Shown here: positions 1 through 40,317 of the stretch, piece by piece
Position numbering within the stretch: the stretch's first letter is position 1
Layout: every line of letters starts with the position of its first letter
NCBI GenBank assembly: GCA_024232855.1
Contig: JAAEPH010000234.1
Location: 1 to 40,317, forward strand
Length of the DNA stretch: 40,317 nucleotides
Origin: Gammaproteobacteria bacterium
GTDB taxonomy: Bacteria; Pseudomonadota; Gammaproteobacteria; GCA-001735895
Direction of reading: 5' to 3'
The notes under the pieces: model-generated
The model's input: the letters and a program-made list of their open reading frames with translations, nothing else
Database searches by the model: none
What the model was told of the DNA's origin: nothing
Program-made: the position numbers and the translations under genes

Positions 1-1
1 C

Positions 2-61
2 GAAAAAACACCAGGCGACGACCCAGGGCCCGTATTCAGCGAACACTTAAGAATCCCGTAA
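2..61 (+). CDS. Possible C-terminal end of an upstream gene (partial)
   Basis: An open frame enters from the left edge and runs 19 codons to a TAA at 59-61, reading ...GDDPGPVFSEHLRIP. It is too short to identify. It could be the tail of a gene upstream of the sau-like pair, or chance. The composition looks protein-like, but there is no other support. Confidence 0.25.
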   Translation, partial: EKTPGDDPGPVFSEHLRIP

Positions 62-127
62 TTAAATCGCGGCATCTTATCAGCTTGCACTGCCGCTGTA
101 ATTGATATGGCACTGTGCCGGCCGTTC

Positions 128-230
128 GGCCGTGGGCGGGATTACCCTGCGTACTCCGGTGGGCCATCCCTGGCCCGGTCCCGCGGCTGTCCTGCCGCTA
201 GTCGCACGCAGGGTAATCCCGCCCACGGCC
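128..230. repeat. 103-base palindromic element with perfect 25-base arms
   Basis: The arm starting GGCCGTGGGCGGGATTACCC (128-152) is repeated exactly as its reverse complement at 206-230 (25 of 25 bases). The loop is about 53 bases and GC rich. The core 'GGGCGGGATTAC' resembles REP-like palindromes widely scattered in proteobacterial chromosomes (general knowledge, not searched). It accounts for several artefactual ORFs in the track here. The 62-408 gap holds this element, a 20-base duplicate and a REP-like motif, and no gene that I can support. Confidence 0.85.
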
Positions 231-260
231 TTGTGTTGCTCCAAAATTTGTCATCCGATT

Positions 261-280
261 CCATCGAAGGCACGAGTTTG
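261..280. repeat. 20-base direct repeat, copy 1
   Basis: CCATCGAAGGCACGAGTTTG occurs here and again, identically and in the same orientation, at 6476-6495. Flanking bases differ on both sides. At the second site it directly abuts and overlaps the end of a GGGGACA hairpin, suggesting it belongs to a dispersed repeat family. Confidence 0.8.
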
Positions 281-296
281 CAACGTTCAATCTGCC

Positions 297-323
297 GTCA
301 CCCCTGCGCAAGCCGGGATCCAG
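297..323. repeat. REP/dRS3-like short palindrome
   Basis: The stretch around CCCCTGCGCAAGCCGGGATC has the form of the short imperfect palindromes (CCC-TGCGCA-GGG-ATCCAG) found between genes in many proteobacteria. Only one copy was seen in the window, so membership in a family rests on general knowledge. Confidence 0.5.
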
Positions 324-408
324 TTTCATGGGGGAATACATCGCTGGTTTGAATTCAACGGGGCTATGAGTAAACTTGCGCTTTCCCGAATCGTTCAGGA
401 TCAATCTT

Positions 409-1842
409 GTGGCCTCCCCAGCAGTTTCAGCGGTAAAAGACGCCAGCGGCGAAGAAATCGCAGCCGTGGAGCAACTGATCGAGCGCGCGCGTAACGCGAT
501 GCGGCAATTCGCCGGCGCCGACCAGGCGCGCGTCGATGAAACCGTGACCGCGGTCGCCTGGTCGCTGTACAAACCGGAGAACGCGCGGAAACTTGCGCAG
601 CAGGCGGTCGCCGACACCGGTATCGGCAATGTCGTCGACAAGATCATCAAGAATCAGCGCAAAACCTTCGGTACCCTGCGCGACCTGATGCGCGTGCGTA
701 CCGTCGGCGTCATCGAACCCGATTTGGGTAACGGTATGGTGCGTTACGGCAAGCCGGTCGGCGTGGTCGCCGCGATTACGCCCTCGACCAACCCCGCCGC
801 GACCCCGGTGAACAAGACCATGATGGCGCTGAAGGGCGCCAATGCCATCGTCATCGCGCCATCGCCGGCGGGCTGGAGCAGCACCAGTGCGACGGTCGAG
901 CTGGTGCGCGCCGCGCTCGCGAAAACAGGCGCCCCCGAAGACCTGGTACAAATCCTGCCGCAACCGGTGTCGCGCAATATGACGCGGTTGTTGATGGAAC
1001 AGGCCGACCTGATCGTCGCCACCGGTTCGCAGAATAACGTGCGTGCCGCCTACAGCAGCGGCACCCCGGCGATCGGCGTTGGCGCCGGCAACGTGCCGGT
1101 CATCATCGACAGTAGCGCGGACCTCGCCGATGCCGCGCAGAAGATCTGCGCCTCCAAGACCTTCGATAATTCGACTTCCTGCTCGTCGGAAAACTCGCTC
1201 GTTATTCTCGACGATGTCTACGAGGGAGCCATCGGCGCGCTCGAAGCTGCCGGCGCCTGGCGCTGCAGCACGCAGGAAAAAGCCCTGATCGCGGACAAGC
1301 TGTGGGTCAACGGTAATCTCAACCGCGAGTTGATCGCGAGGGATGCCGACGTGTTTGCCGCCGGCGTCGGTCTCGATGAAGCCGCGGGACAGGCGCGCTT
1401 TTTCCTCGTCGAAGAGAGTTTTGATGCGGCCTCGAAGTTCACCGATGAAAAATTATCGCTGGTGCTGACGGTTTACCGCGCGCGCGATTTCGACCACGCG
1501 GTGGCGTTGGTGACGGACATCTTGAAGGTGCAGGGCAGGGGGCATTCCTGCGGCATTCATACCGCGGATGCTTCGCATCCGGTGCGCCTTGCCGAGGAAA
1601 TCGACGTGGTGCGCGTGCTCGTCAACCAGGCGCATACCTTCGGTAACGGCGGCAGCTTCAACAATGCCCTCAATTTCACGCTGAGCATGGGTTGCGGCAC
1701 CTGGGGCGGTAACAGCATCAGCGAAAACCTGAACTACCGGCATTTCATCAACATTACCCACCTCGTCAACGCCGTTGCCGAAGACAGGCCTTCCGAGGAA
1801 GAATTGTTCGGCGCCTATTTCGCCCGCTACGGAAAAGATTAG
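409..1842 (+). CDS. sauS: Acylating aldehyde dehydrogenase, sulfoacetaldehyde dehydrogenase-like (SauS)
   Basis: A CoA-acylating aldehyde dehydrogenase of about 477 aa. The nucleophile Cys lies in NSTSCSSENS (about Cys258 from this start), and the nucleotide-binding part includes AAITPSTNPAATPVNK, as in acetaldehyde- and sulfoacetaldehyde-CoA dehydrogenases. SauS of sulfoacetate degraders reduces sulfoacetyl-CoA to sulfoacetaldehyde with NADPH in the cytoplasm. The call leans on the partner: an acyl-CoA ligase follows after one base, the sauS-sauT order known from Cupriavidus. The track starts at TTG 376, but GTG 409 has AGGA eight bases upstream and trims an unlikely N-terminus, so I prefer it. 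An acetaldehyde/alcohol-type or other acyl-CoA reductase is possible. No sulfoacetaldehyde acetyltransferase or sulfoacetate transporter gene is seen here, so the substrate is inferred. Confidence 0.75.
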   Translation: MASPAVSAVKDASGEEIAAVEQLIERARNAMRQFAGADQARVDETVTAVAWSLYKPENARKLAQQAVADTGIGNVVDKIIKNQRKTFGTLRDLMRVRTVGVIEPDLGNGMVRYGKPVGVVAAITPSTNPAATPVNKTMMALKGANAIVIAPSPAGWSSTSATVELVRAALAKTGAPEDLVQILPQPVSRNMTRLLMEQADLIVATGSQNNVRAAYSSGTPAIGVGAGNVPVIIDSSADLADAAQKICASKTFDNSTSCSSENSLVILDDVYEGAIGALEAAGAWRCSTQEKALIADKLWVNGNLNRELIARDADVFAAGVGLDEAAGQARFFLVEESFDAASKFTDEKLSLVLTVYRARDFDHAVALVTDILKVQGRGHSCGIHTADASHPVRLAEEIDVVRVLVNQAHTFGNGGSFNNALNFTLSMGCGTWGGNSISENLNYRHFINITHLVNAVAEDRPSEEELFGAYFARYGKD

Positions 1843-1843
1843 C

Positions 1844-3385
1844 ATGGAGACAGTGCGCGCCTGCATCGAGCAGCATGCGGGGGCAACTCCCGAACGCCCC
1901 TTTCTGATTGCGCCCGAGAGCGGGCAAACGCTCAGTTTTATCCAGCTGAAGGATGCCGTCGATGACCTCGGCGGCCGACTCGATCAACTCGGTCTTGCAC
2001 AGGGCGCGAAAGTCGCCTTCCTGTTGAACAATGGTTACTGGACGCTGCGCCTGTTCCTCGGTGTCATGGCGAACAATCGCATCATCGTGCCGCTCAACGC
2101 GGTTGCGGGCTCGGTGCAACTGGTACACGTGCTCGATCACTCGGATTCCGAGGTCGTCTTCGTCGCTCCCGAGTATCGCGACAAGCTCGCTGAAGTCATG
2201 GCGCGGATAAAATGCCCGATTCGCGTTGTCGAAGTTACCGATGACAAGGGTCCCGACTGGCCTGCCGCCGGCGGCAGCGTCACCAGCGTAGCCGCTCCAA
2301 CGTCGCGGGACACGGCCCTGCTGCTCTATACCTCGGGTTCGACCGGCCTGCCGAAGGGTGCGATGATCAGCCATCGCGCGGTCGTCAGCGGCGGGCGTAA
2401 CGTGGTCGAAGGTCACCGCTTGACAGCCGATGACCGCGCCCTTTGCGTATTGCCGGTGTACCACATCAACGGAGCCATGGTAACCGTATCGGCGCCCCTC
2501 TACAGCGGTGGTAGCGTGGTTATGCCGAAACGTTTCAGCGCTACCGATTACTGGCGGCTGGTTGCCGAGAATCACTGCACCTGGAGCAGTATCGTGCCGA
2601 CGATCATCAAGTATCTGCTCGATCGCGCCGACCGCGAACCTTACCGGTTCGGCAATGATCAACGCCTCGCGGCCTTCCGCTTTGCGCGTTCGGCGTCGGC
2701 GCCGCTGGCGGCGGTGACGCTCGAGCAATGGGAGCAGGTATTCAGGTTACCGATGATCGAGACCCTGGGGTTGACCGAAACCGCCGGCACCGTGGCGAGC
2801 AATCCGCTGCCGCCTGCGCCGCGTAAACCGGGCTCGGTCGGATTGCCTTACGGCAATGAAATTATGATCGTCGATGAGCAGGACATGGAATGCGCGCCGC
2901 AACAGGTCGGCGAGTTGATCATTCGCGGCGGCAACCTGCTCGACTTTTACTACAAGAACCCGGAAGCCACCGAGGCGTCGATTCGCGACGGTTGGTTTTA
3001 TACCGGTGACCTCGGTAAAAAAGACGGGGATGGTTATATTTTTATCACCGGGCGTTCCAAGGAGTTGATCATTCGCGGCGGTGAAAACATCGCGCCGCGC
3101 GAAATCGACGATGTGCTGTACAGGCACGAGGCGATTCTGGAAGCTGCCGCGGTCGGTGTCGACGATGAAAACTATGGCCAGGAAGTGGTCGCCTGCGTGG
3201 TCCTGCGCGACGGTTACGAATGCAGCCAGGATGAACTCAAGGTCTTTTGTGAAAGCGGCGTCGGGCGTTACAAGGCGCCGAAGAGCATTTATTTCTTTGA
3301 TGATTTACCGAAGGGTCCTTCCGGGAAAATCCTGCGCCTGAGTTTACCCGCGTTGATAGCGAAGTTGCTCGCCAAAAACTCGTAG
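1844..3385 (+). CDS. sauT: AMP-forming acyl-CoA ligase, sulfoacetate-CoA ligase-like (SauT)
   Basis: An ANL-superfamily enzyme of 513 aa. It has the phosphate loop YTSGSTGLPKG (about residues 162-172), the adenylate motif in GWFYTGDLGKKD, the hinge-containing GRSKELIIRGGENIAPREI, and a C-terminal lysine in PKGPSGKILR. It would activate a carboxylate with ATP and CoA. Directly behind the SauS-like reductase it fits sulfoacetate-CoA ligase, making the substrate of the upstream enzyme. The start chosen is ATG 1844, one base after the upstream stop; the track start at 1775 lies inside sauS. The gene ends five bases before the convergent nnrS stop, with a 14-base perfect palindrome CCAGGCTAGCCTGG at 3386-3399. 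Substrate is inferred from pairing; a medium-chain or aromatic acid ligase cannot be excluded. Confidence 0.75.
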   Translation: METVRACIEQHAGATPERPFLIAPESGQTLSFIQLKDAVDDLGGRLDQLGLAQGAKVAFLLNNGYWTLRLFLGVMANNRIIVPLNAVAGSVQLVHVLDHSDSEVVFVAPEYRDKLAEVMARIKCPIRVVEVTDDKGPDWPAAGGSVTSVAAPTSRDTALLLYTSGSTGLPKGAMISHRAVVSGGRNVVEGHRLTADDRALCVLPVYHINGAMVTVSAPLYSGGSVVMPKRFSATDYWRLVAENHCTWSSIVPTIIKYLLDRADREPYRFGNDQRLAAFRFARSASAPLAAVTLEQWEQVFRLPMIETLGLTETAGTVASNPLPPAPRKPGSVGLPYGNEIMIVDEQDMECAPQQVGELIIRGGNLLDFYYKNPEATEASIRDGWFYTGDLGKKDGDGYIFITGRSKELIIRGGENIAPREIDDVLYRHEAILEAAAVGVDDENYGQEVVACVVLRDGYECSQDELKVFCESGVGRYKAPKSIYFFDDLPKGPSGKILRLSLPALIAKLLAKNS

Positions 3386-3390
3386 CCAGG

Positions 3391-4593
3391 CTAGCCTGGG
3401 CGGCCATCTACTCGAGGCAGGATCAGGATGCGCGCGTAGACGAGCACGAATAGCATAAACGCCAGGGTCCAGAAAACGCCGGCGAGCACGATCCACAGGC
3501 TGTAACGTTGTGCATCGAACAGCGGCAGGATAACCCGCGTCACCGCCGCCAGGTTGATCAACACAAAGGCAGCGCTCAAGGGCCAGCCAACCACGAGTTC
3601 CCGGCCCGTGTGCCCAAGCGACACGCGCGCCATCATGCCGAGTGTCATGCCGCCAATAGTACCGAGCGTAAACGCGTGCAGATACAATAACGGATTGATT
3701 TGACCGCTGATCCCCAGCGCATGTAGCAGCAGTCCGATCACCAGCCAGGCGTAACTCAGGTGCAGTATCCACAGTAACGGCACGCGCCAGATGGCAGTCT
3801 GGTACCAGCCGTAGAGGCGGATGGCGTGCATCAACGCGGCAAACCCCGCGAGCACGGCAATCGCGATCGGCGTCACTGCCGCCAGGTCCAGTATCCCCAG
3901 CAGTAGCAGTGAAACGATTGCCAGGATTTCAACCGCTTTCCATTGCCGCGAGGCTCCCCGATTGAGACCGCCGTTGGTGAAAAACGGAATCACGCGGCCC
4001 CCCAGAATGACCACGAGCAGTACCGCCAGGTAACTGGCGAGCTTCAGGCCCAGGCGTGCGCTCGATGACTCGAAGCCGAGTGGTTGCAGGTGCACCATGA
4101 GGTTCGCGCCGGCAAGTGCCGCCAGCACCAACAGAAACACCAGCTGCTGATTTTGGCGGCTGCGCAGTAGCGGTAGCGCGATTGTGATCGCCAGCACCGG
4201 CAGAAATAACAGATCGACGCCGGCGATCAGCCAGGGTGCGAGGATGCCGTCGAAAAACGGCAACACTCTACCGGCCAGCCATAGCAGGGCGAGGCTGGCC
4301 AGCGCCTTGCCACTCGGGGTCGGCAGGCCGGTCCAGTTTTGCACCGCGGTCAGCAGGAATCCGGCGATGACGGCGACGTTGTAACCGAATAGCATTTCAT
4401 GGCCGTGCCAGATCATCGGGTCGTAGTAGGTGAACGCGGGTCCGGCGCTCGTGTAGCCGTAGACCCATAGCGGCACCAGCAGCACGGCAGCGATGCCCGC
4501 GAGCAGGAAGAAGGGTCTGAAGCCAAGCGCAAACAGCGCGAAACGGGATGCGGGATTCGCGTCGGGGTCTTCGATGTTGAGCGTGGTGTTCAT
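3391..4593 (-). CDS. nnrS: NnrS family haem-copper membrane protein
   Basis: A roughly 400-aa polytopic membrane protein with about twelve hydrophobic segments. The N-terminal FALFALGFRPFFLLAG and the His-rich MIWHGHEMLFGYNVAVIAGF are typical of NnrS. NnrS proteins bind haem and copper, are induced with the NO/denitrification regulon and protect against nitrosative stress; the molecular activity is not settled. The track start at 4707 adds a non-hydrophobic lead, so ATG 4593 (MNTTLNIEDPDAN) is preferred, although its Shine-Dalgarno is weak. A degenerate FNR-type half-site pair lies 88 bases upstream (4681-4694). The divergent gene shares the intergenic region with a perfect FNR box. No denitrification reductase is in the window. 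Confidence 0.9.
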   Translation of the reverse strand: MNTTLNIEDPDANPASRFALFALGFRPFFLLAGIAAVLLVPLWVYGYTSAGPAFTYYDPMIWHGHEMLFGYNVAVIAGFLLTAVQNWTGLPTPSGKALASLALLWLAGRVLPFFDGILAPWLIAGVDLLFLPVLAITIALPLLRSRQNQQLVFLLVLAALAGANLMVHLQPLGFESSSARLGLKLASYLAVLLVVILGGRVIPFFTNGGLNRGASRQWKAVEILAIVSLLLLGILDLAAVTPIAIAVLAGFAALMHAIRLYGWYQTAIWRVPLLWILHLSYAWLVIGLLLHALGISGQINPLLYLHAFTLGTIGGMTLGMMARVSLGHTGRELVVGWPLSAAFVLINLAAVTRVILPLFDAQRYSLWIVLAGVFWTLAFMLFVLVYARILILPRVDGRPG

Positions 4594-4680
4594 GCTGGTT
4601 GTGCCTGTCGCAATCCAAGCGAATATCGGAGGAACACTCCGGGGTTGCGGGTAGTCTGTGCAAAACCGACAAAGCCTGCC

Positions 4681-4694
4681 TTGAGAGAAGTCAA
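4681..4694 (-). promoter_or_regulatory. Candidate FNR/DNR-type site upstream of nnrS
   Basis: TTGAGAGAAGTCAA keeps the TTGA-N6-TCAA core of FNR/NNR/DNR boxes but lacks the inner T/A pair. It is centred about 94 bases before the nnrS start. A site at -41.5 would put the start of transcription near 4646; the -10 there (AGACTA-like) is poor. Moderate to low confidence on its own, supported by the known control of nnrS by NO-sensing FNR-family regulators. Confidence 0.45.
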
Positions 4695-4844
4695 ATCTGG
4701 CCCGCAAATCTCCCCAGCTTCGATCATGCTGATTCCCGGTAACCCCCTGGTTAGCATGTCTTAACTTGACCAGGCTCCTGCATCGGGATTTTTGTGCCCG
4801 ATCGTTTGCCGCAATCCTTCCGCCGGCCGCGACTTCGATCTCAA

Positions 4845-4858
4845 TTGATATCCATCAA
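4845..4858 (+). promoter_or_regulatory. Perfect FNR/ANR/DNR box
   Basis: TTGATATCCATCAA is a perfect match to TTGAT-N4-ATCAA. Its centre (4851.5) lies 41.5 bases before a predicted transcription start at 4893, which follows a perfect TATAAT at 4882-4887. This is the classic class II activator geometry and points at the gene starting at 4958. It is also 252 bases upstream of nnrS. Apart from this box, the weaker site at 4681 and the -10, I see nothing else clear in the 364-base gap 4594-4957. Confidence 0.8.
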
Positions 4859-4881
4859 GGGGTGTCAGGGTTGAGCTGAGA

Positions 4882-4887
4882 TATAAT
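4882..4887 (+). promoter_or_regulatory. Consensus -10 element downstream of the FNR box
   Basis: TATAAT is a perfect -10 hexamer with no recognisable -35 (the FNR box occupies that place), as expected for an activator-dependent promoter. The predicted start near 4893 leaves a 65-base leader before the GTG at 4958. Confidence 0.65.
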
Positions 4888-4957
4888 TTAACTAATGTCT
4901 TGTATGCAGTGTTGAAAATACGGCACAGTACGCACTCCCAAATATAGCCAGGTTATC

Positions 4958-6370
4958 GTGAACAAAAATATCAGTAGTCGCACAACGCTCGAAAAGGCGT
5001 TGCGTATCAATCTCGATGAAAAAAAGTACGGCACTATCGTCGAGATTGGTGCGGGCCAGGAAGTCGCGCGCCAGTTTTTCAAAACCGGCGCCGCGGCCGG
5101 CACCATCGCCAAGACCATGTCGGCCTACGACATGAAGTTCTCGGATGCGATCTATGGCGTGCAGGAAGATGGGCGTTATGTCAGCAAGATGCGCGTTTGC
5201 TCAATGCTGGAAAAGGAGTTCGGCCTTATTCTCGATCGGGTGGGTAAATCCCGTTCCAGGATCTCGCGCTATTTCTCGTACGCCGCGACCGTTGCCGCGA
5301 AGAGTTACAAGGTGAACAATGAGTGCCATGCCTGGTGCGGCATACGGGTGCAGGAATACCCGGGCGCCGAGCCTTCTGAAATCGTTCTGCATATCCGCCT
5401 GCGCGATGACAATGCCGAGAGGCAACAGCAGGCGCTGGGTGTTCTCGGTGTCAACCTGATTTACGGGGCCTATTATTACTTTGAAGATGCTAAAACGATC
5501 ATCGACTCGCTGACGGATAACCTCGAACCGGATCGTATCGAAATCGATTCAATCGAATTTCACGGACCCTATTTCGAGGAAATCGATAACCGCGCCATCA
5601 ATCTGCACCTGATTCGCAGCTGGAAGTCCCGCGCCATCATGTTTCGGCCGGATGGCTCGGTCGTGATTCCCGCGGACATGTTGTACAAGAAAAATGTACT
5701 TACCATCCGCGGATCTTTCAGGCCGGTTACCCGCCTCAACGTCGATATGATAGAGCAGGGTCTGAAATGCTTTACCGAGACCGATGGTGTAACCGCTGAA
5801 AACAGCGTCGCGCTCGCGGAAATTTCGCTCAACGACCCGCAAGGTAATGATTTGATGGTGTCCGAGGAAGATTTGATCGCGAGCGTGCGTCTGCTCAATA
5901 CACTGGGTTACAGCGTGATGATCTCTGATCATACGCGCTATTTCTCAATGCGCGCCTATTTCCGGCAGTTCACCAAGTTGCAGATCGGCATTGTCGTCGG
6001 CATCAGCAACATCAGGCAGATTTTCGATGAAAGCAGTTACCGCGGAGTCGAAGGCGGGATACTGGAAGGCTTCGGCAAGTTGTTTCCCGATCATACGCGC
6101 TTGCTTGTCTACCCGGAAATCGATCAGGTCGGAGAATACGTCGATTACACCAACCTGTTGGTGCCGCAAAACCTGCGCTTCCTCTACCGGCATCTGCTGG
6201 AAAATCATTTCATCTTTGGCATCGAGTCGAGCGATCACAAACTGTTCAAGATTTTCTCGCGCAATGTCCTCAAGCAGTTACCAAACGGTCGCGGGGAATG
6301 GGAGCAGAACCTGCCGCCCGGCGTCGCCGAAGAGATCATCGAAAACCGCTTTTTCGGCTACCGCGACTGA
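4958..6370 (+). CDS. Conserved protein of unknown function, under an FNR-type promoter
   Basis: A soluble 470-aa protein with no signal peptide or membrane segment. I recall similar proteins in marine gammaproteobacteria carrying vague or conflicting names, but I recognise no characterised family. Visible features are an N-terminal glycine motif EIGAGQEVAR (residues 29-38), a conserved-looking stretch ALGVLGVNLIYGAYYYFED, and a second half with many acidic and aromatic residues. EIGAG resembles motif I of methyltransferases, but the rest of that fold is not evident. The start is GTG 4958 with AGG five bases upstream. It is monocistronic: a hairpin repeat follows the stop. The perfect FNR-type box and -10 upstream suggest induction by low oxygen or NO, and its divergent neighbour is nnrS. 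Function unknown. Confidence 0.85.
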   Translation: MNKNISSRTTLEKALRINLDEKKYGTIVEIGAGQEVARQFFKTGAAAGTIAKTMSAYDMKFSDAIYGVQEDGRYVSKMRVCSMLEKEFGLILDRVGKSRSRISRYFSYAATVAAKSYKVNNECHAWCGIRVQEYPGAEPSEIVLHIRLRDDNAERQQQALGVLGVNLIYGAYYYFEDAKTIIDSLTDNLEPDRIEIDSIEFHGPYFEEIDNRAINLHLIRSWKSRAIMFRPDGSVVIPADMLYKKNVLTIRGSFRPVTRLNVDMIEQGLKCFTETDGVTAENSVALAEISLNDPQGNDLMVSEEDLIASVRLLNTLGYSVMISDHTRYFSMRAYFRQFTKLQIGIVVGISNIRQIFDESSYRGVEGGILEGFGKLFPDHTRLLVYPEIDQVGEYVDYTNLLVPQNLRFLYRHLLENHFIFGIESSDHKLFKIFSRNVLKQLPNGRGEWEQNLPPGVAEEIIENRFFGYRD

Positions 6371-6402
6371 TCGCAGCCGTAGTTCTTAGGGCTCAAACCA
6401 TC

Positions 6403-6477
6403 GGGGACATGCCATGATTTTTCGCCGAGCTGTTTCAACGAACGCACATAAGACACCGAAAAATGTGCCGTGTCCCC
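6403..6477. repeat. GGGGACA...TGTCCCC hairpin repeat
   Basis: The arm GGGGACATGCCATGATTTTT (from 6403) faces an imperfect complement ending GTGCCGTGTCCCC (to 6477), with about 30 bases between. It begins 32 bases after the stop of the unknown gene. A second element with the same ends lies at 39696-39781. The form suggests a REP/REPIN-like or MITE-like element moved by a Y1 transposase elsewhere in the genome; no transposase is in the window. The remainder of 6371-6551 shows no gene. Confidence 0.75.
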
Positions 6478-6495
6478 ATCGAAGGCACGAGTTTG
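6476..6495. repeat. 20-base direct repeat, copy 2
   Basis: CCATCGAAGGCACGAGTTTG, identical to 261-280. It overlaps the last two bases of the GGGGACA hairpin. Confidence 0.8.
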
Positions 6496-6551
6496 GTTTA
6501 GCGTCTGAATCCGTGAGTCAGGCGGCCCTCAAATGGCGGCGTTGCCCGCAG

Positions 6552-6968
6552 TCAACTACGCGTGATAGTCACCAGGCCCAGTTCAGGCTGCACCACGAGC
6601 TGATCGCCGGTCCGGATTAATCGGGTTACGTCGCCGTCCCCGAAGCGATCGCACATCGCCATGTCGGCGAGCGCCGCTCCCTGCGCCAGGATCGGATTGA
6701 CGTTGTTGAAGAGGATTGCCTTTGGCGCGACGCCGCGCGATTTCATTTCATGCAGCATCCACGCCGAGGCGACACCGCCCTTGGCGGTATTGAACACCAT
6801 AATCTTGTCGACGTAGCTCTGACCGGCGAGCTTGTGCTGTGGGCGCGAGAAAATGCCGGCGATGCGGTCGAGGTCGTAGCGCGCCGAAAAGTTGTCATCG
6901 GTGACCAGGGCTTCACCGCTGACCACGGGTCCGACCCCAACGTGGCACTCAAGCTCAATTGTTTCCAT
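6552..6968 (-). CDS. AcnX small (swivel, DUF126) subunit
   Basis: A 138-aa swivelling-domain protein of the aconitase X superfamily. Diagnostic stretches are GPVVSGEALVTDDNFS, KGGVASAWMLHEM, and NVNPILAQGAALADM. In split AcnX enzymes this domain closes over the active site of the large subunit. The track ORF starts at 7136, but ATG 6968 overlaps the large-subunit stop (TAATG), which indicates translational coupling and gives the family's normal N-terminus (METIELECHVGVGP). The enzyme would dehydrate a hydroxy acid; known members act on cis-3-hydroxy-L-proline or mevalonate 5-phosphate. The substrate here is not known. Confidence 0.85.
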   Translation of the reverse strand: METIELECHVGVGPVVSGEALVTDDNFSARYDLDRIAGIFSRPQHKLAGQSYVDKIMVFNTAKGGVASAWMLHEMKSRGVAPKAILFNNVNPILAQGAALADMAMCDRFGDGDVTRLIRTGDQLVVQPELGLVTITRS

Positions 6969-8212
6969 TACACAATCTCTCCGGCGATCGCCGAGGCGAC
7001 GCAGTTTTCCATATTCGACAAGCTCGGTTCGTAGCCGTAGCCGCCGATGATGTTGGCCAGCTTGACCGAATTGGTCATGAGTCGTTTCCAGCCGTTGGCT
7101 TCGGCCATTTCGCGCGCGTAGCTCTGGTAGAAGCACATGCCCTCGAGCACCAGGGCGCCGGATGCCTCGATGCGCTCGACCAACCCCAGGCGCCGGGCAT
7201 CCGCCGCGACCACAGGGCTGGTTACCGCGAGCAGGCTGGTGTCCTCGTGCAGTTTCCTGTCATCGAGTAATTCCGCCAGTGATTGCATTTCCAGCAGCGA
7301 TAACTGCGGCGCCGAAAACACCACCACGTCGACTTTTTCACCCTTGCCGCCGTAGCGCGCGAAAAAATTCTCCAGGTCGGCGCCGGCGATGGTTTCGGCG
7401 TCGAGTAGGGCGGGGTCGCAAACGGCTTCCAGGGTCGCCGCTTCCGGGGTGACGCCGACGACGTGGAACAAGGGTACCGAACCGAAGCTCGCCATCGCCG
7501 CGCCCATGTGTTTCATTTCATCGGAGCCGGGTTGCGACTCGATGCCCTCGAGTACCGGGACTTCCCAGTAAGAGCCCGCGCGGGCGCCGATGATTCCGCC
7601 GAGCGCGCCCCAGTCGGACAGGTGTTGCGGTTTGAAATCGACGCGAAAGCGCCGCGTCGCCATTCGGTTGTGATCGAGGTGCAATCCGTAGCGCGGCGTG
7701 CGGCCCGTGAGCCCGGCCGCGAGCGACGATGGACCACCTTCGAAGTTGGAATAGGCGCCGAGCACGCTGTTGCAGTAAATCACCACGCCGGTATCGCCGA
7801 AAGCGAGGTGCTCGCCGCGCACCGGCGGCATGATGGTCTGGTAATTGATGCAGGTGTTGGTCATGAGAATGCCCATGGCTTCGAAGGCATCGATGGCGCG
7901 TTGTTCAAGTGACGCCATCCATTCGGTTTGCCTGAGGCGTTTGTAATGGCAAAAGTCGATGCCGCGTGGGTCGGTGATCATGGGGATACGCACCTGGCGC
8001 TCGTCTCGCGGGCGCGCCGCGATATCCTCGAGGAATTCGACCCCGGCCTCACCGAGTGACTCGGTGTCGGCCATGATGTGCGCCTGCGTTACCGGGACCA
8101 GGTCGGGTGCGTCGAAAAAGCGCCCGACGCGTATCATGTGCTCGATCGCCCAGCGGCGAGGTTCCCCGAGCTCGCCGTTTAGCATGGCCTTTTCTTCTTG
8201 GTTCAGTTTCAT
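6968..8212 (-). CDS. AcnX large (catalytic, DUF521) subunit
   Basis: A 414-aa catalytic subunit of an aconitase X-type dehydratase. The family core is visible in the Cys-bearing TNTCINYQTIMPPVRGEH and VIYCNSVLGAYSNFEGGPSS followed by GRTPRYGLHLDHNR; a further Cys lies in LEGMCFYQSYA near the C-terminus. Cysteines of this kind hold an Fe-S cluster in characterised relatives. Large and small subunits are separate genes here, overlapping by one base, and the gene itself overlaps an upstream 72-aa ORF by ATGA, so three cistrons are coupled. No proline racemase, hydroxyproline or mevalonate genes are adjacent, so no substrate can be assigned. Confidence 0.9.
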   Translation of the reverse strand: MKLNQEEKAMLNGELGEPRRWAIEHMIRVGRFFDAPDLVPVTQAHIMADTESLGEAGVEFLEDIAARPRDERQVRIPMITDPRGIDFCHYKRLRQTEWMASLEQRAIDAFEAMGILMTNTCINYQTIMPPVRGEHLAFGDTGVVIYCNSVLGAYSNFEGGPSSLAAGLTGRTPRYGLHLDHNRMATRRFRVDFKPQHLSDWGALGGIIGARAGSYWEVPVLEGIESQPGSDEMKHMGAAMASFGSVPLFHVVGVTPEAATLEAVCDPALLDAETIAGADLENFFARYGGKGEKVDVVVFSAPQLSLLEMQSLAELLDDRKLHEDTSLLAVTSPVVAADARRLGLVERIEASGALVLEGMCFYQSYAREMAEANGWKRLMTNSVKLANIIGGYGYEPSLSNMENCVASAIAGEIV

Positions 8213-8427
8213 CTTGCCCGGTCCTTTTCGGAATCGGTGGAAGCCATCGGTGCATCGGTATAAGGATAACCGGCAACGGTATCCCCGTTGATCAGGAAAT
8301 CGAGTTCGCCCACCGTTGCCGCATCGAACGAGACGATGCCGAAAGCGTGGTTGACCAGGTGTTGCGCCATGTACAATGCGAGCACGATACCGGAACCGGG
8401 GCGCGGCTGGGATTCGAGGTGCTTCAT
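8209..8427 (-). CDS. Small hypothetical protein heading the AcnX operon
   Basis: A 72-aa ORF whose TGA overlaps the ATG of the AcnX large subunit (ATGA), the usual sign of a genuine coupled cistron. It has a hydrophobic N-terminal half (GSGIVLALYMAQHLVNHAFGIVSF) and an acidic/polar tail. No family was recognised and no cysteines are present. The Shine-Dalgarno before ATG 8427 is poor. It could be an accessory protein or a leader that sets translation of the dehydratase. Confidence 0.55.
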   Translation of the reverse strand: MKHLESQPRPGSGIVLALYMAQHLVNHAFGIVSFDAATVGELDFLINGDTVAGYPYTDAPMASTDSEKDRAR

Positions 8428-8494
8428 AAAATCGAATTTAATCAGAAAAGCGGGATCCGTGATATACCAACCGCTGAATCGAAGGGAGCGAGCG

Positions 8495-8584
8495 ATGAGA
8501 AAACTATTTATGATCCTGCTGGTAATGTGCCGGGTCGGTTCTTTACCGGCGTTTTGCGTCGGGTGCGACCACAGATGTCGATAA
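8495..8584 (+). CDS. 29-codon leader-like or broken secreted-peptide ORF
   Basis: ATG 8495 is preceded by GGGAG at a six-base spacing, one of the best ribosome sites in the window. The peptide begins MRKLFMILLVM and contains four cysteines, ending CVGCDHRCR. It stops 13 bases before the aldo/keto reductase start, so it would be the first cistron of that unit. In the +1 frame the end reads ...GATTDVDK, like a small lipoprotein tail, so a frame error in a short lipoprotein gene is an alternative. Low certainty that it is functional. Confidence 0.4.
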   Translation: MRKLFMILLVMCRVGSLPAFCVGCDHRCR

Positions 8585-8597
8585 ATGAGGACTATCC

Positions 8598-9431
8598 ATG
8601 CGACAGCTTAAACTTCCCTCGGGTAACGCCATGCCGGTTTTTGGTATCGGCACCTGGCGCATGGGTGAGCAACACGAGCGCCGGCAGGCGGAAGTCGACG
8701 TTATCCGCGAGGCGCTCGATCTCGGGATTACCCTGATCGATAGCGCGGAAATGTATGGTGAAGGCGGCGCCGAGGAAGTGATCGGCGAGGCGATTCGCGG
8801 TCGCCGCGAAGGGCTTTTCCTGGTGAGCAAATTTTATCCGCATCACGCCAGTCGCGCCGGCGTCATCGAGGCCTGCGAACGCAGCCTGCGGCGCATGGAA
8901 TGTGACTACATCGATTTGTACCTGCTGCACTGGCGCGGGGCTATTCCCTTGTCACAGACATTTGAAGCCTTACACGAACTGCAGCGAGACGGCAGGATTC
9001 GCGATTTTGGCGTCAGCAATTTCGATATCGATGATCTGCGTACGATTGCTCCTGCCGACCAGGCGCGCCTCGGCTGTAATCAGATTTTTTACAATCTCGC
9101 GCACCGCGAAGTGGAATGGGAAGTCGCCGATTGGTGTCGCCAACACGGCACGCCGTTAATGGCTTATTCGCCGCTCGACCAGGGCGGAGCGCTGCTGCAC
9201 TCTTCCGTGCTCGCCGCGGTGGGCGCCCGGCATTCGGCGAGCGCGGCACAGATCGCGCTCGCCTGGTTACTGCATCAGCCCGATACCGTGGTGATTCCGA
9301 AATCGGCGAATCCGAAGCGGATCGCGGAAAATCTCGCCGCGCTCGATATCAGACTCAGTGCCGACGACCTGACCGAACTGGACAGCGCCTTTGCGGCGCC
9401 GGCGCGGGCGGTGCGGCTGCAGATGCGCTGA
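8598..9431 (+). CDS. Aldo/keto reductase
   Basis: A 277-aa NADPH-dependent aldo/keto reductase. The catalytic tetrad is complete: Asp48, Tyr53 (DSAEMYGEG), Lys78 (LVSKFYP) and His111 (YLLHWRG). The cofactor-binding end IPKSANPKRIAEN is also typical. It reduces a carbonyl to an alcohol in the cytoplasm; the substrate cannot be read from sequence. ATG 8598 has GAGGA six bases upstream. An MFS transporter follows after 27 bases on the same strand and is probably cotranscribed. Confidence 0.92.
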   Translation: MRQLKLPSGNAMPVFGIGTWRMGEQHERRQAEVDVIREALDLGITLIDSAEMYGEGGAEEVIGEAIRGRREGLFLVSKFYPHHASRAGVIEACERSLRRMECDYIDLYLLHWRGAIPLSQTFEALHELQRDGRIRDFGVSNFDIDDLRTIAPADQARLGCNQIFYNLAHREVEWEVADWCRQHGTPLMAYSPLDQGGALLHSSVLAAVGARHSASAAQIALAWLLHQPDTVVIPKSANPKRIAENLAALDIRLSADDLTELDSAFAAPARAVRLQMR

Positions 9432-9458
9432 TGGCTACCCGGCCGCTGGAACCACTCG

Positions 9459-10625
9459 TTGAAACTTAACCGGTATATAAACCCCCAAAACAGTTTAGCG
9501 GCCTACTTCTTCATTCAGAACCTGCCGCGCGGGATGTTGTTGTCGGTGATTCCGCTGCAGGCCTATGCGTTGATGGGCAATGCACAGGACGCCAGCCTGC
9601 TGTTGTTCGCGGTCAGCGTCGGCGGCATTGTCGCGGCCCTGACCCTGCCGATTCTGATCCGGCGTATCGGGATTTACCCGTCGTACCTGTTTTCATGCGC
9701 GATGATGATACTGTCGGCCTGCCTGATAATGGTTGAGCAGGCCTGGTTTTTCTCGACTGGCCTGTTTTGTCACGTGTTTGCCATCGCCGCCGCCGAGGTG
9801 ACCCTGTCGATTTACGTGATGGGCCGAATCGCGCGCGCGCAAATGACCAGTTTCGAACCCTTGCGAGTGTTTTTCAGCGTCAGCGCGCTGACCATCGGTC
9901 CTTTTCTCGGTGTTTACCTGCAGAACCGCATACTGCATCAACTGCCGTTCATCAGCTGTATTGTCTTCATGCTGATTGCGATGGTCTGGTTTCGCGTGCT
10001 CGGGTTACAGCATACGCGAATCCCGGTGACGCGCGCGCAAAGCGTCAACCCGTTGAAATACCTGCCGCGCTACTTCAGCCAGCCGCGTCTGCGTCTCGCT
10101 TATGGACTGGTGCTGGCGCGTTCGGGCTGGTGGACCATGTTCATCATCTACGTGCCGATCTATGCGACGCAATCCGGTCTCGGTGAACTCACCGGCGCCG
10201 CACTGGTCTCGATAGGCACCGCCTGGACACTGTCGGTACCCTTCTGGGGCTGGGTCGCACGCCACTACGGGGTCAGGCGGCTGATGATGCTCGGCTTCGC
10301 CACCAGCAGTGCGCTGACCTTCCTGGTTTACCTAGTGATCGATTTGCCAACCATCGCCGCGGTGTTACTGGTGATCTGCGCGCTCGGTGCGACCATGCTC
10401 GATGGTGTTGGCAACGTGCTCTTCTTTCGCGCGGTGCGCGCGGGCGAACGCGCACAGATGACGGCCGTATTCGTAACCTATCGCGACGCCGGACAGTTGA
10501 TGACGCCGGGTTTGTTTGCCGTTCTGCTCAGCTATTTTGCGTTGCCGGTGGTGTTTTCCAGCGCCGCGCTATGGATGTGCGTCGCGGCCTGGTTCTGCCG
10601 TTACATTCCGCGACGATTGCATTGA
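9459..10625 (+). CDS. Major facilitator superfamily transporter
   Basis: A 388-aa integral membrane protein with about twelve hydrophobic helices in two halves and short loops such as LPILIRRIGIYPSY and GWVARHYGVRRLMM, the MFS loop 2-3 type motif in both halves. The start is TTG 9459 with TGGA eight bases upstream; an internal ATG at residue 26 would remove the first helix. It probably exports or imports a small organic molecule; the substrate is unknown. It runs convergent to the ceramidase-like gene with 23 bases between stops. Confidence 0.85.
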   Translation: MKLNRYINPQNSLAAYFFIQNLPRGMLLSVIPLQAYALMGNAQDASLLLFAVSVGGIVAALTLPILIRRIGIYPSYLFSCAMMILSACLIMVEQAWFFSTGLFCHVFAIAAAEVTLSIYVMGRIARAQMTSFEPLRVFFSVSALTIGPFLGVYLQNRILHQLPFISCIVFMLIAMVWFRVLGLQHTRIPVTRAQSVNPLKYLPRYFSQPRLRLAYGLVLARSGWWTMFIIYVPIYATQSGLGELTGAALVSIGTAWTLSVPFWGWVARHYGVRRLMMLGFATSSALTFLVYLVIDLPTIAAVLLVICALGATMLDGVGNVLFFRAVRAGERAQMTAVFVTYRDAGQLMTPGLFAVLLSYFALPVVFSSAALWMCVAAWFCRYIPRRLH

Positions 10626-10648
10626 CCTGTTAAATTTTGAAAGAATCG

Positions 10649-11413
10649 CTAGCGGCCTGGACGCCGGGCCGGAATGGCGTAGATGATACATAATCCGGCA
10701 ATGGCGGCCACGACATGTTTAAAAGCGTGGCCACCCGTCAGGCCGGTGATACTCAATACTTCAGTGTCGAAGTGTTCGAGCAGCTTTGCGACAAAGTAGA
10801 GCGCAAAGGACGATAGCAGCAGTGAATTGTTAATATACCTGGAAGGAAACAGTAAAACGATTAGCGGGATTAACAATACGGGCAGGAACTGAACCAGGAG
10901 GTATGGCCGCAGATCACCTCTACCCAGCGATTCGGTCCACGACCAGTAGACTACCGCGCTCAAGCCGATAACTACCAGTAGCCATAGTGGAAGGGGTTTG
11001 TATCGGGTGATAACGCGTTCACCCAGTAGCATCGATAACAATGCCATAAACGCAACAGCCATCGGTAACCTGTCCCATAGCAAGCTGCCGTTTGAGGGAG
11101 CGTTATGGTAGTAAGCGGAACCGATACCGACAAACACAACCGACACGCACAAAACAACATACCCCGGCCCACTCTCCACCTGGGTCAGGCGCGAATAGCG
11201 TGCCAAACCGAGAAACCCGATGAGGATGAATGGAAAATTGGAAATCACATTCCAGAAGTTCCCGAGGCCGAGGACCTGGCTCGAATCGGCGAACAAGTGG
11301 TAGCTCGGGTCCTGGGGTATTGGGCCCGCGAACAAAAGTGCCGTGACTGCAATTACCGACACCAGAAGCAAAAGCCCCGTGCGCGAATTATGACCTGGTA
11401 TGCTTATCTCCAT
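10649..11413 (-). CDS. Alkaline-ceramidase-like membrane hydrolase (CREST superfamily)
   Basis: A 254-aa membrane protein with about seven transmembrane segments. The metal-site motifs of alkaline ceramidases are recognisable: SAYYHNAPSNGSLLWDRLPM and, near the C-terminus, GGHAFKHVVAA with paired histidines. Eukaryotic members cleave ceramide amide bonds. Bacterial members are mostly uncharacterised and may act on other lipid amides. It appears monocistronic, with a weak ribosome site before ATG 11413. Biochemical role is inferred from family only. Confidence 0.75.
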   Translation of the reverse strand: MEISIPGHNSRTGLLLLVSVIAVTALLFAGPIPQDPSYHLFADSSQVLGLGNFWNVISNFPFILIGFLGLARYSRLTQVESGPGYVVLCVSVVFVGIGSAYYHNAPSNGSLLWDRLPMAVAFMALLSMLLGERVITRYKPLPLWLLVVIGLSAVVYWSWTESLGRGDLRPYLLVQFLPVLLIPLIVLLFPSRYINNSLLLSSFALYFVAKLLEHFDTEVLSITGLTGGHAFKHVVAAIAGLCIIYAIPARRPGR

Positions 11414-11524
11414 CGAAGTTTGTGGCGTTAGCAGTAGAATAAGGAGCCTTTGCCCTTTCAGTAGTTAGTAGAAGGCTACAGCATAATTCGTGAACTCGCA
11501 TGTCTAGCCGGTCAAATTGCGGCA

Positions 11525-11542
11525 CGCCGGTTTTAGCCGGCG
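11525..11542. promoter_or_regulatory. Short GC hairpin upstream of the oxaloacetate decarboxylase gene
   Basis: CGCCGG-TTTTAG-CCGGCG is a perfect 6-base inverted repeat with a 6-base loop in the 187-base divergent gap. It could be an operator or a leader hairpin. No clear promoter was seen beside it. Confidence 0.3.
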
Positions 11543-11600
11543 GCGATGAAATGTTAGTATCTGCAGCTTTCAGGCATTCCCTTGATACTGGATAACGACC

Positions 11601-12458
11601 ATGAACTGTAATTCCCGCCGAGAACAACTACGCGCCGTGTTTACGGGCGACACCTGTATTCACCCGGGTTCGGTGTACGACCCGATTTCGGCGCGCGTGG
11701 CCGAAGACCTCGGTTTCGAGGCCGGCATGTTTGCCGGTTCGATCGCTTCGCTGACCGTGCTCGGCGCGCCGGATTTGATCGTGCTGACGCTGAGCGAATT
11801 TGCCGACCAGGCGCATCGCATCTGCCGCGCGGGTGAACTGCCGCTGATCGTCGACGCCGATCACGGTTATGGTAACGCGCTCAACGTGCGGCGTACCGTC
11901 GAGGAGCTGGAAAGCGCGGGCGTCGCCTGCCTGACGATCGAAGACACCCTGTTGCCGCAGCGTTTCGGCCAGGCCGGCGCCGAGTTTCTCGAAATCGACG
12001 AAGGCGTCGGCAAGATGAAGGCAGCCCTGGCGGCGCGCCAGGATGCGCGCACGATCGTGCTCGGGCGCACCGGCGCGGTCGGCCCGAATGGCGTCGACAA
12101 TGGAATTCGACGAGCGACGGCTTACCTCGATGCCGGGGTCGATGGCATCATGTTCGTCGGCATTAAAACCCGCGCCGAACTTGAAGCCATAGCGGATGCT
12201 ATCGATGCGCCGATCATGCTCGGTGGCGCCGGCGCCGAATTGAAGGACCCCGCCTACCTCGCGGAATGCGGGGTCAGAGTCAGTTTGCAGGGGCACCAGC
12301 CTTTCATGGCGGCCGTGCAGGCGATGCACGATTGCCTGAAAGCGCTGCGCGAGGGAACGCCGCCGGCCCAACTCGAAGGTATCGCCAGCGGCGACTTGAT
12401 GAAGCAGCTTAGCCGCGACGCGAGTTACCGCGATTGGCAGAAAGAATACCTGGCATAG
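11601..12458 (+). CDS. PEP mutase/isocitrate lyase family enzyme, oxaloacetate decarboxylase-like
   Basis: A 285-aa (beta/alpha)8-barrel enzyme. VDADHGYGNALNV (about residues 84-96) is the metal-binding motif, TIEDTLLPQRFG follows, and the whole protein resembles Pseudomonas PA4872, an oxaloacetate decarboxylase (oxaloacetate to pyruvate and CO2). The segment VLGRTGAVGPNG sits where most relatives have an ARTDA/ARTNA-type motif, so substrate choice may differ. It is convergent with gshA 16 bases away. Alternatives are 2-methylisocitrate-lyase-like or carboxyphosphonoenolpyruvate-type enzymes, but the gating motif of lyases (KKCGH) is absent. Confidence 0.8.
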   Translation: MNCNSRREQLRAVFTGDTCIHPGSVYDPISARVAEDLGFEAGMFAGSIASLTVLGAPDLIVLTLSEFADQAHRICRAGELPLIVDADHGYGNALNVRRTVEELESAGVACLTIEDTLLPQRFGQAGAEFLEIDEGVGKMKAALAARQDARTIVLGRTGAVGPNGVDNGIRRATAYLDAGVDGIMFVGIKTRAELEAIADAIDAPIMLGGAGAELKDPAYLAECGVRVSLQGHQPFMAAVQAMHDCLKALREGTPPAQLEGIASGDLMKQLSRDASYRDWQKEYLA

Positions 12459-12474
12459 CCAGGTAGTGGATATT

Positions 12475-14049
12475 TCAGGATTGCGCGAAATAGTCCTGTA
12501 AAAAGGCCTCGAAGGAAACTTTATCCGCGGCCTCGATGGCGCGCTGCTTTTCGATCGACTCGCGCGCCAGGGTTTCGAACCGGCGTCGCTTGGCATCGTC
12601 AAGCGGGCGCTCGGCAAACCACTGTTGATGCTGGCGCGACATGCGCAGCGCGAAGTGATAATACTCCTCGCCGTTCTGGTCCATTTCCGCGAGCATGCGC
12701 GCCGAAGGCGTACGATCCGGATCGGTGATCTTGGCGCGCTGCTGCTGCAGCGCATCGCAGTAACAATGCACGCTGGAATCCTGGTCCAGCAGGTCACAAC
12801 CCGCTGACATCTGTTCGAAAATTTCGTGGGCCCAGTCGCGCAACAAAACCTCGCCGCCGTTGCGACGCAACTTCAATTGCGGATCGCGGCCGCGTTCGGC
12901 AACCGCATTGATGTTGTATTTGATTGCGTCGAGTTCGAAATCGTCGTAGGGGGCGCTGGGCACCAGCAGGCTGAACAGCAGGAAGGATTCCAGAAAGCGC
13001 ATCTGTTCCTCGCTGATGCCGAGCGGTTCATAGGCATTGACGTCGAGCGAGCGCAGCTCGAGATAGGCGACGCCGCGCCGCGCCAGCGCCAGCGAGGGCT
13101 TCTCCTCGCCCTGCAGAATCTGTTTCGGGCGCACGCTCGAGTAATACTCGTTTTCGATCTGCAGCAGGTTGCTGTTGAGCTGTTGCCATTCACCGTCGCG
13201 CACCAGTTCGATTTTGGCGTATTCGGGATAAGGGGTCGAGATTGCCGCTTGCAGACTGTCGACATAACCCTGCAGGCTGTTGTAATTGACCCTGATGCCG
13301 GCTTCGCCTTCCTTGTCATTCTGGTAGCCGATATCACCCATGCGCAACGAAGTTGCATAAGGTGCGTAATAGGAGAATTCGCGCCATTTTTGCAGTGAGG
13401 TCGGGCACGCGCCGAGAAAGGAGGCGCAGATCACCGGCGATGCACCGAACAGGTAAGGCACCAGCCAACCGAAGCGTTGCAGGTTACGCACCATGCCGAT
13501 ATAGGATTCGGAGATGTATGTCTGTAGATCCCCCTGGTCTCCGACAACCGATTGCAACAGCTCCCAGAAGGCTTCGGGATAGGAGTAGTTGAAATGTACC
13601 CCGGCGATGGCCTGCATCATGCGTCCGTAGCGATGCCCGAGCCCGCGCCGATAGGCGGTCTTCATCAATCCGGCATTGGAACTGCCGTACTGCGCGATGG
13701 GAATATCGGCGTCGCCGTCGACCACGCAGGGCATGCTCGAAGCCCACAGGATTTCGTTATCGAGCTGGCCGTAAACGTAGCGATGGGTATCGTCGAGGAA
13801 GCCCAGCGTATCGCAGAAGTGCTGAAACGGCGGGGTTACGAATTCAAGCAGGGCCTCGGAATAATCGGTGGTAATACTGGGGTGGGTCAAGGCCGACCCG
13901 AGCACCGGCGGATGCGGTGTTTGCGCAATGCCGCCGTCAACCGCGACGCGCAAACTTTCCTTTTCGAGGCCGACCTGGCGGTGCTGTAATACCATTCTGA
14001 TGTCGCTATCGAGCAGTTGTGCGACACGCTGTTCAATTACGGATTTCAA
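12475..14049 (-). CDS. gshA: Glutamate-cysteine ligase, class 1
   Basis: The first enzyme of glutathione synthesis (ATP + L-glutamate + L-cysteine to gamma-glutamylcysteine). At about 524 aa it matches the Escherichia-type class 1 enzyme. Recognisable parts are QVGLEKESLRVA near the N-terminus, THPSITTDYSEALLEFVT, and YLELRSLDVNAYEPLG. The track start (TTG 14118) gives a His/Leu run with no ribosome site. TTG 14049 (LKSVIEQRVAQLL) has AGGA seven bases upstream and is preferred, though not certain. It lies 75 bases downstream of the amidinohydrolase-like gene on the same strand; gshB is not in the window. Confidence 0.93.
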   Translation of the reverse strand: MKSVIEQRVAQLLDSDIRMVLQHRQVGLEKESLRVAVDGGIAQTPHPPVLGSALTHPSITTDYSEALLEFVTPPFQHFCDTLGFLDDTHRYVYGQLDNEILWASSMPCVVDGDADIPIAQYGSSNAGLMKTAYRRGLGHRYGRMMQAIAGVHFNYSYPEAFWELLQSVVGDQGDLQTYISESYIGMVRNLQRFGWLVPYLFGASPVICASFLGACPTSLQKWREFSYYAPYATSLRMGDIGYQNDKEGEAGIRVNYNSLQGYVDSLQAAISTPYPEYAKIELVRDGEWQQLNSNLLQIENEYYSSVRPKQILQGEEKPSLALARRGVAYLELRSLDVNAYEPLGISEEQMRFLESFLLFSLLVPSAPYDDFELDAIKYNINAVAERGRDPQLKLRRNGGEVLLRDWAHEIFEQMSAGCDLLDQDSSVHCYCDALQQQRAKITDPDRTPSARMLAEMDQNGEEYYHFALRMSRQHQQWFAERPLDDAKRRRFETLARESIEKQRAIEAADKVSFEAFLQDYFAQS

Positions 14050-14124
14050 TGCAGGATCCTGGCTGGTTTCTGACTGGTTGCAGGTTGGGATTGTGCCTAG
14101 GTGCAAGTGCAGATGCAAAAAAAA

Positions 14125-15111
14125 TCAGCGGCCGCCGGCGACCTGCGGCCTTTCGCGCCACAGCACGGCGCTGAGGCAGCCGATATTGCCCGCCGCGCGC
14201 GATAATTCATCGGTTGGGGAGGTCAGACAGTCGATGCCGAGTTTTTCGAATTCATTCTGGAATTCGCTCAGCCCCGCCACCATCAGGATGCGGCGTGGGC
14301 CCAGCGTGACGAAATTAATGGCGCGGTAACTGGGCTGGTCGTCGCGAAACTCCGGGAAGACCACCTGGTAGCCGAGTTCGCGTAAACGGGTGACGCAGCG
14401 ATGCGGGGTACGACGTGGCCAGCAGATAGCGAGATCGTGATCGACGATGCGCAACATGCCCATCAAATGCATGCTGCCAAACGGCATGTCGACCGCGATC
14501 AGTTCGATGCCGAGACCTGCCAGCAGGCGGCCGATCTGTTCGATGGCCGCGTCATTGGTGCGCAGACCGCGGCCGATCATGGCGGTTTTCTCATCGAGCC
14601 ACATCAGGTCGGCGCCTTCGAAGCAGGCGTTCCCGGTAAGGGTTGCGAGAATAGGTATGCCCAGTGCGGCGAGCTTGCGCGCCACCTGGCGTTCTTCGCC
14701 GGCGCGCACTGTCGATGCCGGCCGGGCCAGGATCGCGCCCTGCGGCGTCATTACCAGTAAATCGGCGCAAAACATCAGGTTGGGCGGACACGGCAGGTCG
14801 GGATCTACCGCATGGACTTCGACTCCGGCCGAGCGGTAAGCCCCTGCCATTGCGGCGTGTTCCTCGCGAGCGCGTGCGAGATCGACGACATCGAGCATTT
14901 GCACCGCGTCGGGATCGCCCCCGGCAGCATTCAATTCATCGCCCGGGCAGTGCAACAGCACCGATTTCAGCGGGCGCCATTCGGAGTCGATGCCGCAGTT
15001 CGCCCAGAACTTACCGAGTTCCTGCTGATGAGTTTCCAGACGTGGCGACCAGTTATCGCCGCCGTAGGCCGCGGTGCCAAAACTACCGGTGGATTTGTCG
15101 CTGGCGCTCAT
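14125..15111 (-). CDS. Arginine deiminase/amidinotransferase-fold enzyme
   Basis: A 328-aa guanidino-group modifying enzyme of the pentein fold. Probable catalytic residues are Asp117 (MFCADLLVM), Glu165 (ACFEGADLMW), His215 (GSMHLMGML) and the nucleophile Cys312 (GNIGCLSAVL). This set fits dimethylargininase, amidinotransferases and arginine deiminase; I cannot choose between hydrolase and transferase. It is the second gene of a pair: the M20 amidohydrolase ends three bases upstream of its ATG, so they are probably cotranslated and act on one nitrogen compound. Known arc/ADI operon partners (carbamate kinase, ornithine carbamoyltransferase) are absent, arguing against the classical ADI pathway. 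Confidence 0.8.
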   Translation of the reverse strand: MSASDKSTGSFGTAAYGGDNWSPRLETHQQELGKFWANCGIDSEWRPLKSVLLHCPGDELNAAGGDPDAVQMLDVVDLARAREEHAAMAGAYRSAGVEVHAVDPDLPCPPNLMFCADLLVMTPQGAILARPASTVRAGEERQVARKLAALGIPILATLTGNACFEGADLMWLDEKTAMIGRGLRTNDAAIEQIGRLLAGLGIELIAVDMPFGSMHLMGMLRIVDHDLAICWPRRTPHRCVTRLRELGYQVVFPEFRDDQPSYRAINFVTLGPRRILMVAGLSEFQNEFEKLGIDCLTSPTDELSRAAGNIGCLSAVLWRERPQVAGGR

Positions 15112-15114
15112 GCT

Positions 15115-16290
15115 TCAGATGGCGGCCAGTTGTGATTCCACCAGCGTGACCCAGAAGTCGGCGCCGATGCAGAGGATATCGTCATTGAAGTCATAGGCGG
15201 GATTGTGCAGGCTGCAGCCGCCGATCCCATCGACCCCGTTACCGAGCAGCAGGTATGCACCGGGGCGCGCCTGCAGCATGTAACCGAAATCCTCCGAGGT
15301 CATCACCGGTCGGCTGTCGCCGACAACGTTATCCGCACCCACCACGGTGGCGGCGACACGCGCGGCGATTTCAGCCTCGGCGGGCGTGTTCACCGTCGGG
15401 ATGAAATTATGCCGGTAGCTGAATTCATAGCTCGCGCCCTGCGCCGCGCAGATGCCGGCGACGATGCGTTCCATGGTCGTTTCGATGTGCTCCTGCACCT
15501 GCGTGGTCAGCGAGCGGGTGTCGCCCCTGAGCACGACCTGGCCTGGCACTACGTTGACCGTGCCGTTGGTGACAAACTCGGTGAAGGAGACCACGGCGCT
15601 GTCCAGCGGGTCGAGGGAGCGCGACACCAGCGTTTGCATCGCGTTGACGATTTCGGCGCCGATGACGATGGCGTCCTTGCCGAGATGCGGCATCGCCGCG
15701 TGATGGCCGACGCCGTCGATGGTGATTTCGAAATTATCTTCGGCGGCCATGATGGAGCCCGCGCGTACCGCGAATTTTCCCGTTTCCAGCGATGGAAAGT
15801 TGTGGATGGCATACACCGCATCGACCGGAAAACGCTCGAACAGGCCATCGGCGATCATCGAGCGCGCGCCCTCGCCGTGTTCCTCGGCGGGCTGGAAGAT
15901 AAACACCACGCTACCGTCGAAATTGCCGTTAGCGGCCAGATATTGCGCTGCCCCCAGCAGCATCGCGGTATGGCCGTCGTGACCGCAGGCGTGCATCTTG
16001 CCGTCGTGGACCGAGCGATACTCGAACGGGTTCTGTTCCTGTATCCCGAGCGCATCCATGTCGGCGCGCAGGCCGAGCATGCGCTCGCTGCTGCCTTTCG
16101 TGAGCACGCCGACGACGCCGGTATTGCCGATGCCGGTATGTACCTCGAGCCCGAATTCATCGAGCAGTTCGGCGACGCGCGCGGCGGTGCGTTGCTCTTC
16201 GAAGGCGAGTTCGGGGTGGCGGTGGATATCGTGGCGACAGGCCTGCATGCTGGCCCGCAGGGCGGAGGTATGTGAGGTGAGTCGATTCAT
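15115..16290 (-). CDS. M20 family (M20D) amidohydrolase
   Basis: A 391-aa metallo-amidohydrolase of the hippurate hydrolase/IAA-amino acid hydrolase type. Metal ligands are visible in MHACGHDGHTAML (Cys102, His104), QPAEEHGEGA, and the late LHNPAYDFND. DADMDALG is replaced by the normal RADMDALGIQE. These enzymes cleave N-acyl or N-carbamoyl amino acids. It is followed three bases later by the guanidino-modifying enzyme, and is divergent from the broken M24 gene with 38 bases between starts. A role in freeing a substrate for the next enzyme is inference. Confidence 0.9.
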   Translation of the reverse strand: MNRLTSHTSALRASMQACRHDIHRHPELAFEEQRTAARVAELLDEFGLEVHTGIGNTGVVGVLTKGSSERMLGLRADMDALGIQEQNPFEYRSVHDGKMHACGHDGHTAMLLGAAQYLAANGNFDGSVVFIFQPAEEHGEGARSMIADGLFERFPVDAVYAIHNFPSLETGKFAVRAGSIMAAEDNFEITIDGVGHHAAMPHLGKDAIVIGAEIVNAMQTLVSRSLDPLDSAVVSFTEFVTNGTVNVVPGQVVLRGDTRSLTTQVQEHIETTMERIVAGICAAQGASYEFSYRHNFIPTVNTPAEAEIAARVAATVVGADNVVGDSRPVMTSEDFGYMLQARPGAYLLLGNGVDGIGGCSLHNPAYDFNDDILCIGADFWVTLVESQLAAI

Positions 16291-16328
16291 GGTGTAAAGT
16301 GTCGTTAACTATTCCTCAATTTACAACC

Positions 16329-17475
16329 ATGTTCGAACAACATTTACGCCAATTGCGCAGGCAACTTTCCGATGCCGGAATCGATGTCGCCGTCATCAGC
16401 GACGACGATTCGGTTTATAACTACAGCGGATACTACGATTACCTGCACATGGAGTTCGGCCGGCCGACCCTGCTGCTGGTGACGCGCGATGGCGAAAGCC
16501 TTCTGATTGCGCCTGCGATCGACGAAAACATGGCGCGCGAGCATGCACGCGTCGACCGTATCGAAGCCTGGAACGATGGCCTCGGCCGGGAGTGGCGCGA
16601 ACACGTCCCGGCGTTGCTGCAGGGTACCGCTCGCGTCGCGATTGAAATGCAGCAGATGCCGGCCCCGGTGCGCGCCTTTATCGATTCGCTGGTCGATGCC
16701 GACAGGCTCGTCGATCTCGCGCCCATCGTCGCCGGCATGCGTATGATCAAATCGGAGCCGCAACTACAGCTCGCGCGTCACGCGGTCGCGGTCGCAAATG
16801 CGATGATGGCGGCCGGACGCGAGGCCATCGGCTGCCGAGTACGAGGTTGCGCTGGCGATCGCACAGGCCGGTACGCGCAAATCGGCCGAGTTGCTCGCGC
16901 GGCACTACCCCGCCAGTGAAATGTCGCCCAATACCCACTTTCTGCAAATCATGGCCTCCGGCGAAGACATCGTCAAAACCCACCACCGTGCCGGCAACCG
17001 CGTGATGCGCCGGGGCGAGCCGGTATTTCTGTGCTTTTGCGGTATGACCAATTTTCACAAGTTCAAGCTCGGCTTTGATCGCACATTCTGGATCGGCAAC
17101 ATCCCGGACGATACACAGGCCGGGGTTTACCAGGTTGCGCTCGACAGCCAGGCCGCGGCGCTGGCGGCGCTGCGCCCCGGCGTGATTGCCGAAGACGTCC
17201 ACGCGGCTTATGCCGAGGTAATTCAATCCGCCGGCTACGAGTATCCGTTTCGTTGCGGCCGGGGTACCGGCTTCAGCTACCTGGAACAGCCGTAACTGGT
17301 TACCGGCGACAGCACGGTGATCCAGCCGGGCATGGTGCTTGCCGTCGACGGCTCGGTGAGTACCGATACCTTCCGCGCGCAGGTCGGCGACAGCTTTATC
17401 GTTACCGACGATGGTTACGAGTCGATTACGGCACATCCGAAGGCGATCGAGGATGTGATTATCGGGGCGCATTGA
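16329..17475 (+). pseudogene. M24 creatinase/prolidase-fold gene, frameshifted and with an in-frame stop
   Basis: Three track ORFs form one protein. Frame 3 gives the N-terminal creatinase-like domain (MFEQHLRQLRRQL...) up to GREAIG near 16832. The sequence then continues in frame 1 (AEYEVALAIAQAG...), consistent with a one-base insertion or two-base deletion in GGCTGCCGAG. That frame meets TAA at 17293-17295 after FSYLEQP and continues as LVTGDSTVIQPGMVLAVDGSV to the true TGA at 17475. Usual M24 signatures are altered (GRGTGF where peptidases have GHGIG; VDGS where they have IEPG), so the ancestor was probably a non-peptidase member. Either real decay or assembly errors would explain it. The start is ATG 16329; GTG 16299 is also possible. 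Confidence 0.8.
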
Positions 17476-17477
17476 CT

Positions 17478-18326
17478 ATGATGTGGAGCGAGTTTCGAGC
17501 AGGAGAAGCACCGTCTAAAGGCGTTTACGGCGATGCGCCTGGTATGCGTATTTACACCCGCGCTGACGGGTCGCGAGACTCACGATGCCGATGGCGCTTA
17601 TGCGCCGCCCCTGGACTGATCGCCGGTGGTTCCGCGTTTCGGCACCCGTTTGACGATATCACCGCGCTGCTGCCCGAACTCGCCGATCGAGCGGTCGTGG
17701 TCTATTGCCAGAAAGGTAAGAAAATCTCCCAGGGCACGGTATCGTTGCTGCGCGGTTACGGTATTCATGCGGAAAGTTTGCAAGGCGGCCATTTCGCCTG
17801 GCGCGACGCCGGCGAAATGCTGGTGCCCGCGGCGCGAATTCCAGCACCGGGCCCGCAGGGCGGCAGCGTCTGGGTAACGCGTCATCGGCCCAAGATCGAT
17901 CGCATGGCCTGCCCCTGGTTGATTCGTCGCTTTGTCGATCCGGCAGCCCGATTTCTGTTTGTTGCGCCGGGCGAAGTGCTGGCGGTCGCGGAAAAATTCG
18001 ACGCCACGCCGTTCGACGTCGAGGACGTGTTCTGGAGTCATCGCGGCGAGTACTGCACCTTCGATACCATGATTGAGGAGTTCGGTCTCACAAGCGATAC
18101 ACTGCGGCAGCTAGCGCTCGTGGTGCGCGGCGCCGACACTGATCGCAATGACCTGGCGCCGCAATGCGCCGGATTGCTGGCGGCGTCGCTCGGGCTGTCG
18201 CGAATCTACCGTGACGATCATCAGCAAATCGATGCCGGTATGTTGCTCTATGACGCCTTTTATCGCTGGGCGCGTGACGCCAGCGACGAATCGCACGACT
18301 GGCCACAACCGCAAAGCCGGGGCTGA
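17478..18326 (+). CDS. chrB: Rhodanese-ChrB fusion, chromate-resistance protein (N-terminus frame-damaged)
   Basis: About 282 aa. The first part is a rhodanese domain with active-site loop VVVYCQKGKKISQG. The second part is the ChrB C-terminal domain (WVTRHRPKIDRMACPWLIRRFVD, DVEDVFWSHRGEYCTFDTM, LLYDAFYRWARDASDESHDW). Such fusions accompany ChrA; the ChrB domain is linked to chromate sensing or reduction. The expected rhodanese 'DVR' start is missing in this frame, but the +1 frame from about 17568 to 17604 reads ...RETHDADGAYA before the main frame resumes with AAPGLIAGG, so two compensating indels are likely. ATG 17478 has no clear ribosome site and the exact start is uncertain. chrA follows after three bases. 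Confidence 0.8.
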   Translation: MMWSEFRAGEAPSKGVYGDAPGMRIYTRADGSRDSRCRWRLCAAPGLIAGGSAFRHPFDDITALLPELADRAVVVYCQKGKKISQGTVSLLRGYGIHAESLQGGHFAWRDAGEMLVPAARIPAPGPQGGSVWVTRHRPKIDRMACPWLIRRFVDPAARFLFVAPGEVLAVAEKFDATPFDVEDVFWSHRGEYCTFDTMIEEFGLTSDTLRQLALVVRGADTDRNDLAPQCAGLLAASLGLSRIYRDDHQQIDAGMLLYDAFYRWARDASDESHDWPQPQSRG

Positions 18327-18329
18327 AGC

Positions 18330-19628
18330 ATGAATACGATTGATATTGCCGATGGCATCGACCATCGGCCCACGCTTGCCCAGGCCACTCGCGTGTGGTT
18401 GCGCATCGGGCTATTGTCCTTCGGAGGACCGGCCGCGCAGATTGCGTTAATGCATCGTGAAGTGGTCGATGGCAAGCGCTGGATGAGCGAACGGCAATAC
18501 CTGAATGCGCTCAGTTTCTGCATGCTGTTGCCGGGTCCGGAGGCGATGCAACTCGCAACCTATGCGGGTTGGCGTCTGCACGGCACGCTCGGCGGTCTGG
18601 TCGCCGGATTGCTGTTCGTGTTACCCGGTGCGCTGGTGATTTTTCTGCTGGCGCTGATCTACGTGTTGTACGGTGATTTGCCGCTGGTCAATGCGCTGTT
18701 TCTCGGCGTCAAGGCGGCCGTTATCATCATTGTCATCGAGGCGCTGCTGCGGGTTGCGCGGCGTGCCTTGCTGTTACCCGAACACTGGTTGGTGGCGGCG
18801 CTGGCCTTTGTCGCGATTTTCTTCCTTGCCTTGCCCTTCCCGTTGATCATCGGCCTGGCCGCGCTGTTCGGTTTTTTTCGGGCGTCGCGTGATAGTGTCG
18901 ATCAGCAATCGATCCGGGTTAAGGTATCACCGCTCGGAAGCCTGTTGACGGCGATGAGCTGGGTGCTGATATGGGCTTTGCCGATGCTGGCGCTGGTGGC
19001 TCTGGACCAGCAGGGCTTGCTGCTGGACATCGGTGTATTTTTTTCCAAGCTGGCGGTAGTTACTTTCGGCGGCGCCTATGCCGTGCTCGCTTACCTGGGG
19101 CAGGACGTCGTGGTTCAGTTTGGCTGGCTCAGCGCCGGTGAAATGATGGATGGCCTGGGGCTTGCCGAAACCACTCCGGGCCCGCTGATTCTGGTCAACG
19201 AATTCGTCGGTTTCATCGCCGCGTTTCGCCAGGGCGGCATCTACTATGGCCTGCTCGGCGCGGTGGTTACCCTGTGGGTGACTTTCACGCCCTGTTTCCT
19301 GTGGATATTTGTCGGTGCGCCTTACATCGACTGGATCGGTTCACAGGCGCGCCTGCGCGGCGCCCTGACCGCGATTACCGCCGCGGTCGTCGGTGTCATT
19401 CTGAACCTGTCGATCTGGTTTGCCCTGCACGTCTTCTTCGGTGAGGTGTCGATGCAGCGCTACGGTCCGCTGGTGGTCTGGCGGCCACAGCTCGATTCGC
19501 TGGACTGGCGCGTTATCCTGCTGGCGCTGATGTGCGCGATGCTGTTACTGCGCCTGCACTGGGGGATTTCGCGCGTGCTGTTGCTGGCGTCGCTTGGCGG
19601 CGTCCTGTTATCGCTGCTAAGCGCCTGA
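18330..19628 (+). CDS. chrA: Chromate transporter
   Basis: A 432-aa long-chain CHR-family transporter with two homologous halves. The first half holds SFGGPAAQIALMHREVV and the second VTFGGAYAVLAYLGQDVV, with LPGPEAMQLATYAGW and TTPGPLILVNEFVGF in the corresponding helices. It pumps chromate out of the cytoplasm in characterised members; some homologues may carry sulfate or other oxyanions. It is directly behind the rhodanese-ChrB gene and surely in the same transcript. Confidence 0.95.
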   Translation: MNTIDIADGIDHRPTLAQATRVWLRIGLLSFGGPAAQIALMHREVVDGKRWMSERQYLNALSFCMLLPGPEAMQLATYAGWRLHGTLGGLVAGLLFVLPGALVIFLLALIYVLYGDLPLVNALFLGVKAAVIIIVIEALLRVARRALLLPEHWLVAALAFVAIFFLALPFPLIIGLAALFGFFRASRDSVDQQSIRVKVSPLGSLLTAMSWVLIWALPMLALVALDQQGLLLDIGVFFSKLAVVTFGGAYAVLAYLGQDVVVQFGWLSAGEMMDGLGLAETTPGPLILVNEFVGFIAAFRQGGIYYGLLGAVVTLWVTFTPCFLWIFVGAPYIDWIGSQARLRGALTAITAAVVGVILNLSIWFALHVFFGEVSMQRYGPLVVWRPQLDSLDWRVILLALMCAMLLLRLHWGISRVLLLASLGGVLLSLLSA

Positions 19629-19653
19629 ATGACCGCCGCGCGTTTGTTCCATC

Positions 19654-19670
19654 GCCCTCGGCTCGGGGGC
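19654..19670 (+). terminator. Weak hairpin after chrA
   Basis: GCCCTCG-GCT-CGGGGGC gives a seven-pair stem (one G-T) with a three-base loop, 25 bases after the chrA stop. Only a TTTT follows, ten bases later, so termination is possible but not convincing. Confidence 0.35.
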
Positions 19671-19692
19671 ATCGAACCCGGTTTTCACAGCC

Positions 19693-20133
19693 TCAGTCGG
19701 CGGTAACGTAACGCAGGATCTGAACTACCTGGTCAGGAGTCTGCGCCCAGGCCATCGCGGAGGCGTCGACTTCCTTGAGCGGATGGATGATGTCGTCGTC
19801 GTGCAGCGTGATGTAGGGTTTGCCCAGCGCGGCGCAGTAACCCGCATCGAAGGCCGCGTTCCACTGCTTGTATTTATCGCCGAAACGAACCACGGCGAGG
19901 TCGCATTTGTCGAGCTGAATGCGAGTTCGAATGGCGTTGACCCCGGAGGACTTGTGGTCGCGCCAGTAGCCGCTGGAAGGCGGTCCAAGCAGGTCGCCGG
20001 CGCTGTCGCTGGCTTCGTGATCGGTAATGGACGAGGTGAAGGTAACGGGCAGATCGAGAGCCGTAGCGCCAGCGCTAATCTGCTCGCGCCAGTCGCTGTG
20101 AATTTCTCCCGAGAGGTATACGGTCCAGCTCAT
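19693..20133 (-). CDS. ytoQ: YtoQ family protein
   Basis: A 146-aa cytoplasmic protein with the YtoQ family pattern: N-terminal WTVYLSGEIHSDWREQI, middle SGYWRDHKSSGVNAIRTR, and CDLAVVRFGDKYKQWNAAFDAGYCAALGKP. The fold resembles nucleoside 2-deoxyribosyltransferase-like proteins; no function is established. ATG 20133 has AGGAG six bases upstream. It is convergent with chrA and divergent from the mechanosensitive channel gene. Confidence 0.88.
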   Translation of the reverse strand: MSWTVYLSGEIHSDWREQISAGATALDLPVTFTSSITDHEASDSAGDLLGPPSSGYWRDHKSSGVNAIRTRIQLDKCDLAVVRFGDKYKQWNAAFDAGYCAALGKPYITLHDDDIIHPLKEVDASAMAWAQTPDQVVQILRYVTAD

Positions 20134-20270
20134 GGGTTGCTCCTGTCGAAGTGGTATGCGTCAATGCCGCGAATGTAAATTTTTTTAGCAGAGATCATTA
20201 TTTATTAAATCAGGCAATAAGGACAATGGTAATATGGCCGGCATCGAATTGCAGGGCCCGGGAATCTGCA

Positions 20271-23200
20271 GTGTTAAAGCTTCGAAAAATCATTGTCAAC
20301 TTATGCTTGCTGCCCTGCCTCGCGCTGCTACCGGCGCCTGCCCTGGCACAGTCAAAGGTTGTGTCCGAGGCCGGCATCACCGCTGAAATACTGCAAGGCC
20401 GCATACAGGAAGTCGAAGCGTCCTCCGATCTCGACGAGGCTAGCAAAGCCAGGCTGCAGGATCTGTACCGAAAATCACTGGGCCTGGATAATCAGCGACA
20501 ATCCTATGAGGCCGGCGCCCTCGAGCTCATCGAAATACGTGAGTCGGCGCCGAAGCAGGCGGGGGTTTTACGAGCTGAAATCAGAAAACTCGAATCGCAC
20601 TCGGCTCCCGAACTGCCGATCGCGCTTATGAGTCAGCCGCTGTCGCAACTCGAGCAACTATTGCTCGGCGAAAAATCCGTCCTGTCGGGGCTGCGCGCCA
20701 GCCTGGCCGAGATTTCGGCTTTGCTGGAAGCACAATCACTGCGCGTTGAACAGGTGCGCGAACGCCTTGATCAGGCGCGACGCAGGCAGGCCGAAATTAC
20801 GGACGAGGTCAATAGTTCGACTAAGCCCGGGCAGTCGCAGCGCTTGGCCGAGGCCCGGCTGTGGGCATTGCAACTCGAGACGCGCACGCTGACTGCGGAG
20901 ATCGAAATGCTGAACCAGGAGTTGCTCAGCCAGCCAATGCGCGTGGAGCTTTACAACACACAACGCGAAAAGGCGTCAATGGAATGGGATCGGCAGAAGA
21001 AATACGTGGAACTGATCGGTGTACTGGTAACTGATCGCCGTGTCAGCGATGCAGAAACCGCGCAGCAGGCCGCCGAGGAGACCGAGCGGCAGGCTTTCGG
21101 CAAGCATCCGCTAGTGCAGGAGTATGCGCAATACAATACCCTGCTGAGTAACCAGCTCAACCAGTTGGCCGCCCAGGTAGAAGAGACCAGGGCCGACGAA
21201 AGCATCGTCACCGACCAGATCAAGCGTTTTACCGTCAATTTCCGCCTGGCTCGGCAGAAGCTAAAAATTGCCGGCCTGAGCCAGGCGCTGGGTCAGGCGC
21301 TGCTGCTGCAACGTAACAACCTGCCGCGCGCCAAGGATTTCAGGTCTGCCGAAAAGCAACGCCAGCAACTGGTCATCGAGTCGAGCCTGCGGCAGATCCG
21401 CAATCAGCAGGAACGCGCGCGCCTGAGCGATATCGAAGCTTTTGTCGATGAAAACCTGGCACAAATGTCGGATCCCTGGCGGTCCTGGATACGCGATGAG
21501 ATTCGGGAACTGGCACAGCTGAGGCGTGATTTGCTGGACAAGGCGATCGCCGCCGACGATAGCCTGCTGCAATCACTCAACGAACTCGATTTTGCCCAGC
21601 GCGAGCTTTCCAAGGTGGTCACCGACTACAATCGGTTTCTGGACGAGCGCCTGCTGTGGGTGCGCACCGGCGCCCCGCCGTCCTGGGCAATGCTGGAATC
21701 GATAAGGAATGCGCTTGTCATCTTCGTGACACCGCAAAACTGGGTTGACCTGGGGCATGCCCTGTTTATGCCGCGATCCTTCCCCTGGGTGCTGGTGGCC
21801 GGGTTGCTGCTGTTCGCCCTGTTGCTGCAGCAGACGCGCCGAATACGCGGAATGTTAAGGCGCAGCGGCCGTAACGTGGGGCAGTTGCGGCACGATCGCT
21901 TCAACGACAGCATTAAGGCATTGCTGTTGACACTGGTGCTGGCGCTGCCGTGGCCGATAGTTTTTATCGCACTTGGCCTGCATCTGCAGATGACCCAGGG
22001 TGTCGACGGTATCGACATCGACGCCCATCTCTACCAGACGCTGGACTGGAGCGGCCAATTCGTGCCATCGATCGGAGTGGCCTTTTACGATATCGCCTTG
22101 CACACCTTTTGTTTCGTTGCCTTCCGCATTTTCTGTGAGCCCAGGGGACTCGCCGTCGCACACTTCAACTGGAAGCTGGTAAGCGCCCATATGCTACGCC
22201 GTGAAACCCTGCGCCTGATGACGGTTTTTCTGCCCGCGATATTCCTGCTGATTGCCTCTACAAATTATGACCACACGGCGCTGGCCGGCGGTTTTAGTCG
22301 ACTGATGATTTCTATCATGATCCTGGCCATGGCCTGGTTCTTCGGACGTATTCTGTCTCCCACTCGCGGCGCATTGCGCGACTTCTATCTGAACAATCGC
22401 CGCAATCCATTGACCTGGTTTCGCTATTTTTGGTTTGCGCTCGGGCTGGTACTGCCGTTCGTACTGGCGGCGCTGGCGATTACGGGCTTTGTTTATACCG
22501 CCACCCAATTAGGCGCGCGGCTGATCGATACCCTCTGGTTGCTGGTTGCGATCATATTGATTCACCAGTTAGTAGTGCGCTGGGTGGTATTGCTCGAGCG
22601 TCAGCTGGAATTCAGGGATGCGCTCGAACGGCATCGTGCGCAACGCGCCGCGCGCGACGCCCGGGACGGTGATGAAGCGTCAGCCGATATCAACATGGAA
22701 GAGCCGGAAATCGATTTCGGAGCTCTCAGCGAAGACACCAAAAAGTTGATAAATTCAGCCCTGATCGTGGTCTCCGCGATTGGCATGTGGGCGATCTGGT
22801 CGAAAGTGCTGCCCGCGTTTCGCATGCTCGACGAAGTGTCGCTGTGGAGTTACAGCAGTAGTGTCGATGGCGTTACACAACGGGTGCCCGTTACCCTCGG
22901 TAACGTAACCACCGGCTTGCTGATTGTCATACTGGGCACGATCGCGGCGCGGCGCCTGCCGGCGTTGATGGAGATCGCGCTGTTCGCGCGCTTCAATATC
23001 ACCGCGGGCAGTCGCTACGCGATATCGAAGTTGACACAGTATTCGATTGTCGCGATCGGCATCGTGATGGTGTTCTCCGTGCTTGGCGGTAGTTGGGGGG
23101 AAATCCAGTGGCTCGTCGCCGCGCTGGGTGTCGGTATCGGTTTCGGCCTGCAGGAAATCATTGCCAATTTTATCAGCGGCCTGATTTTGCTATTCGAACG

Positions 23201-23717
23201 CCCGGTCCGAATCGGCGATATCGTTACCGTGGGCGAGACCTCCGGCGTGGTCACGAAGATTCAAATTCGCTCGACCACCATCCGTAACTGGGATCAGCAG
23301 GAATTGCTGGTGCCGAACAAGGAGTTTGTCACCGGACGATTGTTGAACTGGACCCTGTCCGACCCGGTCGCGCGCATCGTCATCAGCGTCGGCATCGCTT
23401 ATGGCAGCGACGTCACCAGGGCCCTGAAAATTGTATTGGAAACGGCCGAAAATCATGAGCGCGTGATCGACGATCCGGAGCCGATGGTGACTTTCGAGAA
23501 CTTCGGCGACAATGCGCTGGATATCAAGTTGCGTTGCTATATCGGCTCGATGGATTATCGGTTACAGACCCTTAGCGAATTAAACCAGACGATCAACCGG
23601 GAATTCGAGGCCGCCGGCATAGTCATCGCGTTTCCGCAGCGCGATATCCACCTGGATACATCACAACCGTTGGATGTTCATATTCACCGCGGGCAAGCCC
23701 AGAAGTCTGAGCCGTAG
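20271..23717 (+). CDS. mscK: MscK/KefA-type mechanosensitive ion channel
   Basis: A very large (about 1148-aa) MscS-superfamily channel. GTG 20271 gives a good signal peptide (LCLLPCLALLPAPALAQ); the track start at 20151 adds an implausible leader. Residues of about 30-480 form a periplasmic coiled-coil region rich in Leu, Gln and Glu (MscS_porin type). Then come several membrane helices, and finally the MscS core: pore helix VAALGVGIGFGLQEIIANFISG, followed by the beta domain RPVRIGDIVTVGETSGVV and LLVPNKEFVTGRLLNW. It opens under membrane tension to release solutes in hypo-osmotic shock. The order of domains equals MscK of Escherichia coli. The 3' end overlaps a hairpin. Confidence 0.93.
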   Translation: MLKLRKIIVNLCLLPCLALLPAPALAQSKVVSEAGITAEILQGRIQEVEASSDLDEASKARLQDLYRKSLGLDNQRQSYEAGALELIEIRESAPKQAGVLRAEIRKLESHSAPELPIALMSQPLSQLEQLLLGEKSVLSGLRASLAEISALLEAQSLRVEQVRERLDQARRRQAEITDEVNSSTKPGQSQRLAEARLWALQLETRTLTAEIEMLNQELLSQPMRVELYNTQREKASMEWDRQKKYVELIGVLVTDRRVSDAETAQQAAEETERQAFGKHPLVQEYAQYNTLLSNQLNQLAAQVEETRADESIVTDQIKRFTVNFRLARQKLKIAGLSQALGQALLLQRNNLPRAKDFRSAEKQRQQLVIESSLRQIRNQQERARLSDIEAFVDENLAQMSDPWRSWIRDEIRELAQLRRDLLDKAIAADDSLLQSLNELDFAQRELSKVVTDYNRFLDERLLWVRTGAPPSWAMLESIRNALVIFVTPQNWVDLGHALFMPRSFPWVLVAGLLLFALLLQQTRRIRGMLRRSGRNVGQLRHDRFNDSIKALLLTLVLALPWPIVFIALGLHLQMTQGVDGIDIDAHLYQTLDWSGQFVPSIGVAFYDIALHTFCFVAFRIFCEPRGLAVAHFNWKLVSAHMLRRETLRLMTVFLPAIFLLIASTNYDHTALAGGFSRLMISIMILAMAWFFGRILSPTRGALRDFYLNNRRNPLTWFRYFWFALGLVLPFVLAALAITGFVYTATQLGARLIDTLWLLVAIILIHQLVVRWVVLLERQLEFRDALERHRAQRAARDARDGDEASADINMEEPEIDFGALSEDTKKLINSALIVVSAIGMWAIWSKVLPAFRMLDEVSLWSYSSSVDGVTQRVPVTLGNVTTGLLIVILGTIAARRLPALMEIALFARFNITAGSRYAISKLTQYSIVAIGIVMVFSVLGGSWGEIQWLVAALGVGIGFGLQEIIANFISGLILLFERPVRIGDIVTVGETSGVVTKIQIRSTTIRNWDQQELLVPNKEFVTGRLLNWTLSDPVARIVISVGIAYGSDVTRALKIVLETAENHERVIDDPEPMVTFENFGDNALDIKLRCYIGSMDYRLQTLSELNQTINREFEAAGIVIAFPQRDIHLDTSQPLDVHIHRGQAQKSEP

Positions 23718-23753
23718 AAAGTTTCCCGGCTGCGGTCGCCCCACTTTCTACGG
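23712..23753. terminator. Hairpin spanning the mscK stop codon
   Basis: CCGTAGAAAGT at 23712-23722 is perfectly complementary to ACTTTCTACGG at 23743-23753; the TAG stop lies in the left arm. It sits between convergent genes and could end transcription from both sides, but lacks a T run in either direction. Confidence 0.5.
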
Positions 23754-23783
23754 CGCAGACTCCTAGCCCGCGTCGTGTTGCGG

Positions 23784-24320
23784 CTACTTCTTCGCCCAGC
23801 CGGGTTTCTTGGCCGCCAGCTTTCTGATTTTGCTGATCTGTTGCCTTTCCCAGCGTTGTCCAGCCGCGAGCATCATTTTTGCCTTTTTCTCACCCAGCTT
23901 GAGCAAGGCTTGTTCACGTTTCAGTGCGGCCTTGAGGCTTTCATTGAGCGCGTCCATTTCGGCTTTCGCCGCGGTTTTGGCAAGCTGAATCTCCTGTTTC
24001 GCGGCGGCGCGGGCGCTCCTCAGCGTGGACTTGGTCTCCTTCAGGTCCTCGCGTAATTTCTTCAGCAGCGCCTGTCGGCTGTTGGTGGCCGCCTTGCGTT
24101 TGGAAACAGGTCGTTTCGCGCGGGGTGCTGTTTTCTTGGCCGACGCCTTTTTGCGGGCAGCGGCGGCTTTCTTCGGCGTTGCCTTGCGCGGGGCGGCGCT
24201 GGATTTTCTGGACGGCGCTTTTTTTGCCGCTGTATTGCGGGTGGCTGTTGACTTCTTGCTGGCCGCGGCGGGTTTGCTGCTGGCTTTCTTTTTAGCGGTC
24301 GATTTCTTAGTGATGGGCAT
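23784..24320 (-). CDS. Histone H1-like, lysine/alanine-rich protein
   Basis: A 178-aa strongly basic protein. Residues 1-80 are low-complexity Lys/Ala/Ser/Pro with KKAAAARKKAS-type blocks, as in AlgP and other H1-like bacterial proteins. Residues 85-150 form a probable helical coiled coil (KKLREDLKETKSTLRSARAAAKQE). Such proteins bind DNA non-specifically and may affect nucleoid structure. ATG 24320 has AGGA seven bases upstream. It lies 192 bases downstream of the deaD stop on the same strand. That gap (24321-24512) shows no other gene. Low-complexity composition makes the family assignment general. Confidence 0.75.
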   Translation of the reverse strand: MPITKKSTAKKKASSKPAAASKKSTATRNTAAKKAPSRKSSAAPRKATPKKAAAARKKASAKKTAPRAKRPVSKRKAATNSRQALLKKLREDLKETKSTLRSARAAAKQEIQLAKTAAKAEMDALNESLKAALKREQALLKLGEKKAKMMLAAGQRWERQQISKIRKLAAKKPGWAKK

Positions 24321-24512
24321 GATGATTTCCTACAGGATTGATATCAGTGCCTAGGGTACTGAAAATAACCCGTGTAGAAAAGTAGAAATTGGACAGACGG
24401 TAGCTCGCGCAGGGTCTTAATCGTTATCCTGTTCAGGTATTCAACGCTCGAGAAAAGAATTTCAGTTGCCGCTACGAATTCACGATCTGTTTTGACAAGC
24501 CCTGGCGAGGCT

Positions 24513-26336
24513 CTACTTTTTCTGTTTGGCGCGCTTCGGTTTACCCTTGTTTTTCTGTTCCTTGTGCCGGACCTTGGGCCTGGCGCGCTGTTTTTTTTCG
24601 CTGGCGGGCCGGCTGTTGGCTCGATTCTTTTTAGCGCCCACCAGCGAAATATTCAGTCGCTGGCCAGCGACGCGAACCGGCTTGAGCGCATTGAGTAATT
24701 CCTTCGGCATGTTCTCGGGTAGATCGACCAGGCTGAAGTCTTCGAAAATGTTGATGCGGCCGATGTACTTGCTATCGATATCGGCTTCGTTGGCGATGGC
24801 GCCGACGATGTTACCGGGCTTTACCTTGTGATTATGGCCGACCTCGATTCGAAATCGATCCATGCCGGCTTCTAGCGCCTGTTCGCGCGCGTCGAAGGCC
24901 TGGCGATGCGGTTTGCCCCCTTCCTCGGAGGTGGCCCTCGATTTTTCGCGGCGCGGCTTTGCTGGCGCGATTGATTCGTCTCGTTCGAAGGCGCGCGCTG
25001 GTGCAGTCTCCGATTTTCCCGAGAGCAGGAACGGCGCCCGGCCCTGAACCTGTTTCGCCAGCGCGGCGGCGATGTCGAGGGTGTCAACCTTACTTTCCTG
25101 CTGGTACTGCGTGACCAGGTCCTTGAACAGGCTTAGATCCTCGTCGGCGATGGTATCGCTGATACGTTGCTTGAATTTTTCGATGCGTCGGTTGTTGACC
25201 ATGTCGGTGGACGGCAATTGCATCAGGTCTATTTCCTGCCGCGTTGCTCTCTCGATGGACTGTAGCATGCGTTTCTCGCGCGGCGCGACGAAGAGAATGG
25301 CGTCACCCTTGCGTCCGGCGCGCCCGGTGCGGCCGATGCGATGCACGTAGGCCTCGGTATCATGCGGGATGTCGTAGTTGATGACGTGACTGATGCGCTC
25401 CACGTCGAGTCCGCGCGCGGCGACGTCGGTCGCGACCAGGATGTCGAGCTTGCCCGCCTTCAACTGGGTGATGATGCGCTCTCGATTCTTCTGTGCGATG
25501 TCGCCGTTGAGTGCGACTGCACGGTAACCGCGCGCCTCGAGCTTCTCTGCTACTTCGAGGGTAGAGGTTTTGGTGCGTACGAATACCAGCATTGCATCGA
25601 TGGTCTCGGCTTCGAGTATGCGCGTCAGCGCGTCGAGTTTGTGCGTGCCACTGACCGGCCAGTAGCGTTGCCGTATGGTGTCGGCGGTGGTGGACTTTAC
25701 CTTGATGGTGATTTCCGCGGGGTTGTTCAGGTAACGTTTTGTGATGCGGCGGATTTCGCTCGGCATGGTGGCTGAAAACAGCGCGATCTGGCGCGTTTTG
25801 GGTGTTTGTTCCAGTACCCACTCGACGTCGTCGATAAAGCCCATTTTCAGCATTTCGTCAGCCTCGTCGAGTACCAGGGCCTGCAGTTTATCGAGATTGA
25901 TATTGCCGCGACGCATGTGATCCATGACCCGTCCCGGGGTGCCGACGATGACGTGCACACCGCGCTGCAGGGCGCGAATCTGGGTGCCGTATTCCTGCCC
26001 GCCGTAAACCGGTAACACGTGGAAGGTTTTCATCTGCGAGGCGTAGGATTTAAAGGCCTCGGCGACCTGGATTGCGAGTTCGCGCGTCGGCGCGAGCACC
26101 AGCACCTGCGGTGAATTCTGCCTCAGGTCGAGATTGGACAGCAGCGGCAGCGCGAAGGCAGCGGTCTTGCCGGTTCCGGTCTGTGCCTGTCCGAGCACAT
26201 CGCGACCCTCCAGCAGCAGCGGGATTGTCTGTGCCTGAATGGCGGTGGGCACCTCGTATCCGAGGGTGTCGAGCGCCTTTAGCAGGGGAGGCTTCAGCGC
26301 CATTTGCGCGAAGCCCGGGATGGTGTTTTCAGACAT
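24513..26336 (-). CDS. deaD: DEAD-box RNA helicase, DeaD/CsdA type
   Basis: A 607-aa ATP-dependent RNA helicase. The helicase core holds the Q-motif (GFAQMALKPPLLKAL...PTAIQ), AQTGTGKT, PTRELA, VLDEADEML, SATMP, and HRIGRTGRAGR. A DbpA-like RNA-binding fold (FRIEVGHNHKVKPGNIVGAI) follows, then a Lys/Arg-rich tail. It unwinds RNA in ribosome assembly, mRNA decay and cold adaptation. The track start at 26804 lies in the neighbouring gene's antisense; ATG 26336 (MSENTIPGFAQM) is right although its ribosome site is weak, as is common in cold-regulated deaD leaders. It lies 104 bases downstream of the metB-like gene on the same strand. Confidence 0.95.
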   Translation of the reverse strand: MSENTIPGFAQMALKPPLLKALDTLGYEVPTAIQAQTIPLLLEGRDVLGQAQTGTGKTAAFALPLLSNLDLRQNSPQVLVLAPTRELAIQVAEAFKSYASQMKTFHVLPVYGGQEYGTQIRALQRGVHVIVGTPGRVMDHMRRGNINLDKLQALVLDEADEMLKMGFIDDVEWVLEQTPKTRQIALFSATMPSEIRRITKRYLNNPAEITIKVKSTTADTIRQRYWPVSGTHKLDALTRILEAETIDAMLVFVRTKTSTLEVAEKLEARGYRAVALNGDIAQKNRERIITQLKAGKLDILVATDVAARGLDVERISHVINYDIPHDTEAYVHRIGRTGRAGRKGDAILFVAPREKRMLQSIERATRQEIDLMQLPSTDMVNNRRIEKFKQRISDTIADEDLSLFKDLVTQYQQESKVDTLDIAAALAKQVQGRAPFLLSGKSETAPARAFERDESIAPAKPRREKSRATSEEGGKPHRQAFDAREQALEAGMDRFRIEVGHNHKVKPGNIVGAIANEADIDSKYIGRINIFEDFSLVDLPENMPKELLNALKPVRVAGQRLNISLVGAKKNRANSRPASEKKQRARPKVRHKEQKNKGKPKRAKQKK

Positions 26337-26396
26337 GGGGGTGTGCCAGGGTACAGGGGTGGCGCAGTGTAGCGGTTTGCACGCGCGGGTTAAAGG

Positions 26397-26432
26397 GAAC
26401 GGGGGCTCTTTATTTTCCGAAGGGCCCCGTTC
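26397..26432 (-). terminator. Hairpin after the cystathionine gamma-synthase-like gene
   Basis: On the minus strand GAACGGGGCCC...GAGCCCCCGTTC forms a stem of at least eight pairs with a 13-base AT-rich loop, nine bases after the stop, followed by CCTTT. The weak T run suggests partial termination or a processing hairpin ahead of deaD. Confidence 0.5.
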
Positions 26433-26440
26433 TCTAGTTA

Positions 26441-27631
26441 CTACTTCAAGTGGCTGAGCGCCTGTTCGAGATCGGCGATCAGGTCCTCGACGTCTTCGAT
26501 GCCGGTGGAATAGCGCACCAGCCCTTCGGGAATGCCGGCGGCGGCGCGTTCCTCGGCGCTGCACTCGACGTGGCTGGTGGTTACCGGCGGGCCGACCACG
26601 GTTTCGACGCAGCCGAGATTGGCGGCCATGTGTGCATATTGCAGCTTCGGCAGGAAAATCTTGATTGCGTCGAGCCCGCCTTTTACGGAGAAGCTCAACA
26701 TGCCGCCGTAGCCGCGCATCTGGCGTTTGGCGACATCGTGGTTGGGGTGTGATTCCAGCCCGGGATAATTCACCTGATCGACCATGGGATGTGCCTGCAG
26801 CCACTGCGCGATGGTGAGCGCGCTTTCATTTTGCCGGTCGACGCGAAGCTTGAGGGTTTTCATGCCGCGGATAAAGCTGTAGGCATCCATCGGCGAGAGT
26901 GTGGCGCCGTTGATTTCGCGATAGCGATATACCTGTTTCACCAGTTCGCGGCTACCGCAGATGACGCCACCGAGTGCATCGGCATGGCCGCCGAGATACT
27001 TGGAAGCCGAATGCAGTACGATATCGGCGCCGAGTTGTAGCGGGTTCTGGTTGATCGGCGTGGCGAAGGTATTGTCGACCACGACCAGCGCGCCTGTTGT
27101 TTTGGCGGCGCCCGCCAGTCTTTCGATGTCGATGATCTTGATCGTCGGGTTGGTCGGCGTCTCCAGGTAAAGCAGCTGGCAGCCCTTCGCGATCTCGGCT
27201 TCGATCTGCGCGTAGTCGATGGTGTCACACAGGCAGACCTCGATGTTCAGTGGCGGCAGATGATCGTTGAAAATCTTGTTGGTGCCACCGTAGCTGTCCT
27301 TGATCGAAACCACCCGGTCACCCGGCTTGAGAAAAGTGGAAAGCAGGTTACTGATCGCGGCCATGCCGGAGGCGAAACTGGTCGCGGCCTCGGCGCCTTC
27401 GAGTTCCTTGACCTTGTCTTCAAAGGCGCGCACCGTCGGGTTGGTGTTGCGCGAGTAGATGTGGCCCGGGGTCTTTTCGAGAGCGACGTCCTGCCAGGTG
27501 TCGATGTCCTTGTAGGTGAAAGAAACGCTGTGCACGACCGGCACCTGGGTCGAGCGTTCGTAGAGTTCGTGTTCCTGTTCGCCACCCCAGATACTGAGCG
27601 TGGATTGTCCGGCTGAAGGTTTAGCAGTCAT
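26441..27631 (-). CDS. Cys/Met metabolism PLP enzyme, cystathionine gamma-synthase-like
   Basis: A 396-aa PLP-dependent enzyme of the trans-sulfuration family. The PLP lysine is in LHSASKYLGGHADALGG, the phosphate and tetramer region in IYSRNTNPTVRAFEDKV and SFASGMAAI, and LETPTNPTIKI is the usual Asn-binding stretch. It forms or breaks the C-S bond of cystathionine or homocysteine. The subfamily (gamma-synthase, gamma-lyase or O-acylhomoserine sulfhydrylase) cannot be fixed by eye, so no gene symbol is given. ATG 27631 has GAGG six bases upstream. The 5' leader contains a hairpin (27662-27691). Confidence 0.88.
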   Translation of the reverse strand: MTAKPSAGQSTLSIWGGEQEHELYERSTQVPVVHSVSFTYKDIDTWQDVALEKTPGHIYSRNTNPTVRAFEDKVKELEGAEAATSFASGMAAISNLLSTFLKPGDRVVSIKDSYGGTNKIFNDHLPPLNIEVCLCDTIDYAQIEAEIAKGCQLLYLETPTNPTIKIIDIERLAGAAKTTGALVVVDNTFATPINQNPLQLGADIVLHSASKYLGGHADALGGVICGSRELVKQVYRYREINGATLSPMDAYSFIRGMKTLKLRVDRQNESALTIAQWLQAHPMVDQVNYPGLESHPNHDVAKRQMRGYGGMLSFSVKGGLDAIKIFLPKLQYAHMAANLGCVETVVGPPVTTSHVECSAEERAAAGIPEGLVRYSTGIEDVEDLIADLEQALSHLK

Positions 27632-27661
27632 GGTAGGCCTCGAGGCTGTATTGATATAAAA

Positions 27662-27691
27662 AGACTGTCACTCGAGATCGAACAACAGTCT
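27662..27691 (-). promoter_or_regulatory. Hairpin in the leader of the cystathionine gamma-synthase-like gene
   Basis: AGACTGT and ACAGTCT pair perfectly across 16 bases, 31 bases before the start codon. A second imperfect palindrome (GTTTCAAGGC...GCTTTGAAAGC) lies just upstream at about 27698-27721. No SAM riboswitch pattern was recognised. They could be operator or leader structures. Confidence 0.35.
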
Positions 27692-27814
27692 GTCTAGTTT
27701 CAAGGCAGCGCTTTGAAAGCCTTTATCTTGATGGGCGCGATGATACACCTCGAATGTGGTGGCGCAAGAAGCAGAGCGATATTTATCAGACATCCTCGCC
27801 TGTAACCTGCCGGG

Positions 27815-28279
27815 TTACTCGGCGAGGTACTTCAATACAGCTTCGGCGCGCAGTGATTGACGCTGGTAGGTGCCAGCGCTGATGACCACCGGGATATCAC
27901 CTGGCATGACGCCAAAGCCGATCATCTTGATGTCGCATAGCAGGTCCATGTAGGAATCCTCGTTGATGTCCTGCTGATGGCACAGGGTCTTGTCGGACTT
28001 GCCGACCAGGTTTTGCGAAACGGCTTTGAGCCGCAAGGTGCGCGGGTTGATGTCATTGACGTCAAAACTGGCCGAACCCAGTATGGCGACGGGAAGCAGC
28101 CGTTGCCGGGTGAGGTCGATGGTGTTCTCGGCGTTGCCCGGCAGGATATCGACCGCCATCAGTTCGGGGCCCTGGTCACCGGAGAGCAGGCTGGAACCTG
28201 CCATTGCCGAAATGCTGACAAACCAGCAGGCGCTTATGGAAATTGCTTTTGCTGCAAACAACCGATTTTTCTCTGTCAT
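27815..28279 (-). CDS. Small secreted protein with calcium-site-like repeat
   Basis: A 154-aa exported protein. The N-terminal MTEKNRLFAAKAISISACWFVSISAMAG is a signal peptide. The mature part has VDILPGNAENTIDLTRQRLLPVAILGSASFDVNDINPRTLRL and a DINEDSYMDLLCDI segment. This is the 'IKPGN...IPVAILGS..FDV..I....LR...D.N.DG..DL' pattern found in many secreted bacterial proteins, with a probable Ca2+-binding loop. Two cysteines flank the loop. The track start at 28483 lies in the divergent gene; ATG 28279 is preferred. Function unknown. Confidence 0.75.
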   Translation of the reverse strand: MTEKNRLFAAKAISISACWFVSISAMAGSSLLSGDQGPELMAVDILPGNAENTIDLTRQRLLPVAILGSASFDVNDINPRTLRLKAVSQNLVGKSDKTLCHQQDINEDSYMDLLCDIKMIGFGVMPGDIPVVISAGTYQRQSLRAEAVLKYLAE

Positions 28280-28289
28280 CGCCGCTGGC

Positions 28290-28317
28290 CTGGGTTGTCG
28301 ATCCTGGGTTGTCGATC
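28290..28317. repeat. Perfect 14-base tandem duplication
   Basis: CTGGGTTGTCGATC occurs twice head to tail just upstream of the secreted-protein start. It is either a recent slippage duplication or a doubled operator half. No other copy was noticed in the window. Confidence 0.8.
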
Positions 28318-28441
28318 GATAATGGCGCTCAAGTTTAACATTTAATGGCTCGGTGATTGTGATGCGTCGATAGGAGCCGCCGATCCACGACTGCCGGTGC
28401 TGTGCTGTTGCATAAATGGGTATACTGTCCGCGGAATTCAA

Positions 28442-29758
28442 ATGATGACAGCAATCAACAACACTTTTGCAACGGATCGACATGGCTGGGCCGAGCTATT
28501 ACCGCAACGCAGACCCAGCCCACCGCTGCAAGGCGGGCATCGGGTTGCGTGGACGGTGATCGGCGCCGGCCTGACCGGGCTGGCGGCGGCTCGACGACTG
28601 GCGGCACTGCATCCCGGCGAGGAAATTCTGCTGCTCGATGCGCGCTGCGTGGGGCAGGGTGCTTCCGGCCGCAATTCCGGGTTTGTCGTCGCCACCAGCC
28701 AGTTCAATGGCGGTTTCGACACGAACCAGCTCGAAAATTACCGGCGTGTCAATCGCATCAACCTTGCCGGACTGGACCTGCTCGATGCACAGATTGCCGC
28801 AAATGCGATCGAATGCCAGTGGCGCCGTGAAGGTTTTATTCATACCGCGGCCGATAACACGGCGTTGCGAGAGTACGATTATTTTCGGTGCTACCTGGAG
28901 GCGCTCGAGGCCGATCACGAACTGCTCGATGAAAATGCACTCCATCGGCTGCTTGGTTGCCGGCTATACAGCGCCGGTATCCGTATCGCCGATGGTGCAC
29001 TGGTACAGCCTGCCGCACTGGTGCGCGGCTTGGCCGACAGTCTGCCCGCCAACGTGCGCCTGCACGAGCAGAGCGCGGTACTGGAGATTGCCGACCGCAA
29101 ACCGCTGATGCTGCGCCTTGCCAATGCCGAGGTAAGCTGTGACAAGGTCATCGTCGCTACCAACTACGAGGCGCCCGCGCTCGGCCTGCTACGACGCTAC
29201 ATCGTCGGCAGCACGCTGGCGGGTAGTTTCACGCGGGTGTTGACCGAAGCGGAACGCGCCGGTCTCGGCAACCTGAAAGAATGGGGTGCAATCTCACTGC
29301 ACAGCGGCGGCGCCACGGTACGCCTCACCAGCGATGGCCGCATCCAGATTCGCAATTCCGCGGAGTATCATGGTTCGCGGTTGTTGTCGGACGATGAACT
29401 GGTCGCGCGCCAGGCGATCCACCGCGCCGGCTTCGAGAAACGCTTTCCCCAACTGGCGCAGGTGCCCTTCGAATACGCCTGGTCCGGCGTCGAAGGTATC
29501 ACGCGTAACGGCACCAACTTCTTTGGACAGCAGCGCGCCGGCGTTTACCTTGCCGGCGGCTACAATGGCTCGGGTGTGAGTCGCGGCACCGCATTCGGCA
29601 ATGCGATTGCCGATTATGCCAGCGGTCAGGCTTCGCGAATCGTGAACGACTGTCTCGCCAACGCGCCGGGAGCGTGGATGCCGCCGCGCCCGTTGCTCGA
29701 CATCGGCGCCTTTTTCAAGGTTCGCTCGCGTTTCAAGGGTGTCGGCGCCGACCGCTAG
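28442..29758 (+). CDS. FAD-dependent oxidoreductase, DAO family
   Basis: A 438-aa flavin amine oxidase/dehydrogenase of the D-amino-acid/glycine oxidase group. The N-terminal dinucleotide motif is WTVIGAGLTGLAAARRLA followed by LLLDARCVGQGASGRNSGFV; the C-terminal FAD closure is AGGYNGSGVSRGTAFGNAIAD. GASGRNSGF is shared with gamma-glutamylputrescine oxidase (PuuB)-like enzymes, so oxidation of a primary or secondary amine is likely; the substrate is not known. ATG 28442 has GGA six to eight bases upstream. It stands alone, with convergent DUF2058 downstream. Confidence 0.88.
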   Translation: MMTAINNTFATDRHGWAELLPQRRPSPPLQGGHRVAWTVIGAGLTGLAAARRLAALHPGEEILLLDARCVGQGASGRNSGFVVATSQFNGGFDTNQLENYRRVNRINLAGLDLLDAQIAANAIECQWRREGFIHTAADNTALREYDYFRCYLEALEADHELLDENALHRLLGCRLYSAGIRIADGALVQPAALVRGLADSLPANVRLHEQSAVLEIADRKPLMLRLANAEVSCDKVIVATNYEAPALGLLRRYIVGSTLAGSFTRVLTEAERAGLGNLKEWGAISLHSGGATVRLTSDGRIQIRNSAEYHGSRLLSDDELVARQAIHRAGFEKRFPQLAQVPFEYAWSGVEGITRNGTNFFGQQRAGVYLAGGYNGSGVSRGTAFGNAIADYASGQASRIVNDCLANAPGAWMPPRPLLDIGAFFKVRSRFKGVGADR

Positions 29759-29797
29759 AGAAATCTCGGAACCTCTCCCGGAAATCCGCGGACTAGA

Positions 29798-30364
29798 TCA
29801 CCAGGTCAGATCATCGGGAATCTTGTAGTCCGCATAGGGGTCGTCCTCGGCGCTGGTGGTCGTGTCCTCATCGTTCAACTCGATTACCGTTTCGGCATCG
29901 CGCTCGGCGATCTTGCGTGCCACTTCCATGGGAACAAGTTCGAACCGCCGCCCCTCATTGTTAACCACCGTGGTGACGATGGCGAGACGCCCCCCGGTCA
30001 GCAGGGATTTCTCAGTTTCGCCGATGAAGATTTTCTTGATCTTCTTGCGATAAACGAAGCTATAGGGGATTTCACCCTTACTGCGATCCACTTTGTTGGT
30101 TTCGATTAACTGCTTGACCTGGGCGGCTATCGCTTTCTGTTCGAGCGCCTGTTTCCTTTTCTCGTTGAGCGCGCGATCGCGCGCGACCCGTTCGGCGTGA
30201 CGCTTCTCAGCGGCGGCTTTCTTCGGGTCGACCTTTCTGGCGCCGGACTTACCGGCGGCTTTACGCGACTGGTTGCTACGCTTCTGTTTTTCCTTTTCGG
30301 CCATTTTGAGCTTGTTCTTATCGACCAGCCCGGCCTTGAGCAGTTGTTCCTGGAGTGATGACAT
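29798..30364 (-). CDS. DUF2058 family protein
   Basis: A 188-aa protein with the DUF2058 layout: N-terminal MSSLQEQLLKAGLVDKNKLKM, a long Lys/Arg/Glu/Ala helix (residues 20-85), then KGEIPYSFVYRKKIKKIFIG and a C-terminal acidic tail. It is widespread in gammaproteobacteria and has been suggested to associate with nucleic acids. No activity is established. It starts 38 bases after the stop of the TehB-like methyltransferase and is probably cotranscribed. Confidence 0.88.
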   Translation of the reverse strand: MSSLQEQLLKAGLVDKNKLKMAEKEKQKRSNQSRKAAGKSGARKVDPKKAAAEKRHAERVARDRALNEKRKQALEQKAIAAQVKQLIETNKVDRSKGEIPYSFVYRKKIKKIFIGETEKSLLTGGRLAIVTTVVNNEGRRFELVPMEVARKIAERDAETVIELNDEDTTTSAEDDPYADYKIPDDLTW

Positions 30365-30402
30365 GGTTGAGTTGGCTAGTTTGTTTTCAGTTATTTAAAG
30401 AG

Positions 30403-30975
30403 TCAGGCCCTGCGTGCGACGGCGCGGGCGCTCGCAACCTGGCCACCCTCGGGTATCGCTTCAACGCTCTCCTCGTATAACATCAGGTCGAGCGCCGACA
30501 CGGCCTCGCGCAGCGCGCCGGGCGCCACGCGAAAATCGGGATTGTCCGGGCCGATAACCTCCTGCTCACAGCGCAGATGCTCCTCGCACAACAGGTAACC
30601 ACCCGGCGCCAGGCATGAGCACAGTTGCGTGATCAACTCGAGATCGACGTACCACAGCACCACGATCAAGTCGTAATCGGTGTCAAACGGGTAGGGCTTG
30701 TCCAGGTCGTGCTCGATCAGGTTCAGCACCAGTCCCTGTTCATCGGCTTTTTTGCGGGATTCTTTAAGGCCTTCAGGGGATATGTCGATCGCGTCTACCT
30801 GAAACCCCGCCCCGGCCATGAATATCGAATTGCGCCCGGCGCCGCAGGCGACGTCCAGCGCGCGTCCCACGGGTATTTCAGGCAGCCAGTCGCTTAGCAG
30901 GGTCACCGGGTTGGACTTGCGGTAGCTGTCCTCGGTATAGCGCTGGTTCCACTTGTCGCGGTCTTCTGCACTCAT
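30403..30975 (-). CDS. SAM-dependent methyltransferase, TehB-like
   Basis: A 190-aa class I methyltransferase. Motif I is ALDVACGAGRNSIFMA, with an acidic end of strand 2 in VDAIDISPEG and a post-motif HDLDKPYPFDTDYDLIVV. The size and the N-terminal DRDKWNQRY match TehB-like tellurite/thiol methyltransferases. The acceptor is unknown. The divergent neighbour is a TerB-like protein, but that is not evidence of a tellurite system by itself. Confidence 0.82.
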   Translation of the reverse strand: MSAEDRDKWNQRYTEDSYRKSNPVTLLSDWLPEIPVGRALDVACGAGRNSIFMAGAGFQVDAIDISPEGLKESRKKADEQGLVLNLIEHDLDKPYPFDTDYDLIVVLWYVDLELITQLCSCLAPGGYLLCEEHLRCEQEVIGPDNPDFRVAPGALREAVSALDLMLYEESVEAIPEGGQVASARAVARRA

Positions 30976-31074
30976 GATGGTTGTCAGGCCTGTTTACCCG
31001 GTACGTCTCAGGTGTTTTAGTCTAACCGAATTTACAGGTGCAATGAATCCATCCGTTAAACAATCTGACTGGTT

Positions 31075-31080
31075 TATAAT
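31075..31080 (+). promoter_or_regulatory. Candidate promoter -10 of the TerB-like gene
   Basis: TATAAT in GGTTTATAATGAG, 72 bases before the start codon, is a perfect -10 hexamer. No clear -35 is seen (TCCGTT at 17-base spacing). Confidence 0.4.
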
Positions 31081-31152
31081 GAGTTCTTGTTGACTTGTTA
31101 ATGCGCCGGGGAGGCGATATATGCACATTTCTGATAACGAAAGGGAGCGGCA

Positions 31153-32046
31153 ATGCGTACTCCTTCGCGTCATCGAGGCGGCGTAGGCGTGGTTGATCCC
31201 AGCGCAACCGATGATCAGGCCGAGATCGACGGCTTCCAGGGCATCGACACGATGGTTGCCGAGCCGCTGAAGTTCAAGGTAAAGCTAGCCATCGGCGAGG
31301 ATGCCTACACCTCGCTAAAAGTAAAGAACGCGGTGGTGCAGGCCTGGGACGTGGCGGGCGTCGCCACCACGGCGGCTGTGGTCGCCAAGTCGTCGGTGGT
31401 GGCATCTACCTTTTTTGCGCCCAGTGGCCTGCTCGCAGCCATCGGTATCGGCACCGCGGTCACGCCGATCGGCTGGGTGATCGCCGCCGGTGTCGTTACC
31501 GGCGGCGCCTGGTTTGGCGTTACCCGTCACTTGAAGAAGGCGTCGGCGAGCAAGCTCACCGTGGTGCCGAATTTTATCAATACCCCGCTCGATGTGCTGG
31601 CGCTGGGCCTGTTTGATCTGATGGTGCCGCTGGCGCTCAGGCTGGTCGCTATCGATGGACGTGTCGACGCTGCACGGCGGCAACGGATCGATGACTACTT
31701 TGTCGGCGAATGGGGCTACGATGCGAACTTCGTCGATGCCGGGTTGCGGCACATCGAATCCAGGCTGGATCAACTTTCCGTGGTTGAACTGGCGCAGACC
31801 ATGGCCGAGTTTGCCAGTCACAATCGCGATTGCAACTTCCGCATGATGTCTCGCGAGATACTCGACTTTCTGCGTCACATCGCGGCGCTGGATGGTAGCG
31901 TCGATGCGGATGACGAAAGCGCCATTCGCGAAATTGAGGGTATTTTCGAATCGGCCAATCGATTCTCACCGCGCCGGCAACTGCGCGCCGGCTGGGTCGC
32001 GCTAAGATCGCAAACGAGCCGGCTGCTGCGGCGCCGAAAACCGTGA
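31153..32046 (+). CDS. Membrane protein with TerB-like domain
   Basis: 297 aa. Residues about 75-125 contain two hydrophobic segments rich in Gly, Ala and Val (AAVVAKSSVVASTFFAPSGLLAAIGIGTAVTP...). The C-terminal half is a helical TerB-type domain with paired repeats MVPLALRLVAIDGRVDAARRQRI and LRHIAALDGSVDADDESAI, where the 'A.DG.VD..E...I' pattern is the TerB hallmark (metal binding). ATG 31153 has GGGAG five bases upstream. The role is unknown; TerB domains occur in tellurite resistance and in stress or phage-related membrane proteins. Confidence 0.75.
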   Translation: MRTPSRHRGGVGVVDPSATDDQAEIDGFQGIDTMVAEPLKFKVKLAIGEDAYTSLKVKNAVVQAWDVAGVATTAAVVAKSSVVASTFFAPSGLLAAIGIGTAVTPIGWVIAAGVVTGGAWFGVTRHLKKASASKLTVVPNFINTPLDVLALGLFDLMVPLALRLVAIDGRVDAARRQRIDDYFVGEWGYDANFVDAGLRHIESRLDQLSVVELAQTMAEFASHNRDCNFRMMSREILDFLRHIAALDGSVDADDESAIREIEGIFESANRFSPRRQLRAGWVALRSQTSRLLRRRKP

Positions 32047-32098
32047 ATTCCGACTACAGTCCGTGACCGCGGATAGTCAAATCAACGTTGAAACAGCG

Positions 32099-33025
32099 CT
32101 AGCCCGCATTTGACGGCTCGGTCGTGTCCGCGCCGCCAAAGGCATTTACCAGCGCCTCGATGAAGCGGGACAGTTCCAGCGACATGATGGAGAAATCGAC
32201 GTCAAAGCGTGTCGCCACGTCTTCGGCCTCGACGTCATTCGCCTGTTCCTGCACGATGTCGGAAAAGCGCAGGCGCTTCACCGTCAGTTTTTCATCGACT
32301 ACGAATTCGAGTCGCTGTTGCCAGTTGAGCGCGAGCTTGCTGACGTGCATGCCGGTCTTGAGGTGATTGACGATTTCAGCGGAGGCGAGATCCTGATTCT
32401 TGCAGCGAATCACGCTGCTGATGTCGGCGTTATCGCGCAACTCGCACTCTTCGCCGTGCTCGAACCCGTGCTCGCTTTGGCCGCTGTCGATCCAGCGCGT
32501 CATGACGTCGATGGGCTGGTGTTTGCTCACCAGCGGGATCACCGACAGCGAACCCAGCGTATCGCGCAGTTGCTGTAGCAAATCCTCGGCGCGTTTGGCC
32601 GAGGCCGCATCGACTATCAGTAGTTGATCGCGTGGCGAAATGTAGGCGTATTGCAGGGACGAGCGCACAAACGCTTTCGGCAGCAGGTTGAAGTACACTT
32701 CGTCGCGCAGTGAACGGCGTTCCTTGCGCGGCAGTCGGCGCGATTCGCGCAGTTCTATTTGCAGCGCCCTTTCCTCCAGTTCTTCGTTGATTACCGCGGC
32801 TGGCAACAGTTTGTCCTGGCGCTTGGCGCAGATCATCAGGTAGCCGTTGGTGGCGTGCACGAATTCGCTACCGTGACGGCCCAGCGGCGGCGCCCAGCCC
32901 GAGCGGGTCGTATCCTGGCTACCGCAGGGTATGAAAGCCTGCTGCTCGAGTTGCTGGCCGAGGGTGGTAGCGTCCAGTTCGAAAGGCTGGGTGAAACGGT
33001 AAAGCTGTAAGTTTTTGAACCACAT
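32099..33025 (-). CDS. rdgC: Recombination-associated protein RdgC
   Basis: A 308-aa DNA-binding ring protein; the Escherichia protein has 303 aa. The N-terminal MWFKNLQLYRFTQPF, GWAPPLGRHGSEFVHATNGY, and LPRKERRSLRDEVYFNLLPKAF are family signatures. RdgC binds duplex DNA and limits RecA function at forks. It lies 21 bases downstream of the aldehyde dehydrogenase on the same strand. Confidence 0.96.
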   Translation of the reverse strand: MWFKNLQLYRFTQPFELDATTLGQQLEQQAFIPCGSQDTTRSGWAPPLGRHGSEFVHATNGYLMICAKRQDKLLPAAVINEELEERALQIELRESRRLPRKERRSLRDEVYFNLLPKAFVRSSLQYAYISPRDQLLIVDAASAKRAEDLLQQLRDTLGSLSVIPLVSKHQPIDVMTRWIDSGQSEHGFEHGEECELRDNADISSVIRCKNQDLASAEIVNHLKTGMHVSKLALNWQQRLEFVVDEKLTVKRLRFSDIVQEQANDVEAEDVATRFDVDFSIMSLELSRFIEALVNAFGGADTTEPSNAG

Positions 33026-33046
33026 GGATACGATGTTTCCTTGAAT

Positions 33047-34432
33047 TCAGACCGTTTTCAGGTGGTAGGACTTGGGGCGCGTCAGCGATTCGAAACCAAC
33101 CGTCGACAGGGTGCAACCGCGCCCGGAGTTCTTGACCCCGGTCCAGGCCAGCGCCGGATCGAGGTAATCGCAGCGATTCATAAACCAGGTGCCGGTCTGA
33201 ATCTGGTTGCCGATATCGATAGCCGCGTTTTCGTCCTGGGTAAACACCGCCGCGGTCAAACCGAACTCACTGTCATTCATCAGGCGAATCGCTTCGGCGT
33301 CGCCGCTCACCGGAATGATGCCCATTACCGGGCCGAAGGTTTCCTCGGTCATGACGCGCATCGAATGGTCGACGTCGACCAGTACCTGCGGCGCGAGGTA
33401 GGGCGTGCCGGCAGCATTGGCGGTAAAGTGACCCGGGTTGATCAGCGCGCGCGCACCGGCGGCCAGAGCCTCGTCGATCTGGCCACGCGCGAAATCGGCG
33501 GCGCTGGTCTTGACCAGGGGGCCGAGATTGGTGTCGGGATCGTCGGGACGGCCGAGTTTGTAAGCGGCCACCAGCGCGGTTACGCCGGCGACGAACTCAT
33601 CGTATACCGCCGCGTCGACGTAAACCCGCTCGATGCTGCAGCAGGACTGGCCGGAATTGAACATGGCGCCGTCGGTTACGGTCTCGATCGCGTGTTGCAG
33701 ATCAGCGTCCTGGCGCACGTAAGCCGGGTCCTTGCCGCCGAGTTCGAGACCAACCCCGATAAAGCGGCCGGCGGCGGCGCGTTCAACCATCTCGCCGCCC
33801 GGCACCGAGCCGGTAAAGGCGACGTAGCCGACCGAAGGTGACTGGATCACGGTCTCGGTATCGGCGTGGTTCAGGTGCAGGTGCTGGAACACGCCGGGCG
33901 GCAAGCCTGCTTCATCGAAGGCCTGTTGCAGGCGTTCCGCGCACAGCGGGGTTTGCGCCGAGTGCTTGAGGATGACGGAATTACCCGCCAGCAACGCTGG
34001 CATGATCGCGTTTACCGAAGTCAGGTACGGGAAATTCCACGGCGCGATAATGAACACCACGCCTAACGGCTCGCGCCTGATGTAGCGCGTAAAACCCTCT
34101 TTTGCCTCGGGCTTCAGATCGGCGAGCGCATCGTCGGCGATAGCGATCATGTGGCGCGCGCGTTCTTCGAAGCCACCGACCTCACCGGGCGCCTGCGAAA
34201 CCGGCCGGCCCATTTGCCAGGTCAACTCCTCGGCGATGTCGGCCTTGCGTTCGACGAAGGTATCGACCGCCTTGCCGCACAGCGCCTGGCGCTCGGCAAC
34301 GGGAGTATTTCTCCACAGTTGCTGTGCCGCCTGGGACGTGGCCAGGGTTTGCTGGATTGCATCGGCGCTGGCCGTTTCGCGTTCGACGTAAACGCTGCCG
34401 TCCACCGGAGAAATACATTGTAGAGTGGTCAT
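33047..34432 (-). CDS. NAD(P)-dependent aldehyde dehydrogenase
   Basis: A 461-aa ALDH-superfamily enzyme. Motifs are IIAPWNFPYLTS (cofactor site), VGLELGGKDPAYV (general base Glu) and FNSGQSCCSIERVYV (nucleophile Cys). EETFGPVMGIIPV is also typical. It oxidises an aldehyde to an acid in the cytoplasm; the substrate is unknown (succinate-semialdehyde dehydrogenase-like length). It starts 57 bases after the upstream M24 peptidase and precedes rdgC, so three genes may be cotranscribed. Confidence 0.93.
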   Translation of the reverse strand: MTTLQCISPVDGSVYVERETASADAIQQTLATSQAAQQLWRNTPVAERQALCGKAVDTFVERKADIAEELTWQMGRPVSQAPGEVGGFEERARHMIAIADDALADLKPEAKEGFTRYIRREPLGVVFIIAPWNFPYLTSVNAIMPALLAGNSVILKHSAQTPLCAERLQQAFDEAGLPPGVFQHLHLNHADTETVIQSPSVGYVAFTGSVPGGEMVERAAAGRFIGVGLELGGKDPAYVRQDADLQHAIETVTDGAMFNSGQSCCSIERVYVDAAVYDEFVAGVTALVAAYKLGRPDDPDTNLGPLVKTSAADFARGQIDEALAAGARALINPGHFTANAAGTPYLAPQVLVDVDHSMRVMTEETFGPVMGIIPVSGDAEAIRLMNDSEFGLTAAVFTQDENAAIDIGNQIQTGTWFMNRCDYLDPALAWTGVKNSGRGCTLSTVGFESLTRPKSYHLKTV

Positions 34433-34489
34433 GAGACTTGCTCGCTGGATAAGGGGTTTAACAGGATGCTGAATTTGGCAGCGCTATTT

Positions 34490-35791
34490 TTAACCGATTC
34501 CATATCCTTTGTCGACCGCAACCGTAACGCGATTGCGATTTAGTTTTTTCCCGCCGGGATAGTCATCTCGGGTCGGCGAATCGCGCAGAGGATCGTCCAT
34601 CGACGGACTGGGCTCGGTGAACCACTTCGGGCCTTCGGCGGTGATGTAAGCGTGATCTTCGAGGCGTACGCCGAACTCACCGTAGCAGCAGATCATCGGC
34701 TCGATGGAAAAGCACATCCCCGGCGCCAGCGGAAGATCGTTACCCTTGACGATATAAGGATGTTCATGAACATCGAGACCGACGCCGTGGCCGGTGCGAT
34801 GGGGTAGGCCCGGCAGCTGGTAAGCGGGGCCGAATCCGGCCGCCTCGATGACGGCGCGCGCGGCGAGGTCGGGCGCCGAGCAGGGCGCGCCGATCTGCGC
34901 GGCGTCGAACGCGGCGAGTTGCGCGGCCTGTTCGAGTTCCCAGATTTCGCGCTGGCGCGCGTCGGCTTCACCGAATACGTAGCTGCGCGTGATGTCCGAG
35001 TTATAGCCGTGCAGGGTAGCGCCGGTATCGATCAGCACCATGTCGTTTTCGGCGAGTTGCTGCGGGTAGGGTACGCCGTGCGGGTAGGCGGTGGGCTCGC
35101 CGAAGAGCACGATCTTGAAGGTTGAAGGGCCATCCATGCCGCAGGCGATGTGGGCGTCGTCGAGAAACGCCTGCACCTCGCGCGTATCGATGCCTTCACG
35201 CAGGATGCGCGCGGCGGCCCGGTGAATCCGCAGCGTGATCGCCTTGGCCTGTGATAACAGGGCGAGTTCGTTCGCCGACTTGATGCGTCGGCAGGCGGAA
35301 ATCAGGTCTTCGCCGTTGACGACGGTTAATTTCGAATCGAATAACTGAAGCCGGTTCGCGGTGAAGAAAGGTGTCTGGTGGTCGATCGCGAGTCGACAGT
35401 TGGCCTGTTGCGCGCACCTGAGGGCGGCTGCGGCCACGGCGGCGGTCGGGTCTTCATGCTCTTCCCACAATACGAAATCGCCCTCCACAACCATGCCGGC
35501 TCGCGTCTTCTGCGCTTCGAATGCCGGGCAGACGTAAAGCAATTCACCGTTCGCGGCCAGAATTGCGCCATGCAGGCGTTCGCTCGCGTAACACTGCATG
35601 CCGGTGAAGTAACGCAGGCTGGTGGTGGCATCGAGATAAAGCGCATCGATGCCGCCCTCGCGCATCAGTTCGCGCAGTTTGTCGAGACGCCGGCGGTACT
35701 CGTCGAGGCCGATGGCAGCGGCCTGATTACGTGTCGAGCCCAGCAGCGTGAGTTCTTTCGATGCGATCGAACCGCCGACACCTTGAGTCAT
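34490..35791 (-). CDS. M24 family metallopeptidase (Xaa-Pro peptidase-like)
   Basis: A 433-aa creatinase-fold protein. The metal ligands are complete: Asp pair in VLIDTGATLHGYNSDITRSY, His in HRTGHGVGLDVHEHP, and Glu in FSIEPMICC and GVRLEDH. It is therefore probably an active aminopeptidase, or possibly a creatinase-type hydrolase. It contrasts with the broken M24 gene at 16.3 kb, which lacks these residues. ATG 35791 follows GGATG. It is probably first in an operon with the aldehyde dehydrogenase. Confidence 0.92.
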   Translation of the reverse strand: MTQGVGGSIASKELTLLGSTRNQAAAIGLDEYRRRLDKLRELMREGGIDALYLDATTSLRYFTGMQCYASERLHGAILAANGELLYVCPAFEAQKTRAGMVVEGDFVLWEEHEDPTAAVAAAALRCAQQANCRLAIDHQTPFFTANRLQLFDSKLTVVNGEDLISACRRIKSANELALLSQAKAITLRIHRAAARILREGIDTREVQAFLDDAHIACGMDGPSTFKIVLFGEPTAYPHGVPYPQQLAENDMVLIDTGATLHGYNSDITRSYVFGEADARQREIWELEQAAQLAAFDAAQIGAPCSAPDLAARAVIEAAGFGPAYQLPGLPHRTGHGVGLDVHEHPYIVKGNDLPLAPGMCFSIEPMICCYGEFGVRLEDHAYITAEGPKWFTEPSPSMDDPLRDSPTRDDYPGGKKLNRNRVTVAVDKGYGIG

Positions 35792-35895
35792 TATTTTTCA
35801 TCCGAAACAGTCGAATTCGAAGATTAACGGAAGCCAGTCCATTTGCACAGTCGAATGGCGGCGGCTGACCTGTCGACGGTTGGCAGGCGGGCGCC

Positions 35896-36450
35896 ATGCT
35901 CGCCGGCGGTGATTACCTGAGTATCGACGCCAACCAGCAGGTGGTGCACATCGAGGCGCCGCAGGACGCGCGTATCAACGAACTCAATGCAAGGCTCAAT
36001 GAAACCTATGCTCCTTACGGCTCACAGGGTGCCGGCAAGGCGCAACGCCAGTTGGAGCAGGACCAGGAGAGCAGTGACATTTCAACGGGTTTACTTGCCA
36101 AGCGCGCCCAGGCCAAGGCGTCCGCGTTCTACGGTAATGCCGACTGGGACCTGGTCGATGCGCTCAAGGATGGCGAAGTGGCCGAGGAGCAACTCGTCGA
36201 AATGGAAGACACCGCGTTACCCGAACCGATGCAGGGCCTGTCGGCGCAGCAGAAGCTCGATTACCTGCAGCATAAACAGGCAGAACGCGAGTCGATACGC
36301 AGGGAAATTCTCGATCTCAGCGAAACCAGGGCGAGCTACGTCGCGGAGAAGAAGCGCGAGCAGGCCGCGGCGGCGCCCAGCGTCAGCGACGCATTGAGCG
36401 GAGCGATCCGCAAGCAGGCGCAGCAAAAGAATTTCAGCTTCGCCAACTAA
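35896..36450 (+). pseudogene. 3' remnant of a VWA-domain protein
   Basis: A 184-aa ORF that looks like the C-terminal part only of a larger protein. It starts with AGGDYLSID, the segment that normally follows the end of a von Willebrand A domain, then has a helical region (Gln/Glu/Ala rich). Homology-like sequence continues upstream of the ATG in frame (PVDGWQAGA) but hits TGA at 35866-35868, and no VWA fold or MIDAS motif exists in the 104-base gap before the divergent M24 gene. It is thus truncated, perhaps by a rearrangement. It could still be translated; no good ribosome site was seen. Confidence 0.65.
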
Positions 36451-36458
36451 CGCTAACG

Positions 36459-36479
36459 CGGCGACAATGTATATCGCCG
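36459..36479. terminator. Possible small hairpin between convergent genes
   Basis: CGGCGA-CAATGTATA-TCGCCG gives six perfect pairs nine bases after the VWA-remnant stop and six before the mtgA stop. No T run follows; weak. Confidence 0.25.
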
Positions 36480-36484
36480 CCGGG

Positions 36485-37222
36485 TTAGTCTGCGGCCCAC
36501 AGATTGAAGTGGCGGCTGATTTTGTTGACACGATTCAGGAAAGCCTTGTTGCGATTTGCGGGATTGGTAGCGACAGGCGATGGCAGCGACGCCGCCAGCT
36601 CGATCGCCTGTCGCCGTGTCAGCCGCGCCGCGGGAATCCCCCAGTAGTGGCGCGTCGCGGCATCGACCCCGAACAGGCCGCGACCGAATTGCGCCACGTT
36701 GAGGTAATACTCCATGATTCGATGCTTGGAGAGTTGGCGTTCCATGGCTAGCGTCAATACCAGTTCATGCCACTTGCGCAGCGGGTTTCGCGAGGGACTC
36801 AGGAACAGGTTTTTTGCGGTTTGCTGCGAGAGGGTGCTGCCGCCGTAGATCATGCGGCCCTGGTCGAGATTGTGTTGCATGGCATTCCTGAATGCTTCCA
36901 GGTCGATGCCGTCGTGACTGTAGAAGCGCGAATCCTCGGCGATGACGACGGCGCGCACCATGGCTTGCGGGATTTCTTGCAGCGTCACCGGATTCCATCT
37001 CAGTCGCGGCAGATCGGGGTCGGCGCGCTGCGCAAGCTCGTAGTCACGGATGAAGCTGGAACGCTGAATCGGACCCTGGCGGTAACTTTCCCATTCTGGC
37101 CAGATCGAGGCCAGGTAAGCCGCGTCGAGAATGATCAGCACCAGCAGCAGGCGCAGGCACCAGCGTATTAACGAGACGATACGCGACCATACACCGGTCT
37201 TTCGAGTGAATAGGGAAGTCAT
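36485..37222 (-). CDS. mtgA: Monofunctional peptidoglycan transglycosylase
   Basis: A 245-aa glycosyltransferase of family GT51. One N-terminal membrane anchor (WCLRLLLVLIILDAAYLASIW) is followed by the catalytic region AVVIAEDSRFYSHDGID (Glu in EDSRF), GGSTLSQQTAKNLFLSPSR and RKWHELVLTLAMERQLSKHRIMEYYLNVAQFG. It polymerises lipid II into glycan strands in the periplasm and has no transpeptidase domain. ATG 37222 (MTSLFTRK) is preferred; ATG 37261 upstream would add 13 residues and has only a weak GTGAG. It lies 104 bases after leuA. Confidence 0.95.
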   Translation of the reverse strand: MTSLFTRKTGVWSRIVSLIRWCLRLLLVLIILDAAYLASIWPEWESYRQGPIQRSSFIRDYELAQRADPDLPRLRWNPVTLQEIPQAMVRAVVIAEDSRFYSHDGIDLEAFRNAMQHNLDQGRMIYGGSTLSQQTAKNLFLSPSRNPLRKWHELVLTLAMERQLSKHRIMEYYLNVAQFGRGLFGVDAATRHYWGIPAARLTRRQAIELAASLPSPVATNPANRNKAFLNRVNKISRHFNLWAAD

Positions 37223-37276
37223 CGGGGCACATCTTAGTGCATTCGTTTGCGCGATTGCCATTGTTACTCACGAATA

Positions 37277-37299
37277 CCTGCCGCGGTCTTGCCGGCAGG
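37277..37299 (-). terminator. Hairpin after leuA
   Basis: CCTGCCG and CGGCAGG pair perfectly across nine bases, 28 bases past the leuA stop on the minus strand. It is followed by TATTCG, not a T run. Possible weak terminator or boundary between leuA and mtgA. Confidence 0.4.
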
Positions 37300-37326
37300 G
37301 TTGCACGGATGCCGTTCGGGTTCGGG

Positions 37327-39039
37327 TTAAACTGCTTCCAGCCGATTTGTTGCGGACGCGTCGACGCTGATTCCGGCGCGGGCGATGGCGTTCAACACCG
37401 CGCGCAGCGACGCACCGACGATATCCTCGCTGCAACCGGCGCCGCAAGCGCGTTGCCCGTTGACGTTGAGTTGCACGTAGGCCATCGCCTCGGATTGTTC
37501 GTTGTCGCCGAGGGTGTGCTCGTTGTAATCGACGATGACGATGCGCGAATCCAGGTGCGCGTTGACGGCGCCGACAAACGCATCGAGGATGCCCTTGCCG
37601 CCGCTGGCAATCTCGACCTTGCCGTTATCGGTCAACAGCACCGCGCTCAGTTTGTCGCTGCCCTGCGCGCGCGAGGCCTGGTAGCTTTCCACGGTCATCG
37701 CCTGTTCGACCCGGAGATAGGTGTCCTGGAAAATCCGCCAGATTTGCTCGGACGATACCTCGGCTTCGCTCGCTTCCGCGTGGCGTTGCACGTGCGGGCT
37801 GAAATCGACCTGCAGCCAGCGCGGTAGAATCAGGCCGTAATCCTGTTCCAGCACGTAGGCCACGCCGCCCTTGCCGGACTGGCTGTTGATCCGAATTACT
37901 TCCTGGTACGTGCGTCCGACGTCGCGCGGATCGATCGGCAGGTAGGCGACCTTCCAGCGATTGTCGGGGCCGTTGACCTCGCGTTCCTTGTCGTCGATGG
38001 CCAGGCACTTGTTGATGGCGTCCTGGTGGCTGCCGGAAAAGGCGGCGAACACCAGCTCGCCCGCGTAGGGGTGGCGCGGATGCACCGGCAGCTGGGTGCA
38101 ATTTTCGACCACGCTGATGATGCGGTCCATGTCCGACAGGTCGAGTTCCGGATCGATACCCTGGCTGTAGAGGTTCATCGCCATGGTGACGATATCCATG
38201 TTGCCGGTGCGTTCGCCGTTGCCGAGCAGGGTGCCCTCGATGCGATCGGCGCCGGCCATGACGCCGAGCTCGGCGGCGGCAATGCCGCAGCCGCGATCGT
38301 TGTGGGTGTGCAGGCTTATGCTGACGCTGTCGCGGCGGCTGATGCGGTCGCAAATGGTTTCGATCTGGTCGGCGTAGACATTGGGCGTCGCCACCTCGAC
38401 GGTGGCCGGCAGGTTGATGATGACCTTGTTCCGCGGCGTCGGTTGCCAGACATCGATGACCGCATCGCAGACTTCGATCGCGTAATCGAGTTCGGTATTG
38501 GTGAAACTCTCCGGGGAGTACTGAAACTGCCACTCGGTGTCGGTTTGCCGGCTGGCGTAATCCCGCACCCAGGTTGCGCCCTGTACGGCAATGCCCTTGA
38601 TCTCGTCGCGTGACCTCTTGAACACCTGTTCGCGCTGTATCGTCGAGGTCGAGTTATACAAATGCATGATGGCGCGCCGCGCGCCCTTGAGCGCTTCGTA
38701 GCTGCGCGCGATCAGGGGTTCGCGCGCCTGGGTCAGTGCCTGGATGGTGACGTCCCCGGGGATCAGGTCCTGCTCGATCAACTGGCGCACGAAGTCGAAG
38801 TCCGTCTGCGACGCCGCGGGAAAGCCGACTTCGATTTCCTTGAAACCGACGTCGACCAGCAATTGAAACATCGCCAGCTTCTGGCTCGGGTTCATCGGCT
38901 CGATCAGGGCCTGGTTGCCGTCACGCAGGTCCACACTGCACCAGTCGGGGGCGCGTTCGATAACGCGGTCGGGCCAGCGGCGGGCGCGTTTTGCGAGCGG
39001 GGGAAAGGGGCGATATTTTTTGAAGTTGTAGGATGACAC
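37327..39039 (-). CDS. leuA: 2-isopropylmalate synthase
   Basis: A 570-aa DRE-TIM metallolyase condensing acetyl-CoA and 2-oxoisovalerate, the first step of leucine synthesis. Motifs are SVDLRDGNQALIEPM, SISLHTHNDRGCG (metal site), and GTLLGNGERTGNMD. The C-terminal about 130 aa form the regulatory domain that binds leucine. The long version with YRPFPP start belongs to the LeuA2 type. The track's TTG 39069 lacks a ribosome site; GTG 39039 (VSSYNFKKYRPFPP) has AGGA seven bases upstream and is preferred. An Lrp-family gene is divergent, with an AT-rich gap between. Confidence 0.96.
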   Translation of the reverse strand: MSSYNFKKYRPFPPLAKRARRWPDRVIERAPDWCSVDLRDGNQALIEPMNPSQKLAMFQLLVDVGFKEIEVGFPAASQTDFDFVRQLIEQDLIPGDVTIQALTQAREPLIARSYEALKGARRAIMHLYNSTSTIQREQVFKRSRDEIKGIAVQGATWVRDYASRQTDTEWQFQYSPESFTNTELDYAIEVCDAVIDVWQPTPRNKVIINLPATVEVATPNVYADQIETICDRISRRDSVSISLHTHNDRGCGIAAAELGVMAGADRIEGTLLGNGERTGNMDIVTMAMNLYSQGIDPELDLSDMDRIISVVENCTQLPVHPRHPYAGELVFAAFSGSHQDAINKCLAIDDKEREVNGPDNRWKVAYLPIDPRDVGRTYQEVIRINSQSGKGGVAYVLEQDYGLILPRWLQVDFSPHVQRHAEASEAEVSSEQIWRIFQDTYLRVEQAMTVESYQASRAQGSDKLSAVLLTDNGKVEIASGGKGILDAFVGAVNAHLDSRIVIVDYNEHTLGDNEQSEAMAYVQLNVNGQRACGAGCSEDIVGASLRAVLNAIARAGISVDASATNRLEAV

Positions 39040-39222
39040 GTTCGTTTCCTGATACTGAGTGGGTTTCAAAGATTGACTCGATGGTAAAGTAATATAGCCG
39101 ACAGGTGCTAGGTAATGATTGCGTTTTTGGCGTTGATTGCGCTTTCAGGGGATAGAAATAGCTATAAAATTTAAAAATATTAGCTAAACTATCTAAATTA
39201 TTAAATTTAGTGAGGGAGATAG
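39040..39222. promoter_or_regulatory. AT-rich divergent promoter region of leuA and the Lrp-type gene
   Basis: The 183 bases between the preferred leuA start and the regulator start are much richer in A/T than their surroundings, above all from 39160 on (AATTATTAAATTTAG). Lrp-family proteins prefer such DNA, so autoregulation and control of leuA are plausible. No leucine leader peptide was recognised and no precise site can be named. Confidence 0.45.
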
Positions 39223-39693
39223 ATGGGTCTCGCGCTGGATCGCATCGATAAACACATCCTCAGGCTGATGCAGGCCAACGGCCGCATCAGTAACCTCGAA
39301 CTCGCCGAGCAGGTCGGTCTGTCGCCGACGCCGTGCTCGCGCCGCGTAAAACGGCTTGAGGAATCGGGCCTGATCACCGGCCACGTCACGTTGCTCGATC
39401 CGCAGGCGCTCGGCCTCAACCTGACGGCGATCGTCGGCATCGCCATGGACCGGCATACGCCCGATCGTTTCGAGTCGTTCGAAAAGGCGATTGCGGCGAT
39501 GCCGGAGATTATCGAATGCAGCATCGTCACCGGGCAAACCGCCGATTTCCTGCTCAAGGTCGTGGTGCGGGATATGCAGCATTACGAAAAGTTTCTGCTC
39601 GGCCACCTGACGCGCCTCGACGGTGTCACCGGCGTGCATTCGAGCTTCGTGCTGCGCCAGCTCGTCAAGAAGACCGAGCTGCCGCTGGAATAG
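39223..39693 (+). CDS. Lrp/AsnC family transcriptional regulator
   Basis: A 156-aa regulator. The N-terminal helix-turn-helix is LDRIDKHILRLMQANGRISNLELAEQVGLSPTPCSRRVKRLE. The C-terminal RAM domain (residues about 68-145) with IIECSIVTGQTADFLLKVVV binds an amino-acid effector. GGGAG lies four to five bases before ATG 39223. Divergent from leuA, it may sense leucine or another amino acid. A GGGGACA hairpin begins three bases after its stop. Confidence 0.93.
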   Translation: MGLALDRIDKHILRLMQANGRISNLELAEQVGLSPTPCSRRVKRLEESGLITGHVTLLDPQALGLNLTAIVGIAMDRHTPDRFESFEKAIAAMPEIIECSIVTGQTADFLLKVVVRDMQHYEKFLLGHLTRLDGVTGVHSSFVLRQLVKKTELPLE

Positions 39694-39695
39694 AC

Positions 39696-39781
39696 GGGGA
39701 CAGTATACCTATTACAATAGCGCTGAGAATTTCGGGGGAATTGAAGCGGAGCGGCGCTGTTGTAATAGGTATACTGTCCCC
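39696..39781. repeat. GGGGACA...TGTCCCC hairpin repeat with 28-base arms
   Basis: GGGGACAGTATACCTATTAC... (39696-39723) is matched by its reverse complement at 39754-39781 with a single mismatch in 28 bases; the 30-base centre is G/A rich. It starts within three bases of a stop codon, as does the looser copy at 6403-6477 (within 33 bases). Such elements are likely mobilised by REP-associated Y1 transposases; none is present here. The stem could also stabilise the 3' end of the regulator mRNA. Confidence 0.85.
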
Positions 39782-39790
39782 CAAATAAAT

Positions 39791-39815
39791 AAAAAACCCC
39801 GCGCGAGGGCGGGGT
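39791..39815 (-). terminator. Rho-independent terminator of the PEP-CTERM-like gene
   Basis: On the minus strand ACCCCGC-CCTCGC-GCGGGGT forms a seven-pair stem followed directly by TTTTTT. It lies 22 bases past the stop at 39837. It is the clearest intrinsic terminator in the window. Confidence 0.85.
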
Positions 39816-39836
39816 CGGGTGTGTGTGGTGTAAGCG

Positions 39837-40317
39837 TCAGGCCTTGACCGAAGTCCTGCGTGACATGCCGACGAAACCGATCAGCGCGGTGCCGAACAAC
39901 CAGACCGCGGCGGGAACCGGGATAGGTGACAGGGACAGGGACCGGGAGATTTGTAAATCGTAGCCCGTCACGTTAAACGATATCTCTTTATCTGTACAAG
40001 TAGCAGGACCCCGAATGCAGTCGGCAATTTTTATAGTAGCGGACCCGTTGTAAGTGAAAGTATGGTAGAGAAGGGAATCAAGCAGAGACAATGAGCCACT
40101 ATCAAAGGGGGGGCCGTGACGAAGTTATTATACCCAATCTGGTTGCTGTCCGAACTTGCTCCTTTATATAGCCTCAACACTGAATCGAGCTCTAGCCCGG
40201 AAAATTCACAAATTATGCACGATCTCGCTTGTCTATTGATTCCACAAGAAATATTCCCTCAGTCGCTCGTAATCACTGATACGAGACTTCTTCGGGAATT
40301 TCCTTGTGAAAACAATA
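39837..40317 (-). pseudogene. C-terminal end of an exosortase-sorted (PEP-CTERM-like) secreted protein, frame-damaged and partial
   Basis: The last 84 codons end in IPVPAAVWLFGTALIGFVGMSRR, a PEP/VPLPA-CTERM type sorting signal: Pro motif, hydrophobic helix, basic tail. Going upstream on the minus strand this frame stops, but the frame shifted at a run of seven C (40110-40116) continues well (SGLELDSVLRLYKGASS, ...IGYNNFVTAPP). It looks like the LDS.L.LY segment of secreted pre-peptidase-type domains, until a TGA near 40259. One extra C would join both parts. The gene runs off the right edge. Homopolymer miscount, phase-variable tract or decay all fit. Confidence 0.6.

Follow-up and report, generated by a model that had tools for sequence, protein, structure and literature searches.

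A predicted FNR/DNR class II promoter kept before one gene of an uncharacterised protein family in a group of uncultured bacteria

In class II FNR promoters, represented by the Escherichia coli FNR regulon and by Ideonella cld (PMC7349173), a TTGAT-N4-ATCAA box is centred near −41.5 relative to the transcription start, a −10 element follows at a set distance, the −35 is poor, and the regulator is a four-cysteine FNR whose ETxSR recognition helix reads TTGAT. The Pseudomonas DNR regulon (PMC1274295) uses the identical consensus, and the two kinds of site are indistinguishable (PMC1274295; PMC2908626). The locus analysed here lies in a 40,317-nucleotide stretch of gammaproteobacterial DNA (hereafter, the window) and has all of the class II features just listed, including a four-cysteine FNR with an ETxSR helix, but its target is another gene and its activity is predicted from sequence. 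It also resembles the DNR system, given that a DNR-like gene and a cd1-type nitrite-reductase gene share one contig and that napA is present in the genome; the target, however, is no known denitrification gene, and its adjacency to nnrS is private to one genome. The features concerned are the following.

4845–4858, + strand: FNR/DNR box TTGATATCCATCAA with perfect palindromic half-sites, conserved in orthologous promoters
4882–4887, + strand: −10 hexamer TATAAT, 23 nt after the box (spacing of 22–24 nt in 10 genus genomes)
4893–4894, + strand: predicted transcription start, from the geometry of box and −10 hexamer
4958–6370, + strand: 470-aa gene with a GTG start; predicted CinA/PncC-like N-terminal and NadD/NMNAT-like C-terminal domains (open reading frame, predicted fold and profile)
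3391–4593, − strand: nnrS (PF05940, 1.8e-110), divergent neighbour, private to the locus of the source genome and outside the conserved unit

The initial annotation of this DNA had described a perfect FNR/DNR box followed by TATAAT, and both elements hold: the consensus TTGATNNNNATCAA is matched at 10 of 10 positions, the exact box occurs once in the window against 0.03 expected by chance, and the composite of box and TATAAT occurs once against 0.00. The box centre (4851.5) falls at −41.5 for a predicted start at 4893 and at −42.5 for the A at 4894, both class II positions, with a predicted untranslated region of about 64 nt. The further statement that the box is centred 41.5 bases before a predicted start is thus right for the predicted transcription start and wrong for the start codon, the GTG being 106 nt from the box centre and 70 bp from TATAAT; this GTG is common to the close relatives L026, L028, L029, L097 and L100. 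No sigma-70 −35 hexamer was found at the promoter of the 470-aa gene, as is expected of an activator-dependent promoter.

Orthologues were collected by related-locus and genome searches, and the 300 bp before each start were read. The layout of box, 22–24 nt and TATAAT precedes the orthologue in 10 of the 22 distinct genomes of the genus (mostly draft metagenome-assembled genomes, which brings some risk for single bases and contig ends). When up to one mismatch is tolerated overall, the composite was observed in 9/22, compared with 0.0 expected from dinucleotide shuffles of the same upstream regions. Across the ten promoters, identity reaches 90% in the half-sites and falls to 41% in the box centre, 28% in the spacer and 30% in the flanks; the gap between half-sites on the one side and spacer and flanks on the other indicates that selection acts on the box itself and not on its surroundings. 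A search of 31 genus genomes (approximately 110 Mb) for the perfect composite (box-N22..24-TATAAT) gave five occurrences, each just before an orthologue, and none for the reversed control. At four loci (L028, L029, L097 and L102) the upstream genes are entirely unlike those of the window and the layout is identical.

These numbers bear directly on the possibility that a chance palindrome happens to sit beside a constitutive TATAAT promoter. Box-like sites with one mismatch are indeed expected at 0.95 per window, and TATAAT is kept in the box-less relatives L030, L031 and L101; the statistics of the footprint, and the fact that across the genus the composite is unique to this gene, nevertheless refute this reading in effect, and we give it almost no credence. 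Judged from the aligned promoters, the box at 4845–4858 is a footprint and not a product of chance, that is, a predicted docking site conserved before a single gene among these uncultured bacteria.

In the mechanism that we propose, an FNR-family activator would bind the box at 4845–4858, some 41.5–42.5 bp upstream of the transcription start, cover the place of the missing −35 and recruit RNA polymerase to TATAAT in the class II manner, so that the 470-aa gene would be switched on by falling oxygen (if FNR acts) or by NO (if a DNR-like regulator acts). The site, its geometry and conservation, the regulator genes and the predicted fold are direct results of the analysis; binding, activation, signal and the biochemical role of the 470-aa protein are what we infer here. 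Taken together, the footprint, the matching regulators and the boxes before hemN and ccoN (see below) strongly support an FNR/DNR-activated class II promoter, and the 470-aa gene very probably has a working promoter of this kind. For the box-bearing lineage, the predicted response of the gene to low oxygen or NO has good support; which of the two is the signal cannot be read from the sequence of the site.

The source genome (4.15 Mb, 97% complete) holds 16 distinct perfect boxes, whereas the reversed control pattern is absent. Perfect boxes precede hemN (TIGR00538, 600 bits) and ccoN (TIGR00780, 768 bits), both classic oxygen-type FNR targets. Among its CRP/FNR-type proteins, L016 is similar to E. 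coli FNR (189 bits with the NCBIfam Fnr model, which is below the cut-off) and has a CxxCx5C motif, a fourth cysteine and the recognition helix ETVSR. In L017 the cysteines are present, but the helix is CTVSR instead of ETxSR, and this protein may not read the site at 4845–4858. L020, which we read as DNR-like from its sequence, has an ETFSR helix and lies on the same contig as a cytochrome cd1 nitrite-reductase gene; its sole NCBIfam match is FtrB, below the cut-off. The recognition helix is right in L016 as well as in L020, so one of them may act, or the two together. We regard FNR as the likelier regulator, by some distance short of certainty, since perfect boxes of the same kind stand before classic oxygen-type targets.

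The competing view, in which an NO-responsive DNR-like regulator is the main user of the box and the 470-aa gene belongs to denitrification or the NO response, draws on the position and helix of L020, on the napA and cd1-type nitrite-reductase genes of the genome (nosZ-like matches there being fragments below cut-off only) and on gene neighbours. In the window, nnrS adjoins the 470-aa gene, and in the closest relative napC, napB and napA are convergent just downstream of the orthologue (L026:6673–10252), a single case that gives a hint and no evidence of linkage. Each of these adjacencies, however, is seen in one genome, boxes elsewhere in the genome stand before the oxygen-type FNR targets hemN and ccoN, and the site itself cannot discriminate between regulators. 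We therefore consider a main role for the DNR-like protein unlikely, though worth keeping in mind, and continue with FNR as the favoured activator.

The nnrS gene requires separate treatment, given that the initial annotation tied the 470-aa gene to it. Where relatives have the same flanking genes (sauS, the AMP-ligase gene and acnX), a small predicted lipoprotein takes the place of nnrS, and nnrS was not found adjoining any other orthologue locus inspected. Compared with all other NnrS proteins in 41 family genomes, that of the window reaches no more than 45% identity, and the source genome has a second nnrS elsewhere (at C473). The adjacency thus looks like a recent, private event and is unfit as functional evidence; a link by synteny was rejected, and the proposed tie has to be given up. 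Could the box nevertheless serve nnrS, or both divergent genes? The palindrome is symmetric and could serve that direction, and nnrS is a known target of DNR, NnrR or NorR in other proteobacteria (PMC1274295). Against this, some 250 bp separate the box from the nnrS ATG, no −10 stands at the proper distance (22–24 nt) on that side, the box is conserved at loci without nnrS, and the only closer nnrS site (4681–4694) has two mismatches, which is chance level. A role of the box for nnrS is accordingly very improbable, and the 470-aa gene is the target that we retain.

The neighbourhood of the 470-aa gene includes, at 376–3385 of the window, an acylating sulfoacetaldehyde dehydrogenase (SauS, 749 bits) adjoining an AMP-binding CoA ligase, and on the other side an AcnX protein (6968–8212) with a small conserved open reading frame beside it (6552–6968). 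Both pairs are conserved around the 470-aa gene in several relatives, and together they look like a catabolic block of the sulfonate/hydroxyproline type. Among the neighbours inspected in other taxa, no conserved operon around the orthologues was found.

The reach of the predicted regulation is limited. The layout is missing in 12 of the 22 genus genomes, so that even close relatives do not all share the regulation, and the layout was not found before the examined orthologues of Paraglaciecola, Glaciecola, Alteromonas, Shewanella, Granulosicoccaceae and others. Its absence outside one 16-member subclade of the protein tree, to which the box is restricted, marks the regulation as a trait of this lineage, not of the family as a whole. 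Conservation of the box before orthologues thus holds within this subclade and not family-wide, and the earlier suggestion that the box ties the whole uncharacterised family to anaerobic physiology goes too far; with box-less orthologues both within the genus and in other taxa, the box as a family-wide feature was rejected. The tree needs four changes in all, and the history of the box is best read as a gain followed by losses. In L030, L031 and L101 the box is gone, TATAAT remains, and a gnd-like gene (6-phosphogluconate dehydrogenase-like, identified by eye; about 3411–4919) lies directly upstream, 60 bp from the orthologue; insertion of gnd apparently displaced the box, which would be an example of regulon loss. 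In Paraglaciecola, a co-directional hemN-like gene follows the orthologue (L038:6598–7995), and the region upstream of that orthologue yielded no FNR box.

The 470-aa protein itself has no match in Pfam, NCBIfam or PHROGs, and a PDB sequence search gave nothing useful. An AlphaFold2 model built from 46 aligned orthologues (mean pLDDT 90.8, pTM 0.88) was compared with the PDB by Foldseek, which returned the nicotinate-nucleotide adenylyltransferase NadD/NMNAT (TIGR00482; 2h2a, 2.3e-6) and the CinA C-terminal domain (2a9s, 1.5e-5), both at probability 1.00. The predicted NadD-like domain spans approximately residues 249–466 and aligns to 1–198 of NadD/NMNAT in a global profile alignment (E 1.6e-5, with controls near zero); fold, profile similarity and the GxFxPxT loop are shared. 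The (H/T)xGH motif of NadD, however, appears as T258-x-L260-N261, in which T258 is invariant and the second His of HxGH is Asn in 33/46 sequences and His in 5/46, and the SSxxIR-like motif is also altered in the family.

The N-terminal domain shares a predicted fold with the CinA C-terminal domain, that is, the PncC NMN deamidase (PF02464), and is placed there by its motifs: VEIGAG corresponds to AESCTGG, AYDMKFS to TYSNAAK, and the ESCTGG-loop Glu and the Tyr are 28 residues apart in both. As profile comparison alone failed to detect the relation (no significant alignment against 25 CinA sequences), this assignment is the less secure of the two; it is based on Foldseek and motif spacing. The PncC catalytic dyad is Ser31/Lys63 in AtCinA (PMC5384747); the corresponding positions, placed by eye from motif and equal spacing, are Ile30 and Ser62 in 46/46 sequences, so that the catalytic Ser and Lys are both replaced. 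Separate canonical nadD and pncC genes are present in the source genome. The best viral fold match in BFVD is a 360-aa phage protein annotated as cytidyltransferase-like (A0A6J5RR79, 6e-13), which covers the greater part of the model, so phages, too, may have proteins of this two-domain layout.

The 470-aa gene appears to encode an altered relative of enzymes that make and recycle NAD, most simply read as an NAD-related protein of two domains whose chemistry has changed, or as a ligand sensor; it may be an NAD-related enzyme or a sensor produced when oxygen is low. More tentatively, and with less than even odds, the family may be a widespread PncC-like/NadD-like fusion in which neither standard chemistry survives. 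It would then act as a sensor of pyridine nucleotides or as a novel NAD-related enzyme, and would have been recruited once into the FNR/DNR regulon of the genus, with the strongest class II FNR promoter of these genomes. Our literature search found no paper linking FNR, NadD and CinA.

The promoter type described here is well known, but it offers a physiological condition under which an uncharacterised, widely distributed protein family can be studied. A regulon gain can be placed on the tree, followed by apparent losses, and promoter and predicted fold together suggest pyridine-nucleotide metabolism as an oxygen- or NO-regulated function in the box-bearing bacteria. If the tentative scenario is true, recruitment of the fusion protein would place NAD(P)/NMN homeostasis under the influence of oxygen or NO.
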